DNA of 64,000 nt from Catellatospora methionotrophica (lineage in GTDB: Bacteria; Actinomycetota; Actinomycetes; Mycobacteriales; Micromonosporaceae): the NCBI RefSeq assembly GCF_011297335.1, contig NZ_JAAOTJ010000017.1, positions 1 through 64,000 on the forward strand, written 5' to 3'. The notes beneath the pieces were generated by a model. It searched no databases. It worked only from the letters and a program-made list of their open reading frames with translations, and was not told the DNA's origin. The translations under genes were made by a program, and so were the position numbers. Below, one piece after another: positions 1-64,000 of the stretch. The stretch's first letter is position 1. Each line of letters begins with the position of its first letter.

Positions 1-40
1 ACCCACCCCGCCCCGCCTCGCCCCCGGCCTGGCCACCTGC

Positions 41-103
41 CGCAACTCTTAAAGAGTCGCGGGCTCATGACGGCTTTGAGGCCGCGACTCTTCAAGAGTT
101 GCG
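41..103. repeat. 63-bp dispersed inverted element, copy 1
   Basis: Left arm 41-61 and right arm 83-103 are reverse complements over 21 bp with one mismatch (T to C at 93), around a 21-bp spacer (62-82). Each arm is itself a near-palindrome with core ACTCTTAAAGAGT (right: ACTCTTCAAGAGT). A C-rich stretch lies to the left (1-38) and a G-rich one to the right (104-133). It sits beyond the 3' end of the LPXTG protein gene. Three more copies are at 13118, 51409 and 62680. Function unknown. Confidence 0.9.
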
Positions 104-123
104 CGGGGGTGGTGGGGGATGGG

Positions 124-154
124 AAAAGGGCGGGTCCGGAGGACCCGCCCTTTT
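124..154 (-). terminator. Terminator of the LPXTG surface protein gene
   Basis: Perfect 14-bp arms (AAAAGGGCGGGTCC and its complement) close on a 3-base loop. The hairpin lies 17 bases past the stop codon at 171. On the minus strand it ends in a T run, and its A run would give T's on the other strand too, so it could work in both directions. Confidence 0.85.
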
Positions 155-170
155 CAGGTGATCAGTGTGG

Positions 171-1385
171 TCAGACCTCGGTCATGTTCAGGCGGCGGCG
201 GCGCGCCAGCATGAAGACGGCGAAGCCGATGGCCACCAGGGCCAGGCCCGAGATCACGAAGGTCGTGACGTTGGTGCCGGTCCGGGGGAGGGTCGGCGGG
301 GCGGAGGGGGAGACCGACGGCGACGGCGTCGGCGTCGGGCACTCCTTGGCCTCGGCCTGGTACTCGTCGATCTTGACGCCGTTCTCGAAGACCTCGATCT
401 TCGTGGCGGCGGCCTTCGGCACGGTCACCTTGACCGGGTCCTCGCCCGGCTGGATGGTGATCTTCTCGCTGGTGAAGCCGCCCGCGCCCTTGACCTCGAA
501 CACGGCCGCCTTGGTGGCGTCCTTGGCGTTCATCAGGGTGACGGTGGCGACGCCGGTGCAGTCCGAGGCGAACACGGCCGACGGCTTCGGCGCGTTCTTC
601 ACGCAGGTGCCCTCGAACGCGACGACGCGCGACTGGGTGTCGGCCGAGCCGGTCCAGTTCAGGCGGATCTTCAGGCGCGCAGCGGTGGCGTTGCCAGGCA
701 CGGCCTGGGTGGCCTGGACCGTGCCGCCGCCCGGGATGCTGACGTCGCCGTGCAGGCCGACCACGCTGGCCAGGTCGGTCAGCGGCTGCCAGTTGTCGGT
801 GCCGAACTCGATCGCCGAGAACTTCGGGTCGTTCGGGTTGGCGGCCTGGTTGATGATCGTGACCTTGGCCGGGTCGGTGTAGTGCTTGTTGATCGCGGCC
901 CAGGAGACCTTCCAGTTGCCGGTCTCGGTGTCACACGCGGCCTGACCGGTGAGGTCGGCCTTGTAGTTGCCGCACTCGGACTTGTCGAGGGCGATGTGGC
1001 CCGCGTTGGTCTGGGTGACGTTGTTGGTCCACTTGCCGAAGACGGTGAGGTCGGCGGTGGTGGTGTCCAGGCTGACGCGCTGCTCGCCGACGAGCTTGCC
1101 CAGCTTGTTACCGGTCTTGCCGGGCAGGGTGGCACCGTCGACGATGTTCGTGATCGCGGTGTCGGGCGACGACTTGTCGTCCACGACGTCGATCACGGCG
1201 CTCAACTTGGTGTCCCAGTTCTCGACGGTCCAAGTGATGATCCACTCGTTCGGCGTGCACTTCGCCTTGGCGGTGACCGTGGTGTGGTGCGCCTGGGCGG
1301 GGCTCGCCAGAACGGCGACGCCCGCGAGGCCGAGCAGCACACTGCCGGAGTAGGCGGCCAAGCGGTGCAGGAGGGGGCTCTTCAC
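171..1385 (-). CDS. LPXTG-anchored secreted cell-surface protein
   Basis: 404 residues, GTG start at 1385 with GGAG five bases upstream. Residues 1-32 form a Sec signal peptide ending AQA. The body is Thr/Val-rich and looks like beta-sandwich repeats. Next come a Pro/Ser/Thr wall-spanning stretch, LPRTG at 366-370, a hydrophobic helix and an RRRR tail. This is the classic sorting signal for a class E/C-type sortase, which would link the threonine to peptidoglycan or a pilin. No sortase gene is nearby. The body is not recognised; an adhesin or coat role is possible but unproven. A TAGGGT hexamer at 1443-1448 (minus strand) may be its -10 box. The gene is divergent from rsmD. Confidence 0.85.
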   Translation of the reverse strand: MKSPLLHRLAAYSGSVLLGLAGVAVLASPAQAHHTTVTAKAKCTPNEWIITWTVENWDTKLSAVIDVVDDKSSPDTAITNIVDGATLPGKTGNKLGKLVGEQRVSLDTTTADLTVFGKWTNNVTQTNAGHIALDKSECGNYKADLTGQAACDTETGNWKVSWAAINKHYTDPAKVTIINQAANPNDPKFSAIEFGTDNWQPLTDLASVVGLHGDVSIPGGGTVQATQAVPGNATAARLKIRLNWTGSADTQSRVVAFEGTCVKNAPKPSAVFASDCTGVATVTLMNAKDATKAAVFEVKGAGGFTSEKITIQPGEDPVKVTVPKAAATKIEVFENGVKIDEYQAEAKECPTPTPSPSVSPSAPPTLPRTGTNVTTFVISGLALVAIGFAVFMLARRRRLNMTEV

Positions 1386-1614
1386 ACGTGCTCCAGTTCG
1401 GGGTGTGTGGGACGAGAGGTGAAGCTGTGAAGCGACCGCCTGACCCTAGTGAAGCCCCATCCGGGGTACGAAGTGCTCAGAGTGCAGTTAAAGGAACCGT
1501 TGCCGAATCGTTATCGCATTTGCGAGAAGGGCTTCCCGACGGTGGCGCTGCGCGCATGAACAGGTGAACAAGCGTCACCAAGAGGACGACGGCGACCGTC
1601 GCACGGCCATGCCG

Positions 1615-1620
1615 TAGCGT
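1615..1620 (+). promoter_or_regulatory. -10 box (TAGCGT) for leaderless rsmD
   Basis: The hexamer TAGCGT ends seven bases before the GTG at 1628. There is no Shine-Dalgarno sequence, so transcription probably starts at or next to the start codon. Confidence 0.5.
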
Positions 1621-1627
1621 CGTGATC

Positions 1628-2224
1628 GTGACCAGGATTGTGGCCGGCCGGTACGGCGGGCGACGGCTGACCGCCCCGACCGGCCGCGACACCCGGCCCA
1701 CGTCCGATCGCGTACGCGAGGCGCTGTTCTCGGCCCTGGAAGCCATGACGGAGCTGTCCGGCGCGCGGGTGCTGGACCTGTTCGCGGGCTCCGGCGCGGT
1801 CGGGCTGGAGGCGCTGTCGCGCGGGGCGTCGCACGTGCTGCTGGTGGAGTCCGACGCCAAGGCCGTCCGGGTGATCCGGGAGAACATCGCCGTGCTCGGC
1901 GCGGGGAACGCGGCCCGGGTGGCGGCGGGCAAGGCGGCGACGGTGCTGGCGGCGGGCCCGGCCGACGGGGCATACGACATCGTCTTCGTCGATCCGCCGT
2001 ACGCGCTGGGCGAGGACGACCTCACCGCGGTGCTGGCCGGGCTCGCCGGCAACGGCTGGCTGGCCGAGGACGCGGTGCTGGTCGTGGAGCGCTCCAGCCG
2101 GTCCCCGGAACCCGGCTGGGTGCAGGGCGTCACTGGGCAACGCTGCCGCCGTTACGGCGAGACCGCCCTTTGGTACGGTCGCGCCGTTGCGCAGAGTGGC
2201 GGAGCGGTCTTACCGGAAGGGTGA
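1628..2224 (+). CDS. rsmD: 16S rRNA m2G966 methyltransferase RsmD
   Basis: About 198 residues. It methylates N2 of G966 in 16S rRNA using SAM. The SAM-binding motif DLFAGSGAVGLEAL and the catalytic DPPY (in VFVDPPYALG) are both present, so the Rossmann methyltransferase fold is complete. GTG at 1622 would add two residues. GTG at 1628 is preferred because it gives the family N-terminus MTRIVAGRYGG and lies seven bases after a TAGCGT -10 box. coaD follows at once, as in most actinobacteria and many firmicutes. Confidence 0.93.
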   Translation: MTRIVAGRYGGRRLTAPTGRDTRPTSDRVREALFSALEAMTELSGARVLDLFAGSGAVGLEALSRGASHVLLVESDAKAVRVIRENIAVLGAGNAARVAAGKAATVLAAGPADGAYDIVFVDPPYALGEDDLTAVLAGLAGNGWLAEDAVLVVERSSRSPEPGWVQGVTGQRCRRYGETALWYGRAVAQSGGAVLPEG

Positions 2225-2231
2225 GCAGCTA

Positions 2232-2720
2232 GTGAGGCGTGCGGTCTGTCCCGGGTCCTTCGACCCGGTCACCCGGGGGCATCTGGACATCATCGATCGG
2301 TCGTCGCGGCTGTTCGACGAGGTGATCATCGCGGTTCTGGTCAACCAGACGAAGCAGGGCTTGTTCTCCATCGCCGAGCGCATCGAGATCCTGCGCGAGG
2401 TCACCAAGAACCTGCCCAACGTACGGGTCGAGTCGTTCCAGGGGCTGCTGGTGGACTACTGCCGGGACAACGACGCCCAGGTCGTGGTCAAGGGCATCCG
2501 CGCGGTCAGCGACTTCGACTACGAGCTGCAGATGGCGCAGATGAACATCGGCCTGTCCGGGGTGGAGACCCTGTTCATGCCGACCAACCCGCTGTACTCG
2601 TTCGTGGCGTCCAGCCTGGTCAAGGAGATCGCCAAGTGGGGAGGCGAGGTCTCCTCCTTCGTCCCCGAGTTGGTCGAACGGCGTCTGCTGGAGAAGTTCC
2701 GGGACGTCGGAACCGACTGA
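2232..2720 (+). CDS. coaD: Phosphopantetheine adenylyltransferase CoaD
   Basis: 162 residues from GTG at 2232. It joins 4'-phosphopantetheine and ATP to make dephospho-CoA, the fourth step of CoA synthesis, as a cytoplasmic hexamer. The N-terminal CPGSFDPVTRGHLDI holds the nucleotidyltransferase T/HxGH motif (here RGHLDI). The C-terminal YSFVASSLVKEIA is the family ISSTxVR-type motif. The GTG at 2232 matches the family N-terminus (MRRAVCPGS) and follows AAGGG. An earlier ATG at 2187 would overlap rsmD by 38 bases and add residues not found in the family. Confidence 0.95.
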   Translation: MRRAVCPGSFDPVTRGHLDIIDRSSRLFDEVIIAVLVNQTKQGLFSIAERIEILREVTKNLPNVRVESFQGLLVDYCRDNDAQVVVKGIRAVSDFDYELQMAQMNIGLSGVETLFMPTNPLYSFVASSLVKEIAKWGGEVSSFVPELVERRLLEKFRDVGTD

Positions 2721-2830
2721 ACCGCAGGTCCGTCGCGGCGACGCGCCGCAGGGGTCCCCGGTCTCCCGTGCGGGTGGACGGGGGACGCATCATGGTGTGG
2801 ACAACAACGCTGGACAAGGAGTGACCGTCG

Positions 2831-3325
2831 GTGGACCCACTCGACCGTATTGACGACATCATCGCGCTGGTGGAAGCCGCGCGATCGGTGCCGATGTCGC
2901 GTAACTGCATGGTCGACCGCGGTGAGCTGATCGGCGCGCTGGACCAGCTCCGGGCAGAGTTGCCCGGCGAGCTGCGGCGCTCCGCCGCGCTGCTGGAGGA
3001 GCGGGACAAGATCCTCGACTCCGGCCGGCGCGAGGCGGACCGGATCATCCACGAGGGTGAGCAGGAACACGCCCGGCTCGTCTCGGTGAACGAGATCACG
3101 GTCTCGGCCGAGCACGAGGGCTCCCGCATCGTCGGCGACGCCCGCGCCGAGGCGCAGCGGCTGCGCGAGGAGGTCGACGAGTACGTCGACACCGCGCTGG
3201 GCAATTTCGAGCAGTTCCTCACGCGCGCGCTGGCCTCCATCGAGCGCGGCCGGGACAAGATGCACGCGCTGCGCGAGATCGGCTCGTTCGTCCCCGGCGA
3301 CGACGACCGCCCCCTCCCCTTCTGA
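2831..3325 (+). CDS. SepIVA/DivIVA-like coiled-coil division protein
   Basis: 164 residues from GTG at 2831, with AAGGAG nine bases upstream. The N-terminus (DPLDRIDDIIALVEAA) and the long charged coiled coil resemble DivIVA-type and ATP-synthase-b-like proteins. The location just before the DUF177-rpmF-rnc cluster matches mycobacterial Rv2927c/SepIVA, an essential septation factor. The present protein is shorter than the mycobacterial one (about 240 residues). A role at the septum or in polar growth is inferred from position and fold type only. No membrane segment is seen. Confidence 0.7.
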   Translation: MDPLDRIDDIIALVEAARSVPMSRNCMVDRGELIGALDQLRAELPGELRRSAALLEERDKILDSGRREADRIIHEGEQEHARLVSVNEITVSAEHEGSRIVGDARAEAQRLREEVDEYVDTALGNFEQFLTRALASIERGRDKMHALREIGSFVPGDDDRPLPF

Positions 3326-3355
3326 GTCATGCGGATCCCGGTACGCGGCCTCCAT

Positions 3356-3390
3356 CGGTGTCATCCTGCGCTTCGCTCCGGATGACACCG
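3356..3390 (+). terminator. Hairpin after the SepIVA-like gene
   Basis: Arms CGGTGTCATCC and GGATGACACCG (11 bp, perfect) flank a 13-base loop, 30 bases after the stop codon. There is no T run, which is common for actinobacterial terminators. Confidence 0.6.
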
Positions 3391-3526
3391 AGCGGCCGCT
3401 CGACGGGCTCCTGGGGCGCACTACCGCGCCGACAGTGGTGGCGGTTCGACGGCGGCCTGTCGCTTCAGGTAATCTTCTACGTCGGCCTGCGATAACGGCC
3501 TCCATCTACCTGCTCAGTGAAAGCTC

Positions 3527-4117
3527 ATGCCTGCACACTCGATGAAACACCTCGACCCGCGCGCGCCGCTCGTCCTCGACACTCGGGACCTGCCGCGAGG
3601 CGCGGGAGCGATGCGTACCCTCCATCGGGTGGTGCCGGCCCCCGCCGAGCTGGGTCTCCAGCTGATCGGGGTGCCCGAGGGCGCGGATCTGACACTGGAC
3701 CTGCGGCTGGAGTCGGTGACCGAAGGCGTGCTCGTCTCCGGGACGGTCTCCGGCGACGTGGTGGGCGAGTGCGGCCGCTGCCTCACCGACATCGGTGAGT
3801 CGCTGGTCGTCCCGATCCAGGAACTGTTCGCGTACGAGGACAGCGCCACGGACGAGACCACGGACGAGTACGAGGTGGGACGCCTCCAGGACGACATGAT
3901 CGACCTGGAGCCGTCGCTGCGGGACGCGGTGGTGCTGGCGTTGCCGGTCAATCCGGTGTGCCGAGAGGACTGCCCAGGGCTGTGCCCCGGCTGCGGGGTG
4001 CGCTGGGACGATTTGCCCGAGGGTCACACCCACGAGCAGCTCGACCCTCGCTGGGCGAAGTTGGGCAAGCTGACCGGCTCTTCAGGGCCGGACGAGCCGG
4101 CTGAGCCGGCGCCCTAG
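3527..4117 (+). CDS. yceD: YceD/DUF177 family 23S rRNA accumulation protein
   Basis: 196 residues. Members of this family affect accumulation of 23S rRNA and large-subunit proteins in bacteria and plastids; the biochemical activity is not settled. CGRC (near residues 87-90) and the cluster CREDCPGLCPGC near 145-156 form a probable zinc-binding set typical of the actinobacterial branch. The C-terminus ends in an acidic PDEPAEPAP tail. It is followed by rpmF and rnc, the usual partners. ATG at 3527 is used; ATG at 3542 (MKHLDPR) is an equally possible start. Confidence 0.88.
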   Translation: MPAHSMKHLDPRAPLVLDTRDLPRGAGAMRTLHRVVPAPAELGLQLIGVPEGADLTLDLRLESVTEGVLVSGTVSGDVVGECGRCLTDIGESLVVPIQELFAYEDSATDETTDEYEVGRLQDDMIDLEPSLRDAVVLALPVNPVCREDCPGLCPGCGVRWDDLPEGHTHEQLDPRWAKLGKLTGSSGPDEPAEPAP

Positions 4118-4231
4118 ATCGGCCGCTGCCTGCCGCGTTCAGCGCGGTGGGGGCCGAGACCCGGGTACGACGGCTGCGGCCGTACCGAGATAATGGTCGG
4201 CGACCGCCGACTACTACTGAGGAGTAAGACA

Positions 4232-4405
4232 GTGGCAGTCCCGAAGCGCAAGATGTCGCGCAGCAACACCCGTCACCGCCGGGCGCAGTGGAAGGCGACC
4301 GTGGTCGCGACCGTGGCCTGCCCGCAGTGCAAGTCGGCCAAGCTGCCGCACGCCGCGTGCAGCGTGTGCGGCACCTACAACGGCCGCCAGGTTCTCGAGG
4401 TCTGA
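4232..4405 (+). CDS. rpmF: 50S ribosomal protein bL32
   Basis: 57 residues from GTG at 4232, giving MAVPKRKMSRSNTRHRRAQW, the standard bL32 N-terminus. GAGGAG lies 8 bases upstream. Two CxxC pairs (CPQC and CSVC) form a zinc ribbon, so this is the zinc-dependent (C+) form. Actinobacteria often carry a second, zinc-free copy under Zur control elsewhere. A GATAAT -10-like hexamer at 4187-4192 and a small hairpin precede the ribosome site. It is probably co-transcribed with rnc. Confidence 0.96.
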   Translation: MAVPKRKMSRSNTRHRRAQWKATVVATVACPQCKSAKLPHAACSVCGTYNGRQVLEV

Positions 4406-4526
4406 GTCTCAGGCGATCCCGGTGTGTCCGGGAAGCTGTGAAACGTCACGTCGCCGGCTGGTCACCGCCAGCCGGCGACGTCGCCGTACCTGTGCTGCCC
4501 CTCAGCCGCCGGGAGGGGAGTGAGTG

Positions 4527-5300
4527 ATGGCCTCGAAGCCGTCGCAGGACACGCGAGCCGCAGAGCGGTCCGCGCAGGCCGCCGCGTCCGATCTCGCCGC
4601 GGCCTTCGGCGTGACGCTCGAACCTGAGCTGCTGGAACGGGCGCTGACCCACCGGTCGTACGCGTACGAGCACGGTGGTCTGCCGACCAACGAGCGGCTG
4701 GAGTTCCTCGGCGACTCGGTGCTCGGCGTCGTCATCACCGCCTCGCTGTACAACGCGCACCCCGACCTGCCCGAGGGTCGGCTGGCGAAGCTGCGGGCCA
4801 GCGTCGTGAACTCGCGCGCCCTGGCCGGGGTAGCCCGCTCGCTGGGCAACGCCGGCATCGGCCCGCACCTGCTGCTGGGTAAGGGCGAGGAGACCACCGG
4901 CGGGCGTGACAAGGAGTCGATCCTCGCCGACACGCTCGAGGCGCTGCTGGGCGCGATCTACCTCGAGCACGGCATGGAACGGGCCGCCGAGGTCGTCCGC
5001 GCGCTGTTCGACCCGCTGATGGCGGAGTCCGCGCGCCGGGGCGCGTCCCTGGACTGGAAGACCAGCCTGCAGGAGCTGACCTCCGCGCACGGCTGGGGCG
5101 TGCCCGAGTACGCCATCGAGGAGCAGGGCCCCGACCACGCCAAGATGTTCACCGCCTGGGCGGTCGTCGGCGGCGAGCGTTTCGGCGGGGTCACCGGCCG
5201 CACCAAGAAGGACGCCGAGCAGCGGGCCGCGGAGGACGCCTGGCAGGTGCTGTCGCACCGGGCCGTGGACACCTCCCACCCGGAGGCCCGCGAGGCCTAG
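4527..5300 (+). CDS. rnc: Ribonuclease III
   Basis: 257 residues. It cuts double-stranded RNA, processing the 30S rRNA precursor and some mRNAs. The signature [13 protein letters not shown] is present, and the second acidic pair lies in [13 protein letters not shown]. The C-terminal third (from about residue 170) is a double-stranded RNA-binding domain beginning [16 protein letters not shown] pair occurs at 4524/4527; the ATG fits the spacing from the GGGAGGGGAG ribosome site. mutM starts 15 bases after the stop, so the two are likely one transcript. Confidence 0.95.
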
Positions 5301-5315
5301 AGGGAGGCTGGAGCG

Positions 5316-6173
5316 ATGCCTGAGTTGCCCGAGGTCGAGACGGTCCGCAGCGGGCTGGCCCGCTGGGTGGTCGGCCGCACCATCGCCACCGTCGAGGTGC
5401 GGCACCCGCGCGCGGTGCGCCGCCACCCGGCCGGGGCGCAGGACTTCGCCGACGTGCTGGCCGGGCGGACGATCACCGAGGCCCGGCGGCGGGGCAAGTA
5501 CCTGTGGCTGCCGCTGGACAGCGGGGACGCGGTCGTCGGCCACCTCGGCATGTCCGGCCAGTTGCTGGTGCAGCCCGCCGAGACGGCCGAGGAGAAGCAC
5601 CTGCACATCCGGTTCGACTTCACCGACGGCGGCCCCCAGCTGCGCTTCGTCGACCAGCGTACGTTCGGCGGGCTGGCCGTCTCGCCCGGTGGCGCGACGC
5701 TGCCCGCGGAGATCGCGCACATCGCCCTGGACCCGATGGACGACGCCTTCGTCGCGGCGGACTTCCTGGCCGCGCTGCGGCGCAGGCGCACCGCGGTCAA
5801 GCGGGCCCTGCTCGACCAGACGCTGATCTCGGGGGTCGGCAACATCTACGCCGACGAGGCGCTGTGGCGGGCGAGACTGCACGGTGAGCGACCCAGCGAC
5901 GAGCTGACCAAACCGGCCGCCGCGCGCCTGCTGGGGCACGTACGCGACGTGCTCGGCGAGGCGATCGAGGTCGGCGGCACCACGTTCGACGCGCTGTACG
6001 TCAACGTCAACGGCGAGTCGGGCTACTTCGAACGCTCGCTCAACGCGTACGGGCGCGAGGGCGAGCCGTGTACGCGGTGCGGCTCGCCGATCCGGCGCGA
6101 GCAGTTCATGAACCGCTCGTCGTTCTCCTGCCCGCGCTGCCAGCCCCGCCCGCGCGTGGTCGGCCGGGCCTGA
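5316..6173 (+). CDS. mutM: Formamidopyrimidine-DNA glycosylase
   Basis: 285 residues. This bifunctional base-excision enzyme removes 8-oxoguanine and formamidopyrimidines and nicks the AP site. The mature N-terminus [13 protein letters not shown] carries the catalytic proline and Glu. The C-terminus has the CTRCGSPI...CPRC zinc finger that grips DNA. GGAGGCTGGAG precedes the ATG. It is the last gene of the yceD-rpmF-rnc-mutM run. It converges with the GH114-like gene with only three bases between the stop codons. Confidence 0.95.
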
Positions 6174-6176
6174 CCC

Positions 6177-6758
6177 TCAGCCCGGCGGCCGGTCGGGGGA
6201 GGCGGGCACGGTCAGGTCGGCGTCGGGGTGTACGGCATCGAGCAGGCCGACCGGCAGCGACAGCCGGTGCGCCTGGATGACGAGCTCGTCGACGACGCCG
6301 GCCGGGGCACCGGCCAGTTGGTCGAGTGCGGCGGCGTCGAAGCCCTTGTCCCGGCACAGCCGGAGCCGGTCGGTCAGGATCGGCGTGATCCGGGTGCGCA
6401 GCGCCGCCTCGGGGGAGTCCCAGCGCACCCGCCCGGCCTGGTCGGTCAGCTCGGCGGGGAAGCGCGCGGCGTCGGGCCGGTCGCGCTCGACCTCGGCCAG
6501 CGGGAGGTAGCAGACCGCGCGGCGGCGGGCCCGGTGCAGGTCCTCGACGGTGGACGCGGCGGTGGTGAAGCCGTCGAGCACGTACACGTCGGCAGCGGTG
6601 GACCGGGGCGGCGCGGTCAGCGACCACTGCCAGTGCAACCGCTCGGGCATGGCGGCCGGGGGCGGGGCGTCGTACCAGTGCGACGGCCGGGCCGGTGTGG
6701 CGCAGGCGACGCAGCCCAGCACGACCATCGCGCTGACCGGCAGGCGTACCCGGCGCAC
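6177..6758 (-). CDS. Short GH114-like (TM1410-type) lipoprotein
   Basis: 193 residues from GTG at 6758, two bases after the stop of the upstream gene, so translation is probably coupled. The N-terminus has a hydrophobic segment and VVLGC, a lipobox-like end with Cys16. The body (WQWSLT...ADVYVLDGF...AVCYLPLAEVE...KGFDAAALDQLAG) follows the first half of GH114 endo-alpha-1,4-polygalactosaminidases. The family's later EPDN-type acidic segment is missing or replaced, and the protein is about 90 residues short. It may be a catalytically dead or divergent member. Its partner is a spherulin-4-like protein. Confidence 0.7.
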   Translation of the reverse strand: MRRVRLPVSAMVVLGCVACATPARPSHWYDAPPPAAMPERLHWQWSLTAPPRSTAADVYVLDGFTTAASTVEDLHRARRRAVCYLPLAEVERDRPDAARFPAELTDQAGRVRWDSPEAALRTRITPILTDRLRLCRDKGFDAAALDQLAGAPAGVVDELVIQAHRLSLPVGLLDAVHPDADLTVPASPDRPPG

Positions 6759-6760
6759 GG

Positions 6761-7387
6761 CTAGACCGGCACCGGCACGACCGTGGACGCGCCGTGGATC
6801 GAGGCCTCGTGAGTGGCCAGGCCGAACCGTGCGCCACGTCCGCGCATCAGCTCGTGGCAGGCGGCGATCTGGTCCAGCGGCACCGAGTGCACCAGGTGCG
6901 CGTCGCCGGGGCGTACGCCGGACTCGGTGCCGTGCCGGTAGCGGTCCCACGGGCCCTCGTAGGTGCACAGGACCGCGCCCAGCCCCCGGTAGATCGAGTC
7001 GGTGGGGCGGCCGGGGTTCACCAGCAGCGTGTCGAAGCCGATGCGGCGGGCGGCGCGCACCGCGACGGCGACCGGTCCGATCGAGTACGGGCTGGTCGGG
7101 GCCTGGTCGAAGAACACGCCCCGGACCGGGTAACCGGCCCAGCGGCCGAGTTCGGCCCGCACCTGCTCGGCCGGGCGCGCGCCGAAGGCGAGGTCGACGT
7201 AGCCGAGCAGGCCCGCTCCGGCGCGGACCAGCCGGGTGGTCGCTGCAGTCCAGGTCGGGTCGAGCCCGCTGCCGGGCCCGGCGTCGATGTTGAGCAGGAC
7301 GGTGGCGCCGACGCCGGCAGCCTCGATCGTCGCCCACAGCTCCGGGTTCAGCTGGGGGTGTGCGGAAAGTGTCAGCAGGGGGGTCAC
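6761..7387 (-). CDS. Spherulin-4 (GH135-like) family protein
   Basis: 208 residues from a GTG at 7387. The TIM-barrel-like pattern LLNIDAGPGSGLDPTW, AGLLGYVDLAFGARP and GVFFDQAP matches spherulation-specific family 4, which contains fungal Sph3 (GH135), a hydrolase of N-acetylgalactosamine-rich polysaccharide. The usual acidic pair after GIFF is DE; here it is DQ, which could weaken catalysis. No signal peptide is visible, so the protein may be cytoplasmic or its start may be mis-set. It lies 78 bases downstream of the CAP gene and two bases before the GH114-like gene. Confidence 0.75.
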   Translation of the reverse strand: MTPLLTLSAHPQLNPELWATIEAAGVGATVLLNIDAGPGSGLDPTWTAATTRLVRAGAGLLGYVDLAFGARPAEQVRAELGRWAGYPVRGVFFDQAPTSPYSIGPVAVAVRAARRIGFDTLLVNPGRPTDSIYRGLGAVLCTYEGPWDRYRHGTESGVRPGDAHLVHSVPLDQIAACHELMRGRGARFGLATHEASIHGASTVVPVPV

Positions 7388-7465
7388 ACCCGTTCAACGA
7401 CCGGTGTCGGCGGCTCGCGACTACCCGCAGGTGACTGTCGGCTAGCTGACCGCCCCGTCCCGCGA

Positions 7466-8206
7466 CTACTCGCGGCCGAACTCCTGGGTCCAGTACGCCG
7501 TGCGCCCGCGGTAGGCCAGGCCCACGCCGGTCGCCCGCGCGTCGCAGTTGAGGATGTTGCTGCGATGCCCCGAACTGTCCATCCACGCGTCGACGACGGC
7601 CTGGGCGGTCGAGTAGCCGTACGCGATGTTCTCCCCGGCTGCCTCGCGGCGGGGATATCCGGTGGCGGCGAGGCGGTCGACGAAGGTGCTGTCGTTGCGG
7701 CCGGTGTGGCTGAAGTAGTTCTGGCGCGCCATGTCGGCGCTGTGGCGGCGGGCCGCGACGGCCATCCGGGGGTCGGCGCGCAGCCGGCGGCAGCCCTCCC
7801 GCTCCCGCTCCCGATTGATCAGGAGGGCGACCTGGTTCTCCATCGTGGTGATCCGGTCGGCCTCGGGACTCGTACGCGGTTTGGCCCGCGCGTCGACAGG
7901 ACGGCCCACGGCCGGTGCACTCGGCCCGGCGGCGACCGGTGCGACAGGCGCGGGTCTCGACGCCGGTGGGGTGATCCGCGATGACGCTGTGTCACCGGAA
8001 AGGGAGACGGCGGCGTCACCCGAATCGGTGACGTGCTGGACGTCCGCGGCGGCGGAAGCGCCGGGCGCGGCGGAGACGACGACCGATCCGTCCAAGGTCA
8101 TCGCGCCACCGAGCAGGGCGGCGACCAGCGCACCCGCGCCGAGGAGCGCGGGCCGCCACCGCAGGGGCGCACGATGCCGGCCGTGGTAACGGCCACGAGG
8201 TGCCAC
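7466..8206 (-). CDS. Secreted/membrane-tethered CAP (SCP/PR-1) domain protein
   Basis: 246 residues. A basic N-terminus is followed by a hydrophobic segment (about 18-36), a low-complexity Ala/Pro/Ser linker to about residue 115, and a CAP domain. The CAP domain has the expected RHSADMA, AGENIAYGY and SSGHRSNILN motifs and ends WTQEFG. Bacterial CAP proteins of this YkwD type are exported; their chemistry is unclear. The start is GTG at 8206, six bases after a TAGCGT box, so it is probably leaderless. The two polysaccharide-hydrolase-like genes follow on the same strand. Confidence 0.85.
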   Translation of the reverse strand: MAPRGRYHGRHRAPLRWRPALLGAGALVAALLGGAMTLDGSVVVSAAPGASAAADVQHVTDSGDAAVSLSGDTASSRITPPASRPAPVAPVAAGPSAPAVGRPVDARAKPRTSPEADRITTMENQVALLINREREREGCRRLRADPRMAVAARRHSADMARQNYFSHTGRNDSTFVDRLAATGYPRREAAGENIAYGYSTAQAVVDAWMDSSGHRSNILNCDARATGVGLAYRGRTAYWTQEFGRE

Positions 8207-8212
8207 GCCCTG

Positions 8213-8218
8213 ACGCTA
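8213..8218 (-). promoter_or_regulatory. -10 box (TAGCGT) for the CAP gene
   Basis: On the minus strand TAGCGT is followed by six bases and the GTG start at 8206. No ribosome-binding site lies between them. Confidence 0.5.
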
Positions 8219-8443
8219 GCAAGTCCGAACGATTTGTACTGTCGAGACACCTTTTGTGATGTGTGAGCCAGGGCAACTTGACGTGACGGTCGTATCGGCG
8301 GACTATGGATACGTCGCCAGTCGCGCCCGACCGCGCTCGCCAGCCATATTCGGAGAAACATTCCGGATGGCCCGGGCCGGGAGTCGCGAATAACTGGGCG
8401 CGCGTTTGGCCGGCGAACCGGCAGCGCTTCACAAGGAGACGAT

Positions 8444-8638
8444 ATGGCGAAGGCCCTCTATGGCCACGTCACTGCTGCGCCTGATCGGCGTATGCTCGAC
8501 GAGGTCACCCGGTTGCGTGCCACGGTGCGGGCACTGGAGTTCGAGGTAACCCGGTTGCGTGCGGAGAACGATCGGCTGGCGGCTGCTGCTGCCGAGGCCG
8601 ACGAGTTCTTCCGTATTGCCGAGCCGGCTCTCACCTGA
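8444..8638 (+). CDS. Small leucine-zipper coiled-coil protein
   Basis: 64 residues, not assigned to a family. AAGGAG stands six bases before the ATG, a near-perfect ribosome site. Residues 18-47 form a charged coiled coil with the heptad pair EVTRLRA at 20-26 and again at 34-40. The DNA for the two copies is 19/20 identical, so this is a recent 42-bp internal duplication. It lies upstream of smc and is closed by a hairpin at 8644. It may form a dimer or bind another coiled-coil protein; function unknown. Confidence 0.75.
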   Translation: MAKALYGHVTAAPDRRMLDEVTRLRATVRALEFEVTRLRAENDRLAAAAAEADEFFRIAEPALT

Positions 8639-8643
8639 GCGAT

Positions 8644-8659
8644 CCCCGCGTCAGCGGGG
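8644..8659 (+). terminator. Short hairpin after the coiled-coil gene
   Basis: CCCCGC and GCGGGG close on GTCA, five bases past the stop codon. There is no T run. Confidence 0.5.
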
Positions 8660-8854
8660 CCGTGGCCATCCACATCATGTATGCGGATCGGCCACAGCGC
8701 ACCATTCCTTATGCGCGCCTCCACTCCTGTGGCGGCGCGCTTCCTTTTGTCCCGGCCCGTTTTCGCGCCGCCACCCGTTTGACCGGTGGGCGGCGCGGGG
8801 CACGTGGCACCCGCACCGACGGCGGCACGTCAGAAGGCCGATCTCCTCGCCGGG

Positions 8855-8860
8855 TACCCT
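8855..8860 (+). promoter_or_regulatory. Candidate -10 box for smc
   Basis: TACCCT lies about 70 bases before the smc start codon in a 290-base gap that shows no gene. No clear -35 box is seen. Confidence 0.3.
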
Positions 8861-8929
8861 GCTGCTTTGACCCGATAGCATGTGCCACCCGCCGACCGGC
8901 GGGATCGCTGATGATCATTTCGGAGCGCC

Positions 8930-11900
8930 GTGCACCTCAAGAGCCTGACGGTGAAGGGCTTCAAGTCCTTCGCCTCCGCGACCACGCTGCGGCTGGAGCC
9001 GGGCATCACCTGTGTGGTGGGCCCCAACGGCTCCGGCAAGTCCAACGTGGTGGACGCGATCTCCTGGGTGCTCGGCGAGCAGGGCGCCAAGGCCCTGCGC
9101 GGCGGCAAGATGGAAGACGTGATCTTCGCGGGGACGTCCGGCCGCCAGCCGCTGGGCCGCGCCGAGGTCACCCTCACCATCGACAACGCCGACGGCGCGC
9201 TGCCGATCGACTACACCGAGGTCTCGATCACCCGCCGGATGTTCCGCTCCGGCGAGAGCGAGTACGAGATCAACGGCGACGCCTGCCGCCTGATGGACAT
9301 CCAGGAACTGCTGTCCGACTCCGGCATCGGCCGCGAGATGCACGTCATCGTCGGTCAGGGCCGGCTGGACAGCGTGCTGCACGCCCGGCCCGAGGACCGC
9401 CGCGCGTTCATCGAGGAGGCCGCGGGCGTCCTCAAGCACCGCAAGCGCAAAGAGAAGGCGCTGCGCAAGCTGGACGCGATGCAGGCCAACCTGAACCGCG
9501 TCACCGACCTCACCGACGAGCTGCGCCGCCAGCTCAAGCCGCTGGGCCGGCAGGCCGAGGTGGCCCGCCGCGCCGCCACCATCCAGGCCGACCTGCGCGA
9601 CGCCCGGCTGCGGCTGCTCGCCGACGACCTGTACACGCTGCGCACCACCCTGGACCGGGAGGTCGCCGACGAGGCGGCCCTGCGCACGAAGCGCGAACTG
9701 GTCGAGGAGGAGTACGAGCAGGTCCAGTTGCGGCTGTCGGCGCTGGAGTCGGCGCACGCCGCCGACGCGCCCGCGCTGACCCAGGCCCAGGACGTCTGGT
9801 ATCAGCTCTCCGCGCTGCAGGAGCGCTTCCGCTCCACCGCCCAGCTCGCCGCCGAGCGCCACCGCCACCTGGCCGCACCGGCCGAGGAGGAGCGGTCCGG
9901 TCGCGACCCCGACCGGCTGGAGGCCGAGGCGGAGGCTGTACGCGAGCAGGAGGAGGCGCTGCGCGAGGCGCTGACCGACGACCAGGTGCGCCTGGCCGAG
10001 GCCGTCGAGCGCCGCCAGGAGCTGGAGCGCCAGCTCGCCGGAGCCGAACGTGCCCTGGTCGCCGCCGTCAAGGCCATCGCGGACCGGCGCGAGGGCATGG
10101 CCAAGCTGTCCGGCCAGGTCAACGCCGCGCGCACGCGTACCGCGACCGCGTCGGAGGAGATCGAGCGCCTGTCCACGGCGTACGGCGACGCCGCGATGCG
10201 CGCCGAGGCCGCCCAGGAGCAGGTCGACGCCGTCGCCGAGCAGACCTCCGACGCCGACCGCGACAACGCCGACCTCGACACGGCCCACGCCGTCGCGGTC
10301 GCCGCGTACGAGGAGGCCAACGCCGCCGTCAAGCGCGCCTCCGACGCCGAACGCGCCGCCGAGAAGGAGGCCACCGGCTGGAAGGCCCGCGAGGAGGCGC
10401 TCGCGCTCGGCCTCAACCGCAAGGACGGTGCGGGCGCGCTGCTGGCCCGCGGCGGCGAGGTGCCCGGCCTGCTGGGCAGCGTCGCGTCGCTGCTGGCCGT
10501 CGAGCCCGGCTGCGAGGCGGCGCTGGCCGCGGCGCTGGGCGCGCTCGCCGACGCGGTCGCGGTGTCCGGTGTCGACGAGGCGGCCGAGGCGATGCGGCTG
10601 CTCAAGATCCAGGATGCGGGCCGTGCCGCGCTGCTGATCGGCACGCCCACCCCGCAGTCGCGGCCCGACGTGGCGCTGCCGAGCGGCGCGCGCTGGGTGC
10701 TCGACGTGGTGCGCTGCGCGGACACCATCCGCCCCGCGATCACCAGCGCCCTGCGCGACGTGGTCCTCGTCGCCGACCTGCGGGCCGCTTCCGCCCTGGT
10801 CGCCGCCCATCCGTCGCTGCGCGCGGTGACCGCCGAGGGCGACCTGGTCGGCGCGTTCTCCGGCGCGGGCGGCTCGGCCAAGGCCCCCAGCTACATCGAG
10901 GTCCAGGCGGCCGTCGACGAGGCCCGCGCCAAGCGGGCCGCGGCCGAGGAGTCCATCGCCGTACTGCGCGAGGAGATCGCCGAGACACGCGAGGTCGCGA
11001 CCGGCCGCAAGCGCGAGGTCGACGAGGCCGCCGCCGCCAAGCGCGCCGCCGAGGGCGAGCGCAACGCCGCCGCCCGGCGGCTGGCCGAGGTCAGCGCCGG
11101 GGCCCGCTCCGCGCAGGCCGAGGCGCAGCGCCTGGCCGCGTCCCGGGACAAGGCCGTCGCCGCCCGCGAGCAGGACCTCGCGCACCTGACCGAACTCGAG
11201 GAGCGGCTGATGGCCGCCGAGGCGGTGCCGGTCGACGAGGACCCGTCCACCGCCGAGCGCGACCAGCTCGCCGCGCTGGTGCCGCAGGCCCGCCAGAACG
11301 AGGTCGAGGTCCGGCTGGCCGTACGCACCGCCGAGGAGCGGGTCTCGCAGATCGCGGGCCGGGCCGACTCGCTGCTGCGCCAGGCCGCCGCCGAGCGGGC
11401 CGCCCGGGAGCGCGCCGCCGCCCGCCGGGCCGCCCGCGAGCGGGGCGCCGCCGTGGCCAAGGCCGTCGAATCCGGCACCCGTGACGTGCTGAACAGGCTG
11501 AACGTGGCGCTGGAGGAGGCCGCGGAACGCCGGGACACCATCGCGCAGGCGCGTACGGCGCGGGAGGCCGAGCTGGCCCAGGTGCGCAACGGGGCCAAGC
11601 GGCTCGGCGACGACCTGAACCGGCTGACCTCCGAGGTCCACCGCGACGAGGTCGCCCGCGCCGAGCAGCGCATGCGCATCGAGCAGCTGGAAACCCGCGC
11701 CGCCGAGGAGTTCTCGATGGACGTGGAGACCCTGCTCGGCGAGTACGGTCCCGACGTGCCGGTGCCGGTGATCATGCTGGGGTCCGCCGACCTGGCCGAG
11801 CCGGAGCCGTACGACCGGGCGATCCAGGAGAAGCGCGCCGCCAAGGCCGAACGCGACCTCGCCCTGCTCGGCAAGGTCAACCCGCTGGCGCTGGAGGAGT

Positions 11901-12469
11901 TCGCGGCGCTGGAGGAGCGCTACAAGTTCCTCTCCGACCAGCTCGAAGACCTCAAGGCCACCCGCAAGGACCTGCTCACCGTGGTCAAGGACGTCGACGA
12001 CCGCATCCTGGAGGTGTTCGCGACGGCGTTCGAGGACACCGCGCGCGAGTTCCAGGTCGTCTTCCCGATCCTGTTCCCGGGCGGCGAGGGCCGCCTCGTG
12101 CTGACCGACCCGGACAACATGCTCACCACCGGCGTCGAGGTCGAGGCCCGCCCGCCCGGCAAGAAGATCAAGCGGCTGTCGCTGCTGTCGGGTGGCGAGC
12201 GCTCGCTGACCGCCGTGGCGATGCTGTGCGCGATCTTCCGCGCCCGCCCCAGTCCCTTCTACATCATGGACGAGGTGGAGGCGGCGCTCGACGACGTCAA
12301 CCTCGGCCGCCTGATCACCCTGTTCCGGGAGCTGCGCTCGCGCAGTCAGCTGATCATCATCACGCACCAGAAGCGCACCATGGAGGTCGCCGACGCCCTG
12401 TACGGCGTGACCATGCGCAACGGTGTCACCGAAGTGATCAGCCAGCGGCTGAAGGGCGAGTCCGAATGA
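8930..12469 (+). CDS. smc: Chromosome segregation protein SMC
   Basis: 1179 residues, full length. This ATPase with ScpA/ScpB loads at ParB-parS and extrudes DNA loops to compact and separate chromosomes. Walker A GPNGSGKS is at 31-38. Coiled coils flank a hinge near residues 510-650 (LARGGEVPGLLGSVASLL onward). The C-terminal ABC signature LLSGGERSL is near 1085, followed by Walker B FYIMDEVEAALDD and THQKRTME. The GTG start follows CGGAG. It overlaps the HAD gene by four bases (ATGA). The antisense strand carries long open frames, a coding-bias effect. Confidence 0.97.
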   Translation: MHLKSLTVKGFKSFASATTLRLEPGITCVVGPNGSGKSNVVDAISWVLGEQGAKALRGGKMEDVIFAGTSGRQPLGRAEVTLTIDNADGALPIDYTEVSITRRMFRSGESEYEINGDACRLMDIQELLSDSGIGREMHVIVGQGRLDSVLHARPEDRRAFIEEAAGVLKHRKRKEKALRKLDAMQANLNRVTDLTDELRRQLKPLGRQAEVARRAATIQADLRDARLRLLADDLYTLRTTLDREVADEAALRTKRELVEEEYEQVQLRLSALESAHAADAPALTQAQDVWYQLSALQERFRSTAQLAAERHRHLAAPAEEERSGRDPDRLEAEAEAVREQEEALREALTDDQVRLAEAVERRQELERQLAGAERALVAAVKAIADRREGMAKLSGQVNAARTRTATASEEIERLSTAYGDAAMRAEAAQEQVDAVAEQTSDADRDNADLDTAHAVAVAAYEEANAAVKRASDAERAAEKEATGWKAREEALALGLNRKDGAGALLARGGEVPGLLGSVASLLAVEPGCEAALAAALGALADAVAVSGVDEAAEAMRLLKIQDAGRAALLIGTPTPQSRPDVALPSGARWVLDVVRCADTIRPAITSALRDVVLVADLRAASALVAAHPSLRAVTAEGDLVGAFSGAGGSAKAPSYIEVQAAVDEARAKRAAAEESIAVLREEIAETREVATGRKREVDEAAAAKRAAEGERNAAARRLAEVSAGARSAQAEAQRLAASRDKAVAAREQDLAHLTELEERLMAAEAVPVDEDPSTAERDQLAALVPQARQNEVEVRLAVRTAEERVSQIAGRADSLLRQAAAERAARERAAARRAARERGAAVAKAVESGTRDVLNRLNVALEEAAERRDTIAQARTAREAELAQVRNGAKRLGDDLNRLTSEVHRDEVARAEQRMRIEQLETRAAEEFSMDVETLLGEYGPDVPVPVIMLGSADLAEPEPYDRAIQEKRAAKAERDLALLGKVNPLALEEFAALEERYKFLSDQLEDLKATRKDLLTVVKDVDDRILEVFATAFEDTAREFQVVFPILFPGGEGRLVLTDPDNMLTTGVEVEARPPGKKIKRLSLLSGGERSLTAVAMLCAIFRARPSPFYIMDEVEAALDDVNLGRLITLFRELRSRSQLIIITHQKRTMEVADALYGVTMRNGVTEVISQRLKGESE

Positions 12470-13065
12470 GGCGCCGGCCCGCCGAGGCACTGCTGATCGA
12501 CTTCGACGGTGTGCTCCGCCACTTCGACCCCGCGGCGTACGGCGACTTCGAGTCCCGCCATGGCGTCGCGCCCGCGAAGCTGCTGGAGTCGGGGCTGGAA
12601 TGGGCCCGCCAGCTGCCCGCGATCACCGGTCACTGGACCCGGCAGCAGTGGCTGGACGAGATCGCGGCGCACACCGGCGCGTCCGCGGCGGCGCTGACCG
12701 AGTGGGACGCCTACCCCGGCTACGTCGACGAGGCCGTGCTCGGCTTCGTACGCGAGGTGCGCGCCGCCGGGCGCAGGGTCGGCCTGGCCACCAACGCCAC
12801 CGACGACCTGTACGACGACCTGGCCCTGCTCGGCCTGACCGACGAGTTCGACGCGATCGTCTCCTCGGCGGAACTGGGCTTGCACAAGCCGTCGAAGGAG
12901 TTCTTCAAGGCGGCCTGCCTGGCCCTGGAGACCCCCGCCGACCGCTGCCTGTTCCTCGACGACACCGACCGCAACATCCGCGGCGCCCGCGCCGCCGGAC
13001 TGTCCGCGCTCCGCTGGGACGGCCCCGCCGCCCTCCCGTACGCCCGAGCCGCCCTGAACCTCTAA
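12466..13065 (+). CDS. HAD-superfamily hydrolase, subfamily IA
   Basis: 199 residues. Motif I is DFDGVLR, motif II lies in LATNATDDL, the motif III Lys is in HKPSKEFF, and motif IV is FLDDTDRNI. An alpha-helical cap sits between residues 20 and 90. These mark a phosphatase or dehalogenase-like hydrolase; the substrate is unknown. Motif I reads DFDGV rather than DxDGT, a common variant. The ATG overlaps the smc stop (ATGA), so translation is coupled. A 63-bp inverted element lies 52 bases beyond its stop. Confidence 0.88.
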   Translation: MRRRPAEALLIDFDGVLRHFDPAAYGDFESRHGVAPAKLLESGLEWARQLPAITGHWTRQQWLDEIAAHTGASAAALTEWDAYPGYVDEAVLGFVREVRAAGRRVGLATNATDDLYDDLALLGLTDEFDAIVSSAELGLHKPSKEFFKAACLALETPADRCLFLDDTDRNIRGARAAGLSALRWDGPAALPYARAALNL

Positions 13066-13117
13066 CCCCACCCGCCGCGCCCCGCGCACCCCGCGCGCCC
13101 CGCGCCCACCCCCGGGC

Positions 13118-13180
13118 CGCAACTCTTAAAGAGTCGCGCCTTCTTGACTGTCCCCAGGCCGCGACTCTTTAAGAGTTGCG
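13118..13180. repeat. 63-bp dispersed inverted element, copy 2
   Basis: Arms 13118-13138 and 13160-13180 are perfect 21-bp reverse complements, and two more flanking pairs extend the match to 23 bp. The spacer is 21 bp (13139-13159) and differs from copy 1. C-rich DNA lies to the left (13066-13116) and G-rich to the right (13184-13259). It separates the HAD gene from the ABC exporter operon. Confidence 0.92.
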
Positions 13181-13429
13181 GCAGAGGGGGCGTGGCGGGC
13201 GGGCGGGGCGGAGGCGCGGCGCGACGTGGCGGTGGGGGCGGTGGGGTGGGTTGGTGTGAAAGTTTCTCTCGGGATGTGGAATCGGTAAGGGGCGGTGACA
13301 ACCGGATCTCCGTGCTGCGCGTGACTACTACCGGACTCTTGACGATCTCCATGGGCGGCTCTCGGGTAGAGAGCGGTTTCCGGAGATGCGGGGGTGCGCA
13401 CGACCCGATTCGGCGAGGGGAGCGCGGCG
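13181..13429. other. Intergenic region upstream of the ABC exporter
   Basis: No gene is visible. The first 80 bases are G-rich on the plus strand. The second half is less GC-rich and probably holds the exporter promoter (TTGACG at 13339-13344 and TAGAGA at 13367-13372). Their spacing of 22 is too long for a confident call. Confidence 0.4.
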
Positions 13430-14086
13430 ATGTCGTCGTCGCTGGTAGTGGACCGCGTAACGGTGGAGTACACCGCCGGAGCGCCGGTGCTGCGTGACGT
13501 GTCCGTGACGGCCATGGCGGGCCGCATGCTCGCGGTGACCGGCCCGTCCGGCGCGGGTAAGACGACCCTGCTGCGGGCCATGGCGGGTGTGCTGCGCCCG
13601 GTCAGCGGCGCGGTCGCGGTCGACGGCAGACCGCTGAGGGACCGCGACGACGCGGTCGGTCGCCGGGTGGTGCTGATCCCGCAGGACAACGGACTGGCCA
13701 CCATCCTCACCGCGGGTGAGAACGTGCAGGTCGTGCTGGTGGCCAACGGGTTCACCCCGGAGGACGCGCGCCGGGCCACGGCCGAGTCGCTGGAGCACGT
13801 CGGCCTGTCCGCGCAGGCGGGGCAGCTGGTCGAGGAGCTGTCCGGCGGCCAGCAGCAGCGTACGGCGATCGCCCGCGGCCTGGCCCTGTCCGGTGCGGTG
13901 CTGCTGGCCGACGAGGTCACCAGCGAGCTGGACGCGGCCAACCGCGCCCGGGTGCTCGACCTGCTGCGCGCCGAGGCAGACCGGGGCGCCTGCGTCGTGC
14001 TGGCCACCCACGACCTCGAAGCCGCCGCCGCCTGCGACGCCGAACTACACCTGCTCGACGGCGCTGCCGAGCTGGTCCGGGCCTGA
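13430..14086 (+). CDS. ABC transporter ATP-binding protein (MacB/LolD type)
   Basis: 218 residues from ATG at 13430, with GAGGGGAG seven bases upstream. Walker A GPSGAGKT at 38-45, signature LSGGQQQ, Walker B AVLLADEVTSELD and the switch THD are all intact. The short length and FtsX-type permease partners place it in the LolD/MacB exporter class. It is the first gene of an ATPase-permease-permease-ATPase set. It may form a heterodimer with the last gene, whose signature is degenerate. Substrate unknown. Confidence 0.9.
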   Translation: MSSSLVVDRVTVEYTAGAPVLRDVSVTAMAGRMLAVTGPSGAGKTTLLRAMAGVLRPVSGAVAVDGRPLRDRDDAVGRRVVLIPQDNGLATILTAGENVQVVLVANGFTPEDARRATAESLEHVGLSAQAGQLVEELSGGQQQRTAIARGLALSGAVLLADEVTSELDAANRARVLDLLRAEADRGACVVLATHDLEAAAACDAELHLLDGAAELVRA

Positions 14087-14203
14087 CAACCCATCCAGGC
14101 TGCCCCACCGGGCCAGGCCGACTGTCTTGAACCTCACCCCCGATCCGCCTCCCGTGGAAGCGCCTGCCGCGCCGTGATCGGGGAACCCCCGAAGAGGTAG
14201 CGC

Positions 14204-17200
14204 ATGCTTCGCTTGGTACTCGGCGTGCTGGCGAGCCGCCGCAGCCAGGCTGTGACCCTGGCCGTGCTGGCCGTGCTGGCGGTCGCCGCCGGCACCGCCG
14301 CGCCGCTCTACGCCTCCGCCGCCGACCGCGCCGTGGTCTCCGCCGAACTGCGCGCCGCCACCGCGGCCGAGCGCTCCATCGCCTTCACCGCCGAGATCGC
14401 CGCGGCCGGCGGGTACACCGCGCAGCTCGACAGCCTGCGCGGTCAGGTCGCCGAACGCACCGACGGCAGCGGGCTGACCGAGGTCGTCGCGGTGCACGCG
14501 GACGGCCGGGTGCCGGGCATCGCGCCGGTCGACGCGCCGCTGTCGATGCGCGCCGACGTGTGCGAGCACCTGGTGTTCACCGCCGGAACCTGCCCGGCCG
14601 CCGCGAACGAGGTCGCGATCAGCGAACCCACCGCGCAGCGGCTCGGCGTGAGCACCGGCGGCGAGTTCGTCTACGAGGCCCAGCGCGCCCCGAAGCCGCT
14701 GACCCTGCGCGTGGTCGGGGTGTACGACCCGGCGGGGCCGCTGTCCACCGGTGACCCGTACTGGGCCGGGCGGGCCGACTACACGCCGCGTCCGCAGCGG
14801 GTGGGCAATCCGATGTTCGTGGCCGCGCCGACGATCGCGGCCCTGGACGCGGCCACGCTGGTCGCGACCGTGGACATGATCGCGGGCGACGAGACCTTCA
14901 CGGCGGGCAACCTCGACGGGCTGACCGAGGTGGTCAAGCCGGGGCTGGGGCTGGTCGGCGTACGGATCGACAACGGCCTGCCGCGGCTGCTCCAGCGGAT
15001 CGAGGACACCCGCGAGGTGCTGGGCCTGGCCGCCCCGCTCGGCGCGGTGCAGCTGCTCGTCGTGTGCTGGTTCGTGCTGCTGATGGCAATCGGGTACACC
15101 GCCTCGGAGCGGCGCAGCGAGCTGGCGCTGGGCCTGCTGCGCGGCGTGCTGCCCCGGCACCGGGGCCTGCTCGCGCTCGGCCCGACAGCCCTGGTGCTGC
15201 TGGTCGCCGCGCCGTTCGGGGTGCTGCTGGGCTGGCTGCTGGTGCGGTTGCTGACCTGGGCGACGTTCGCGCGCGCCCAGGACGTCGTGCTCGATCGGGG
15301 GGCTCTGCTGGCAGCGGGTGGCACGCTGCTCGTCGTCATGATCAGTGCGGCGGTCGCCGAGTGGCGGGTGTTCTCCGGCTCGCTGATGGAGGGGCTGCGG
15401 CAGGTGCCGACCCGGCGTCGGCGGCGCGTCGGGCTGGTCGAGCTGGCGGTGGCGGTGGTCGCCCTGGCCGCGATCGGGCAGTCGTACGCCACGGACAGCC
15501 AGGAGGGCGGGCTGCCACTGCTCGCGCCGCTGCTGCTGGCGATCGTGGTCGGCCTGCTCACCGCCCGGGTGGTGCGGTCCGCGGCGACCCGGTTCGGCGC
15601 GTCCCGCCTGCACCGGGGCAAGCTCGCGCACGGGCTCGCGGCGCTCCAGGTGGCACGCCGCCCCGGTGCCGACCGCCTGGTCGCGCTGACCGTCGTCGCG
15701 GTGGCCCTGGTCGGATACACGGTGAGCGCCTGGGATGTGGCCGCGAACGCGGCCCGGGAACGGGCCGAGCTGGCGCTGGGCGCGCCCCGGGCGCTGACCG
15801 TGTACGCCCAGTCGCGTACCGCGCTGCTGACGGCGGTCGCCAAGGCCGACCCCGCCGGGGCCTGGGCGATGGCGGTGACCCGGCAGGACGACCCCGACAT
15901 GACGCTGCTCGGTGTGGACAGCACCCGGCTGGCCGCCGTCGCGCTGTGGCCCGAGAACGCGACCGTGTCCGCGGCCGACGCGGCGAACCTGCTGCGTGCG
16001 CCCGCCGGTGATCCGGTGATGGTGGCGGGCGGCGGCCTGGAGTTCGACGTGAACACCACCGCGGACTTCGGCGGCCCGATGCGGTTGACCGCCGCCCTGG
16101 TCGGACCCGACGGGGCTCCGGTCACCGGCGCGGTGCAGATCGCCGACGGGGCCGGGCGCGCGTCGTACAAGCTGGATCTGCCCGCGTGTGCGGTCGCGCC
16201 GGGCTGCCGCCTGTTCTGGCTCAGCTTCCCCCAGTCGCCGGAGGGCTTCGGGCTGGTCCGGCTGCGCCAGCTCGGCCCGGACCGCACGCTGCTGGAGGGG
16301 CGGGCCATCGGCGCTGCCTCGCGGTGGCGGCCCGAGCTGGGTGCCGAGCGCGAGGTCACGGTGCTCAGCTCGGACGACGCCGTGGGCCTGAACTACGTGC
16401 CCAGCGACCCGCGCCAGATCAGCACCGACATCAGGCTGTACGTGTCCGACGCGCCCGTGCCGCTGCCCGTGGTGGTGTCGGGGCCGCCGTGGCTGCCGCA
16501 CACCGGCGAACTGTCCGAGATCGAGCCGCTGCAGGCCCTGCCACGGCCGGTGGACCTGCGCTGGCTGTCGCCGGTGCTGCCGGGGGCGGGCGCCTCGGGG
16601 GCGCTGTTCGACCTGCAGCTCGCCGACCGGCTCAGCGGCAGCCGCGACAACGCCATCCAGCTGCAGGTATGGCTCAACGAGAAGGCCCCCGCCGACGCCG
16701 TGGACCGGCTGCGCGCCGCGGGCCTGGTGCCGGTACGCGACGAGGCGGTGGCCGCGCGCGTCGACCGGTACCGCGAACAGGGTGCGGGGCTGGCCCTGCG
16801 GCTGCACCTGGCGGCGGCGGTGCTCAGCGTGCTGCTGGTGGCGCTGGCCGTGCTGGTGCTCGCCGCGACGGACCGCCGCAACCGCTCGGCCGAGCTGGCG
16901 GCGCTGCGCCTGCAGGGCCTGCCCGCCGGTGCGGCCGCCCGTGCGGGCCGCCTCGGCAACCTCGCCATGATCGGCATCGCGGCGCCCGTCGGCGCGCTCA
17001 CCGCCGTCGTCGCCTGGGCCGTCAGCGGCCCGGCCCGGCAGATGCTGACCGCCAGCGGCGGGCTCGCGCCACCGGGACCGGGCCTGCCGGTCGTCGCGGC
17101 GGCGGTCGTCGCCGCCACCGCGGTGCTGCTGGCGGCCGCGCTCACCGCCGGGCGCTCGCTGGCTCGGGCCACCACCGGCCGCCCCGGCACTCAGGAGGGA

Positions 17201-17209
17201 CCGCGATGA
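14204..17209 (+). CDS. FtsX-like ABC permease, large form (first paralogue)
   Basis: 1001 residues. The N-terminus has one membrane helix (about 15-35) and a large extracytoplasmic domain (about 40-280). A helix bundle follows (about 285-470), a fourth helix near 495, a second large external domain (about 520-860) and three final helices. This doubled FtsX/MacB layout (about ten helices) fits exporters or extracellular mechanotransmission systems. GAGGT precedes the ATG. The stop overlaps the next permease by four bases (ATGA). It resembles that neighbour throughout, so the pair arose by duplication. Confidence 0.88.
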   Translation: MLRLVLGVLASRRSQAVTLAVLAVLAVAAGTAAPLYASAADRAVVSAELRAATAAERSIAFTAEIAAAGGYTAQLDSLRGQVAERTDGSGLTEVVAVHADGRVPGIAPVDAPLSMRADVCEHLVFTAGTCPAAANEVAISEPTAQRLGVSTGGEFVYEAQRAPKPLTLRVVGVYDPAGPLSTGDPYWAGRADYTPRPQRVGNPMFVAAPTIAALDAATLVATVDMIAGDETFTAGNLDGLTEVVKPGLGLVGVRIDNGLPRLLQRIEDTREVLGLAAPLGAVQLLVVCWFVLLMAIGYTASERRSELALGLLRGVLPRHRGLLALGPTALVLLVAAPFGVLLGWLLVRLLTWATFARAQDVVLDRGALLAAGGTLLVVMISAAVAEWRVFSGSLMEGLRQVPTRRRRRVGLVELAVAVVALAAIGQSYATDSQEGGLPLLAPLLLAIVVGLLTARVVRSAATRFGASRLHRGKLAHGLAALQVARRPGADRLVALTVVAVALVGYTVSAWDVAANAARERAELALGAPRALTVYAQSRTALLTAVAKADPAGAWAMAVTRQDDPDMTLLGVDSTRLAAVALWPENATVSAADAANLLRAPAGDPVMVAGGGLEFDVNTTADFGGPMRLTAALVGPDGAPVTGAVQIADGAGRASYKLDLPACAVAPGCRLFWLSFPQSPEGFGLVRLRQLGPDRTLLEGRAIGAASRWRPELGAEREVTVLSSDDAVGLNYVPSDPRQISTDIRLYVSDAPVPLPVVVSGPPWLPHTGELSEIEPLQALPRPVDLRWLSPVLPGAGASGALFDLQLADRLSGSRDNAIQLQVWLNEKAPADAVDRLRAAGLVPVRDEAVAARVDRYREQGAGLALRLHLAAAVLSVLLVALAVLVLAATDRRNRSAELAALRLQGLPAGAAARAGRLGNLAMIGIAAPVGALTAVVAWAVSGPARQMLTASGGLAPPGPGLPVVAAAVVAATAVLLAAALTAGRSLARATTGRPGTQEGPR

Positions 17210-20172
17210 CCGCGCTGCTGTGGGCGATGGTGAAGGCCCGGCGCGGGCTGGCCGTCATCACGCTGGTGCTGACGGCACTGGCCGCGGCCGCCGCGTCGGC
17301 GGGACCGCTCTACCAGGAGGCGGCCGCGGTGTCGCTGCGCGGCGTCGAGGTCGCCGCGGCCACCGTCGGCGAACGCGTGGTCACCGCGCAGACCTCGGAC
17401 GATCCGCGCGGCGGCGAGCAGCCGCTGCGCCCGTACGTCCCCGGCATGATCACCCTCAGCGGCACCTCGGCGCAGGTCGTCGTCACCGGTGAGCAGGGCG
17501 AGGAGGGCGAGCAGGGCATGTTCCTGGCCGCCCGGACCGGGGTCTGCCAGCACCTGACCATCGCCCGGGGGCGGTGCGCCACCGGCGAGCGCGAGGTCGT
17601 GCTCCGCGAGGACGCCGCCCGCGAACTGAACGCGGTGCTCGGCCAGGACCTGGCGTTCCGGACACCGCCCGTCGGGTCAATGGAGTTCGAGCGCCCCCCG
17701 GCGGTCCGGCTCACCGTCGTCGGCCTCTACCGGCCGGTCCGGCTCGACGACCCGTACTGGGGCGACCGCGAGATCCTCACCGGCATCGACCGGCCCGCCG
17801 CGTTCGCCACCGAGCGCACCGTGGCCGCCGTCGAGGGCAGCCGGATGCGCATGGTGGACCTCCTGGTCACCCCGGCGGCCTTCGAGAACATGGACGCGCT
17901 GCGCGACGACCTGGGCGACGCCGAGTCCGAACTCGACGCGGGCGGCTTCGGCACCGACAGCGAGCTGAGCAAGCTCATCGGCCGGATCAAGGACGGGGAG
18001 TCGCAGCTGTCGTCGAGCCTGCTGCTGGCGGCGGTGCCGCTGGTGATGCTGTGCTGGCTGGTCCTGTTCATCGCGGTGGCCGGTGGGGTCGAGCAGCGGC
18101 GCGGCGAGCTGGGCCTGACCGCGCTGCGCGGCGTGCCCGCCCGCACCCGGTGGCTGCTGGCCACCGCCGAGACGTCCGTGCCGGTGCTGGTCGCGGTGAT
18201 CCCCGGCTACCTGCTCGGGTACGCGCTGACGGCACTGCTCGCCACGGTCGCGCTGCCCGGCTCGCCGCCGGTCTACCTGAACCCGGCGTCGGCGCTGTAC
18301 ACGGCCGCCGCCGTGCTCGGCGCGCTGCTGGCCGGGCTGCTCGCGCAGGTGCGCGCGCTGACCACCCCCGTGCTCGGCCTGCTGCGCCGGGCTCGGGTGC
18401 GCCGCAGCGGCGGGCTCGTCGGCGGTGTCGAGGCGATGGTCGGCGCGCTCGCGCTGGTCGCCGGTTACCAGGTGGCGGCTGGTGAGGACACCGGCGCCGG
18501 CGGCATCGGTCTGCTCGCGCCGCTGTGCATCGCACTGGGTCTCGGCCTGGTCGCCGCCCGCGCGATCGGCATCCCGGCGGAGCGGCTGGGCCGCCGGGCG
18601 CTGCGCCGGGGCCGGGTGCGCACCGGCCTGGCCGCGCTGACGCTGGCCCGCGGCGGTGGCACGCACTGGGTCGTGGTCCTGCTGACCGTCGTGTTCGGGC
18701 TGCTCGGGTTCGCGCTGTCGGCCCGCGACGTGGCCGCGCAGGCCTGGCACGAACGGGCCGAGGTGCAGGTCGGCGCGGCGCGCGTGCTGCAGGTCGAGAC
18801 GCTGCCCGCGGCCAGCCTGGTGCACGCGGTGCGCACCGCGGACCCGGCGGGCCGCTACGCGATGGCGGCCATGCGGGTGAACGTGAACACCGAGACGAAG
18901 CTGCTGGCCGTGGACAGTTCCCGGTTCGCGGCGGTGGCGCTGTGGCCGGGCGCGTACGGCGCGGCCACGCCCGCCGAGGTGGCGCGGCAGTTGCGGCCCG
19001 CCGAGGGCACGCCGCTTACGCTGACCGCCGCCGACGTCGAGATCACGGTGACCCTGGACCGGATCGAGCCGGGCGCGAAGGCGGGACTCACCCTGCGGCT
19101 GGTGGGCACCGCCGGGGCCCAGTCCGTCGTACGGGTGGAGGCACTGCGGCCGGGCACGCAGACGTACCGGGTTGCCACGCCCACCTGTGCGGCCAGCCCG
19201 TGCCAGGTCAGGAGCCTGTCGGTGGACCTGTTCACGCCCAAGCGCTATCTGGTCGACCTGACCGTCGGCGACCTGCGCGACCCCACGGGCAGGACGCTGC
19301 TGTCCGGGGCGGACCTGGCCGGGCACCACTGGCGGCTGCCGCAGACCAGCGCCGCCCGGCCGGTGCCCGAGATGGCTCCCGGCTCCGGTGGCCTGCGGAT
19401 CTGGGTCGACAGTGTGCTCACGCCCGACATGCGGGCCGCCGCCGACCCCGCGCCCGACCCGCTGCCCCTGGTCGCCGCCGGTGACCTGCCCCCCGAACTG
19501 CTCGGGGCGGGCGGCACGGTCCGGGTCCCGATCGTCCGTGCGGGCACCCTGCCACTGGTGCCCCGTTACGGGGCGCACGGCGCGCTGGTCGACCTGCAGT
19601 ACGCCGACCTGCGTACGGGCGGCGAATCGGACGCGCAGGAGCCCGAGGTGTGGCTGGCCGCCGACGCGCCCGCCGACCTCGTCCAGCGCCTGGAGGCCAA
19701 CGGCCTGAAGGTGCTCGGCGAGCGCGACGCGGCCGGGCAGCTGCACCTCTACCAGGAGCAGGCTCCCGCGCTGGCGCTGCTGTTCCTGGCCGTGGCGGCG
19801 TTCGCCGGGGTGCTGTTCGCCGCGGGCGGCCTGCTCATCACCGCGGTGCTGGAGCGCGGCCGCGGCGACGGCGGACTGGCCGTCCTGCGCGGGCAGGGTG
19901 TGAGCCAGCGGGCGCTGCGCGACGCGGACCTGGGCGGACGGTTCGCCCTGGTGCTCGCGGGCACCGTCATCGGCCTGCTCGCCGCCGGGTTGTCGTGGGC
20001 GCTGGCCCGCGGGGTGCTGCCCGTGTTCGGCGACGGGGGCACCGCCGTGCCCCCGCCCGACCTGCCCGGCCCGCTGGTCACCGTGCCGATCGTGGCGGCC
20101 CTGCTGGTGCTGTTGACAACCTGCCTGCTGGCCACGAGGGTGGCCCGCGGAAGCGAGGGAGTGACGTCGTGA
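17206..20172 (+). CDS. FtsX-like ABC permease, large form (second paralogue)
   Basis: 988 residues from ATG at 17206, with AGGAGGGA upstream inside the previous gene. The layout matches the first permease: N-terminal helix, external domain, central helix bundle (about 265-500), external domain and three C-terminal helices. Shared stretches include the PADLVQRLEANGL region before the last helices (PADAVDRLRAAGL in the paralogue). It ends in a GTGA overlap with the second ATPase. The two permeases probably form the membrane heterodimer of one exporter. Confidence 0.88.
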   Translation: MTALLWAMVKARRGLAVITLVLTALAAAAASAGPLYQEAAAVSLRGVEVAAATVGERVVTAQTSDDPRGGEQPLRPYVPGMITLSGTSAQVVVTGEQGEEGEQGMFLAARTGVCQHLTIARGRCATGEREVVLREDAARELNAVLGQDLAFRTPPVGSMEFERPPAVRLTVVGLYRPVRLDDPYWGDREILTGIDRPAAFATERTVAAVEGSRMRMVDLLVTPAAFENMDALRDDLGDAESELDAGGFGTDSELSKLIGRIKDGESQLSSSLLLAAVPLVMLCWLVLFIAVAGGVEQRRGELGLTALRGVPARTRWLLATAETSVPVLVAVIPGYLLGYALTALLATVALPGSPPVYLNPASALYTAAAVLGALLAGLLAQVRALTTPVLGLLRRARVRRSGGLVGGVEAMVGALALVAGYQVAAGEDTGAGGIGLLAPLCIALGLGLVAARAIGIPAERLGRRALRRGRVRTGLAALTLARGGGTHWVVVLLTVVFGLLGFALSARDVAAQAWHERAEVQVGAARVLQVETLPAASLVHAVRTADPAGRYAMAAMRVNVNTETKLLAVDSSRFAAVALWPGAYGAATPAEVARQLRPAEGTPLTLTAADVEITVTLDRIEPGAKAGLTLRLVGTAGAQSVVRVEALRPGTQTYRVATPTCAASPCQVRSLSVDLFTPKRYLVDLTVGDLRDPTGRTLLSGADLAGHHWRLPQTSAARPVPEMAPGSGGLRIWVDSVLTPDMRAAADPAPDPLPLVAAGDLPPELLGAGGTVRVPIVRAGTLPLVPRYGAHGALVDLQYADLRTGGESDAQEPEVWLAADAPADLVQRLEANGLKVLGERDAAGQLHLYQEQAPALALLFLAVAAFAGVLFAAGGLLITAVLERGRGDGGLAVLRGQGVSQRALRDADLGGRFALVLAGTVIGLLAAGLSWALARGVLPVFGDGGTAVPPPDLPGPLVTVPIVAALLVLLTTCLLATRVARGSEGVTS

Positions 20173-21050
20173 AGAACAACTCCAGCCTGACCGGCCTGGC
20201 CGTGGTGTGCCGCCGGGTGGTGCACATCTATCGCGCCGAGGGCGGCGACGTGGTGGCGCTGGCCGGTGTCGACCTCGACATCGCGCCGGGCGAGCGGGTG
20301 GCCCTGGTCGGGCCGTCCGGCTCCGGCAAGTCGACGCTGATCGCGCTGCTGGCCGGGCTGATGCGGCCCAGCGCCGGCCGGGTGCAGATCGGCCTGGTCG
20401 ACATCGGCCGGATCAGCGAGGCCGAACTCGCCCGCCTGCGCGGCACCGACCTCGGCGTGGTGCTGCAGGGCGCGCGGCGCAACCTGCTGCCGTACGCGAC
20501 CGTGCTCAGCAACGTGTGGCTGGCCCAGCGGCGGGCGGCGCACGTACGCCCCGCCGACCTGGAGCCGCCGGAGCGCATCCTGTCCCTGCTCGGGCTGACC
20601 GGGCTGGGCCACCGCAAGGTGCAGGACCTGCCGCCCGGAGCCGCGCAGCGGGCCGCCATCGCCGTCGGCATGGCCGCCTCGCCGGGCCTGCTCCTGGTCG
20701 ACGAGCCGACCAGCCAGCTCGACCGGACCGCGCGCGACGAGGTGCTGGCCGCGCTGGAGGCCGTCAACACCGAGCGCGGCACCACCATCGTCGCCGTCAC
20801 GCACGACCCCGACGTGGGCGCGCGGCTGGGCCGGGCGGTGACCATCCGCGACGGCCGGGTCGGCTCCGAGGGCCGCGACGGCCGCGAGTTCGCGGTCATC
20901 GCCGGGGACGGGACCGTGCAGCTCCCGCCGGACGTGCTCGACGTGCTGCCGCCCGGCACCCTGCTCTCCGTCGAACACGCCAACGGCAAGGTCACCCTGG
21001 TCACCGACGACCACTCGGTCTCCGTACCGGTAGCCTCCGACGCTGCCTGA
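20169..21050 (+). CDS. ABC transporter ATPase with degenerate signature and C-terminal extension
   Basis: 293 residues from GTG at 20169 (GTGA overlap). Walker A GPSGSGKS is at 48-55 and Walker B is LLLVDEPTSQLD with THD after it. The signature position reads LPPGA instead of LSGGQ, so one of the two composite ATP sites would be inactive in a heterodimer with the first ATPase. The last 55 residues (from about FAVIAGDGTVQLPPDVLD) lie beyond the normal ABC end. They resemble an AbrB/swapped-hairpin-like strand pattern; this is inference only. Confidence 0.85.
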   Translation: MKNNSSLTGLAVVCRRVVHIYRAEGGDVVALAGVDLDIAPGERVALVGPSGSGKSTLIALLAGLMRPSAGRVQIGLVDIGRISEAELARLRGTDLGVVLQGARRNLLPYATVLSNVWLAQRRAAHVRPADLEPPERILSLLGLTGLGHRKVQDLPPGAAQRAAIAVGMAASPGLLLVDEPTSQLDRTARDEVLAALEAVNTERGTTIVAVTHDPDVGARLGRAVTIRDGRVGSEGRDGREFAVIAGDGTVQLPPDVLDVLPPGTLLSVEHANGKVTLVTDDHSVSVPVASDAA

Positions 21051-21061
21051 CGGCTTCCCCG

Positions 21062-21083
21062 CGACCGGCGTGTGGGCCGGTCG
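21062..21083 (+). terminator. Terminator of the ABC exporter operon
   Basis: CGACCGGC and GCCGGTCG pair across six bases, 12 bases after the stop. It lies between convergent genes, with the phosphatase gene ending at 21129. Confidence 0.65.
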
Positions 21084-21128
21084 TGGGGTGGCTGGGCGCG
21101 GGTGTCGGAATGGCGACAGTGATCGGGG

Positions 21129-22715
21129 TCAGGGTGTGAGGTCGTAGCGGAGGGCGGGGGACAGGCCCTTGCCGTCGGCGGTGCCCTCGATGGTGACGGT
21201 CGCGGCGCGGCCGTGGTGGGTCAGCGTGGCGACGGCGCTGCCGAAGTACGGGCGGTCGTACGCCTTCCAGCGCACTCGGGGGCGGGGTACGCCGAGCAGG
21301 CGGGCGACCAGGGCCGCCGGGCCGGACAGGGCGCGCGACCAGCCGACCCGGAGCAGGGTGCGCATGACGCCTTGGATGCTCTGGTGCAGTGGTGAGCAGG
21401 TGATCTGGTGGACGGTCGCGGTCGCGCCGGGGACGGCGGCACGGGCGACTTACGAGTGGTGCACGTCGCCGCCGAGCACGCTCACCGTGGCGGGGCCCCG
21501 TACACCGGCGATCAGGGCGGTGAGCTCGTCGAAGGAGTGCCCGACGGCCGCCCAGTGCTCCAGGTCGTACTGCTGGCGCAGGCGTTCCATGCGGGGGAGC
21601 TTCGCGGCCAGCACCTCGATGACGGCCTCGCCGTGGTGGATGGTCGGGGCGAGCAGCCAGGGCAGCGAGCAGGCCAGCACGAGGTGGTCGCAGTCGGCGC
21701 GGGCCTGCTCGGCGAGGTCGTCCCAGTGCTCCTGGGGCCACATCCGGCGCGCGGGCCCGTCGAGCACCCGGTTGCCGCGGCAGTCGAGCATGACCAGCCG
21801 GGTCCGGCCGACGTCCACGGTGTACCCCCACGGGTAGGGGTCCGGCCCGGCAGGCGTCGCGACGCGCGTCGCGAACGCCGTGAGCACGGCCGTGGCGTCC
21901 TCGCCCGCCTGGACGCGGGTCCACACCGGGTCGCGGCGAAGCTGGTCGGGGGTGAGGTTGCCGAGGTGCTGGAACAGCCAGTAGGAGGCGATGCCGGTGG
22001 TGCTGCGCTCGTCCCACCAGGGCTCGCGGCGCACCGCGTCGAGCCAGGCGGCCGAGGAGTTCCAGTCGTCCATGATCTCGTGGTCATCGAAGATCATCAC
22101 ACTGGGTACGGTGGACAGCAGCCAGCGGACCGGCATCTCGCCCCACGACTCGTGGTAGAGGTGCACGTACTCGGCGAAGGTGACCACGTGGCCGTCGGGC
22201 GCGAACGGGGGCCGGGTCTGCCCGGCCAGCCAGTCGCGGGTCGAGGCGGACAGCCCGTCGGCGTAGATCTGGTCGCCGATCAGCGCCAGCAGGTCCGGCG
22301 GGTCGGCCGGTCCGGTCCGGGCCTGGGCGAGCAGCCGGTGCCCGAGCGCTTCGAGGGCGTCGGGATCGTGCCCGGCCTCGGCGTGCGTCTGCGCGCTGGC
22401 CTCGCGGCAGGACCCGAACGCGATCACCGCGTCGGTGTGTCCGGGATCGCGGATGGTGATCACCGAATCGGGGTATCCCGGCAGCGGCCAGACGGCCGCG
22501 TCGTCGAGTTCGACGGCGTACGACGTCGTGCCGGGCGGCAGCCCTCCCAGCACCACCAGTCCCACGTGCACCCCGAACGCCTCGAACGTGTCCGACGTCA
22601 CGCTGGCCCCACCGGCCCGCACGCGCACCCGCGCGGGCCGGTCGGTCTGTACCCAGATGACCGCCTGGTCACCGTCGACGCGGCGCAGGAGGGGGCCGAG
22701 AAGGAGGTTCGCCAC
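21129..22715 (-). pseudogene. PhoD-like phosphatase interrupted by one in-frame TAA
   Basis: From GTG at 22715 (GGAGG upstream) the frame encodes an N-terminal beta domain and a PhoD-type metallophosphatase core. The core has FGSCRE, LIGDQIYADG, FDDHEIMDDWN and GGDVHHS. A TAA at 21452-21450 stops it after 421 residues, just after GGDVHHS. Translation in the same frame continues with no further stop to 21129 (ARAAVPGATATVHQITCSPL...). The family normally has Tyr there, so a single TAC to TAA change explains it. The intact protein would have 528 residues. Either a recent nonsense mutation or a sequencing error. The truncated product keeps most metal ligands. Confidence 0.85.
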
Positions 22716-22826
22716 GCGGACATCCTCCGTGATCGGGGCGGTGGGAGCCAGGGCCGGGGCTGTCGTATCGGCGCGCTTGGCCTCCGGTGTCAGCCGGACG
22801 GCCCCAGGTTTGAGAGGATGCCGAGC

Positions 22827-24059
22827 ATGAAAGACGCGCTCGTCCCCGTACTCGTGGTCATCGGCCTGCTGCTGCTGGCCGGGCTGACGCTGTTCCTCGT
22901 CCGCCGGCCGCGCCGCGGCGCGCTGCCGCCCACCGAGCAGCCGCGCCCGGGGATCGAGCGCGGGGAGCAGGTCCCGCCCAGCGTGATCACGGCTCCCGCG
23001 CCGGAGAAGGCCCCCGAGCGGGTCACGCCGACCAAGCCGGCCGTGCCCGCCCCGGCCCCGCCCGCCGCCGGTGAGACCGCACCGCCGGTCGAGGCGCCGC
23101 CCGCCCCGGCCGCGCCGGAGATCGAGCAGCCCGAGCCGACCGCGGGCCGCCTGGTGCGGCTGCGCGCGCGGCTGTCGCGCTCGCAGAACGTGTTCGGCAA
23201 GGGCCTGCTCGGCCTGCTGTCCCGCGACCACCTCGACGACGACGCGTGGGACGAGGTAGAGGAGAGCCTGATCAGCGCCGACGTGGGCGTGCAGGCGACC
23301 ACCGAGATCGTGGCGAAGCTGCGCGAGCGCACCCGGGTGCTCGGCACCCGGACCAGCTCCGATCTGCGTACGCTGCTGACCGAGGAGCTGACCGAGGCGC
23401 TGGACCCGAAGCTGGACCGCTCGCTGCACACCGGTGTCGTCGACGGCAGGCCGTCGGTGATCCTGGTCGTCGGCGTGAACGGCGCGGGCAAGACCACCAG
23501 CTGCGGCAAGATCGCCCGGGTGCTGGTGGCCGACGGCCACACCGTGGTGCTCGGCGCGGCCGACACCTTCCGCGCGGCCGCCGCCGAGCAGCTGGCCACC
23601 TGGGGCAGCCGGGTCGGCGCGCAGGTCGTGCGCGGCCCCGAGGGCGGCGACCCGGCCGCCGTGGCGTTCGACGCGGTCAAGAAGGGCATCGAGGCGGGCG
23701 TCGACACCGTGCTCATCGACACCGCGGGCCGCCTGCAGAACAAGGTCGGCCTGATGGACGAGCTGGGCAAGATCAAGCGCGTGGTGGAGAAGCACGGCCC
23801 GGTGTCGGAGACCCTGCTGGTGCTCGACGCGACCGCGGGTCAGAATGGGTTGAGCCAGGCTCGGGTCTTCACCGAGGTCGCCGACGTCACCGGCGTGGTG
23901 CTCACTAAATTGGACGGCACGGCGAAGGGCGGTATCGTGATCGCGGTGCAGCGTGCTCTCGGCATTCCGGTGAAGCTGGTCGGCCTCGGCGAGGGCCCCG
24001 ACGATCTGGCGCCCTTCGATCCGCAGCAGTTCGTCGCCGCCCTGCTGGGCGACGAGTGA
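22827..24059 (+). CDS. ftsY: Signal recognition particle receptor FtsY
   Basis: 410 residues. This SRP-family GTPase docks Ffh-bound ribosomes at the membrane. The N-terminus has a single membrane helix (about 5-24), as in actinobacterial FtsY, then a Pro/Ala-rich acidic linker to about residue 105. The NG domain follows: GVNGAGKTT near 216, DTFRAAAAEQL, DTAGRLQNK and TKLDGTAKGG. ATG at 22827 has GAGAGG nine bases upstream; ATG at 22818 is an alternative. ffh lies 5.4 kb downstream. Confidence 0.95.
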   Translation: MKDALVPVLVVIGLLLLAGLTLFLVRRPRRGALPPTEQPRPGIERGEQVPPSVITAPAPEKAPERVTPTKPAVPAPAPPAAGETAPPVEAPPAPAAPEIEQPEPTAGRLVRLRARLSRSQNVFGKGLLGLLSRDHLDDDAWDEVEESLISADVGVQATTEIVAKLRERTRVLGTRTSSDLRTLLTEELTEALDPKLDRSLHTGVVDGRPSVILVVGVNGAGKTTSCGKIARVLVADGHTVVLGAADTFRAAAAEQLATWGSRVGAQVVRGPEGGDPAAVAFDAVKKGIEAGVDTVLIDTAGRLQNKVGLMDELGKIKRVVEKHGPVSETLLVLDATAGQNGLSQARVFTEVADVTGVVLTKLDGTAKGGIVIAVQRALGIPVKLVGLGEGPDDLAPFDPQQFVAALLGDE

Positions 24060-24092
24060 CGAACCGACGAGCGACGAGCAGCTGACGAGTCC

Positions 24093-24899
24093 ATGGTGAC
24101 AGCCCCTTTTCAGGATCCCACCGAGATCCCGCTGCGTGGCGGAAACGTCAGCACCGTGGTGCGGGTCGGCGAGACGGTCCGGCGCAACGCCGGCCCGTGG
24201 ACCCCGACCGTGCACGCCCTGCTGCGCCATCTCGAGTACGCCGGGTTCACCGGCTCCCCGCGCGCCCTGGGCATGGACGAGCACAACCGCGAGGTGCTGT
24301 CCTACCTGCCGGGCGAGTGCGGGGAGTACCCGCTGGCCCCGCACTGGGTCACCGACGAGGCGCTGGTCACCGTGGCCACCATGCTGCGCATGTTCCACGA
24401 CGCGCAGGCCGGTTTCCGTACGCCGCCGGGCGGGGTGTGGCGCTCGTTCGGGCCGCCCCCGCCGGACGCGGAGATCATCTGCCACCACGACGCCGCCCCG
24501 CACAACGTCATCTGGCGGCCGGACGGCACCCTCGCGATGATCGACTTCGACCTGGCGTCGCCCGGCTCGCGCATCTACGACGTGGCGTACGCCGCGTGGA
24601 CCTGGGTGCCGATCTTCAGTGACCGGGACTCGATCACGCTCGGCTGGCACCGGCCGGACCGGCCCCGCCGGCTGCGCCTGTTCGCCGACGCGTACGGGCT
24701 GATCCCGCGCGACCGGCACCGCCTGGTGCGGACCATCCGCAAGCGCATCGTGGACCACGTCGAGGGCATCCGCCGCCTCGCCACCGCGGGGGAGCCCGCG
24801 TTCGTCCGGATCGTGCAGAAGGGCCACCTTCGGCGGCCGCTTCGCGACCTTCGGCTGATTGACTACGAGCGGTACACGCTGGAGCACGCACTGCGCTGA
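24093..24899 (+). CDS. APH-fold small-molecule kinase (phosphotransferase family)
   Basis: 268 residues. The catalytic loop reads HHDAAPHNVIW (family HxDxxxxN) and the metal site is IDFD, so the fold is that of aminoglycoside/choline phosphotransferases. The upstream GGNVSTVVRVGETVRR corresponds to the nucleotide-binding strands. Short proteins of this type are common in actinobacteria; most have unknown substrates, so a resistance role should not be assumed. No strong ribosome site is seen. The gene is 33 bases after ftsY and may be co-transcribed. Confidence 0.82.
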   Translation: MVTAPFQDPTEIPLRGGNVSTVVRVGETVRRNAGPWTPTVHALLRHLEYAGFTGSPRALGMDEHNREVLSYLPGECGEYPLAPHWVTDEALVTVATMLRMFHDAQAGFRTPPGGVWRSFGPPPPDAEIICHHDAAPHNVIWRPDGTLAMIDFDLASPGSRIYDVAYAAWTWVPIFSDRDSITLGWHRPDRPRRLRLFADAYGLIPRDRHRLVRTIRKRIVDHVEGIRRLATAGEPAFVRIVQKGHLRRPLRDLRLIDYERYTLEHALR

Positions 24900-24937
24900 A
24901 TCGCGCCATGAATGGTCTCCTCACGTGTGAACATTTC

Positions 24938-24997
24938 TTCACACGTACGAAACAGACCGTGACGTGCCGGAAACCGAGCAGCGTCATTGCGCGAAAC
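24938..24997 (+). promoter_or_regulatory. GlnR-like operator upstream of amtB
   Basis: Three half-site pairs occur in a row: TTCAC-N6-GAAAC (24938-24953), GTGAC-N6-GAAAC (24959-24974) and GCGTC-N7-GAAAC (24981-24997). The actinobacterial GlnR consensus is GTNAC-N6-GAAAC repeated. The middle pair is exact. The site lies 150 bases before amtB, where GlnR activates nitrogen genes in Streptomyces and mycobacteria. Confidence 0.75.
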
Positions 24998-25147
24998 AGG
25001 GGTTGGCAATGCTGCCCTCCAACCAGCACCGATGGCACTGCGGCGATCGGTCGGGGATGACACGAACGGCACTCCGCCGACACGGCGGAGCACCGCGGTC
25101 GCCCTCGGGGCTGGCTGGGAGGAACCCACTCACTTTAGGAGGGCAGC

Positions 25148-26515
25148 GTGCTGCTCGCTGAAGATCCGGTAGTGCTCAGCACCGGAAATACGGCCTGGAT
25201 TCTCGCGTCGAGCGCCCTCGTGCTGCTGATGACGCCCGGTCTCGCACTGTTCTACGGTGGCATGACCAAGACCAAGAGCGTGCTCAACATGTTCATGATG
25301 AGCTTCTCCGCCATCGGTCTGGTCTCCATCCTGTGGCTGGTCTACGGCTTCTCCGTGGCGTTCGGCGACGACGTCAACGGGTTCTGGGGCAACGCGACCC
25401 AGTACCTCGGCTCCAACGTGCCGACCGACGCGCTCTGGGGCGCGCTCGACATCCCGGTGTACGTGTTCATCGCCTTCCAGATGATGTTCGCGGTCATCAC
25501 CGTCGCGCTGATCAGCGGCGCGATCGCGGACCGGGCGAAGTTCGTCGGCTGGCTCGTGTTCGCGTTCGCCTGGGCCACCCTGGTCTACTTCCCGGTCGCG
25601 CACTGGGTGTGGGGCGGTGGCTGGATCGGTGCGAAGCTCGGCGCGCTCGACTTCGCCGGCGGCACCGCGGTGCACATCAACGCCGGTGCGGCCGCGCTCG
25701 CCCTGGCGATCGTCCTGGGCAAGCGGGTCGGCTGGCCCAAGGACAAGTTCAAGCCGCACAACGTCCCCATGGTGGCGCTGGGCGCGGGCCTGCTCTGGTT
25801 CGGCTGGTTCGGCTTCAACGCCGGTTCGGAGCTCGCCGCCGACGGCATCGCCGCGCTGGCCTTCATCAACACCCAGGTCGCCACGGCCGCCGCGCTCGTC
25901 GGCTGGCTGATCGTCGAGTGGATCCGTGACGGCAAGCCCACGCTGCTGGGTGCGTCCTCCGGCGCCATCGCCGGTCTGGTCGCGATCACCCCGGCCTGTG
26001 CCTTCATCACGCCGCTCGGCGCGGTCGGCCTGGGCATCGTCGCCGGTGTCGTCTGCGCGCTGGCGGTCAGCCTCAAGTACAAGCTCGGCTACGACGACTC
26101 GCTCGACGTGGTCGGCGTGCACCTGGTCGGCGGTCTGATCGGCTCGCTGGCGATCGGCCTCATCGGCACCGCCGCCGTCGGCGGCATCGCGGTCGACGGC
26201 CTGTTCTACGGCGGCGGCTTCACCCAGCTGGGCAAGCAGGCCATCGGCTCGTTCGCGGTGCTCGGGTACTCGTTCGTGGTGGCCCTGATCCTGGGCTTCC
26301 TGATCGACAAGACCATCGGGTTCCGGGTCTCCGCCGACGCCGAGCTCGAGGGCGTCGACGTGGTCGAGCACGCCGAGAGCGCGTACGACACCACGCCCTC
26401 CGGCGGCGGCAGCGGCGCCGGCGCCTTCGCCCTGGCCGGTATCGGCGCGGCGGGCAAGGCCCCCAAGGCCGAGGTGGAAGAGACGGCTCCGGTCACCGAA
26501 AAGGTCTCCGGCTAA
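25148..26515 (+). CDS. amtB: Ammonium transporter AmtB
   Basis: 455 residues, eleven membrane helices expected. It imports ammonium under nitrogen limitation and is blocked by unmodified PII (GlnK). The N-terminal GNTAWILASSALVLLMTPGLA is the family start. The twin-His pore residues lie in the AVHINAGAAALA segment and the later DVVGVHLVGG. The GTG start has AGGAGG at correct spacing. The C-terminal tail is longer than in E. coli and contains a Gly/Ser/Ala linker. Order amtB-glnK-glnD is the conserved actinobacterial nitrogen operon. Confidence 0.96.
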   Translation: MLLAEDPVVLSTGNTAWILASSALVLLMTPGLALFYGGMTKTKSVLNMFMMSFSAIGLVSILWLVYGFSVAFGDDVNGFWGNATQYLGSNVPTDALWGALDIPVYVFIAFQMMFAVITVALISGAIADRAKFVGWLVFAFAWATLVYFPVAHWVWGGGWIGAKLGALDFAGGTAVHINAGAAALALAIVLGKRVGWPKDKFKPHNVPMVALGAGLLWFGWFGFNAGSELAADGIAALAFINTQVATAAALVGWLIVEWIRDGKPTLLGASSGAIAGLVAITPACAFITPLGAVGLGIVAGVVCALAVSLKYKLGYDDSLDVVGVHLVGGLIGSLAIGLIGTAAVGGIAVDGLFYGGGFTQLGKQAIGSFAVLGYSFVVALILGFLIDKTIGFRVSADAELEGVDVVEHAESAYDTTPSGGGSGAGAFALAGIGAAGKAPKAEVEETAPVTEKVSG

Positions 26516-26878
<363 letters not shown>

Positions 26879-26911
26879 GGTATCAGTCGTAACAACCTGA
26901 AAGAGGACCAC

Positions 26912-29185
26912 ATGGGCCCGGGGAACGTCGTAACTTCCGCATCGGAGGGCGCGGCGGGCCCCGGGCCCGACTACGCGCGGCTCGCCCAGCGCGACCAGGC
27001 CTCCATCGGCGCGGACGCCCGGCTCGCCCGCGCCGGGGTGCTCGACGGCTGGCTGCGGCGGCTGCTGCCGGACACCCCCGGCGTCGCCCTGGTGGCCGTC
27101 GGCGGGCTGGGCCGCCGCGAGTGCACCCCGCACGGCGACCTCGACCTGATCCTGGTGCACGCCGGGGTGCCGCGGGTCGACGAACTGGCCGCCTCGCTGT
27201 GGTACCCGATCTGGGACGCCCGGATGGGCCTGGACCACTCCACGCGTACCGTCGCCGAGTCGCTCGACGCGGCCCACGACGACGTCAAGGTCGCCCTAGG
27301 GCTGCTCGACGCCCGCCACATCGCCGGTGACCCGGCCCTGTCCGCCCAGCTCAGCCGCGCTGCGGTGGACCAGTGGCGGCGCACCGCCCGCCGCCAGCTG
27401 CTGCGGCTGCGCGAGCTGGTCGAGGAGCGCCACGCCGCCCACGGCGAGCTGGCGTACCTGCTCGAAGGAGACGTGAAGGAGGCCGCCGGCGGCCTGCGCG
27501 ACGTCGGCGTGCTGCGCGGCATCGGCGTCGCCGGGGTCGCCGACGCGCTGCCGCCCCAGGTGCGCGCCGCCGCGACCCGGCTGCTCGACGTACGCGACGC
27601 GCTGCACGTCAGCATCGGCCGCCGCAACGACCGGCTGCGGGCCCAGGAGCGCCTGCAGGTCGCGGAGCTGCTCGGGCTCGCCGACGGCGACGCGCTGCTG
27701 CGCCGGATCGGGCTCGACGCGCGGGCCGTGTCCTGGTCGCTGACCGACGCCTGGCGCTCCGTGCAGCGCTGGACCGCCGCCGGAGCCCGCCACGGCGAAC
27801 CGCGCCCCCGCGAGGCGGTGGCCGTACGCCGCCCGATCGCCCGCGACGTCGTCGCCGCCGACGGCGAGATCGTGCTCGCCCGCGCCGCCGTCGGCCCGCA
27901 CCCCGACCCGTCGCTGTCGCTGCGCGTGGCCGCCGCCGCCGCCCAGCACCAGATGCCCATCGCCCGCGCCACCCTGGAATGGCTGGCCCGCTTCTGCCCG
28001 CCGCTGCCGACCCCGTGGCCCGCCTCGGCGCGCTCCGCACTGCTGACCCTGCTCGGCGCGGGCACCGGACTGGTCGCGGCCTGGGAGGCGTGCGACCGGT
28101 TCGGGCTGACCTCGACCTGGCTGCCGCAGTGGACCCGGCTGCGCGGCACCCCGCAGCACCACCCCGTACACCGCTTCACCCTCGACCGGCACCTGGTGCA
28201 GGCCGCCGCGAACGCCGCCACCTGGTCGCGCGAGGTCGCCCGGCCCGACCTGCTGGTGCTCGGCGCGCTGCTGCACGACGTCGGCAAGGGCCTGCCCGGC
28301 GACCACAGCGAGGTCGGCGCGGAGCTGGCCCGCGAGATCGCCACCGCGATCGGGCTGCCGACCGCCGACGTGGACACGATCGCCGCGCTGGTGCGATACC
28401 ACCTGGTGCTGCCCGACACCGCGACCCGCCGCGACCTCGACGACCCCGCGACGATCAACTACGTCGCCAAGCTCGTCGGGGACACCGGCACCCTGGACCT
28501 GCTGCAGATGCTCGCCCGCTCCGACGCCCAGGCCACCGGCCCGGCCGCCTGGTCGGGCTGGAAGTCGAAGCTCATCGACGACCTGTGCGCGCGGGTACGC
28601 AAGGTGCTCGGCGGCGGGCAGCTGCCCGAGCCGACCCCACCCGACCCGGCGCTGCTGGCCGGGCCGCTGCCCGTGGTGCAGGTCGCCGACGACTGGGTGG
28701 CGCTGGCCGCGCACGACCGCGTCGGGCTGCTCGCCGCGGTTGCGGGTTGCCTGGCCACGCACAAGCTGGAGATCGTCGCCGCGGGCACCTCAACGATCGG
28801 CGAGCGGGCCATCATCGAGTGCGCGGTGAACAACCGCTACGGCGCACCACCGGACCGGGAACTGCTGGCCGCGGACCTGCGCCGGGTCGGGCTGGACCAG
28901 CTGCCGCTGCCCCGCCGCCTGGGCGGCGCGGGCGGCCGTAAGCCGGTCACCGGAGCCGAGCCGCGGGTGATCTGGGGCGAGGCCACCGGCGCGACCCTGC
29001 TCGAACTGCGCGCCACGGACTCGCCCGGCCTGCTCTACCGGGTCACCTCGGCACTGGCCGCACTCGGCGTCGACGTGCGCACCGCCCGCGTCTCCACCCT
29101 CGGCGCCGACGTCGTCGACGCCTTCTACCTCGTCGGCGACGTCGACCGCGACGCCGCCGAAGCCGCCGTCCTCGCCGCCGCCTGA
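26912..29185 (+). CDS. glnD: PII nucleotidyltransferase GlnD
   Basis: 757 residues. It modifies and demodifies PII according to glutamine level; in actinobacteria it attaches AMP. The nucleotidyltransferase motif GGLGRREC-HGDLDL lies at about 56-74. The HD hydrolase motif HDVGKGLPGDHSEVGAELA is near 452. Two ACT domains end the protein (from about 595 and from about 690), the glutamine sensors. AGAGG precedes the ATG. The 3' end is followed by a family-2 palindrome rather than a simple terminator. Confidence 0.94.
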   Translation: MGPGNVVTSASEGAAGPGPDYARLAQRDQASIGADARLARAGVLDGWLRRLLPDTPGVALVAVGGLGRRECTPHGDLDLILVHAGVPRVDELAASLWYPIWDARMGLDHSTRTVAESLDAAHDDVKVALGLLDARHIAGDPALSAQLSRAAVDQWRRTARRQLLRLRELVEERHAAHGELAYLLEGDVKEAAGGLRDVGVLRGIGVAGVADALPPQVRAAATRLLDVRDALHVSIGRRNDRLRAQERLQVAELLGLADGDALLRRIGLDARAVSWSLTDAWRSVQRWTAAGARHGEPRPREAVAVRRPIARDVVAADGEIVLARAAVGPHPDPSLSLRVAAAAAQHQMPIARATLEWLARFCPPLPTPWPASARSALLTLLGAGTGLVAAWEACDRFGLTSTWLPQWTRLRGTPQHHPVHRFTLDRHLVQAAANAATWSREVARPDLLVLGALLHDVGKGLPGDHSEVGAELAREIATAIGLPTADVDTIAALVRYHLVLPDTATRRDLDDPATINYVAKLVGDTGTLDLLQMLARSDAQATGPAAWSGWKSKLIDDLCARVRKVLGGGQLPEPTPPDPALLAGPLPVVQVADDWVALAAHDRVGLLAAVAGCLATHKLEIVAAGTSTIGERAIIECAVNNRYGAPPDRELLAADLRRVGLDQLPLPRRLGGAGGRKPVTGAEPRVIWGEATGATLLELRATDSPGLLYRVTSALAALGVDVRTARVSTLGADVVDAFYLVGDVDRDAAEAAVLAAA

Positions 29186-29236
29186 CCCGGCCCGGCCGAC
29201 CTGGTCGGGCTTCGCGGTCAACCCGCGTCAGTCGCG

Positions 29237-29301
29237 AAGATCGCCGTTTGCGGTCAAAACCTGGAGTCCAACCGCAGGTTTTGACCGCAAACGGCGATCT
29301 T
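29237..29301. repeat. Family-2 palindrome, copy A
   Basis: Perfect 27-bp arms (29237-29263 and 29275-29301) surround an 11-base spacer. The ends read AAGATCGC and the inner part GGTCAAAACCTG. It lies between glnD and ffh, with a G-rich tract to its right. Related copies are at 35269 and 42963, with a partial relative at 31060. Confidence 0.9.
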
Positions 29302-29403
29302 GGGCAGCGGGGCCGCGGGTGGTGGGCGGGGCGGTTCGGGGGGCTGGGCAGGTGGGTATGGGGCGACCGGGCGGCAGTGGGATCGGGCCGTGAGGGCAGC
29401 GGC

Positions 29404-29409
29404 TACCCT
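29404..29409 (+). promoter_or_regulatory. Candidate -10 box for ffh
   Basis: TACCCT lies about 60 bases before the ffh start codon in the otherwise empty gap 29302-29469. Confidence 0.3.
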
Positions 29410-29469
29410 TACCAGGGCTGCCTGTGGCCGCTCATTCTGACGAACTCGACCCATTGGGGATGTTGCGCT

Positions 29470-31035
29470 GTGTTTGACACCCTGAGCGACCGGCTCTCCG
29501 GCATCTTCTCCAAGCTGCGGAGCAAGGGCCGGCTCACCGACGCCGACGTGGACGCCACCGCCCGGGAGATCCGGCTGGCGCTGCTGGAGGCGGATGTCGC
29601 CCTGCCGGTGGTGAAGGCCTTCATCTTCCGGCTCAAGGAGCGGGCGCGCGGCGCGCAGGTCTCGCAGGCGCTCAACCCCGCCCAGCAGATCATCAAGATC
29701 GTGCACGAGGAGCTGGTCGCGGTCCTCGGTGGGGAGGCGCGGCGGCTCCAGTTCGCCAAGCAGCCGCCCACCGTGATCATGCTGGCCGGTCTGCAGGGTT
29801 CCGGTAAGACCACGCTCGCGGGCAAGCTCGCCCGCTGGCTCAAGGCCCAGGGCAACCAGCCGCTGCTGGTCGCCTGCGACCTCCAGCGCCCGAACGCCGT
29901 CAATCAGCTGCAGGTGCTCGGCCAGCGCGCGGGCGTCGAGGTGTACGCGCCGGAGCCCGGCAACGGCACCGGCGACCCCGTACAGGTCGCCAAGGACTCG
30001 ATCGAGCACGCCCGCCGCCACATGCGCGACATCGTGATCGTCGACACCGCCGGTCGTCTCGGCATCGACACCGAGATGATGGCGCAGGCCGCCGCGATCC
30101 GTGACGCGGTCAACCCGGACGAGGTCATCTTCGTCATCGACGCGATGGTCGGCCAGGACGCGGTGGCGACCGCGGAGGCGTTCCGCGACGGCGTGGGCAT
30201 CACCGGCGTCGTGCTCTCCAAGCTCGACGGCGACGCCCGCGGTGGTGCCGCGCTGTCCGTGCGGGAGGTCACCGGCCAGCCGATCCTGTTCGCGTCCACC
30301 GGCGAGAAGCTGGAGGACTTCGACGTCTTCCACCCCGACCGGATGGCCAGCCGCATCCTGGGCATGGGCGACGTGCTGACCCTCATCGAGCAGGCCGAGC
30401 AGGCCTTCGACGAGGATCAGAAGGAGAAGATGGCGGCGAAGCTGCTCGGGGGCGAGCAGTTCACGCTGGAGGACTTCCTGGACCAGCTCATCGCCGTACG
30501 CCGGATGGGTCCGATCGCGAACCTGCTGGGCATGATGCCGGGCATGGGCCAGATGAAGGACCAGCTGGCCGAGCTGGACGACAGCCACTTCGACAAGGTC
30601 ACCGCGATCATCCGCTCGATGACGCCGGGCGAGCGGACCACGCCGAAGATCCTCAACGGCTCGCGCCGGGCCCGTATCGCCCGCGGTTCCGGGGTCACCG
30701 TCACCGACGTGAACCAGCTGCTCAACCGCTTCGAGCAGGCGCAGAAGATGATGAAGCAGATGGGCGGCATGATGGGCCTGCCCGGCGGCGGCCGCCGCAA
30801 GGCGACCAAGTCGCCCAAGAACAAGCGCAAGGGCACCAAGAGCGGCGGCGGTCCGCGCGGCGGTTTCCCGGCCGGTCTGCCCGGCATGGGCGGCGGCATG
30901 CCGCAGCTGCCCCCGGGCATGGACCCGGCGGCGCTGGAGCAGCAGATGGGGATGGGCGGCGGCAGCCCGTTCAAGGCGCCGAAGCTCGACTTCGGCAAGC
31001 TGATGAAGGGCGACGACAAGGACAAGGACAAATAG
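29470..31035 (+). CDS. ffh: Signal recognition particle protein Ffh
   Basis: 521 residues from GTG at 29470. It binds 4.5S RNA and signal peptides and delivers ribosomes to FtsY. The N domain opens MFDTLSDRLSGIF. The G domain has GLQGSGKTT near 107, DTAGRLGID and SKLDGDARGG. The Met-rich M domain runs from about 320 and contains the RNA-binding GSRRARIARGSGV. The C-terminus is a long Gly/Pro/Met/Lys tail typical of actinobacteria. GGGGA is a weak ribosome site. Confidence 0.96.
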   Translation: MFDTLSDRLSGIFSKLRSKGRLTDADVDATAREIRLALLEADVALPVVKAFIFRLKERARGAQVSQALNPAQQIIKIVHEELVAVLGGEARRLQFAKQPPTVIMLAGLQGSGKTTLAGKLARWLKAQGNQPLLVACDLQRPNAVNQLQVLGQRAGVEVYAPEPGNGTGDPVQVAKDSIEHARRHMRDIVIVDTAGRLGIDTEMMAQAAAIRDAVNPDEVIFVIDAMVGQDAVATAEAFRDGVGITGVVLSKLDGDARGGAALSVREVTGQPILFASTGEKLEDFDVFHPDRMASRILGMGDVLTLIEQAEQAFDEDQKEKMAAKLLGGEQFTLEDFLDQLIAVRRMGPIANLLGMMPGMGQMKDQLAELDDSHFDKVTAIIRSMTPGERTTPKILNGSRRARIARGSGVTVTDVNQLLNRFEQAQKMMKQMGGMMGLPGGGRRKATKSPKNKRKGTKSGGGPRGGFPAGLPGMGGGMPQLPPGMDPAALEQQMGMGGGSPFKAPKLDFGKLMKGDDKDKDK

Positions 31036-31059
31036 GTCCGGTCCGTCCCGCACTTTTTT

Positions 31060-31127
31060 CGAAGATCGCCACCTCAGGGTCCGCTACCGGTCACCCCCCG
31101 ACGCCGGGCCTGAGGTGGCGATCTTCG
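31060..31127. repeat. Hairpin after ffh, related to family-2 palindromes
   Basis: Perfect 19-bp arms (31060-31078 and 31109-31127) around 30 bases. The outer ten bases GAAGATCGCC match family 2, but the inner part ACCTCAGG differs. CTTTTTT lies just before the left arm. It probably ends ffh transcription and may be a chimeric family member. Confidence 0.75.
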
Positions 31128-31389
31128 TCTGCATGGGATCGATGCATGCAGTCGGGGAGGCGCCGGCACAGTTGCTGACTGCCATCACTCAGCTGTGCCG
31201 ACGCCCCGCGCCTGGATCCATTATCGAACACATGTTCGAACAAGGCAAGCGAACCTGCTCGATCGACGCCGACCCCTCCCCGTTCGGGTGACGCGGGAGC
31301 GATCGGGCGGTGCGCGTCCACGATGTGGCGGCGATGGCGATGGCGCACACCATGGACGGCAGTGATCAAGTGTGTGGCACAGTGCCTAC
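31128..31389. other. Intergenic region upstream of the amidohydrolase
   Basis: No gene is visible. It holds a CGGCACAG...CTGTGCCG hairpin (31164-31200) and a perfect SOS-type box at 31224. No clear promoter hexamers were found for the downstream gene. Confidence 0.45.
31224..31239. promoter_or_regulatory. Perfect LexA/SOS-box sequence
   Basis: TCGAAC-ACAT-GTTCGA is an exact match to the actinobacterial LexA consensus TCGAAC-N4-GTTCGA. It lies 150 bases before the amidohydrolase and 190 after ffh. Neither is a known SOS gene, so its target is unclear. Confidence 0.65.
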
Positions 31390-32472
31390 ATGGCGACGGC
31401 ACTGCATGTGCGGGGCGTGGTACTCCCCGACGACGAGGTCCGTGATCTGTGGCTGGTCGGCGACCGGGTGACCCGCACCCCGGTGCCGGGGGCGCAGACG
31501 GTCGCCGACGGCGGCTACGTGCTGCCCGGCCTGGTGGACGCCCACTGCCACATCGGCATCGCGCCTGGCGGGACCCCGGTGACCAGCCTGGAGCAGGCCC
31601 GGGAGCTGGCCTTCATGGACCGTGACGCCGGAGTGCTGGCGATCCGGGACGCGGGCTCGCCGTTCCCGTACGCCCAGCTGGACGACGACCACGACGTGCC
31701 GCGACTGGCCCGCGCGGGCCGGCACGTCGCCCCGCCGCGCCGGTATCTGCCCGAGATCGGGGTCGAGGTGCCCGCGGACCAGGTCGCGGCAGAGGTGACC
31801 CGGCAGGCGGCGGCGGGCACGGGCTGGGTGAAGCTGGTCGGCGACTGGATCGACCGCGATCGCGGCGACCTCGCGCCCGCCTGGGACGAGGCCACGCTCA
31901 CCGCGGCGGTCGGGGCGGCGCACGCGGCCGGAGCGCGGATCACCGCGCACTGCTTCGAGGAGTCGAGCGTCGCGACGCTGGTCCGCGCGGGCATCGACTG
32001 CGTCGAGCACGGCACCGGGCTGTCCACCGACCTGCTGGACGAGATGGCACGCCGGGGGACCGCCCTGGTGCCCACGATGATCAACATCGACACGTTCGGG
32101 CACATCGCGGAGCGGGCCGAGGCGAAGTTCCCCGGATACGCCAAGCACATGCGCGCGCTGCGGGACCGGTTCCCGGCCGTGGTGTCGGCGGCGCACGAGG
32201 CCGGGGTGCCGATCTACGTCGGCTCCGACGCGGGCGGCGGCATCGCGCACGGCCTGGCCGCGCAGGAGATGCTGCGCCTGCACGCGGCCGGGATGTCCGC
32301 GTCCGACGTGCTGGCGGCCGGTTCCTGGGGCGCCCGCGACTGGCTCGGCTTCCCCGGCCTCACCGAAGGCGGCCTGGCCGACCTGACCGTCTACACCGAG
32401 GACCCGCGCCGCGACCTGCGTACCCTGCTCCGCCCACAGCGCATCGTGCTGCGCGGCCGGGTCGTCCGCTGA
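31390..32472 (+). CDS. Metal-dependent amidohydrolase (imidazolonepropionase/prolidase-like)
   Basis: 360 residues from ATG at 31390. The amidohydrolase TIM-barrel motifs are in order: LVDAHCHIG, VKLVGDWID (possible carbamylated Lys), ITAHCFEE, VEHGTGL and the metal Asp in YVGSDAGGG. The C-terminus (GGLADLTVYTEDPRRDL...IVLRGRVV) forms the usual beta-sandwich. Close relatives are annotated broadly and the substrate is unknown. No ribosome site is obvious. A start 18 bases earlier is possible. Confidence 0.85.
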   Translation: MATALHVRGVVLPDDEVRDLWLVGDRVTRTPVPGAQTVADGGYVLPGLVDAHCHIGIAPGGTPVTSLEQARELAFMDRDAGVLAIRDAGSPFPYAQLDDDHDVPRLARAGRHVAPPRRYLPEIGVEVPADQVAAEVTRQAAAGTGWVKLVGDWIDRDRGDLAPAWDEATLTAAVGAAHAAGARITAHCFEESSVATLVRAGIDCVEHGTGLSTDLLDEMARRGTALVPTMINIDTFGHIAERAEAKFPGYAKHMRALRDRFPAVVSAAHEAGVPIYVGSDAGGGIAHGLAAQEMLRLHAAGMSASDVLAAGSWGARDWLGFPGLTEGGLADLTVYTEDPRRDLRTLLRPQRIVLRGRVVR

Positions 32473-32529
32473 CCCGACCGCGGCGCGGGACACGGGCGGG
32501 CTGCGGGGAGCGGGCCCGGCGCGGGTCAG

Positions 32530-32535
32530 TAGGAT
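32530..32535 (+). promoter_or_regulatory. -10 box (TAGGAT) for leaderless proS
   Basis: TAGGAT is followed by eight bases and the ATG at 32544, with no ribosome site between. Confidence 0.5.
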
Positions 32536-32543
32536 GACCCGCT

Positions 32544-33953
32544 ATGGCGCGTGTGCTCACTCCCCGGGCGGAAGACTTTCCCCGCTGGTATCAGGACCTG
32601 ATCTCCAAGGCTCAGCTGGCCGACAACGGCCCGGTCCGGGGCACGATGGTCATCCGGCCGACGGCGTACTCCATCTGGGAGCGCATGCAGGCCGACATGG
32701 ACGCCCGGATCAAGGCGGCGGGCGCGGAGAACGCGTACTTCCCGCTGTTCATCCCTGAGAGCTACCTCAAGCGCGAGGCCGAGCACGTCGAAGGCTTCTC
32801 GCCCGAGCTCGCGGTCGTCACCCACGGCGGCGGCAAGCAGCTGGCCGAGCCGGTCGTGGTGCGCCCGACCAGCGAGACCGTCATCGGCGAGTTCATGGCC
32901 AAGTGGGTCGACTCCTACCGTGACCTGCCGCTGCTGCTCAACCAGTGGGCCAACGTGGTCCGCTGGGAGATGCGCCCGCGGATCTTCCTGCGCACGTCGG
33001 AGTTCCTGTGGCAGGAGGGGCACACCGCCCACGCCACCGAGGCCGACGCCAAGGCATACACCCTGAAGATCCACCACGAGGTGTACGAGCGCCACATGCG
33101 TGAGCTGCTCGCCATCCCGGTCGTGCTGGGCCGCAAGACCAACCGTGAACGCTTCGCGGGCGCCACCAGCACGTACACGCTGGAGGCCATGATGGGCGAC
33201 GGCAAGGCGCTGCAGATGGGCACCTCACACGAGCTCGGCCAGAACTTCGCCAAGGCCTTCGACGTGGCCTACTCGTCGCAGGCGGGCACCCGCGAGCACG
33301 CCTGGACGACCTCCTGGGGCACCTCGACCCGCATGCTCGGCGGCCTGATCATGTGCCACGGCGACGACAGCGGCATGCGGGTCCCGCCCGCGCTCGCGCC
33401 GATCCAGGCGCTGGTGACCGTGGTCAAGGAGACCGACGGCTCGATCACCGCCGCGGCTCGCGCGCTGGTCGACGACCTGGCCGCGGCCGGGGTCCGGGTC
33501 AAGCTCGACGACCGGGTCGACACCCCGTTCGGCCGCCGCGCCGTCGACGCGGAGCTGAAGGGCTACCCGATCCGGGTCGAGGTCGGCCCGCGCGACCTGG
33601 CCGAGGGCCGCGTCGTGCTGGTGCGCCGCATCGACGGCTCGAAGACCCCGCTGCAGCTCGGCGAGACGGTCGGCGCGGTCACCGCCGCGCTGGAGGCCGA
33701 CCAGAAGGCGCTGTACGACGAGGCGCTGGCGCGTCGCGAAGCCAACACCGTCGAGGTGTCCACGCTGGACGAGGCCATGGAGGCGGCGGGCACCGGCTGG
33801 GCACGCGTGCCGTGGTCGGCGGTCGGCGTCGACGGCGAGGCGAAGGCCAACGAGCGCGCGATCACGGTGCGCTGCCTGTTCCGGGCCGACGGCTCGGTCC
33901 CGGCCTCCCAGGACGAGCCCGACCTGACCGCGATCCTGGCCCGCTCGTACTGA
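32544..33953 (+). CDS. proS: Prolyl-tRNA synthetase, short (type 3) form
   Basis: 469 residues. This class II synthetase charges tRNA-Pro. Motif 2 lies in RWEMRPRIFLRTSEFLWQEG and motif 3 in MCHGDDSGMRVPPALAP. RPTSE and the anticodon-binding domain follow the eukaryote/archaea-like architecture, with no bacterial-type editing insertion. Mycobacteria use the longer bacterial type, so the short form is a lineage marker. Start by a leaderless signal. A strong terminator follows. Confidence 0.95.
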   Translation: MARVLTPRAEDFPRWYQDLISKAQLADNGPVRGTMVIRPTAYSIWERMQADMDARIKAAGAENAYFPLFIPESYLKREAEHVEGFSPELAVVTHGGGKQLAEPVVVRPTSETVIGEFMAKWVDSYRDLPLLLNQWANVVRWEMRPRIFLRTSEFLWQEGHTAHATEADAKAYTLKIHHEVYERHMRELLAIPVVLGRKTNRERFAGATSTYTLEAMMGDGKALQMGTSHELGQNFAKAFDVAYSSQAGTREHAWTTSWGTSTRMLGGLIMCHGDDSGMRVPPALAPIQALVTVVKETDGSITAAARALVDDLAAAGVRVKLDDRVDTPFGRRAVDAELKGYPIRVEVGPRDLAEGRVVLVRRIDGSKTPLQLGETVGAVTAALEADQKALYDEALARREANTVEVSTLDEAMEAAGTGWARVPWSAVGVDGEAKANERAITVRCLFRADGSVPASQDEPDLTAILARSY

Positions 33954-33963
33954 TCCGAACGAC

Positions 33964-34002
33964 ACGAGAGCGGCCCCCGTCAGGCTCGGGGGCCGCTCTC
34001 GT
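33964..34002. terminator. Bidirectional terminator between proS and the coiled-coil gene
   Basis: Perfect 16-bp arms around seven bases. It lies 11 bases after proS and 5 bases beyond the stop of the convergent gene at 34007. Confidence 0.85.
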
Positions 34003-34006
34003 CATG

Positions 34007-34360
34007 TCACGCGACCGGTTGCTCCGGCAGGCGCGACAGGATCACCTCGAGCTTGTCCTTGATCAGCGTCACGTCGGTCTTCAGGCCCGCGACGTCGGTC
34101 TTCAGGCCGGCGACGTCGTCGTCCAGTGCCGAGAAGCGGGTGTTCATCTCGGCGCGGGTGTCGTCGAGATCGCGCCGCAGCCCCGTGAGGTCGGACCGGT
34201 GCTGCTGGTGGTAGACGGTGTGTCGTTCCAGCATCGCCGTGTGCTTGTGCTGGATCGCGGCGATCTCGCCGACCTGCACGATGACCACGGTGGCATCCTC
34301 GTCGATCTTGGGGATGCGCCTGTGCTCGGCGTGCTGGTGCTGTTCGATGGGAATCGACAT
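34007..34360 (-). CDS. Small coiled-coil protein of unknown function
   Basis: 117 residues. ATG at 34360 is chosen because AGGAGG lies seven bases upstream; ATG at 34366 would leave only one base. The N-terminal half is His-rich (EQHQHAEHRR) with a short strand pattern. The C-terminal half is a coiled coil containing the seven-residue repeat DVAGLKT twice, followed by DVTLIKDKLEVI. No membrane segment or known domain is recognised. It is transcribed alone, divergent from the DUF402 gene. Confidence 0.75.
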   Translation of the reverse strand: MSIPIEQHQHAEHRRIPKIDEDATVVIVQVGEIAAIQHKHTAMLERHTVYHQQHRSDLTGLRRDLDDTRAEMNTRFSALDDDVAGLKTDVAGLKTDVTLIKDKLEVILSRLPEQPVA

Positions 34361-34548
34361 TCCCATTCCTCCTGAGTGTGGAGAACGGACAGGACTCAGG
34401 CATGTGGCAGGCTCGTCGATCCGGCCCGGTCGCCCGGACGAGTGCCACCCATCCCGCTCCTGTGTGAGCGGGCCGGGACAGGCCGCTGCTGTGCATCGCG
34501 GCAGGGTCGACTCTAGTGTCGTACGACTTGGTCAATCAAGTTCTTCGC

Positions 34549-34554
34549 TAGGGT
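34549..34554 (+). promoter_or_regulatory. -10 box (TAGGGT) for leaderless DUF402 gene
   Basis: TAGGGT ends six bases before the ATG at 34561. A -35-like ACTTGG lies 17 bases upstream. Confidence 0.55.
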
Positions 34555-34560
34555 TGGCAC

Positions 34561-35214
34561 ATGCGCTTCGAACCCGGACGGGTGATCCTGCACCGCCACT
34601 TCCACGGCCACCGGATCGGCCTGCTCAAGACCGCCGTGGTCGCCGCCGACGACGAGCAGGGCCTGCTGCTGTGGGTGCCGCGCGGCGCGCCGATGCTGGA
34701 CCGGCTGGCCGTTGACCGGCGCGGCCTGCGGGCCATGCCGTTCTCGGAGTGGATCGAGACGGAGACGAAGCTCTGGGAGGTCACCTGGTCGGGCCCGAGC
34801 CTGCTCAAGTGGCTGCCGCGCGGTGAGGACCACTCGGTGTGGTTCTTCCGCGACGAGGACGGCCGCTTCACGAAGTGGTACGTCAACCTGGAGGAGTCCG
34901 GACAGCGGTGGGACGACGGCCACGTCGCGGGCGTCGACATCGTGGACCAGGACCTCGACATCGTGGTCACCCCCGACCGGTCCTGGCGCTGGAAGGACGA
35001 GGAGGAGTTCACCGAGCGCCTGGCGTACCCGCAGCACTACTGGGTGGCCGACGGCGACGGGGTGCGGGCCGAGGGCGAGCGCGTGGTCAAGCTGATCGAG
35101 GCGGGCGCGTTTCCGTTCGACGGCACCTGGTGTGACTTCCAGCCTGACCCGTCCTGGTCGGTGCCCGCCGAGGTCCCCGGGGGCTGGGACCGCCCCCGCA
35201 CCCACCCCGCCTGA
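34561..35214 (+). CDS. DUF402 (FomD-like) hydrolase
   Basis: 217 residues. The pattern HSVWFFRDEDGRFTKWYVNLE, DIVDQDLDIVVTPDRSWRWKDEEEF is the DUF402 core. Characterised members (FomD, SA1684-type) hydrolyse nucleoside di- or triphosphates or CMP-linked intermediates with divalent metal. Substrate not predictable here. Its last 45 codons are duplicated in degraded form 190 bases downstream, with a family-2 palindrome between the copies. Confidence 0.88.
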   Translation: MRFEPGRVILHRHFHGHRIGLLKTAVVAADDEQGLLLWVPRGAPMLDRLAVDRRGLRAMPFSEWIETETKLWEVTWSGPSLLKWLPRGEDHSVWFFRDEDGRFTKWYVNLEESGQRWDDGHVAGVDIVDQDLDIVVTPDRSWRWKDEEEFTERLAYPQHYWVADGDGVRAEGERVVKLIEAGAFPFDGTWCDFQPDPSWSVPAEVPGGWDRPRTHPA

Positions 35215-35268
35215 CGGCTCCGCCGCCACCCGATCGGCTCTTCTCGCCGCCCGCGACGCCTCACGGCC

Positions 35269-35335
35269 CATGATCGCTGTTTCCGGTCAACATCCGCAGT
35301 TGGACCGCGCATGCTGACCGGAAACGGCGATCATG
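35269..35335. repeat. Family-2 palindrome, copy B
   Basis: 21-bp arms (35269-35289 and 35315-35335) with one G/T-type mismatch, and partial further pairing inward. The ends are CATGATCGC and the inner motif is CCGGTCA. It lies between the DUF402 gene and its fragment. Confidence 0.8.
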
Positions 35336-35389
35336 CTCACGGTGAGACGGCGCGACAGGGCTGTGCGGTCACGGGCGGGTCGGTAGGGC

Positions 35390-35570
35390 CGCCCGGATCC
35401 GGGCCGACGGGGTGCGGCTCGTCGAGATCGCCGAGGCGGGGCGGTTCCCGTTCGACGGGACCTGGTGTGATTTCCGTCCCGATCCCGCCTGGCCGGTGCC
35501 GCGGCGCACAGCGGGTGGGGACCGCCCGCGTGCGATCCGTCCGGTTCCGTCTGGCAGAATGACTAGCTGA
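35390..35570 (+). pseudogene. 3' fragment of a second DUF402 gene
   Basis: Reading from about 35390 gives RIRADGVRLVEIAEAGRF, then PFDGTWCDFRPDPAWPVP and a stop at 35568. This matches the intact gene's LIEAGAFPFDGTWCDFQPDPSWSVP at about 70% identity. No start codon or N-terminal 160 residues exist. It is the remnant of a tandem duplication whose 5' part was lost. The rpsP promoter must lie in or just after it. Confidence 0.8.
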
Positions 35571-35691
35571 TATTCGGTGCGTTTCCGGCTGCCCTCTAAC
35601 TTCCGGGGCGCGGCGATGTCTCGAGCAACGGAGCCCGGCAACCCCACGCAGGGCGATGGCGCTCACCTCAATCCCACAGGAGTGTAAAACC

Positions 35692-36156
35692 GTGGCCGTT
35701 CGTATCCGGCTTCTGCGGATGGGCAAGATCCGCAACCCGCAGTACCGCATCGTCATCGCCGACTCGCGTACCAAGCGCGACGGCAAGGCGATCGAGTACG
35801 TCGGTATCTACCAGCCGAAGGAAGACCCTTCGGTCATCGAGGTCAAGTCGGACCGGGTGCAGCACTGGCTGTCGGTCGGCGCGCAGCCGAGCGAGTCCGT
35901 GATCGCCATCCTGTCCAAGACCGGCGACTGGCAGAAGTTCAAGGGCCTGCCGGCCCCGCCGCCGCTGCTGGTGGCCGCGCCGAAGGCCGACCGTAAGGCG
36001 ACCTACGAGGCCGCCGCCCAGGCTGCCGCAGGTCTCGAGCCCGCCAAGGCCGCCCCGGCCAAGAAGGCCCCCAAGGCCGAGAAGGCTGCCGAGCCGGTAG
36101 CCGAGGCCAAGGCTGAGGAGCAGACTGTTGCGGCCGGCGACGACCAGCAGAACTGA
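35692..36156 (+). CDS. rpsP: 30S ribosomal protein uS16/bS16
   Basis: 154 residues from GTG at 35692 (AGGAG nine bases upstream), giving [20 protein letters not shown]. The conserved part ends near residue 85. The remaining 70 residues are a Lys/Ala/Glu/Pro tail, common in high-GC actinobacteria but longer than average. It opens the rpsP-khpA-rimM-trmD-rplS cluster. The 3' end overlaps khpA by 29 bases. Confidence 0.95.
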
Positions 36157-36391
36157 CGCGGCGCTCCGGCCCGCGCTGGAGCACCTCGTCAAGGGCATCG
36201 TGGACCACCCGGACGACGTCCGGGTGCGCATGGTCGACAACCGTCGCGGGCCGCGGCTGGAGGTCCGGGTTCACCCCGAGGACCTCGGCACGGTCATCGG
36301 CCGTGGTGGTCGTACCGCACGGGCCCTGCGCCAGGTGGTCGGCTCGGTCGGCGGCAAGGGCATCCGTGTCGACATCGTCGACGCGTTCTGA
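36128..36391 (+). CDS. khpA: KH-domain RNA-binding protein KhpA
   Basis: 87 residues with one type II KH domain; the RNA-gripping loop is GRGG in [14 protein letters not shown]. It works with KhpB/Jag in RNA regulation and cell-length control in Gram-positives. The only standard start that includes the whole domain is TTG at 36128, inside rpsP. After the rpsP stop there is only a CTG before the conserved [14 protein letters not shown]. This implies translation coupled to rpsP. Confidence 0.88.
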
Positions 36392-36409
36392 CGGCGGATC
36401 AGCAGTCAC

Positions 36410-36928
36410 ATGCTTCTGATCGTCGGACATGTCATGCGCGCGCACGGCATCCGGGGCGAGGTCCTGGTGCATCCGCGCACTGACGAGCCCGCGTTGCGCT
36501 TCGCGGTGGGCTCGACGCTGGTCGTCGAGCCCGCCGTGGCGGGACTGCCGGGCACACTCACGGTGGAGGAGGCGCGCCCGCACTCGGGCGAGCTCATCGT
36601 CACCTTCGCGGAGATCGCGGACCGCAACACGGCCGAGCTGGCCAAGAGCGCGGTCCTCAACGTCGACTCCGAGCACGTTCCCGCTCCGGAGGACCCGGAC
36701 GAGTTCCTGGACCACCACCTGGTCGGGCTCGACGTGGTCACCGTCGGGGGCGAGCCGCTGGGCAAGGTCGTCCGCATCGACCACGCGCCCGCGTCGGATC
36801 TGCTGGTCGTACGCATGCCCGACGGCCGTACCGGTCTCATCCCGTTCGTCAGCGCCATCGTGCCCGAGGTGGACGTGCCCGGGGGCCGGATCGTCGTCGA
36901 CCCGCCCGGCGGGCTGTTCGACCTGTGA
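36410..36928 (+). CDS. rimM: 16S rRNA processing protein RimM
   Basis: 172 residues. It assists maturation of the 30S head by binding uS19. The N-terminal beta-barrel begins [27 protein letters not shown] in family fashion. The C-terminal PRC-barrel contains [23 protein letters not shown] and [13 protein letters not shown]. The stop overlaps a GTG that could start trmD (GTGA). Confidence 0.93.
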
Positions 36929-36933
36929 CGGCC

Positions 36934-37704
36934 ATGCGCGTCGACGTCGTCAGCATCTTCCCCGAGTACTTCGCCCCGCTGGAGCTGTCGCTCATCGGCA
37001 AGGCGCGCACCACCGGGGTGCTCGACCTGCACCTGCACGACCTGCGCGGGTGGACGCACGACGTGCACCGCACCGTCGACGACACCCCGTACGGCGGGGG
37101 GCCGGGCATGGTGATGCGGCCCGAGCCGTGGGGGCAGGCCCTCGACGAGCTGGTGCCGGAGGGCGCCGCGGCGCGGCTGGTCGTCCCGTCGCCCGCGGGC
37201 GCCCCGTTCACCCAGGCCACCGCGTACGAGCTGGCGGCCGCGCAGCACCTGGTCTTCGCGTGCGGCCGGTATGAGGGCATCGACCAGCGGGTGCTGGACC
37301 ACGCCGCGGAGCGGATGCCGGTCAGCGAGGTGTCGCTGGGTGACTATGTGCTGTTCGGCGGCGAGGTCGCGGTGCTGGTGATGCTGGAGGCGATCACCCG
37401 GCTGATCCCGGGCGTGCTCGGCAACGCCGACTCGCTGGCCGACGAGTCGCACGCGCACGGGCTGCTGGAGACGCCGGTCTACACCAAGCCGCAGTCGTGG
37501 CGCGGGCACGACGTGCCCGACATCCTGCGCTCGGGCGACCACGGCAAGATCGCCCGCTGGCGGCGTGACCAGGCGCTGCTGCGTACCGCCACCCGGCGGC
37601 CCGACCTGCTGGCGGCGCTGGACCCGGCCGCGCTGGACAAGCGTGACCTCGCGCTACTCGACGGGGCTGGATTTCCGGCCCGCCGGGTCGATGTGGCAGA
37701 GTAG
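36934..37704 (+). CDS. trmD: tRNA m1G37 methyltransferase TrmD
   Basis: 256 residues from ATG at 36934, which gives the family start [17 protein letters not shown] at 36925 overlapping rimM is an alternative. This SPOUT-fold enzyme methylates G37 next to the anticodon. The knot region has [11 protein letters not shown] and [20 protein letters not shown]. It lies five bases after rimM. Confidence 0.94.
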
Positions 37705-37865
37705 AGGGGTTGCCGTCCGCGGACGGTGACGTATGCCGTCTGTCGCGCACGCCGTGCACGACGACGAGGACTCCAGCCGACCGCCGCCCCGTGCGGCACG
37801 AGCCTGGGTCAGTATCGCCCACACGCGTATCGGCAGCCGATGCGCTGAGATTCAAGGATGCAGCG

Positions 37866-38222
37866 ATGCAAACGCTGGACGTACTTGACGCCGCCTCCCT
37901 GCGGACCGACCTTCCCCTGTTCCGGGCTGGTGACACCGTCAAGGTGCACGCCCGGGTCGTCGAGGGCAACCGGTCCCGTGTGCAGGTCTTCCAGGGCGTC
38001 GTGATCCGCCGCCAGGGCTCGGGCCTGCGCGAGACCTTCACGGTCCGCAAGCTGAGCTTCGGCGTGGGTGTCGAGCGCACCTACCCGCTCCACGGGCCCG
38101 CCATCGACCGGGTCGAGGTCGTGACCCGCGGTGACGTGCGCCGTGCCAAGCTCTACTTCCTGCGCGACCTGCGCGGCAAGAAGGCGAAGATCAAGGAGCT
38201 GCGCGAGGCCAAGGTCTCCTGA
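37866..38222 (+). CDS. rplS: 50S ribosomal protein bL19
   Basis: 118 residues from ATG at 37866 with AAGGA upstream. The conserved [22 protein letters not shown] and [18 protein letters not shown] are present. The 161-base gap after trmD suggests a second promoter or processing site. A strong terminator closes the cluster. Confidence 0.95.
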
Positions 38223-38241
38223 GACCACGGCATCGACGATC

Positions 38242-38277
38242 ACGGGCGGTGACCCCCTGCGGGGTCGCCGCCCGTTT
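38242..38277 (+). terminator. Terminator after rplS
   Basis: 15-bp arms with one G-U pair around a four-base loop, then TTT, 20 bases after the stop. Confidence 0.85.
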
Positions 38278-38349
38278 CGCGTACCCGATGGTTTGTCAAG
38301 GCTGTGTTTCACTGGCCGATCGGGACTCCCGAAAAGTTCTCTCTTCTTC

Positions 38350-38355
38350 TAGGCT
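38350..38355 (+). promoter_or_regulatory. -10 box (TAGGCT) for first signal peptidase
   Basis: TAGGCT lies 46 bases before the GTG at 38402. The same hexamer precedes the other two signal peptidase genes and the NUDIX gene. Confidence 0.4.
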
Positions 38356-38401
38356 TGCGGCCGACATCACGTAGTGGCGAACTTCACGAGCGGCGGCAGC
38401 T

Positions 38402-39289
38402 GTGGCACTCCTCCCCACCGACAGGCCATCCCACGACGACGGCATCACGGGCGAGCAGTGGAAGAAGCGCCGCCGCCGCAGCCGTCGCGGGCGCAAGGGC
38501 ATGCCGCTGTGGCAGGAACTTCCGCTGCTGCTGGTGGTGGCGTTCTGCCTGGCGGTGCTCATCCGCACCTTCCTGATGCAGGCGTTCTACATCCCGTCCG
38601 GTTCGATGGAGGACACCCTGCTGGTCGGCGACCGCGTGCTGGTCAACAAGGTGGTGTACGAGTTCCGCGACCCCGCGCGCGGTGAGGTCATCGTCTTCAA
38701 GGGCCCTGACAACTGGGCCCCGGAGAACGGCCTCGACCCCGACGCCGGTTTCTTCTCCAAGCTCGGCCGGACGGTCGGCGACCTGGTCGGCATCAGCCAG
38801 CCCGGGGAGAAGGACTTCATCAAGCGGGTCGTCGGGCTGCCCGGCGACCGGGTGTCCTGTTGCGACGTCGACGGCCGGATCTACGTCAACGGCGTCCCCA
38901 TCGACGAGCCGTACGTGATCCGCAACTCCCCGCGCGGCGACAAGGGCGACAAGACCTGCAACACCCGCGACTTCGACGAGGTCATCGTCGATCCCGGCAT
39001 GCTGTTCGTGATGGGCGACCACCGTCTGGTGTCACAGGACTCGCGCTGCCAGGGTCAGGTGCCGATCGACGACGTCATCGGCAAGGCGATGGTCGTCGCG
39101 CTGCCGTTGAGCCGCTGGGACTCGGTGGCCCACCAGGAGGTCTTCGACAAGGTGCCCGACGCGAATCTGACAGCGGGCGCCGCCGGGCCCGGCCCCGGCG
39201 CGTCGGTGTCGCTGGCACTGCCGCTGCTGCTCGGGGCGGTCGTGGTACGCCGCAGGCTTACACGCGACAGGGCAACACAGCTTCGGTGA
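38402..39289 (+). CDS. lepB: Type I signal peptidase, long form
   Basis: 295 residues. A Lys/Arg-rich cytoplasmic N-terminus (21-33) leads into a membrane helix (about 38-57). The catalytic Ser is S68 in PSGSM and the Lys lies in DFIKRVVGLPGD. GDHRLVSQDSR is box E. An insertion around NGLDPDAGFFSKLGRTVGDLVG and a second helix near 260-275 set it apart from the next two. It removes Sec and Tat signal peptides on the outer face of the membrane. GTG start, weak ribosome site. First of three tandem paralogues. Confidence 0.93.
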   Translation: MALLPTDRPSHDDGITGEQWKKRRRRSRRGRKGMPLWQELPLLLVVAFCLAVLIRTFLMQAFYIPSGSMEDTLLVGDRVLVNKVVYEFRDPARGEVIVFKGPDNWAPENGLDPDAGFFSKLGRTVGDLVGISQPGEKDFIKRVVGLPGDRVSCCDVDGRIYVNGVPIDEPYVIRNSPRGDKGDKTCNTRDFDEVIVDPGMLFVMGDHRLVSQDSRCQGQVPIDDVIGKAMVVALPLSRWDSVAHQEVFDKVPDANLTAGAAGPGPGASVSLALPLLLGAVVVRRRLTRDRATQLR

Positions 39290-39312
39290 TCGTCGTTTTC
39301 AGTTTCGCCGCG

Positions 39313-39318
39313 TAGGCT
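39313..39318 (+). promoter_or_regulatory. -10 box (TAGGCT) for second signal peptidase
   Basis: TAGGCT is followed by six bases and the GTG at 39325, a leaderless arrangement within the block CGCGTAGGCTCC also found before the third gene. Confidence 0.6.
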
Positions 39319-39324
39319 CCCTGC

Positions 39325-39960
39325 GTGATTGACGAGCAGACCAAAAGCAGCAAGGGATCGTTCTGGCGCGAGCTGCCGATCCTGCTGGGTGTGGCCATCA
39401 TCGTGGCATTCCTGGTGCGGCAGTTCGTGGTGCAGACGTTCTTCATCCCCTCGGGGTCCATGGAGCACACGCTGGACCTCGACGACCGGGTGCTGGTCAA
39501 CAAGCTCGTCTATGACTTCCGCACGCCGGAACGCGGCGAGATCATCGTCTTCGTGTCACCCGAAAGCTGGCGGAACACCCCCGAGCACGAGGATTACATC
39601 AAACGGGTGATCGGTGTGCCCGGCGACCGCGTCGTGTGCTGCGACCCGCAGGGCCGCATCCAGATCAACGGCCACCCGCTCGACGAGCCGTACGTCTACC
39701 CGGGCAACAAGATGGCGCCCGAGGAGTTCGACGTCACCATTCCCGAGGGCCGGTTGTGGGTGATGGGCGACCATCGCGAGGCCTCGGGCGACTCGCTGGC
39801 CAACTACAACAACCACGGCCAGAACATCGAGGAGGCCACCATTCCGCTGGACTCCGTGATCGGGCGGGCCTTCGTGCTGTTCTGGCCGTTCAGCCGTACG
39901 ACGTGGCTGACGGTGCCGGAGACGTTCGAGGGCGTGCCGGAGCCGCCGTCCGGAGGCTGA
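39325..39960 (+). CDS. lepB: Type I signal peptidase, short form 1
   Basis: 211 residues with one N-terminal membrane helix (about 17-36). Catalytic Ser45 is in PSGSM and the Lys in DYIKRVIGVPGD. The GDHREASGDSLAN box is complete. It is about 65% identical by eye to the third copy and differs from the first by lacking the C-terminal helix and the insertion. A 14-base direct repeat straddles its stop codon (39948-39961 and 39963-39976). Confidence 0.93.
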   Translation: MIDEQTKSSKGSFWRELPILLGVAIIVAFLVRQFVVQTFFIPSGSMEHTLDLDDRVLVNKLVYDFRTPERGEIIVFVSPESWRNTPEHEDYIKRVIGVPGDRVVCCDPQGRIQINGHPLDEPYVYPGNKMAPEEFDVTIPEGRLWVMGDHREASGDSLANYNNHGQNIEEATIPLDSVIGRAFVLFWPFSRTTWLTVPETFEGVPEPPSGG

Positions 39961-40016
39961 CGGTCCGGAGGCTGACACAGGGTGGAGCGGGGGTCACCGG
40001 GCGCGCGTGGGACGCG

Positions 40017-40022
40017 TAGGCT
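40017..40022 (+). promoter_or_regulatory. -10 box (TAGGCT) for third signal peptidase
   Basis: TAGGCT is followed by six bases and the ATG at 40029. The 12-base block CGCGTAGGCTCC is shared with the previous gene. Confidence 0.6.
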
Positions 40023-40028
40023 CCGCGC

Positions 40029-40670
40029 ATGATCGACGACGAGAAGAAGCCGCGCGGCGGCCGGGGATCCTTCTGGAAAGAACTGCCGGTCCTGCTGGTG
40101 GTGGCCCTCGTCGTCGCCCTGCTGGTGCGGCAGTTCGTGGTGCAGACGTTCTACATCCCGACCGGCTCGATGGAGCAGACGCTGCTCATCGACAACCGGG
40201 TGCTGGTCAACAAGCTCGCCTACGAGTTCGGCGAGCCGGAGCGGGGCCAGATCATCGTCTTCGAGGCCCCGGAGACCTGGCGCAGCTCCACCGAGCAGGA
40301 GGACTTCATCAAGCGGGTCATCGGCCAGCCCGGTGACCACGTGGTCTGCTGCGACGCGCAGGGCCGGATCACCGTCAACGGCCAGCCGCTGGACGAGCCG
40401 TACGTGTATCCGGGCAACAAGGCGGCCCCGTCGCCGTTCGACATCACGGTGCCCGCGGGGCGGGTCTGGGTGATGGGCGACCACCGCGAGGCGTCGGCGG
40501 ACTCGCTGGCCAACTACAACGGCCACAACCAGGACATCATGCAGGCCACGATCCCGCTGGACGCGCTCGTCGGGCGGGCCTTCGTGCTGTTCTGGCCGTT
40601 CGGCAGGGCCACCTGGCTGACCGTGCCGGAGACCTTCGACGCCGTGCCGGATCCGTCACCCGGCAAGTGA
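40029..40670 (+). CDS. lepB: Type I signal peptidase, short form 2
   Basis: 213 residues. One membrane helix (about 19-38). The catalytic Ser47 sits in PTGSM instead of PSGSM. The Lys lies in DFIKRVIGQPGD and the GDHREASADSLAN box is intact. It is the closest paralogue of the preceding gene, including the C-terminal RAFVLFWPFGRATWLTVPETFD. Streptomyces also has tandem signal peptidases (sip genes) at this place, with partly separate roles. Confidence 0.93.
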   Translation: MIDDEKKPRGGRGSFWKELPVLLVVALVVALLVRQFVVQTFYIPTGSMEQTLLIDNRVLVNKLAYEFGEPERGQIIVFEAPETWRSSTEQEDFIKRVIGQPGDHVVCCDAQGRITVNGQPLDEPYVYPGNKAAPSPFDITVPAGRVWVMGDHREASADSLANYNGHNQDIMQATIPLDALVGRAFVLFWPFGRATWLTVPETFDAVPDPSPGK

Positions 40671-40710
40671 GGCGGCCGCGCCCGGAGTGCGCCGGGCCGG
40701 GCGTACGAAT

Positions 40711-40716
40711 TAGGCT
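40711..40716 (+). promoter_or_regulatory. -10 box (TAGGCT) for leaderless NUDIX gene
   Basis: TAGGCT is followed by seven bases and the ATG at 40724. Confidence 0.55.
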
Positions 40717-40723
40717 GCATGAC

Positions 40724-41188
40724 ATGCAGGTGGAGCGCCGGGCGAGGCGGGCCGGACGGGTGCTGTTGGTGAACGCGTCCGACCGGGTGCTGCTGTTCCG
40801 TGGCAGCGACCCCACGGCCCCCGACGTGAACTACTGGTTCACCCCCGGCGGTGGCCTGGACGACGGCGAGACGACCGCGCAGGCGGCGGCCCGTGAGCTG
40901 TACGAGGAGACCGGCCTGGCCGTGCCCGTCGAGAAGCTGGGGCCCGCGGTGCACTCGGAGGTCGCGCTGTTCTCGTTCGACGGCGTCGCCTACCGGCAGG
41001 AACAGGACTTCTATCTGGTACGGGTGCCGCAGTGGCGCGTGGACACCGGCGGCTTCGACGAGGTCGAGCGCCGGTGGGTGCACGCCCACGACTGGTGGAG
41101 CGTGCCGGAACTGCGCGAGACCGGCGAGATGATCTACCCGGCCGATCTGGTCGCGGTGCTGACCGGGGCGGGGGTCGGCCCGTGCTGA
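40724..41188 (+). CDS. NUDIX hydrolase
   Basis: 154 residues from ATG at 40724. The NUDIX box GGGLDDGETTAQAAARELYE-ETG is complete (Gx5Ex7REUxEExGU). It hydrolyses a nucleoside diphosphate linked to another group; substrate unknown. NUDIX proteins are usual between lepB and rnhB in actinobacteria. The stop overlaps the rnhB start by seven bases. Confidence 0.88.
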   Translation: MQVERRARRAGRVLLVNASDRVLLFRGSDPTAPDVNYWFTPGGGLDDGETTAQAAARELYEETGLAVPVEKLGPAVHSEVALFSFDGVAYRQEQDFYLVRVPQWRVDTGGFDEVERRWVHAHDWWSVPELRETGEMIYPADLVAVLTGAGVGPC

Positions 41189-41874
41189 GCCCGTCGCGCC
41201 CGGTGCTGCGTACCGAAGGCGGCGTCTACGCCCTGGAGCGTGCGCTGCAGCGCCGCGGGTTCGCGGTGGTGGCCGGAGCCGACGAGGCGGGCCGTGGCGC
41301 CTGTGCGGGGCCTCTGGTGGCCGCGGCGGTGGTGCTGCCCGATACGAAGCGGGCCGAGATCGAGGGACTGACCGACTCGAAGCTGCTCACCGCGGCGTCG
41401 CGGGACCGGTTCTACGACATCGTCATGGCGACCGCGCTCGCGCACGCCGTGGTCGTCATCGGGCCCGACGAGATCGACGCGCGTGGCCTGCACGTGTGCA
41501 ACGTGGCGGCGATGCGGCGCGCGCTGGCGGCGCTGACCACGCGCCCGGCGTACGTGCTGACCGACGGCTTCCCGGTCGACGGGCTCGGTGTGCCGAACCT
41601 CGCCGTGTGGAAGGGCGACCAGGTCGCGGCGTGTGTAGCGGCGGCCAGCGTGCTGGCGAAGGTGTCGCGCGACCGGATCATGACACAGCTCGATATGGTG
41701 TATCCGCAGTACGGCTTCGCGCTGCACAAGGGTTACAGCACCGCCGAGCACCAGGCGGCGCTGGAGGAGCACGGGCCGAGCCCCGTGCACCGGCGCTCGT
41801 ACCAGAACGTGGCACGGGCGGAGCGGGTGCGCGGCGCGGCCGAGCTGACGGCGCCGACCGGCCTCCGTGGCTAA
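41182..41874 (+). CDS. rnhB: Ribonuclease HII
   Basis: 230 residues from GTG at 41182; a GTG at 41203 is also possible. It nicks RNA-DNA hybrids and removes single ribonucleotides. GADEAGRGACAGPLVAAAVVL carries the first catalytic DE pair. LTDSKLL, VLTDGF and KGDQVAACVAAASVLAKVSRD complete the active site. It is coupled to the NUDIX gene. Confidence 0.94.
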   Translation: MLSPSRPVLRTEGGVYALERALQRRGFAVVAGADEAGRGACAGPLVAAAVVLPDTKRAEIEGLTDSKLLTAASRDRFYDIVMATALAHAVVVIGPDEIDARGLHVCNVAAMRRALAALTTRPAYVLTDGFPVDGLGVPNLAVWKGDQVAACVAAASVLAKVSRDRIMTQLDMVYPQYGFALHKGYSTAEHQAALEEHGPSPVHRRSYQNVARAERVRGAAELTAPTGLRG

Positions 41875-41940
41875 ACGCGCGCCGCTGGGCGCGGCGCGGT
41901 ACGGTTCATCGGCAGGATGTGGGCCGCAGGAGGGCGAACG

Positions 41941-42258
41941 ATGAGCGCAGAGGATCTCGAGAAGTACGAGACCGACATGGAGCTGCAGCTCTACCGGGAG
42001 TATCGCGACATCGTGCGCCAATTCTCCTACGTGGTGGAGACGGAGCGGCGGTTCTACCTGGCCAACCAGGTGGACCTGCACGTGCGCAACTCTGACGGAG
42101 AGGTCTACTTCGAGGTCGAGATGCACGATGCCTGGGTATGGGACATGTATCGTCCTGCCCGGTTCGTGAAGAACGTCCGGGTAATGACCTTCAAGGACGT
42201 GAACGTCGAGGAGCTCGAGAAGCCCGACATCTCGCTGCCCACCGAAGGCGGATTCTGA
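41941..42258 (+). CDS. DUF2469 protein
   Basis: 105 residues from ATG at 41941 with GGAGG nine bases upstream. An upstream ATG at 41917 lacks a ribosome site. MSAEDLEKYETDMELQLYREYRD is the conserved start of this actinobacteria-specific family (Rv2901c in M. tuberculosis), almost always next to rnhB. The function is not established. The sequence is acidic with a short beta-rich middle and no membrane segment. Confidence 0.9.
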   Translation: MSAEDLEKYETDMELQLYREYRDIVRQFSYVVETERRFYLANQVDLHVRNSDGEVYFEVEMHDAWVWDMYRPARFVKNVRVMTFKDVNVEELEKPDISLPTEGGF

Positions 42259-42289
42259 GCATCCGGTCCTAGCACACCGGGCGCGTGAT

Positions 42290-42313
42290 CGGGCGGTTGT
42301 CCCCAACCGCCCG
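42290..42313 (+). terminator. Terminator after the DUF2469 gene
   Basis: CGGGCGGTTG and CAACCGCCCG close on four bases, 31 bases after the stop. Confidence 0.7.
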
Positions 42314-42377
42314 GTTGTCCACAGGCGCGCCCGGCAGGCCCTCGTGAGCAGGCTCTACGGTCGGGCACGCTGCCGCG

Positions 42378-42938
42378 ATGAGGACCCTGGCGCCCGTGGC
42401 GGCGCTTCTATCGATCATCGCCGTGTCCGCGCCGGTTCCTGATCCGCGTGCCACCACGACACAGGTGTCGGCGGTGCGTTACGTCGGCTCGGTGCCTGCT
42501 GGGGCACCGGTGTCGGGCGGGTGGCGGTGGCCGCTGGCGGGATCGCCGCGCCTGGTGCGGAGGTTCGATCCGCCCCCGCAGCCCTGGCTACCCGGCCATC
42601 GGGGCGTCGACCTGGCCGGGGCGGTGGAGTCGCCGGTGCTGGCCGCAGGTAGCGGAACCGTCGTCTACGCCGGAATGCTCGCCGGGCGGGGCGTCGTCAG
42701 CGTGGATCATCCGGGCGGTCTGCGCACCACCTACGAGCCCGTCACGCCGCTGGTCAAGGCCGGTGACACCGTCGCCGGAGGTACGCCGCTCGGCACGCTG
42801 TCCGCCGGGCATCCCGGCTGCCCTGCCACCGCCTGCCTGCACTGGGGCCTGCGGCGCGGCGCGATCTACCTCGACCCACTGGCCGTACTCGGCCTGGGCC
42901 GAGTCCGACTCCTACCCGGCGGCACTTCGACCCGCTGA
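42378..42938 (+). CDS. Secreted M23 (LytM-type) peptidase-like protein
   Basis: 186 residues. An N-terminal signal peptide (about 1-22) precedes a LytM domain. The zinc ligands are H74 and D78 (GHRGVDLAG) and H155 (LHWG). The position of the usual first His of HxH is C153, so the catalytic His of LytM is replaced, as in some mycobacterial relatives. It could be a weak peptidase or a non-catalytic regulator of cell-wall hydrolases. A TACGGT hexamer lies 16 bases before the ATG. Confidence 0.85.
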   Translation: MRTLAPVAALLSIIAVSAPVPDPRATTTQVSAVRYVGSVPAGAPVSGGWRWPLAGSPRLVRRFDPPPQPWLPGHRGVDLAGAVESPVLAAGSGTVVYAGMLAGRGVVSVDHPGGLRTTYEPVTPLVKAGDTVAGGTPLGTLSAGHPGCPATACLHWGLRRGAIYLDPLAVLGLGRVRLLPGGTSTR

Positions 42939-42962
42939 CCACGACCGCCCTCACGGCTCAAC

Positions 42963-43039
42963 CGGCTGAAGATCGCTGTTTGAGGTCAAAACCTATGTTC
43001 TGGCCGCAGGTTCTGCCCTCAACCAGCGATCTTCAGCCG
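42963..43039. repeat. Family-2 palindrome, copy C
   Basis: 32-bp arms (42963-42994 and 43008-43039) with three mismatches around 13 bases. The ends are CGGCTGAAGATCGC and the inner part GGTCAAAACCT. It joins two convergent genes, and its right arm includes the last codons and stop of the aminotransferase. Confidence 0.85.
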
Positions 43040-44205
43040 CCGTGTAGTAGGCGGGGGAGGTTTTCGGCGAGGCGGTCGTAGTCGGCGGGGTGGTTGTAGA
43101 TCTGGGCGCTGATGCGGATGAAGGCCTGGTCGCGCCACCACATCACGTTGGGTTCGACGCCGAGTTCGACGCTGATCCGGGTGCGCAGCCTCGCCGTGTC
43201 GGTGACGTCGCGGGCAGCCCCGGCGGGCAGCGGCAGCAGGCGCATCGGCACCTCGGGGCCCGGATCGGGCAGCGCGTCCGGGTCCAGCCCCAGGGACTGG
43301 CCGATGATCCGCTGGCCGTACGCGGCGAGGGCGACGTTGTGGCGCTGGATAGCCTCGAAGCCGAAGCGGCCGAACATGTCGAGCCCGGCGGGTACGGCCA
43401 GCCAGGGGCTGTGGTCGAGGGTGCCCTGCTGCTCCAAAAACAGCGGGAAGCCGTCGGGCTGGGAGTGCGACACGACCAGCGGCACCATCCGGTCCCGCCA
43501 GTGCGGGGCGACCTGCAGCAGCGCCGCTCCCGGCGGGGCGAACGCCCACTTGTGCATGTTGCCCACCCAGAAGTCGGCCTCCAGACCGGCCACCGGACGG
43601 TCCAGCATGCCGGGCGCGTGCGCGCCATCGACCAGCAGCGGCACGCCCCGCTCGCGCAGCGCCGTGGCGAGCGCGTGCACGGGGTGGCGCTGCGCGGTGG
43701 CCGAGGACACCTGGTCGACGATCACCAGCCGGGTGCGCGGGCCGACCCGGTCGAGCACCGCGGTGACGGTGTCGGCTTCGGACGCGCCGAGCTCGACCGC
43801 CGCCGTCACGACGCGTACGCCGCGCCGCCGGTGCAGGTCGTCGACGGCCAGCTCGACGGCGTGGTAGCCGTGGTCGGTGACCACGATCTCGTCGCCCGCC
43901 CCTGCCGCCACCGCCGCCAGCGCCAGCGACGTGCCTGTGGTGGCGTTGGCGACGAACGCGCTGCCGGCCGGGTCCGCCCCGCAGAACGCCGCCGCGGCGT
44001 CACGAGCCCGTGCCACCCGGTCCCACAGGCCCGCGGTGACGAACCGGGTCGGATTGGCGTCGTGCTCGTCGATCAGCCGCTGCCGGGCCTCGCGCACCGG
44101 CACCGGCACCGCGCCGAACGAGCCGTGGTTGAGGTGCGCGACGGCCGGGTCGAGCGCGAACAGTTCGCGGGCGCCGTCCAGCGGGGCGGGTGGAACACCG
44201 GTCAT
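43033..44205 (-). CDS. PLP-dependent aminotransferase class V (isopenicillin-N-epimerase-like)
   Basis: 390 residues. LNHGSFGAVPVPV opens the protein as in CefD/Csd-type enzymes. The PLP phosphate loop is ANATTGTSLAL, the cofactor Asp is in LLVDGAHAPG, and the Schiff-base Lys is in GNMHKWAF. It may act as an epimerase, lyase or desulfurase; substrate unknown. ATG at 44205 is eight bases after TAGACT, which overlaps the stop codon of dprA, so it may be both read through from dprA and separately initiated. Confidence 0.87.
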   Translation of the reverse strand: MTGVPPAPLDGARELFALDPAVAHLNHGSFGAVPVPVREARQRLIDEHDANPTRFVTAGLWDRVARARDAAAAFCGADPAGSAFVANATTGTSLALAAVAAGAGDEIVVTDHGYHAVELAVDDLHRRRGVRVVTAAVELGASEADTVTAVLDRVGPRTRLVIVDQVSSATAQRHPVHALATALRERGVPLLVDGAHAPGMLDRPVAGLEADFWVGNMHKWAFAPPGAALLQVAPHWRDRMVPLVVSHSQPDGFPLFLEQQGTLDHSPWLAVPAGLDMFGRFGFEAIQRHNVALAAYGQRIIGQSLGLDPDALPDPGPEVPMRLLPLPAGAARDVTDTARLRTRISVELGVEPNVMWWRDQAFIRISAQIYNHPADYDRLAENLPRLLHGG

Positions 44206-44213
44206 GTACCCGG

Positions 44214-44219
44214 AGTCTA
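44214..44219 (-). promoter_or_regulatory. -10 box (TAGACT) for the aminotransferase
   Basis: On the minus strand TAGACT is followed by eight bases and the ATG at 44205. Its first three bases are the dprA stop codon. Confidence 0.45.
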
Positions 44220-45422
44220 GGGCTTCCGGCCGGTCGGCAGGGGCCGGGCGAACCCGCCGCCGTGCTCACGCAGGTGCCCCCGCAGCGCCAGCGACGGCAG
44301 GATCGCCAGCGCCACGCGCAGCGACACCCCGGCGTCGATCGCGATCTGCTCCGCGTACGCCCCGCCGCGCCGTGGCACGGCGTCCACGAGCTGCCGCTCC
44401 ACCGGGTCGAGGGCGTCGAGCGGCCGGTCCGCGCCGCGGGGCACCGGGGCCAGCTCGCCGATGCCGCCGACCTCCTCCAGCACCTGTGCCACGGTGGTGA
44501 CCGGCCGTACCAGCTCGTGCGGTTCACGGCGTAGTTCCTCGTGGCAGCCGACGGACATCTCCGAGCTGATCGGGCCGGGCACCGCCATCGCGGCCCTGCG
44601 CAGCTGGCGGGCCCGGCGCAGGGTCTGCCGGGCCCCGCTGCGCGCCCCCGCCTCCACCAGCACCGTGCCCCGCGACAGCGCCGCGATGACCCGGTTACGG
44701 ACGAGGAAGCGCACCTTGAACGGTGCGGTCCCCGGTGGCCATTCGCTGATCAGCAGGCCCTCCTCGGCGATCTGGTCGAACAGGGCGGTGTTGCTCAGCG
44801 GATACGGCCGGTCGACGCCGCAGGCCAGCACCGCGACGGTCACACCGCCGGCGGCGAGCGCGGCCCGGTGCGCGAACGCGTCGATGCCGTACGCGCCGCC
44901 GGACACCACCGACCAGCCCTGGTCGGCCAGCCCGTAGCCCAGTTCGGTCGCCGCGTGCGCGCCGTAGCCGGTGTTGGCCCGCGCGCCGACCATGGCCACG
45001 GACCGCTCGACGGCGTCGTCGAGCCGGTGCGGGCCGCGCAGCCACAGACACTGCGGCGGGTACGTGTCCCGGTCGATCGTGTGCGGGCCGTCGACGCTGA
45101 TGTGCCGCAGATCGGCCAGCCGCGCGGGCCAATCGCCCGACTCGGGCGTCAGGATCCGTACGCCCAGCCGGTCCGAGCGCTCCCAGAGCTGGGCGGCGAA
45201 CGCCGCGGGCGTGCGCCCGTGCAGCCGCAGCGCCGCCGCCTCGGCCAGCGGCCCGCTCTCGTGACCCCGGACCAGCCGGTCCAGCGCCTCGACCGGCCCG
45301 TACGCGGTGACCAGTTCGTGCAGGCGGCGACCGCCCGGCTCGACCAGGCCGCCCAGCACGATGCGGGCGTCGCGGACCGCCTGGTCGTCGGCCGCGCCGG
45401 CGGGTTCGTCGAGGATGTTCAC
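44217..45422 (-). CDS. dprA: DNA processing protein DprA
   Basis: 401 residues from GTG at 45422, overlapping comM by four bases (GTGA). It loads RecA on incoming single-stranded DNA. The Rossmann-like core has VAMVGARANTGYG, SGGAYGIDAFAHRAAL, VLACGVDRPYP and VEAGARSGARQT. The C-terminal winged helix spans about residues 335-395 (DPVERQLVDAVPRRGGAYAE). Actinobacteria keep dprA and comM without known natural transformation; a recombination role is likely. Confidence 0.93.
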   Translation of the reverse strand: MNILDEPAGAADDQAVRDARIVLGGLVEPGGRRLHELVTAYGPVEALDRLVRGHESGPLAEAAALRLHGRTPAAFAAQLWERSDRLGVRILTPESGDWPARLADLRHISVDGPHTIDRDTYPPQCLWLRGPHRLDDAVERSVAMVGARANTGYGAHAATELGYGLADQGWSVVSGGAYGIDAFAHRAALAAGGVTVAVLACGVDRPYPLSNTALFDQIAEEGLLISEWPPGTAPFKVRFLVRNRVIAALSRGTVLVEAGARSGARQTLRRARQLRRAAMAVPGPISSEMSVGCHEELRREPHELVRPVTTVAQVLEEVGGIGELAPVPRGADRPLDALDPVERQLVDAVPRRGGAYAEQIAIDAGVSLRVALAILPSLALRGHLREHGGGFARPLPTGRKP

Positions 45423-46939
45423 AGGGTGCCTCCGTCGCGCAGGGTCAGGGCGATGTTGATCTCTTCTTTGCCGGGCCGGTCCAGGCCCGCCAGGTCGCTG
45501 AGGGTCCAGGCCATCCGCAGCACCCGGTCGTGCCCGCGGGCGGACATCGCCCCGGTGTCCAGCCGATGGCGCAGCTCGCCGGTGACGTCGTCGGGCAGCC
45601 GCCACCGGCGCTGGCGCAGCACGGTGCCGGGCACCTCGCCGTTGCAGCGCGCGCCCAGCCCGGCCCAGCGCGTGGCGGCGGTGTCCCGCGCCACCGCCAC
45701 CCGCTGTGCCACCACCTGCGACGACTCGCGCAGGGACGCGTCGGTGAACAGGTGCGCGGCCTTCAGCGGCAGCAGCGTCAGCCGGATGTCGATGCGGTCC
45801 AGCAGCGGCCCCGAGACGCGGCCCAGGTAGCGCCGCTTCACCTGCGGCGTGCACGCGCACGCGGCGTCACCCGACGGGCGGGCGCACGGGCAGGGGTTGG
45901 CCGCGAGCACCAGCTGCACCTGCGCCGGATACACCACGACGCCGCGCGAGCGGCCCAGCGTGACCACCCCGCCCTCCAGCGGCTGGCGCAGCGTGTCCAG
46001 CGCCTGCCTGCTGAACTCGGGCGCTTCGTCCAGGAACAGGACACCCCGATGTGCCAGTGACAGTGCGCCGGGACGGGCGAGCCCGCTGCCGCCGCCGACC
46101 AGTGAAGCCACCGAACTGGTGTGGTGGGGTGCCTGGTAGGGCGGCCTGCGCAGCAGGGGCTCGCCGGGGGCGAGCGTCCCGGCGATCGAGTGCAGGGCGG
46201 TGACCTCGAGCGACGCCTCGTCGTCGAGCTGCGGCAGCAGCGACGGCAGCCGCCGCGCGAGCATGGTCTTGCCCGCGCCGGGTGGGCCGAACAGCGCCAG
46301 GTGATGCCCGCCCGCGGCGGCCAGTTCCACGCCGAGCCGTCCCATCTCCTGGCCCGCGACGTCGGCCAGGTCCGGTTCCGCCCGGCCCGGCAAGGGTGCG
46401 GCGTCCGGTGGTTCGAGCAGCGTGCAGCTGCCGCGCAGGAAGCCGATCACCCGGCCCAGCGTGTCCGCCGCGAGCACCCGCATGCCGGGCACGAGCGCCG
46501 CCTCGGCGGCGTTGCGGATCGGCACGATCGCCTTCGCGACCCCGTGGCGGGCGGCGGCCGCCACCATCGGCAGCACCCCGCGCACCGGCCGCACCGAACC
46601 GTCGAGTCCCAGCTCACCGAGCACCAGGACGCCGTCGAGCCCGGCCAGCGGCAGGGTGCCGGTGCCGCCGAGGATCGACAACGCGATGGGAAGATCAAAT
46701 GATGATCCACGTTTGCGTAGGTCGGCCGGGTCCAGGTTGATCGAGATGCGCTGCTGCGGCCAGCGCTCGCCGGAGTTGGTGATCGCCGCGCGGACCCGCT
46801 CGCGTGCCTCGTTCAGGGCGGTGTCCGGCAGGCCGCTGAGGACCACCATCGGCAGACCCGGGGCGAGATCGGCCTCGACCCGCACGAGCTGCCCGGCCAC
46901 ACCTTCCAACGCGGCGCACAGCACCATCGCGTAGCTCAC
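45419..46939 (-). CDS. comM: ComM/YifB Mg-chelatase-like AAA+ ATPase
   Basis: 506 residues from GTG at 46939 (VSYAMVLCAALEGV, the family start). The N-terminal Lon-like fold is followed by Walker A GPPGAGKT, Walker B GVLFLDE and the Cys-rich AANPCPCARPSGD...CACTP insert. ComM is a hexameric branch-migration helicase that helps integrate DNA. The order yraN-comM-dprA is conserved in actinobacteria. Upstream bases 46980-47045 hold short imperfect repeats of CCCGCCCACTGCGCCCGC. Confidence 0.93.
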   Translation of the reverse strand: MSYAMVLCAALEGVAGQLVRVEADLAPGLPMVVLSGLPDTALNEARERVRAAITNSGERWPQQRISINLDPADLRKRGSSFDLPIALSILGGTGTLPLAGLDGVLVLGELGLDGSVRPVRGVLPMVAAAARHGVAKAIVPIRNAAEAALVPGMRVLAADTLGRVIGFLRGSCTLLEPPDAAPLPGRAEPDLADVAGQEMGRLGVELAAAGGHHLALFGPPGAGKTMLARRLPSLLPQLDDEASLEVTALHSIAGTLAPGEPLLRRPPYQAPHHTSSVASLVGGGSGLARPGALSLAHRGVLFLDEAPEFSRQALDTLRQPLEGGVVTLGRSRGVVVYPAQVQLVLAANPCPCARPSGDAACACTPQVKRRYLGRVSGPLLDRIDIRLTLLPLKAAHLFTDASLRESSQVVAQRVAVARDTAATRWAGLGARCNGEVPGTVLRQRRWRLPDDVTGELRHRLDTGAMSARGHDRVLRMAWTLSDLAGLDRPGKEEINIALTLRDGGTL

Positions 46940-47064
46940 CGCGAACCCCCGCCCCGCCGGGCTCCGCGGACCCCGCGCCCGCGAACCCGCCCACTGCGCC
47001 CGCAAACCCGCCCGCTGGCCCGCCCACTGCGCCCGCTCATCCGCCTGCCTGTCGTTCGCGCACG

Positions 47065-47424
47065 TCAGAACGCTCCGCGGATGTGGTCGACGACCGGGTC
47101 GGCCCCGTGCGGGGCGTACACGCTGACGACGTCGAAGCGGACCTCGCTGGGGCGTACGCCGCTGACGGCCAGCCACTGCGCGGCGAGCTGGCGTAGCCGC
47201 CGGATCTTGGCGCGGGCCACCGCCTCGGCGGGTGTGCCGTACGTCGCACCGCGCCGCGTCTTCACCTCGCAGAAGACCACCGCGTTCCCGTCGCGCGCCA
47301 CGATGTCGATCTCCCCGGCCGCGCCCCGCCAGTTCCGGTCGAGCAGCACCATGCCCGCGGCCAGTAGATGGGCCGCGGCCAGGCGTTCTCCCCAGGCGCC
47401 GAGGGCCTGTGTCACCTTCGTCAT
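47065..47424 (-). CDS. yraN: YraN family (UPF0102) endonuclease-like protein
   Basis: 119 residues from ATG at 47424. GAWGERLAAAHLLAAGM, GEIDIVARDG and VVFCEVKTRRG form the restriction-endonuclease-like fold with the E-IDIV-EVK catalytic signature. The cellular role is unknown; Mycobacterium and Streptomyces keep it before comM. No ribosome site is seen. Confidence 0.9.
   Translation of the reverse strand: MTKVTQALGAWGERLAAAHLLAAGMVLLDRNWRGAAGEIDIVARDGNAVVFCEVKTRRGATYGTPAEAVARAKIRRLRQLAAQWLAVSGVRPSEVRFDVVSVYAPHGADPVVDHIRGAF
47072..47077. other. Window note: no tRNA or rRNA genes
   Basis: No cloverleaf with an intact T-loop GTTCNANNC and acceptor stem was recognised in the intergenic spaces of this window by eye. 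This entry records that absence; it is not a genetic element. Confidence 0.2.
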
Positions 47425-47571
47425 GGGTGCTGAGCGAACACGGGGACGGCCCGGATCGCCACGGTCGCCGGGTTGTCCGCTGTGGACGGTGTACCGCTTG
47501 TGGATATGCGCCTGATCATGTGGTTGATCTGTTAGGGCGGCCGGCTGTTGGCGTGAAGGTGAAATCTGCTC

Positions 47572-47577
47572 TACGGT
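47572..47577 (+). promoter_or_regulatory. -10 box (TACGGT) for the DFAPRG-repeat protein gene
   Basis: TACGGT is followed by eight bases and the GTG at 47586. Confidence 0.45.
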
Positions 47578-47585
47578 TTGCGGCC

Positions 47586-48476
47586 GTGGACGGACATGAC
47601 GACTTCGCCGACTGGCCGAGCCCCTTTCGCGAGCAGCGCGGCGGCCGGGACGACCGGCGCGCACCGGACCAGTACGCATACGACTTCGACGGGGAATCCC
47701 GGGTGCCCGCGCCCCGCTCCGGGGACAGCCGTTACGCCTCGCTGGCCGACCTGAGCAGCGGCTCCGGCAGCGGCCGCGACGATCGTGACTGGGACCGTGG
47801 CGGTGACCGCTACCAGGCTCCGGCCGACCCGGACTTCGCCCCGCGCGGCCAGCGTTCGGGCCAGGCGCTGCCGCCGGTGGACCAGGACTTCGCTCCGCGC
47901 GGATCGCGCTCGGGCGCGCCCCTGCCGCCCGCGGATCCGGACTTCGCGCCGCGCGGCCCGCGTCCCGGTGAGCCGGATCCGGACTTCGCGCCGCGCGGGC
48001 AGCGCCCGGCCGACCCGATGCCGGACATCGACTTCGCCCCGCGCAGCCCGCGCGAGCGCGGTCCGGTGTCACCGCCCGCCCTCATGGGCCCGCCCATGGG
48101 CAACCCCGACCCGATCCAGCAGCCGACGTCGACCGTGGACTCGGCCGCGGTGCGCCGCTCGGTGGCCGAGTCGGACGGGATCTACCGCAGCAAGCGACCC
48201 GCGCTGCTGGTGGCGTTCTGGGCGCTGGCCGGCTTCGGCGAGCTGATGATGCTGAAGTCGCTGCTGGCGGGCGTGCTCAAGACCGACGCGGAGCTCGTGC
48301 TGGGACCGCTGCTGGCGATGACGGCGTTCCCGTTCCTCGCCCTCGGCCTGTACGCCCTGACCACGGGCGCGGCCACGGCGGTGCAGTTCCAGGGCCCCCG
48401 GGTCTGGCTGCGCACGCCGCTGGCCTACCTGCTGGTGGGCGCGGTGCTGATGCTGGCGGCGGCCACCGCGGCCTGA
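47586..48476 (+). CDS. Membrane protein with DFAPRG tandem repeats
   Basis: 296 residues from GTG at 47586; a GTG at 47553 is an alternative. The N-terminal half is hydrophilic and disordered-looking. From about residue 80 it carries five spaced copies of DFAPR(G/S) in a 15-20-residue unit rich in Pro, Arg and Gly. The C-terminal third has three to four membrane helices (from about residue 203). The repeats face the cytoplasm if the usual positive-inside rule holds. No family recognised. It is divergent from yraN. Confidence 0.75.
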   Translation: MDGHDDFADWPSPFREQRGGRDDRRAPDQYAYDFDGESRVPAPRSGDSRYASLADLSSGSGSGRDDRDWDRGGDRYQAPADPDFAPRGQRSGQALPPVDQDFAPRGSRSGAPLPPADPDFAPRGPRPGEPDPDFAPRGQRPADPMPDIDFAPRSPRERGPVSPPALMGPPMGNPDPIQQPTSTVDSAAVRRSVAESDGIYRSKRPALLVAFWALAGFGELMMLKSLLAGVLKTDAELVLGPLLAMTAFPFLALGLYALTTGAATAVQFQGPRVWLRTPLAYLLVGAVLMLAAATAA

Positions 48477-48529
48477 CGCCGCCGACCGCGTTCGCGGTGT
48501 CCCGGGCGAGGGTGATCCGGGGCACCGCG

Positions 48530-48535
48530 TACACT
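48530..48535 (+). promoter_or_regulatory. Candidate -10 box for rpsB
   Basis: TACACT lies about 200 bases before rpsB at the start of the structured leader. No good -35 box is seen. Confidence 0.4.
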
Positions 48536-48544
48536 GGGTTATCG

Positions 48545-48712
48545 CGACCACTTCACGTGGTCGACTTCGCGCGCCCTCCCGCCTTAGACAGGCAGGGCGG
48601 CGGCCTCCCTGGTCCCCGTTAGCGGGGTTCCACCATGGCCGACGACCGGGCGCCAGGCGGCAGCCACCGGCTGCCGGTTCAACCAGGGAGAGCACGGGCC
48701 CCTGGCCCGTGC
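48545..48712 (+). promoter_or_regulatory. Structured 5' leader of rpsB
   Basis: Five stems can be drawn. CGACCAC/GTGGTCG is at 48545-48563. An outer stem CTCCCTGGT (48605-48613) pairs with ACCAGGGAG (48682-48690). Inside it are CCCCG/CGGGG (48614-48627) and CGGCAGCC/GGCTGCCG (48658-48676). A final hairpin GCACGGGCC/GGCCCGTGC (48692-48712) ends 19 bases before the start codon. This nested arrangement suggests a regulatory leader, perhaps bound by S2 itself as in other bacteria. Confidence 0.6.
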
Positions 48713-48731
48713 CGAGAAGATTGGCCTGCAC

Positions 48732-49613
48732 ATGGCTGTAGTCAGCATGCGTCAGCTGCTCGAGAGCGGCGTTCACTTCGGGCACCAGACCCGTCGCTGG
48801 AACCCGAAGATGAAGCGCTTCATCTTCACCGAGCGCAACGGCATCTACATCATCGACCTGCGCCAGACCCTCGACTACATCGAGAAGGCGTACGCGTTCG
48901 TCCGCACCACCGTCGCCGAGGGCGGCACCGTGCTGTTCGTCGGCACGAAGAAGCAGGCCCAGGAGGCCGTCGCCGAGCAGGCCGCGCGCGTGGGCATGCC
49001 CTACGTCAACCACCGCTGGCTGGGCGGCATGCTCACCAACTTCCAGACGGTGTACAAGCGCCTGCAGCGGATGAAGGAGCTGGAGTCGATCGACCTGACC
49101 GGCACCGCCGCTGGGTACACCAAGAAGGAGACCCTGCAGCTGTCGCGGGAGAAGACCAAGCTCACCAAGACCCTCGGTGGTCTGCGGGACATGACCAAGC
49201 TCCCGTCCGCGGTCTGGATCGTGGACACCAAGAAGGAGCACATCGCCGTCGACGAGGCCCGCAAGCTGGGCATCCCGGTGATCGCGATCCTGGACACGAA
49301 CTGCGACCCGGACGAGGTCGACTTCCCGATCCCGGGCAACGACGACGCGATCCGCTCGGCCGAGCTGCTGACCAAGGTCATCGCGACCGCGGTCGCCGAC
49401 GGCCTGATCGCCCGCTCGGGCAAGGCCGCTCGCGGCGGCGACGTCAAGCCGGAGCCCGGCACCGTCGCGGCCGACGAGCCGATGGCCGAGTGGGAGCAGG
49501 AGCTGCTGGCCGGAGACAAGCCGGCCGCTGCCGAGGCCCCCGTGGCCGAGGCTCCCGCGGCTGAGGCCGCGCCGGCCGATGAGGCCGCTCCCGCCGCGAC
49601 CGCCGCTGAGTGA
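48732..49613 (+). CDS. rpsB: 30S ribosomal protein uS2
   Basis: 293 residues. [20 protein letters not shown] is the standard N-terminus, and [18 protein letters not shown] and [19 protein letters not shown] are conserved. The last 40 residues are an Ala/Glu/Pro tail. The ATG has only a weak GAGAAG ribosome site, and the long leader suggests control. tsf follows after a hairpin. Confidence 0.96.
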
Positions 49614-49620
49614 CCCGCTG

Positions 49621-49655
49621 TCACACGGTGCGGATCTTCGATCTGCACCGTGTGA
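49621..49655 (+). terminator. Hairpin between rpsB and tsf
   Basis: Arms TCACACGGTGC and GCACCGTGTGA (11 bp, perfect) with an inner GATC/GATC pairing. No T run follows, so it may be a partial terminator or a processing site that adjusts the rpsB to tsf ratio. Confidence 0.65.
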
Positions 49656-49691
49656 TACGACTTGCGAAGTCTTCTACCAAAGAGGGAACTG

Positions 49692-50519
49692 ATGTCCACT
49701 ATTTCCGCTGCAGACGTCAAGCGGCTCCGTGAGCTGACCGGCTCCGGCATGATGGACTGCAAGAAGGCGCTCGAGGAGTCCGAGGGCGACTTCGACAAGG
49801 CTGTGGAGATCCTGCGCGTCAAGGGCGCCAAGGATGTCGGCAAGCGCGCCGGTCGGTCCACCGCCAACGGCCTGGTCGCCCACAAGGGCACCGCGCTGCT
49901 GGAGCTCAACTGCGAGACGGACTTCGTCGCCAAGAACGACGCGTTCATCGCGCTGGCCGAGCAGCTCGTCGCCCACGTCGCCGAGACCAAGCCGGCCGAC
50001 GTGGAGGCGCTGCTCGCCTCGAAGATCGGTGACGGCACCGTCGCCGACCTGATGCAGGACCAGTCCGCCAAGATCGGCGAGAAGCTGGTCATCGGCCGCT
50101 TCGCGGTGCTGGAGGGCGCGGTCGCGGTCTACATGCACCGCAAGAGCGCCGACCTGCCCCCGCAGGTGGGTGTCGCGGTCCAGTTCAGCGGCAAGACCGA
50201 CGAGGCCGGTGCGGACGACGCCCGCTCGGTCGCGATGCAGATCGCGGCCATGCGCCCGAAGTTCGTCACCCGTGACGAGGTGCCGGCCGAGGTCGTCGAG
50301 TCCGAGCGCCGCATCGCCGAGCAGACCGCTCGCGAGGAGGGCAAGCCCGAGGCCGCCCTGCCGAAGATCATCGAGGGTCGGGTGAACTCGTTCTTCAAGG
50401 ACTTCGTCCTGATCGAGCAGCCGTCGGTCACCGACCAGAAGAAGACGGTGAAGCAGGTGCTGGCCGAGGCCGGTATCGAGGTCACCCGCTTCGCGCGGTT
50501 CGAGGTCGGCCAGGCCTGA
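49692..50519 (+). CDS. tsf: Elongation factor Ts
   Basis: 275 residues from ATG at 49692 with AGAGGGA upstream. It recharges EF-Tu with GTP. The signature [19 protein letters not shown] and the core TDF(V)AKNDAF are present. It is closed by a terminator before pyrH. Confidence 0.96.
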
Positions 50520-50544
50520 GCCGCCCCGAGCGGAACGCACTAAG

Positions 50545-50580
50545 AAGGGAGGTCGCGGTGGCAGCCACGGCCTCCCTTTT
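50545..50580 (+). terminator. Terminator after tsf
   Basis: AAGGGAGG pairs with CCTCCCTT, with an inner GTGGC/GCCAC stem, and ends in TTTT. Confidence 0.85.
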
Positions 50581-50625
50581 CCATACCGTCGTCGGGGTCG
50601 CCGACGGTGAGACGAAAGGTCGCTG

Positions 50626-51345
50626 ATGTCCGGACACCAGTTCAACCGGGTCGTGCTGAAGCTCTCCGGCGAGGTCTTCGGCGGTGGTGAGGTCGGCGTC
50701 GATCCGGACGTCGTGGCCGGGGTCGCCCGCCAGATCGCCACCGTGGTGCGCCGCGGCGTGCAGGTCGCCGTGGTCGTCGGCGGGGGCAACTTCTTCCGCG
50801 GCGCCGAACTGCAGAAGCGGGGCATGGACCGGGCCCGCGCCGACTACATGGGCATGCTGGGCACCGTGATGAACTGCCTGGCGCTGCAGGACTTCCTGGA
50901 GAAGGAGGGCATCGAGACGCGGGTGCAGACCGCGATCACGATGGCCCAGGTCGCGGAGCAGTACATCCCGCTGCGCGCCATCCGGCACCTGGAGAAAGGC
51001 CGCGTGGTCATCTTCGGCGGCGGCGCGGGTATGCCGTACTTCACCACCGACACCGTCTCGGCGCAGCGCGCGCTGGAGATCCACGCCGACGTGGTGCTGA
51101 TGAGCAAGAACGGGGTGGACGCGGTGTACACCGCCGACCCGCGCACCAACCCCGACGCGGTGCGGATCGACCAGATCACGTTCAACGAGGTGTTGCGGCA
51201 GAACATCCGGGTGGCCGACGCCGCCGCGTTCAGCCTCTGCGCCGACAACGGCCTGCCGATGCTCGTGTTCGGCGCCGAGGGCGACGACACCATCGTCCGC
51301 GCCGTCAGCGGCGACAAGATCGGCACCCTGATCACCGCCTCCTGA
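50626..51345 (+). CDS. pyrH: Uridylate kinase
   Basis: 239 residues. It phosphorylates UMP to UDP as a hexamer of the amino-acid-kinase fold. [35 protein letters not shown] and the acceptor [16 protein letters not shown] are present. AAGG precedes the ATG. It lies in the conserved rpsB-tsf-pyrH-frr run, here broken by a 444-base gap before frr containing a 63-bp element. Confidence 0.96.
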
Positions 51346-51408
51346 CCCACCCCACCCACCCCCGCCCCCCCGACCCCCGCCCGGCCTCCGGCCGCCCCGG
51401 CCCAGTGC

Positions 51409-51471
51409 CGCAACTCTTAAAGAGTCGCGGCATCAGCCCTGCCCGGTAGGCGCGACTCTTTAAGAGTTGCG
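51409..51471. repeat. 63-bp dispersed inverted element, copy 3
   Basis: Perfect 21-bp arms (51409-51429 and 51451-51471) and a 21-bp spacer with its own sequence. C-rich to the left (51346-51400), strongly G-rich to the right (51472-51552). It splits pyrH from frr. Confidence 0.92.
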
Positions 51472-51472
51472 A

Positions 51473-51789
51473 CGGGCGGTCGGGGTGGTGGGGGAGGGGT
51501 GGGCTTGTGGGAGGGGTGGGGTGGACGCCTCGCGCGGGGGCGGAGGTGGCGGGCGGTACCCTATGGCCGCGTGACGGACGGGTTCTGGGCGTGGACGGGT
51601 GCGCGGGTGCGGACACGTTCACGCGGTCTCGGACGTGATGCGGGCATCATGCCGCCGTCAGGCGCATGATCGAAGACAGAGCACAGCACGGAGTCAGTGC
51701 CCGGCGACCAGGTCGCCGCGGAACGGGGCCCACAGGCTGCCGCGCCGCCACCGGTCGGACGCGGCACACGATCAGAGACGGAGAAGCCC
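51473..51789. other. Intergenic region upstream of frr
   Basis: No convincing gene. The first 80 bases are G-runs on the plus strand and could form G-quadruplexes. TACCCT at 51557-51562 is a possible -10 box for frr, which would give a leader of about 220 bases. Confidence 0.4.
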
Positions 51790-52347
51790 GTGATCGACGA
51801 CACCCTCCTCGAGGCCGAGGAGAAGATGGACCGGGCGGTCGAGCACGCGAAGGAGGAGTTCGCGGCGATCCGCACCGGCCGGGCCAACGCGGCGATGTTC
51901 TCCCGGATCGTGATCGACTACTACGGCACGCCCACCCCGCTGCCGCAGATGGCGTCGATCGGCGTGCCCGAGCCGCGCATGGTGATCATCAAGCCGTACG
52001 ACGCGTCCCAGCTGGGCGCCATGGAGCGCGCGATCCGTGACTCGGACCTGGGGGTCAACCCCGGCAACGAGGGCACCCAGCTGCGCATCCTCGTGCCGCC
52101 GATGACCGAGGAGCGCCGCCGCGACATGACCAAGGTCGCCCGCGGCAAGGGCGAGGACGCCAAGGTCGCCATCCGCAACGTGCGCCGCAAGGGCAAGGAA
52201 GAACTCGACCGCATCGTCAAGGACGGCGAGGCGGGCGAGGACGACGGGCGCCGGGCGGAGAAGGAGCTCGACGACCTGACCGCCAGGTACACGGCGCAGA
52301 TCGACGAGCTCATCAAGCACAAGGAAGTCGAGCTGCTCGAAGTCTGA
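51790..52347 (+). CDS. frr: Ribosome recycling factor
   Basis: 185 residues from GTG at 51790 with GGAGAAG upstream. With EF-G it splits post-termination ribosomes. [19 protein letters not shown] and [14 protein letters not shown] are diagnostic; the three-helix bundle is complete. Its stop overlaps the cdsA start (TGATG). Confidence 0.96.
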
Positions 52348-53414
52348 TGAGCGAGCCATACGACACGGACCCTCGCCGGTCCGGCGCTTCCCGGGCGCGG
52401 CAGCCCTACGATGCCGCGCCCGACGCGTATACCGACCCCTCCGACCTTCCCGCCGACGAGCCGCGGGGTGGCCGCCGCCGCCGTGAGGACGCGGACCGCG
52501 CCACCGCCGGCGACGACACCGGTCACGGCGACTCCGGTCACGGTGACTCGGGCAGCGGCGACTCCGCCGCGACCGGCGAGCGGGCCGAGCCGCCCAAGGA
52601 CTACGGCCGGGCCGGGCGCAACGTGCCCGTCTCGATCCTGGTCGCGGTCGGGCTGCTGCTGGTCATCCTGACGCCGCTGTTCTTCTTCAAGCCGCTGTTC
52701 CTGGTCATCCTGGTGGCCGCCGCGGGCCTGGGCATCTGGGAGATGACCCGTGCCCTGCGCACCTCCGGCGCACGGCCGCCGCTGATCCCGCTGCTCGGCG
52801 GTGGCGTGGCGATGATCTGCCTGGCCTGGTTCTCCGGCGTCGACGCGCTCAGCATCGGCCTGCTGATCACCGTGCTGGCCACGATGGTGTGGCGGATGGG
52901 CGACGGCCCGGCCGGTTACCAGCGGGACATGGGCGCGGCCGCGCTGATCATGGTGTACGTCCCGTTCCTGCTCGGTTTCGCCGCTCCGCTGACCACGCCG
53001 GAGGACGGCAAGTGGCGGATCCTGGCGACGCTGGCCGCGGTCGTGCTCTCCGACACCGGCGGGTTCGTGTCGGGCGTGCTGTTCGGCAAGCACCCGATGG
53101 CCCCGACGATCAGCCCGAAGAAGTCCTGGGAGGGCTTCGCCGGCTCGATCGTCGCCACCGGCGTGGGCAGCGCGGCGATCCTGTGGGCGCTACTGGACGT
53201 CGCACCGTGGAAGGGCGTGCTGTTCGGCATGGTGGTCTCGGTCGCGGCGGTGCTCGGCGACCTGGCCGAGTCGCTGCTGAAGCGGGACCTCGGCATCAAG
53301 GACATGAGCAACATCCTGCCCGGTCACGGCGGCATCATGGATCGGCTCGACTCCATCGTGTTCGCCGTGCCGACGGCGTACCTGTTGCTGTCCGTGCTCG
53401 CCCCACCGGCGTGA
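52347..53414 (+). CDS. cdsA: Phosphatidate cytidylyltransferase
   Basis: 355 residues. It makes CDP-diacylglycerol from phosphatidate and CTP. A hydrophilic N-terminal extension of about 90 residues carries the repeat GHGDSGHGDSGSGDS and is unusual in length. About eight membrane helices follow. The C-terminal family signature SLLKRDLGIKDMSNILPGHG-GIMDR is exact. Translation is coupled to frr. Confidence 0.94.
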   Translation: MSEPYDTDPRRSGASRARQPYDAAPDAYTDPSDLPADEPRGGRRRREDADRATAGDDTGHGDSGHGDSGSGDSAATGERAEPPKDYGRAGRNVPVSILVAVGLLLVILTPLFFFKPLFLVILVAAAGLGIWEMTRALRTSGARPPLIPLLGGGVAMICLAWFSGVDALSIGLLITVLATMVWRMGDGPAGYQRDMGAAALIMVYVPFLLGFAAPLTTPEDGKWRILATLAAVVLSDTGGFVSGVLFGKHPMAPTISPKKSWEGFAGSIVATGVGSAAILWALLDVAPWKGVLFGMVVSVAAVLGDLAESLLKRDLGIKDMSNILPGHGGIMDRLDSIVFAVPTAYLLLSVLAPPA

Positions 53415-53522
53415 GGTGAGACACAGCGGGCGGCGCAGGCAGGCGTGGCAAGACCCCGAGCAGCACTGTTGGCACCATCGAGGGCTATCGCCCTCGTGCG
53501 GACGTGGGACACTGGATCAGTC

Positions 53523-54650
53523 ATGACGAGCCTTCCGTTGATTTCCGTTACCGATGGTGACGGCGCGACCGCGCGCCGCTCCTCCATGCCGCCGCGCCAC
53601 CTCGCCGACCTGGATCTGGCCGGTCGGCGCAGCGCCGTGTCCGAGCTGGGTGAGCAGGCCTTCCGCGCCACCCAGCTGTCGACGCACTACTTCGGGCGGC
53701 TGGAGCGCGACCCGGCCGGCATGACCGACATCCCGGCCGCGGCCCGCGACCGGCTGACCGAGCAGCTGCTGCCGAAGCTGCTGACCCCGGTCCGCGAGCT
53801 CGCCTGCGACGACGGCGAGACCCGCAAGGCGCTCTGGCGGCTGCACGACAACTCGCTGGTCGAGAGCGTGCTGATGGGCTACGGCGACCGGGTCACCGTC
53901 TGCATCTCCAGCCAGGCCGGCTGCGGCATGGCGTGCCCGTTCTGCGCCACCGGGCAGGCGGGGCTGACCCGCAACCTGTCCACCGCCGAGATCGTCGACC
54001 AGGTGGTGTACCTCGCCGGGGTCGCGCAGTCGGGCGTGATGGGCGGCGAGGCCCGCCGGCTGAGCAACGTCGTCTTCATGGGCATGGGCGAGCCGCTGGC
54101 CAACTACAACCGGGTCATCGCCGCGGTGCGCCGCCTGACCAGCCCCTCGCCCGAGGGCCTGGGGCTGTCCCAGCGGCACATCACGGTCTCCACGGTGGGT
54201 CTGGTCCCCGCGATGCGCAAGCTCGCCGAGGAAGACCTCTCCGTGACTCTTGCGCTCTCGCTGCACGCGCCCGATGATGACCTTCGCGACGAACTCGTGC
54301 CGGTGAACCAGCGGTGGAAGGTCGCCGAAGTCCTCGACGCCGCGTGGGCGTACGCCGCCCGCACCGGCCGCCGGGTCAGCATCGAGTACGCCATGATCAG
54401 GGACGTGAACGACCAGCCGTGGCGGGCGGACCTGCTGGGTCGCCTGCTGGCGGGGCGGCTGGCGCACGTCAATCTCATCCCGCTCAACCCCACGCCCGGC
54501 AGCAAGTGGGACGCGAGTCCCAAGCCGGTCGAGCGGGAGTTCGTCCGGAGGTTGCGTGCGGCCGGAGTGGCCACTACGGTGCGTGACACCCGGGGACGCG
54601 AGATTGACGGCGCATGTGGACAGTTGGCTGCGAGCGAGGTTGAGGCATGA
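53523..54650 (+). CDS. rlmN: 23S rRNA/tRNA adenine-C2 methyltransferase RlmN
   Basis: 375 residues from ATG at 53523. This radical-SAM enzyme makes m2A2503 in 23S rRNA and m2A37 in tRNAs. The cluster motif is [40 protein letters not shown] and [12 protein letters not shown] are conserved. A Cys near the C-terminus (GACGQL) is the methyl-carrying residue. The DivIVA-like gene starts 25 bases after it. Confidence 0.94.
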
Positions 54651-54675
54651 GCGGTAACAGGATTGAGGTTTCGTC

Positions 54676-55758
54676 GTGAGCTCGCATGGTCAGCGGTTCC
54701 GGCGCCGGGCGGTGCGCCGCGGATACAAGGTCGACGAGGTCGACACCTTCCTGGACCGGGTGGAGGCGACGCTCAACGGCGCCCCGGTCGGTCCGGACGT
54801 GAGGTCGCAGGAGGTCCGGGACGTCGTGTTCCGGGTGCGCTTCGGCGGATACGACGAGTGGCAGGTCGACCTGCACCTCGACCGGGTCGAGCGCCAGCTC
54901 GCCGAGCTGGAGGAGCGCCCTGCCGCGCCCGGCCGCGGCGCCGAGCTGCGGGCCAACATGGCCGCGCCGACCCCGGCCCCCGCTCCCGTGCCGGACCGGA
55001 TGGGACCGCCGCCTCCGCCGCTGCCGACCCGCACGCCCGCCGCCAACGCGCCGACGGGCGCGCCGCGCTACGAGCAGCCGCGCTTCGACGAGCAGCCCTC
55101 CTACGCGGGTCAGCCCGGGATGGGCGGCCCGAACACGGGCGGCCAGGTGCCCGTGGTCCCGCCGGGTCCGCAGGGCAGCTTCGACGGCTTCGGCGGCGGT
55201 CACGGCCGCGCCGACATGACCAGCGAGATCCGGATGGAGCGGCCGCAGCCGCCGCGTATGCCCGAGCCGCCCCGCAACGAGCCCCCGCGCGTCGACCCGT
55301 ACGGGCCGAGCAGCGGTTTCGGCTCCGTCACCGCGCAGCAGCCGGTGTACGGCGGTGCGCCGCAGCGCGGCGGTTACGACAGTGACGCCACGAACACGTT
55401 CGGCGCGGTGCCCCCGGCCTCGGCCAACCCGTCCACGTACGGTGGCGGCGGCGGTTTCGCGCCCCCGCCTCCGCCGCCTCCGGCCGCCCCCGCGGGCCCG
55501 GCCTACACGGGCGAGCTGGCCCGGGTGGACCAGCTGCGGCGTACGTTCCAGCTGCGCCGGTTCGGCAGCGGCTACGACCCGCAGCAGGTCGACCGGCTGT
55601 TCGAGAACGTCCTGGGCTCGCTGTCCGGGCGCACCGGCGGCACGGTCAACGAGGGCGAGCTCGACGCGGGCCGCCTGAACCTGGTGCCGGGCGGCTACTA
55701 CGAGGCCGAGGTCGAGCAGGCGCTGCGCGAGGTGCGCGACATCGTCGGCAGGCGCTGA
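54676..55758 (+). CDS. DivIVA-domain protein with four motif copies
   Basis: 360 residues from GTG at 54676, with GAGGT seven bases upstream. Two DivIVA-type motifs lie at the N-terminus (RRGYKVDEVDTFLDRVEATL and FGGYDEWQVDLHLDRVERQL). Two more are at the C-terminus (RFGSGYDPQQVDRLFENVL and YYEAEVEQALREV). Between them is a 200-residue Pro/Gly/Arg-rich linker. True DivIVA/Wag31 has one such motif plus coiled coils, so this is a different polar or membrane-curvature candidate. No membrane segment. Confidence 0.82.
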   Translation: MSSHGQRFRRRAVRRGYKVDEVDTFLDRVEATLNGAPVGPDVRSQEVRDVVFRVRFGGYDEWQVDLHLDRVERQLAELEERPAAPGRGAELRANMAAPTPAPAPVPDRMGPPPPPLPTRTPAANAPTGAPRYEQPRFDEQPSYAGQPGMGGPNTGGQVPVVPPGPQGSFDGFGGGHGRADMTSEIRMERPQPPRMPEPPRNEPPRVDPYGPSSGFGSVTAQQPVYGGAPQRGGYDSDATNTFGAVPPASANPSTYGGGGGFAPPPPPPPAAPAGPAYTGELARVDQLRRTFQLRRFGSGYDPQQVDRLFENVLGSLSGRTGGTVNEGELDAGRLNLVPGGYYEAEVEQALREVRDIVGRR

Positions 55759-55772
55759 CCGCGTAAAGCGTG

Positions 55773-55815
55773 ACGGCCCCGGCCGCAGCCCTCAGGGGCG
55801 CGGCCGGGGCCGTTC
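55773..55815 (+). terminator. Terminator after the DivIVA-domain gene
   Basis: Perfect 14-bp arms with an inner CCCT/AGGG pairing, then TTCTT. It lies 26 bases before the stop of the convergent DUF2631 gene. Confidence 0.85.
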
Positions 55816-55840
55816 TTGCATTTCAGCCGCTCAGGGCACG

Positions 55841-56062
55841 TCAGTCGCGCAGGCCGTTGCGGCGCAGCACGATGTCGATGATCATGATCACGGCGAGGAG
55901 CCCGGCGATGCCGATCAGCCAGATGGACTCGACGTTGCCCTCGTGGTTGCCGAACAGCATCAGCAGCAGCATGACGATGACCACGGTCCCAGCGATCCGG
56001 GCGGCCTTCACCGGGGTGGGAGCGTGCTGGTCGGGCGAGGTTACCGGCTCTTCTGCGGCCAC
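55841..56062 (-). CDS. DUF2631 small membrane protein
   Basis: 73 residues from GTG at 56062, which has GAAGGA at good spacing. An ATG at 56137 (98 residues, AAGGA upstream) is also possible. EEPVTSPDQH opens the family domain, and two membrane helices follow (about 19-34 and 43-63), ending VLRRNGLRD. The actinobacterial family (Rv2876) sits near frr-cdsA-rlmN. Function unknown. Confidence 0.82.
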   Translation of the reverse strand: MAAEEPVTSPDQHAPTPVKAARIAGTVVIVMLLLMLFGNHEGNVESIWLIGIAGLLAVIMIIDIVLRRNGLRD

Positions 56063-56260
56063 GATCAGGTCCTTCTCTCTCGACTCCAGGCCTCCGCCGA
56101 CGGCGCGCGTCGCGGTGGCGGCAATACAGTCTGGCATGGCGTGATCCTTTAGGTCGGGGGGAGTCCGGCATCCCGCCGCAGCGGTGGCGGTGAACGGGCC
56201 CACCGGAGCGCTCAGGTAGCGTCTATCAGGTCCACTACGGGGCGAGAAGGGAAACGGGCA

Positions 56261-57844
56261 GTGCGGATCACGGGTACGGGACACGCCAGCATGCGGATCG
56301 ACACGGCGGCGGGTTCGATCCTGTGCGATCCGTGGGTGAACCCGGCGTACTTCGCCTCGTGGTTCCCCTTCCCCGACAACTCTCAGCTCGACTGGGAGCA
56401 CCTCGGCGACGTCGACTACCTGTACGTGTCGCACCTGCACCGGGATCACTTCGACGCGGCGCACCTCAAGCGCTTCGTGAACAAGAAGGCCACCGTGCTG
56501 CTGCCGGAGTACCCGACCTCGCAGCTGGAGGACGAGCTGCGGGCGCTGGGCTTCACCAGCTTCTTCAAGACCGTGTCCGACGAGGTCCACGAACTCGACG
56601 GCGGCCTCAAGGTCATGATCCAGGCGCTGATCTCGCCGACCGACGGCCCGATCGGCGACTCGTCGCTGTGGGTCGAGCACGACGGCGTACGCGTGCTCAA
56701 CCAGAACGACGCCCGTCCCACCGACCTGATCCGCTTCACCGAGCTGGGTCACGTGCACGCGCACATGCTCCAGTTCTCGGGCGCGATCTGGTATCCGATG
56801 GTCTACGAGCTGCCGCAGGCGGCCAAGACGGCGTTCGGCAAGCAGAAGCGCGAGCGGCAGTACGACCGCACCTGGCGCTACATCGACGACCTGAAGGCGT
56901 CGTACGTGTTCCCGATCGCGGGCCCGCCGTGCTTCCTCGACGACGAGCTGTGGCAGTTCAACGACATCCACGGCGACGAGGGCAACATCTTCCCCGATCA
57001 GGCCGACTTCGTCCGGGAGTACGCCAAGGTCGGCGGGACCAACGGCGTGGTGCTGCTGCCGGGCTCGGTGTCGGCGCTGACCGGGGACACGTGCGAGACC
57101 ACGCACCCGGTGCCGGACCTGGAGGAGTTCTTCGCCCGCAAGGAGGAGCACCTCAAGGCGTACCAGGAGCGGCAGCGGGTGGTCATCGAGCGGGAGAAGG
57201 CGTCCTGGTCGCACCCGGAGATCGACGTGCTGGCCGGCATGAAGGCGCGCATCGAACCGCTGCTGGACGAGTCGGTCCGGCTGGCCCAGGGCGTGGGCGG
57301 CCCGGTGCGCTTCGACCTGACCGACGCGGCGGGTGAGCTGGTCGAGTCGATCCTGGTGGACTTCCCGAACAAGGAGGTCCGGATCGCGGCCGACGAGAAG
57401 GTCCGCTACCGCTTCCGGACCGAGCGCCGCCTGATCGAGCACCTGCTGCATATCGACGAGGGCGACTGGGTGAACTCGCTGTTCCTGTCCTGCCGCTTCT
57501 CGGCGGCGCGGATCGGGCAGTACAACGAGTTCGTGTACGCGTTCTTCAAGTGCCTGTCCGAGGAGCGCCTGCAGTACGCCGAGGGCTGGTACGAGTCGCA
57601 GCGGCCCGACGCCGAGGACATCACCGTGGGCGACTGGTCGTTCCAGCGTCGCTGCCCGCACCTCAAGGCCGACCTGACCCGCTTCGGCATCGTCGAGGGC
57701 GACCAGCTCACCTGTCAGCTGCACGGCTGGAAGTGGAACCTGGCCACCGGCCGCTGCCTGACCAGTGTCGGCCACGAGATCCGCTCGGAGCCCGCCGGAC
57801 AGGCCGGTGCGGTGCAGGCTCCCGCCCCGGCGACGGCCGCCTAG
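56261..57844 (+). CDS. Metallo-beta-lactamase-fold / Rieske fusion protein
   Basis: 527 residues from GTG at 56261. The N-terminal MBL fold has HLHRDHFD (H58, H60, D62, H63) in UlaG-like form and a later HVHAHM. The C-terminal 65 residues form a Rieske [2Fe-2S] site: CPHL near 465 and CQLHGWKWN near 485. Between them is a helical region of unknown role. CMP-Neu5Ac hydroxylase has the two domains in reverse order. It may be a redox-linked hydrolase or hydroxylase; substrate unknown. Confidence 0.87.
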   Translation: MRITGTGHASMRIDTAAGSILCDPWVNPAYFASWFPFPDNSQLDWEHLGDVDYLYVSHLHRDHFDAAHLKRFVNKKATVLLPEYPTSQLEDELRALGFTSFFKTVSDEVHELDGGLKVMIQALISPTDGPIGDSSLWVEHDGVRVLNQNDARPTDLIRFTELGHVHAHMLQFSGAIWYPMVYELPQAAKTAFGKQKRERQYDRTWRYIDDLKASYVFPIAGPPCFLDDELWQFNDIHGDEGNIFPDQADFVREYAKVGGTNGVVLLPGSVSALTGDTCETTHPVPDLEEFFARKEEHLKAYQERQRVVIEREKASWSHPEIDVLAGMKARIEPLLDESVRLAQGVGGPVRFDLTDAAGELVESILVDFPNKEVRIAADEKVRYRFRTERRLIEHLLHIDEGDWVNSLFLSCRFSAARIGQYNEFVYAFFKCLSEERLQYAEGWYESQRPDAEDITVGDWSFQRRCPHLKADLTRFGIVEGDQLTCQLHGWKWNLATGRCLTSVGHEIRSEPAGQAGAVQAPAPATAA

Positions 57845-57854
57845 CGCACGCGCG

Positions 57855-57890
57855 ACCCGGCCGCTGCCGAGAACTCGGGCGCGGCCGGGT
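57855..57890 (+). terminator. Terminator after the MBL-Rieske gene
   Basis: ACCCGGCCGC and GCGGCCGGGT with an inner CCGAG/CTCGG stem, ending 12 bases before the next -10 box. Confidence 0.75.
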
Positions 57891-57902
57891 GGGGTCGGCG
57901 TC

Positions 57903-57908
57903 TACGCT
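57903..57908 (+). promoter_or_regulatory. -10 box (TACGCT) for the two-helix membrane protein gene
   Basis: TACGCT is followed by six bases and the GTG at 57915. Confidence 0.5.
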
Positions 57909-57914
57909 GCCGCG

Positions 57915-58616
57915 GTGGCATTCCCCGCTGAGGCCCGACGCGTCCGCGACGAGACGCTGCTACCGGCCGCGCGGCTGCGCGCGCTGAAGCGCTGCGTCAG
58001 CGCGTACGCGCCCTACGGCTATCACCGGACGCTGGCGCTGCTGGTCCGCGCACACGGTCGGCTGGACCGGCCGCGGGCGATGTGTGCGGCCCTGGACACG
58101 CTCGAACGCAGCCGCCGCCACTGGCAGGCCACCATGGCCGCACTAGCCCAGCTGCGTTACCGGACCCGCCGCAGCGGACGCCGCCCGCCGTTGCCGTATC
58201 AACGACATCTGGAGCGGGAGGTCCTCGGCGGTCATGGCTGGCCGGGCGGCCTGCCCCTCGGCAGCCGCCGAGCGGCAAGGCTGGCCAGGCGACCCGTGCA
58301 GGTCGCCTTCCTGGTGCGCCACGGCGCGCTGAGCCCGGCCCGGGGCGATGCCGAACGGCAGCTGCGGGCGTACCTGAGTAGGCGAGACGAGGCCAGCCTG
58401 CGGCGTCGTGGCGCAGTGCGCCGAGCGCTGGCCGTGTGCCTGCCGCTGGCTGTCGCCGTGGTCGTCGGCACGGCTATGTTGATCAAGCCGTGGGGTCTGA
58501 CGAGGTCCCAGTTCGCGGCCATCTTCACGCCGCTGGGCATAGCTGTCTGGTGGCTCTACGACGTGCTGGTCGACCGGTTCGGCAGGGCGCGGGGAGAACC
58601 CCAATCCTCCCAGTGA
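57915..58616 (+). CDS. Arg-rich protein with two C-terminal membrane helices
   Basis: 233 residues from GTG at 57915. The first 170 residues are helical, basic and very rich in Arg, Ala and Leu. Two membrane helices lie near 177-197 and 203-220, with a short C-terminal tail. No family is recognised. The leaderless start supports expression as a single gene. It could be a membrane-tethered nucleic-acid or lipid binder, but that is speculative. Confidence 0.65.
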   Translation: MAFPAEARRVRDETLLPAARLRALKRCVSAYAPYGYHRTLALLVRAHGRLDRPRAMCAALDTLERSRRHWQATMAALAQLRYRTRRSGRRPPLPYQRHLEREVLGGHGWPGGLPLGSRRAARLARRPVQVAFLVRHGALSPARGDAERQLRAYLSRRDEASLRRRGAVRRALAVCLPLAVAVVVGTAMLIKPWGLTRSQFAAIFTPLGIAVWWLYDVLVDRFGRARGEPQSSQ

Positions 58617-58742
58617 ACAGCGTCCGGCGAATAAAGTGAAGACTACAAATATTCACATTCCATGTATACGTTCCTCCAAAACAGTTCTGGGGCGCCCTGC
58701 CACAAGCCGTGGCGCGTCCGGCCTGACAGGGAGGAATCGACC

Positions 58743-59930
58743 ATGAGACGTGCCCGCGTGTTGGTGCTGGGTGTCGCGGTGGCGCTGGGTGCCGCCGCGC
58801 TGCCCGGGGTGGCTGCCGCCGCGCCCCCGGAGGCGGCTGTGCTCGCCGTCGGCGGCGAGGTCGTGGCCGACAGCTACGTCGTGGTCCTCAAGTCCGGCGC
58901 GGACGTCTCCGCCGCGACGGGGCTGGCCGGTCGGCACGGGGCGAGCCTGCGCAAGACGTTCCGGGCCGGGCTGAAGGGCTTCTCGTTCAGCGGCAGCGCC
59001 CTGGCCGCCCGCCGGATCGCGGCAGATCCGGCCGTGGCGTACGTGCAGCCCAACATGATCCACCGGGCCAGCGCGACGCAGTCGCCCGCGACCTGGGGCA
59101 TCGACCGCATCGACCAGCGCAATCTGCCGCTGAGCAACTCCTACACGTACTCGAACACCGCGTCGTCGGTGCGGGCGTACATCATCGACACCGGCATCCG
59201 GTTCGCGCACAGCGAGTTCGGCGGGCGGGCCGTCTCCGGCTTCGACGCCATCGACGGCGGCGCGGCCGACGACGCCAACGGCCACGGCACGCACGTCGCG
59301 GGCACCGTCGGCGGGACCACGTACGGCGTGGCCAAGGGCGTGACCCTGGTCGCGGTGCGGGTGCTGGACGCCGAGGGCAGCGGCACCACCGAGCAGGTCG
59401 TGGCGGGCATCGACTGGGTGACCGCCGACCACGACCCGGGCGAGCCCGCGGTCGCCAACATGAGCCTGGGCGGCGGCGCGGACACGGCGCTGGACAACGC
59501 GGTGAAGGCGTCGATCGCCGACGGTGTCACGTACGCCATCGCGGCCGGCAACGGCATCCTGGGCCTCTTCGCGGCCAACGCCTGCAACTACTCGCCCGCC
59601 CGGGTGCCCGAGGCGATCACGGTGTCGGCGACGCAGACCAACGACAGCAAGGTCTCCTGGGCCAACCGGGGCACCTGTGTCGACATCTTCGCGCCGGGCG
59701 TGAACATCACCTCGTCGTGGTTCACCAACAACACGGCCACCAACACCATCAGCGGCACGTCGATGGCCACGCCGCACGTGGCGGGCGCGGTGGCGCTGTA
59801 CCTGCAGAACAACCCGGGCGCGACGCCCGCGCAGGTGCAGGCGGCGCTGATCGCCAACGCGACCACGGGCGTCGTCGGCTCGCCGGGCAGCGGCTCCCCG
59901 AACCGCCTCCTCTACACCGGCAACTTCTGA
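58743..59930 (+). CDS. Secreted subtilisin-family serine protease (S8)
   Basis: 395 residues. Signal peptide at about 1-28 (ending AAAA), an I9 propeptide at about 42-105 and the S8 catalytic domain. The triad is D149 (IIDTGI), H181 (GHGTHVAG) and S340 (GTSMATPHVAG); the oxyanion Asn is in AAGNGI. The layout matches proteinase-K-like secreted enzymes of Streptomyces. ATG at 58743 has GGGAGG eight bases upstream. The 120 bases before it include an AT-rich patch (58630-58680) likely to hold the promoter. Confidence 0.93.
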   Translation: MRRARVLVLGVAVALGAAALPGVAAAAPPEAAVLAVGGEVVADSYVVVLKSGADVSAATGLAGRHGASLRKTFRAGLKGFSFSGSALAARRIAADPAVAYVQPNMIHRASATQSPATWGIDRIDQRNLPLSNSYTYSNTASSVRAYIIDTGIRFAHSEFGGRAVSGFDAIDGGAADDANGHGTHVAGTVGGTTYGVAKGVTLVAVRVLDAEGSGTTEQVVAGIDWVTADHDPGEPAVANMSLGGGADTALDNAVKASIADGVTYAIAAGNGILGLFAANACNYSPARVPEAITVSATQTNDSKVSWANRGTCVDIFAPGVNITSSWFTNNTATNTISGTSMATPHVAGAVALYLQNNPGATPAQVQAALIANATTGVVGSPGSGSPNRLLYTGNF

Positions 59931-59945
59931 CCCCACCCCTCAAGC

Positions 59946-59979
59946 CCCGGCGGGGTCCTGACCCCCGAACCCCGCCGGG
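59946..59979 (+). terminator. Terminator after the subtilase gene
   Basis: CCCGGCGGGGT and ACCCCGCCGGG (11 bp) around 12 bases, 16 bases after the stop. Confidence 0.7.
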
Positions 59980-60019
59980 CACCGGCAGGGCGCGCCGAGG
60001 GGGCCGCCTTGCAACGACG

Positions 60020-60070
60020 CTGGCCTATCTCATCGAAAAAACTGAGCTCGAATTCGATGAGATAGGCCAG
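60020..60070. repeat. 18-bp-arm palindrome between convergent genes
   Basis: Perfect 18-bp arms (60020-60037 and 60053-60070, ends CTGGCCTATCTC) around a 15-base AT-richer centre. It lies between the convergent subtilase and flavoprotein genes. No second copy was seen here. It could end both transcripts or belong to a further dispersed family. Confidence 0.75.
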
Positions 60071-60091
60071 TGTCAATAGAGGGCGCGAGCG

Positions 60092-62569
60092 TCACATCCT
60101 GACGCGCTCGTTCTTCGGGTCGTAGAGGGGGCGCAGGGCGGCCGTGGCCGGGTAGGTGCGCTCGGCGACCTCCACCGTCCAGGTCCCCGCGTCGATCCAG
60201 CCCTGGTCGAGTGGCACGTCCCCAGCGTCGATCATCGCCAGCCCGACGGCTCCGCCGAGCGTGTGCCCGTACGACGCGGCCCTGATGTAGCCCACCGGCA
60301 CCCCGTCGCGCCGCACCACCTCGGCGTGGAACATCATCGCGTCCGGGTCCGTGACCAGGATCTGTAGCAGGCGGCGGCGCAGCGGCCCCTCGGCCTTCTT
60401 GGCCAGCACCGCGTCGCGCCCGATGAACCCGCCCGGCTTGTCCAGTGCGACCGCGAACCCGAGCCCCGCCTCCAGCACCGAGTCGGTGTTGTCGATGTCG
60501 TGCCCGTAGTCGCGGTAGCCCTTCTCCATCCGCAGGCTGGACAGCGCCTTGAGGCCCGCGTGCCGCAGCCCCAGCGGCCGCCCGGCCGCGACCAGCCGGT
60601 CGTACGCGTGCACCGCCTGCTCGGCCGGGATGTACAGCTCGTAGCCGAGCTCGCCCAGGTAGGTGATCCGGATGCACAGCGCGCGGGCGAAGCCGAGGTC
60701 GATCTCGCGTGCCGTCCGGAAGGCGAACGCCTCGTTCGACATGTCCGCCGTGGTCACGGCCGCGAGCAGCTCACGCGAACGGGGCCCCTGGATGTTGATC
60801 TGGGCGTACGCCCCGGTCACGTCGGTCGCGAACGCGTGCGCCCCGGTTGCCTCGAAGTGGCGGCGCATCCGCGTCTCGACGTGCCGGTGCGCGGTGTCGG
60901 AGGCGACCACCCAGAACCGGTCGTCGGCCAGTTTCGTGACGGTCAGGTCGGCCTCCAGGGTGCCGCCCTCGTTCAGCCACTGGGTGTACGTGATCATGCC
61001 CGGCTCGCCGTCGACCCGGTTGGCGCTCAGCCGCTCCAGCGCCGTCCCCGCGTCCCGCCCCTGCACCAGGAACTTCGCCATGAACGACATGTCCATGAGG
61101 ATCACGCCCTCGCGGGCGGCCCGGTGCTCGGCGGCCCAGTACCCGAACCAGTTCTGCCGCCCCCAGGACAGCTTCTCGACCTTGGGCGCGACACCCTCGG
61201 GGGCGTACCAGTCGGGGCTCTCCCAGCCGCTGACGTCCTTGAAGTAGCCGCGCTCGGCGCGCAGGCGCTCGTGGATCGGGGACAGCTTCGCGTCGCGCGC
61301 GGTCTCCATCGACTTGCCGGGGTAGTGCGGTGCGTAGACCATGCCCAGCGACTCCACCGTGCGGGTCGCGCGGTAGGCCGGGTTGGCCTGGTACGTGTGC
61401 AGCCGGTCGATGTTCATGCCGGTCACGTCGATGTCCGGGCGGCCGTTGAGGATCCAGTGCGCCATGGCGCGGCCGATGCCGCCGCCGGTCAGGATGCCGA
61501 TCGAGTTCAGGCCCGCCGCGACGAAGTAGTTCTTCAGCTCCGGGGCCTCGCCGAGGATCGGGGCCAGGTCCGGGGTGAAGCTCTCCGGGCCGCAGAAGAA
61601 CTTGCGCACGCCGACCTCGGTCGAGATCGGGATACGGGCCATCGCCTTCTCCAGGTACGGCGCCATGCGGTCCCAGTCCGGGGGCAGCTCGCCGAAGGAG
61701 AACGTGTCCGGGACGCCTTCGACCTTCCACGGCGCGCACAGCGCCTCGAACAGGCCGATCATGAGCCCGGCGCCCTCCTCGCGGAAGTAGCCGTACGACG
61801 AGGGGTCCTCCAGCACAGGCAGGTCGCCGTGCATACCGTCGATCGGTTCGGTGATCAGGTAGTAGTGCTCGGCGGCCTGCAGCGGGATGCTCACGCCGGC
61901 CTTCTCGCCGAGCTGGCGGGCCCACATGCCCGCGCAGTTGACCACGAACTCGGCCTTGATGTCGCCGTACGGCGTGCGTACGCCGGTGACGGTGTTGCCC
62001 TGCTTCAGGAACCCGGTCGCGGGAACGTTCTCGATGATGCGTACGCCCCGCAGGCGGGCGCCCTTCGCCAGCGACATGGTGACGTCGACAGGGTTGGCCC
62101 GGCCGTCCTCGGCGACGTAGAACCCGGCCAGCACGTCGTCGACGTTCGCCAGCGGGAACAGGCCCTTGACCTCGGCCGGGGAGACCTCGTGCACGTCGAT
62201 GCCGCACAGCCGGTTGAACGCCGACACCCGCCGGTACTCCTCCAGCCGGTCCGCGTCCGTGGCGACCTGCACGAACCCGACCTGCTTCAGCCCGGTGGCC
62301 AGGCCCGTCTCGGCCTCCAGCCGGGCGTACAGGTCACGGGTGTACTTGCGCATCTCGGTCGACGTCTCCGACATCGAGCCGAAGGTGACCATGAGACCGG
62401 CGGCGTGCCAGGTGGTGCCGGAAGTGAGCTTGTCCCGCTCCAGCAGCACCACGTCCGCGCACCCCGCCTGCGCCAGGTGGTACGCGATGGAGGTCCCGAT
62501 GACCCCACCCCCGACCACCACCACGCGCGCACGCTCAGGCAACTGCGGACCGGATGTGTCACTCGTCAT
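60092..62569 (-). CDS. Dimethylglycine/sarcosine dehydrogenase-like flavoprotein
   Basis: 825 residues from ATG at 62569. The N-terminal FAD-binding oxidase domain has VVVGGGVIGTSIAYHLAQAG, and TSGTTWHAAGL contains the His that carries covalent FAD in mammalian dimethylglycine and sarcosine dehydrogenases. From about residue 425 an FAO_M and a GcvT-type folate-binding domain follow, ending with YRAASYGHTLGGAVGLAMI. It likely demethylates an N-methylated glycine and passes the one-carbon unit to tetrahydrofolate. No glycine-cleavage or glyA gene is nearby. It is divergent from nothing; tetR lies upstream on the same strand. Confidence 0.87.
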   Translation of the reverse strand: MTSDTSGPQLPERARVVVVGGGVIGTSIAYHLAQAGCADVVLLERDKLTSGTTWHAAGLMVTFGSMSETSTEMRKYTRDLYARLEAETGLATGLKQVGFVQVATDADRLEEYRRVSAFNRLCGIDVHEVSPAEVKGLFPLANVDDVLAGFYVAEDGRANPVDVTMSLAKGARLRGVRIIENVPATGFLKQGNTVTGVRTPYGDIKAEFVVNCAGMWARQLGEKAGVSIPLQAAEHYYLITEPIDGMHGDLPVLEDPSSYGYFREEGAGLMIGLFEALCAPWKVEGVPDTFSFGELPPDWDRMAPYLEKAMARIPISTEVGVRKFFCGPESFTPDLAPILGEAPELKNYFVAAGLNSIGILTGGGIGRAMAHWILNGRPDIDVTGMNIDRLHTYQANPAYRATRTVESLGMVYAPHYPGKSMETARDAKLSPIHERLRAERGYFKDVSGWESPDWYAPEGVAPKVEKLSWGRQNWFGYWAAEHRAAREGVILMDMSFMAKFLVQGRDAGTALERLSANRVDGEPGMITYTQWLNEGGTLEADLTVTKLADDRFWVVASDTAHRHVETRMRRHFEATGAHAFATDVTGAYAQINIQGPRSRELLAAVTTADMSNEAFAFRTAREIDLGFARALCIRITYLGELGYELYIPAEQAVHAYDRLVAAGRPLGLRHAGLKALSSLRMEKGYRDYGHDIDNTDSVLEAGLGFAVALDKPGGFIGRDAVLAKKAEGPLRRRLLQILVTDPDAMMFHAEVVRRDGVPVGYIRAASYGHTLGGAVGLAMIDAGDVPLDQGWIDAGTWTVEVAERTYPATAALRPLYDPKNERVRM

Positions 62570-62679
62570 AGCGCGCGAGCCTACCTTCCTGACCAGCGAA
62601 TCAGTCACCCCCCGCCCACCCCACCCCCCACCTGCCGCAACTCGCGGCCCCCGGCCCCCGGCCCCCGGCCCACCCAAGC

Positions 62680-62742
62680 CGCAACTCTTAAAGAGTCGCG
62701 GCCTCCGAGGCGCTCTTTGGGCACAACTCTTTAAGAGTTGCG
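62680..62742. repeat. 63-bp dispersed inverted element, copy 4
   Basis: Arms 62680-62700 and 62722-62742 pair over 21 bp with two mismatches near the inner end; the spacer is again 21 bp (62701-62721). The right arm encodes the last codons of tetR, and its centre supplies the TAA stop. A shortened half-arm (CGCAACTCGCGG) lies at 62636-62647, with three CCCCCGG repeats between. Confidence 0.9.
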
Positions 62743-63453
62743 GACCGAGGCGGCGGCGGCGGTGGGGGTGGGGTGGACCTGGGCGGCGAAGAAGGCGAGT
62801 TCGGCTTCGAAGAGGGGTTGGGTGTCGGTGGCGGCCCAGGTGAGCTGCCCGAAGAGTTCGGCGGCGAGGATGCCGTAGAGGCGGGTCCAGGAGGTCAGGA
62901 AGACGGCGGTGACCTCGATCGGCAGCTCGCCGTGGGCGGGTAGCGCCCCGGCGAGGCGGTCGAGGTCGACGTGGCCGATGTCGGGAAGCCGACCGGCCTG
63001 CCACAGCTCCAGCATGGGCTGCACGAAGATCTGGCCGAGCTGCGCGCCCGCGCACTGCAGGTCGTCGCACTGCTGGTGGAACTGCTCCACGCCGGGCAGC
63101 GGCGGCCCGAACATCAGGGTCGCCTCGGGCCGGTGGGCCAGCGCCCAGCGCCGCAGCTCGCGCGCCATGACGAGCAGCCGCCGCACCGGATCGGGGTCGC
63201 CGTCGGCGTCGCGGGCGGCCTCGCAGGCGATGCGCACCTCGTTGTGCAGGTCCGTGCACAGCTCGATGACCAGGGCGTCCAGCGCGGGCACGTAGCGGTA
63301 GAGCGCGGCGGCGGTCATCCCCATCTCCCGGGCGATGGCGCGCAGCGAGATCGCCGCCGGGCCGCCCGCGACGAGCTGCGCCCGTGCCAGGTCCTTGATC
63401 TCGGTCAAGGTGCGCTCGCGCAGGCGCTCGCGGCGGTGTGAGGTGTCCGACAT
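62731..63453 (-). CDS. TetR-family transcriptional regulator
   Basis: 240 residues from ATG at 63453 with AAGGGAG five bases upstream. The helix-turn-helix ISLRAIAREMGMTAAALYRYV lies at about 35-55, and the C-terminal part fits the WHG/TetR_C_13 type. It is divergent from the MMPL gene with a 99-base shared control region, so it most likely represses that exporter and itself. The last residues VRNS and the stop codon are encoded by a 63-bp repeat element. Confidence 0.88.
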   Translation of the reverse strand: MSDTSHRRERLRERTLTEIKDLARAQLVAGGPAAISLRAIAREMGMTAAALYRYVPALDALVIELCTDLHNEVRIACEAARDADGDPDPVRRLLVMARELRRWALAHRPEATLMFGPPLPGVEQFHQQCDDLQCAGAQLGQIFVQPMLELWQAGRLPDIGHVDLDRLAGALPAHGELPIEVTAVFLTSWTRLYGILAAELFGQLTWAATDTQPLFEAELAFFAAQVHPTPTAAAASVRNS

Positions 63454-63490
63454 GAAGCTCCCTTGACGGCAGTGAACGCCGTCCGCGAAA

Positions 63491-63524
63491 GTAAACACCG
63501 TTCACTCAAATGAGTGCCGTAAAC
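63491..63524. promoter_or_regulatory. Candidate TetR operator between tetR and the MMPL gene
   Basis: CACTCA-AA-TGAGTG (63503-63516) is a perfect palindrome flanked by direct GTAAAC repeats at 63491-63496 and 63519-63524. It sits midway between the two divergent starts. Confidence 0.55.
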
Positions 63525-63552
63525 AAGCATATCGGTTCCGGGAAGGAATCCC

Positions 63553-64000
63553 ATGTTCGCGTGGTGGGGGCGTGCGGTGTACCGCTGGCGCTGGCTGGTG
63601 CTCGGCATCGCCGCCGGGGTGCTGGTCATCGGCGCGAGCTGGGGTGGCGGGGTGTTCGGCGACCTGATCAGCGGCGGGTTCGACGACCCGGCCAGCGCGT
63701 CCAGCCGGGCGCACCGCGAGATCACCGCCCAGCTCGGCCGCCAGGACGTCGACGTCCTGGCGCTGTACTCCTCGGACAGCCTGACCCAGGACCAGCCCGC
63801 GTTCCGCGACGCGGTGACCGCCGTCGCGACCGAACTGTCCGGGCGGCCCGAGGTGTCCAGCGTCGTCGGCGCGCACACCCCGAACCTGCCCGGCCGCTTC
63901 ACCTCCTCGGACGGGCACGCCACCTACCTGGCGATCCAGCTGCGCGACGGCGACGAGAACAGCAAGCTCGACGACCTCGCCGCGCTGCGCGACGACCTGG
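63553..64000 (+). CDS. MMPL-family transporter, N-terminal part (cut by window end)
   Basis: The first 149 residues are visible. A membrane helix (about 11-30) follows a basic WWGRAVYRWRW start, then an extracytoplasmic domain (FDDPASASSRAHREI...). Full members have about 700 residues and 12 helices and export lipids or other hydrophobic compounds by proton motive force. AAGGAA precedes the ATG at 63553. Likely controlled by the divergent TetR. Confidence 0.85.
   Translation, partial: MFAWWGRAVYRWRWLVLGIAAGVLVIGASWGGGVFGDLISGGFDDPASASSRAHREITAQLGRQDVDVLALYSSDSLTQDQPAFRDAVTAVATELSGRPEVSSVVGAHTPNLPGRFTSSDGHATYLAIQLRDGDENSKLDDLAALRDDL

Follow-up and report, generated by a model that had tools for sequence, protein, structure and literature searches.

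What keeps a short inverted repeat at one length in a Catellatospora chromosome as the sequence between its arms changes? The window, a stretch of 64,000 nucleotides from an 8.39-Mb assembly in 56 contigs, holds four elements that a preliminary description, made from the letters of the stretch, had characterised as nearly identical inverted arms around a spacer of exactly 21 bp, set between genes or at gene ends against a background of about 72% GC. We located all four at the positions reported, each being exactly 63 bp long and composed of a 21-bp arm, a 21-bp spacer, and a 21-bp arm (Table 1), in a window with a G+C content of 72%. The left arm is the same in every window copy, and the right arm is altered slightly in copy 1 (the centre base) and copy 4 (two inner bases). 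With up to two mismatches allowed, the arm palindrome matched the window 16 times (eight arms on both strands), compared with 0.07 matches expected in dinucleotide shuffles. The placement between genes or at gene ends also held, with copy 4 reaching into the end of a predicted gene. The amino-acid-kinase-family gene preceding copy 3 is presumably pyrH, a name read from its place before frr. An ordinary intrinsic-terminator-like hairpin was noted at about 128-150, between copy 1 and the LPXTG-anchor gene. A search of the window against Rfam gave no match at gathering scores, and a tRNA search of the same stretch found none.

Table 1. Coordinates of the four elements, their neighbouring genes, and the flanks of copies 2 and 3 in the window (G002 and G004 are other genomes of the genus)
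Feature	Position	Class	Details
Copy 1	41-103	1	Left arm 41-61, spacer 62-82, right arm 83-103; contig start 40 bp ahead
Gene beside copy 1	171-1385 (minus strand)		Predicted; LPXTG anchor motif; copy 1 on its 3' side
Gene before copy 2	12466-13065		HAD-like hydrolase; stop 52 bp before copy 2
Left flank of copy 2	13066-13117		C-rich; absent at the corresponding site in G002 and G004
Copy 2	13118-13180	1	Left arm 13118-13138, spacer 13139-13159, right arm 13160-13180
Right flank of copy 2	13181-13260 (end approximate)		G-rich
Gene after copy 2	13394-14086		ABC transporter ATPase
Gene before copy 3	50626-51345		Amino-acid-kinase family; stop 63 bp before copy 3
Left flank of copy 3	51346-51408		C-rich
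Copy 3	51409-51471	1	Left arm 51409-51429, spacer 51430-51450, right arm 51451-51471
Right flank of copy 3	51472-51540 (end approximate)		G-rich
Gene after copy 3	51790-52347		frr
Copy 4	62680-62742	1, with two inner right-arm changes	Left arm 62680-62700, spacer 62701-62721, right arm 62722-62742
Gene beside copy 4	62731-63453 (minus strand)		Predicted; TetR family; last 12 bp (3' end) overlapped by copy 4

Census, length, and occurrence among relatives

The preliminary description had proposed scanning the genome and its relatives for arm-N21-arm, and the scan found the constant spacer that it had named as support. In the query's own genome (G000), with gaps of 10-40 bp allowed, 37 distinct strict arm pairs were identified (36 found on the forward strand and 35 on the reverse), 36 of them with a 21-bp gap (N21) and one with a 20-bp gap (N20); the random spacer lengths named beforehand as evidence against an element were thus not seen. 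A looser pattern, consisting of the outer arm halves only with a gap of 20-50, which decayed copies would escape, was found 80 times in G000, 59 in G010, 45 in G002, 18 in G003, 13 in G005, and 9 in G004, and gave no exact match in the other five of the 11 genus genomes scanned. With 80 copies in G000 and six carrier genomes, the other adverse outcome foreseen, confinement to four sites without conservation in sister strains, did not materialise either. Relatedness was judged from coaD identity rather than from a tree: coaD is 95-99% identical to that of the query in the six carriers and 83-90% identical in the five non-carriers. The same element occurs in the named relatives Catellatospora vulcania, C. 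paridis, C. sichuanensis, and C. coxensis. Across the family Micromonosporaceae, 7 of 250 genomes matched, from 2 of 44 genera, the second genus being that of G019, whose matches have variable gaps. In a collection of 84,980 species (one genome each), from which records near the query genome were possibly left out, all 46 matching stretches belonged to Catellatospora, and the viral contigs scanned held no element.

The length of the element proved nearly invariant. Among 69 half-arm matches (own-genome loci taken in), 61 measured 63 bp and six measured 62 bp, the remaining two being longer chance matches beside one real copy. Among 135 copy records from several species, 125 were 63 bp and 10 were 62 bp, in a search that allowed 62 to 64 bp only and with some species counted twice (G010/C. 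vulcania, G003/C. coxensis, and G005/C. sichuanensis). Each of five single arms in the query genome had a decayed partner at N20 or N21, and at loci L166-L185, where one arm is left single, a decayed partner was visible by eye at the same distance; this equation of singlets with doublet remnants covers own-genome loci only. Orthologous elements stay 63 bp long as their distances to adjacent genes vary. G010 has an element corresponding to each of the four window copies; G002 and G004 carry none where copies 2 and 3 stand in the window.

Several side observations came from the same material. At the copy 2 site, G003 (L145) has a different sequence, which lengthens the intergenic stretch by about 240 bp relative to the element-free G002, and the non-carriers G007 (L156), G009 (L158), and G008 (L160) hold other inverted repeats after the same gene, those in G007 and G009 having CAAGATCG ends. 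G019 contains 601 CRACTCTTNAAGAGTYG palindromes; in the 400 kb read (L186-L205), their halves look interchangeable (AAGATCGCCG-, TTAGGAC-, ATAGCAC-), some appear by eye as perfect 41-47-bp palindromes, and recurrent pairs are found at 30, 37-38, and 44 bp. The sequence CAAGATCGNCGCAA occurs 18 times in G069 and 17 times in G101 (both strands summed), perhaps marking further repeat families. At least 11 of the 112 contig ends of G000 fall within about 210 bp of an element, compared with about 0.5 expected by a hand estimate (C3, C8, C9 at both ends, C12, C17, C26, C37, C39, C45, and C56; window positions 1-103 are an example), and hairpins or G-rich flanks seem to break the G000 assembly.

Two kinds of interior and the turnover of the spacer

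The outer 15 bp (CGCAACTCTTNAAGA and its complement) are common to two classes of element and surround a 33-bp inside. When 102 copies were sorted by the pair at positions 16 and 48, 53 fell into class 1 (G-C), 30 into class 2 (C-G), and 19 were hybrids; shares outside G002 are biased, the later G000 and G003 loci having been taken among the matches listed. G002, the most complete set, gave 17 class 1 copies, 17 class 2 copies, and 9 hybrids (n = 43), two of its 45 copies being missing from a sorting that matched no 62-bp copies. In class 1, which includes the window copies, the arms are self-palindromic, and the spacer follows a symmetric consensus whose halves vary about independently. Over 30 own-genome copies, the spacer begins S-C-N-W-C and ends G-W-N-G-S, with a preference for GG at 7-8 and for CC at 14-15. 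Class 1 interiors displayed no covariation (0.075 vs 0.071 shuffled, with 150 of 500 shuffles as high) in an alignment of 34 hand-chosen sequences, nearly all with perfect arms, in which arm invariance is partly by choice; an earlier spacer covariation test on 30 intact copies likewise found nothing, a result that holds for class 1. The class 2 interior scored 0.200 vs 0.091 shuffled, with none of 500 shuffles as high, and 11 of 29 pairs showed changes on both sides. The previous view that spacer sequence is unrelated between copies thus has to be given up: the spacer has a symmetric consensus, is paired and covarying in class 2, and at one locus is the same spacer inverted.

Folding revealed a long hairpin in the MFE fold of all 62 copies examined, with the inner 33 nt reaching a mean of -17.6 kcal/mol compared with -10.3 kcal/mol for shuffled letters. 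UCUUUAAG, a tail only moderately U-rich, comes after the inner hairpin in most copies (plus strand, 54/62; minus strand, 51/62).

Seven orthologous sets (13 species pairs), four of which are the window loci and three of which were picked for look-alike spacers, differed at 28 of 390 sites in the outer arms, 28 of 156 in the inner arms, and 90 of 273 in the spacers. Spacer divergence from G000 amounted to 18% in G002, 36% in G003, and 42% in G010, with outer arms at 6-7%; four-fold sites diverged from G000 by 15-16% in smc, 12-16% in pyrH, and 11-14% in frr. Spacers of the window loci agree at only 11-15 of 21 positions among G000, G003, G010, and G002, which is barely above the level of unrelated loci (mean best agreement 11.2, 95th percentile 15 of 21). 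The compensatory arm changes named as support in the preliminary description are present: of 25 double changes at facing positions, seven keep Watson-Crick pairing and 18 do not, the seven representing five separate events (positions 11/53, 13/51, 18/46, 29/35, and 30/34). Together with the fixed N21, these changes agree with the earlier suggestion that arm geometry is selected; selection as their cause does not follow, since template switching would also keep arms matched.

Among 54 orthologous pairs, which are not mutually independent, spacers agreed at 15 or more of 21 positions directly in 16 and in inverted orientation in eight (one pair counting as both), and 31 matched neither way; about 1.5 direct and about 1.5 inverted agreements were expected by chance. 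Four of the eight inverted pairs represent one locus, and one has a near-palindromic spacer. At the locus with these four pairs (L042/L141), reverse-complementing the C. sichuanensis spacer gives the G002 spacer exactly (21/21). The outer ends are alike, and the asymmetric right end (GAT) and the two flanks run the same way in both species, which places the flip inside the element. Four more loci (B, C, D, and E) agree at 12-16 of 21 positions when inverted, several of them within chance, and are only suggestive of further inversions. Spacers were also shared between loci beyond chance, as copying would produce. Three paralogous pairs agree at 25 of 27 spacer and inner-arm bases (column shuffles: mean 0.09, maximum 2 in 200); the members of one pair are 8 kb from each other on the same contig, and the pair L134/L110 shares, by eye, about 10 flanking bases to the left and 13 to the right as well. 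Template switching at short inverted repeats homogenises arms and inverts spacers in yeast (PMC8604942), and small inversions occur at hairpins in chloroplasts (PMC12928735), as stated in the portions of these reports cited here. Features of this kind are present in Catellatospora, namely arm homogenisation (the five events above) and the one exact spacer inversion. Spacer turnover, with 31 of 54 pairs matching neither way, is faster than a template-switch model easily gives.

Placement, flanks, and competing explanations

Nearly all copies lie at 3' gene ends. With gene orientation taken from our own predictions (a codon-usage gene finder written for this analysis) rather than from annotation, the 62 copies of 63 bp examined comprised 27 between convergent genes, 26 in tandem settings, two between divergent genes, and seven at sequence edges, and 24 of the 26 tandem copies were closer to the upstream stop than to the next start. 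The G002 copies were distributed similarly (26 convergent, 16 tandem, 1 divergent; n = 43), and element-free intergenic regions of at least 60 bp, the control, comprised 47 convergent, 188 tandem, and 91 divergent. Left flanks are C-rich and right flanks G-rich regardless of gene direction: in convergent regions, the left C and right G fractions were both 0.63 with an element (n = 17) vs 0.36 and 0.39 without one (n = 47). Of 57 flanks of 100 bp on each side, 35 on the right and 32 on the left held a G4 motif, compared with 11 of 603 control stretches, which were the 100 bp beyond stop codons on the sense strand and may extend into the following gene. The majority columns adjoining the arms read CTGC on the left and GCAG on the right, and flank-to-flank pairing in register was no higher than between unlike copies.

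The RAYT profile NF047646 found nothing over its cut-off in the four genomes scanned (G000, G003, G010, and G019), and neither a GTAG nor a CGTC tag was found beside the palindrome in flank columns or arm ends. In the scan of the 11 genus genomes (G019 not among them), PF01797 matched in five of six carriers and one of five non-carriers, as 150-157-aa IS200-like frames or broken or partial ones; G010, with its 59 copies, had no match. Seven of the nine PF01797 places (11 loci with duplicates) were checked, and no arms were seen there in loci of 3.2-3.4 kb. Three near-alike 150-aa frames of an IS200-type Y1 transposase in G000 (L084, L089, and L091) have no arms nearby. The uneven spread of Y1 frames across the carriers may leave room for a Y1 helper.

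We favour, at a probability of roughly 0.6, a lineage-specific family of REPIN-like (REP-doublet) hairpins without a recognised RAYT. The 63-bp unit would have arisen in, or entered, the ancestor of the six carrier species, and would since have been inherited mostly in place, occasionally copied, along with a few flanking bases, to the 3' end of another gene, and subject to decay. Its arms could pair into a hairpin in single-stranded replicating DNA or as RNA, template switching between them could mend arm mismatches and at times flip the spacer in place, and selection would clear copies from promoters and genes. With UCUUUAAG after it on either strand, the hairpin may work as a transcription terminator in both directions, and a putative enzyme or binding protein would read the outer 15 bp. 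Judged from sequence, the elements probably act as, or are tolerated as, two-way 3'-end hairpins. The C-rich and G-rich flanks with G4 motifs are left unexplained by the REPIN-like model.

The best-placed competitor, which we rate at somewhat under even odds, would make the element mainly a two-way terminator or 3'-end RNA hairpin under direct selection, its outer arms being A-rich and U-rich sides and its C-rich flank possibly a Rho loading tract for either transcript. The 3' position and convergent excess, the covariation of class 2, and the inner hairpin (-17.6 vs -10.3 kcal/mol) with UCUUUAAG after it on both strands in most copies are all consistent with such a role. Separate intrinsic terminators, counted with the element cut out, numbered 2 among 25 convergent and none among 26 tandem regions with an element, and 10 among 61 and 15 among 228 in the corresponding element-free regions. 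They are thus about equally scarce in both settings, and the slight difference, given without a significance test, would lean towards a terminator role; 16 of 53 elements were themselves called terminators on the plus strand. However, a terminator needs neither identical 15-bp ends at 80 loci nor a fixed 63 bp, class 1 interiors lack covariation, copies 2 and 3 are missing at the same sites in close relatives, and copy 1 adjoins the ordinary intrinsic terminator at about 128-150.

Doubtful in our estimate is a transposase-orphan hairpin family of the Micromonosporaceae, in which a putative enzyme or architectural protein would read the same 15-bp ends around two insides of equal length (one base-paired, the other a dyad), with a spacer flipping in place and C-rich and G-rich quadruplex tracts brought or built on each side. 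It is unlikely that class 1 represents a pair of protein operators, in which 21-bp arm dyads 42 bp apart on one helix face, together with the symmetric spacer ends, would be read by a dimeric or tetrameric protein for chromosome organisation or as a roadblock. The self-palindromic arms, the symmetric consensus with independent halves, N21 in 36 of 37 pairs, and outer arms that change less than smc four-fold sites (6-7% vs 15-16%) would suit operators, yet a promoter location was not found (2 of 55 copies, and 1 of 43 in G002, lie between divergent genes, and 24 of 26 tandem copies lie closer to the upstream stop), class 2 elements occupy similar sites and retain the outer ends with arms that are not self-palindromic, N20 copies exist, and presence is patchy between close species. 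More improbable still is a MITE of an insertion sequence having the outer 15 bp as its ends, or an element that an IS200-like Y1 transposase mobilises in trans. Mobility of this kind would fit the constant length, the identical ends, the spacers shared along with adjacent flank, the element-free sites, and the IS200-like Y1 frames of five of six carriers and one of five non-carriers; against it, a parent element with the same ends was not met in the loci read, a target duplication was not seen by eye at two element-free sites (where flanks are too variable), the seven Y1 places checked (of nine) lacked arms, and G010 combines 59 copies with no Y1 match. The attC sites of integrons were dropped as a candidate because the arms do not fit their core motif.

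Comparison with known systems

Among the papers listed by literature searches with the letters of the motif, and on Micromonosporaceae and actinobacterial repeats and hairpins, none concerns this family to judge by its title. Two-way intrinsic terminators carry a hairpin and a U-containing tail on both strands and lie between convergent genes. The Catellatospora element resembles them in its hairpin with a tail on both strands and in its convergent genes, and differs in that the same 15-bp ends recur at about 80 loci and the tail is only moderately U-rich.

A REPIN is a REP doublet forming a hairpin, and singlets have been reported as decayed doublets (PMC3116915, in the sections drawn upon). 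Within that partial description, the likeness extends to two inverted arms, conserved ends, a less conserved spacer of preferred length, an extragenic location, many copies, and singlets as decayed doublets. The differences are that the Catellatospora element, found in a genus of Actinomycetota, has no recognised RAYT and no GTAG or CGTC tag, measures 63 bp in all with an almost invariant N21, exists in two architectural classes, and has C-rich and G-rich flanks with G4 motifs. Thus, the anatomy fits that of REPINs, so far as the excerpted sources describe it (PMC3116915, PMC3733652, PMC8266576), and no linked RAYT was recognised in the four genomes scanned. The CGTC-tagged REP dimers are palindromic dimers that, according to the part of the authors' account cited here, apparently have no dedicated transposase (PMC3733652); compared by description only, they share with the present element a palindromic dimer without a recognised transposase, and the present element has no CGTC tag and a narrower length. 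At the inverted repeats of yeast and chloroplasts (PMC8604942, PMC12928735, again as described in part), the spacer flips in place and the arms stay alike, as here, whereas the Catellatospora element is multicopy, bacterial, and fixed in length. The genus offers a natural record of arms kept matched and of a spacer flip. REP doublets are best known alongside RAYT, and about 80 copies of near-fixed length in genomes without a recognised RAYT, together with the 59 copies of G010 and the 601 palindromes of G019, would make other means of spreading and keeping hairpins testable.
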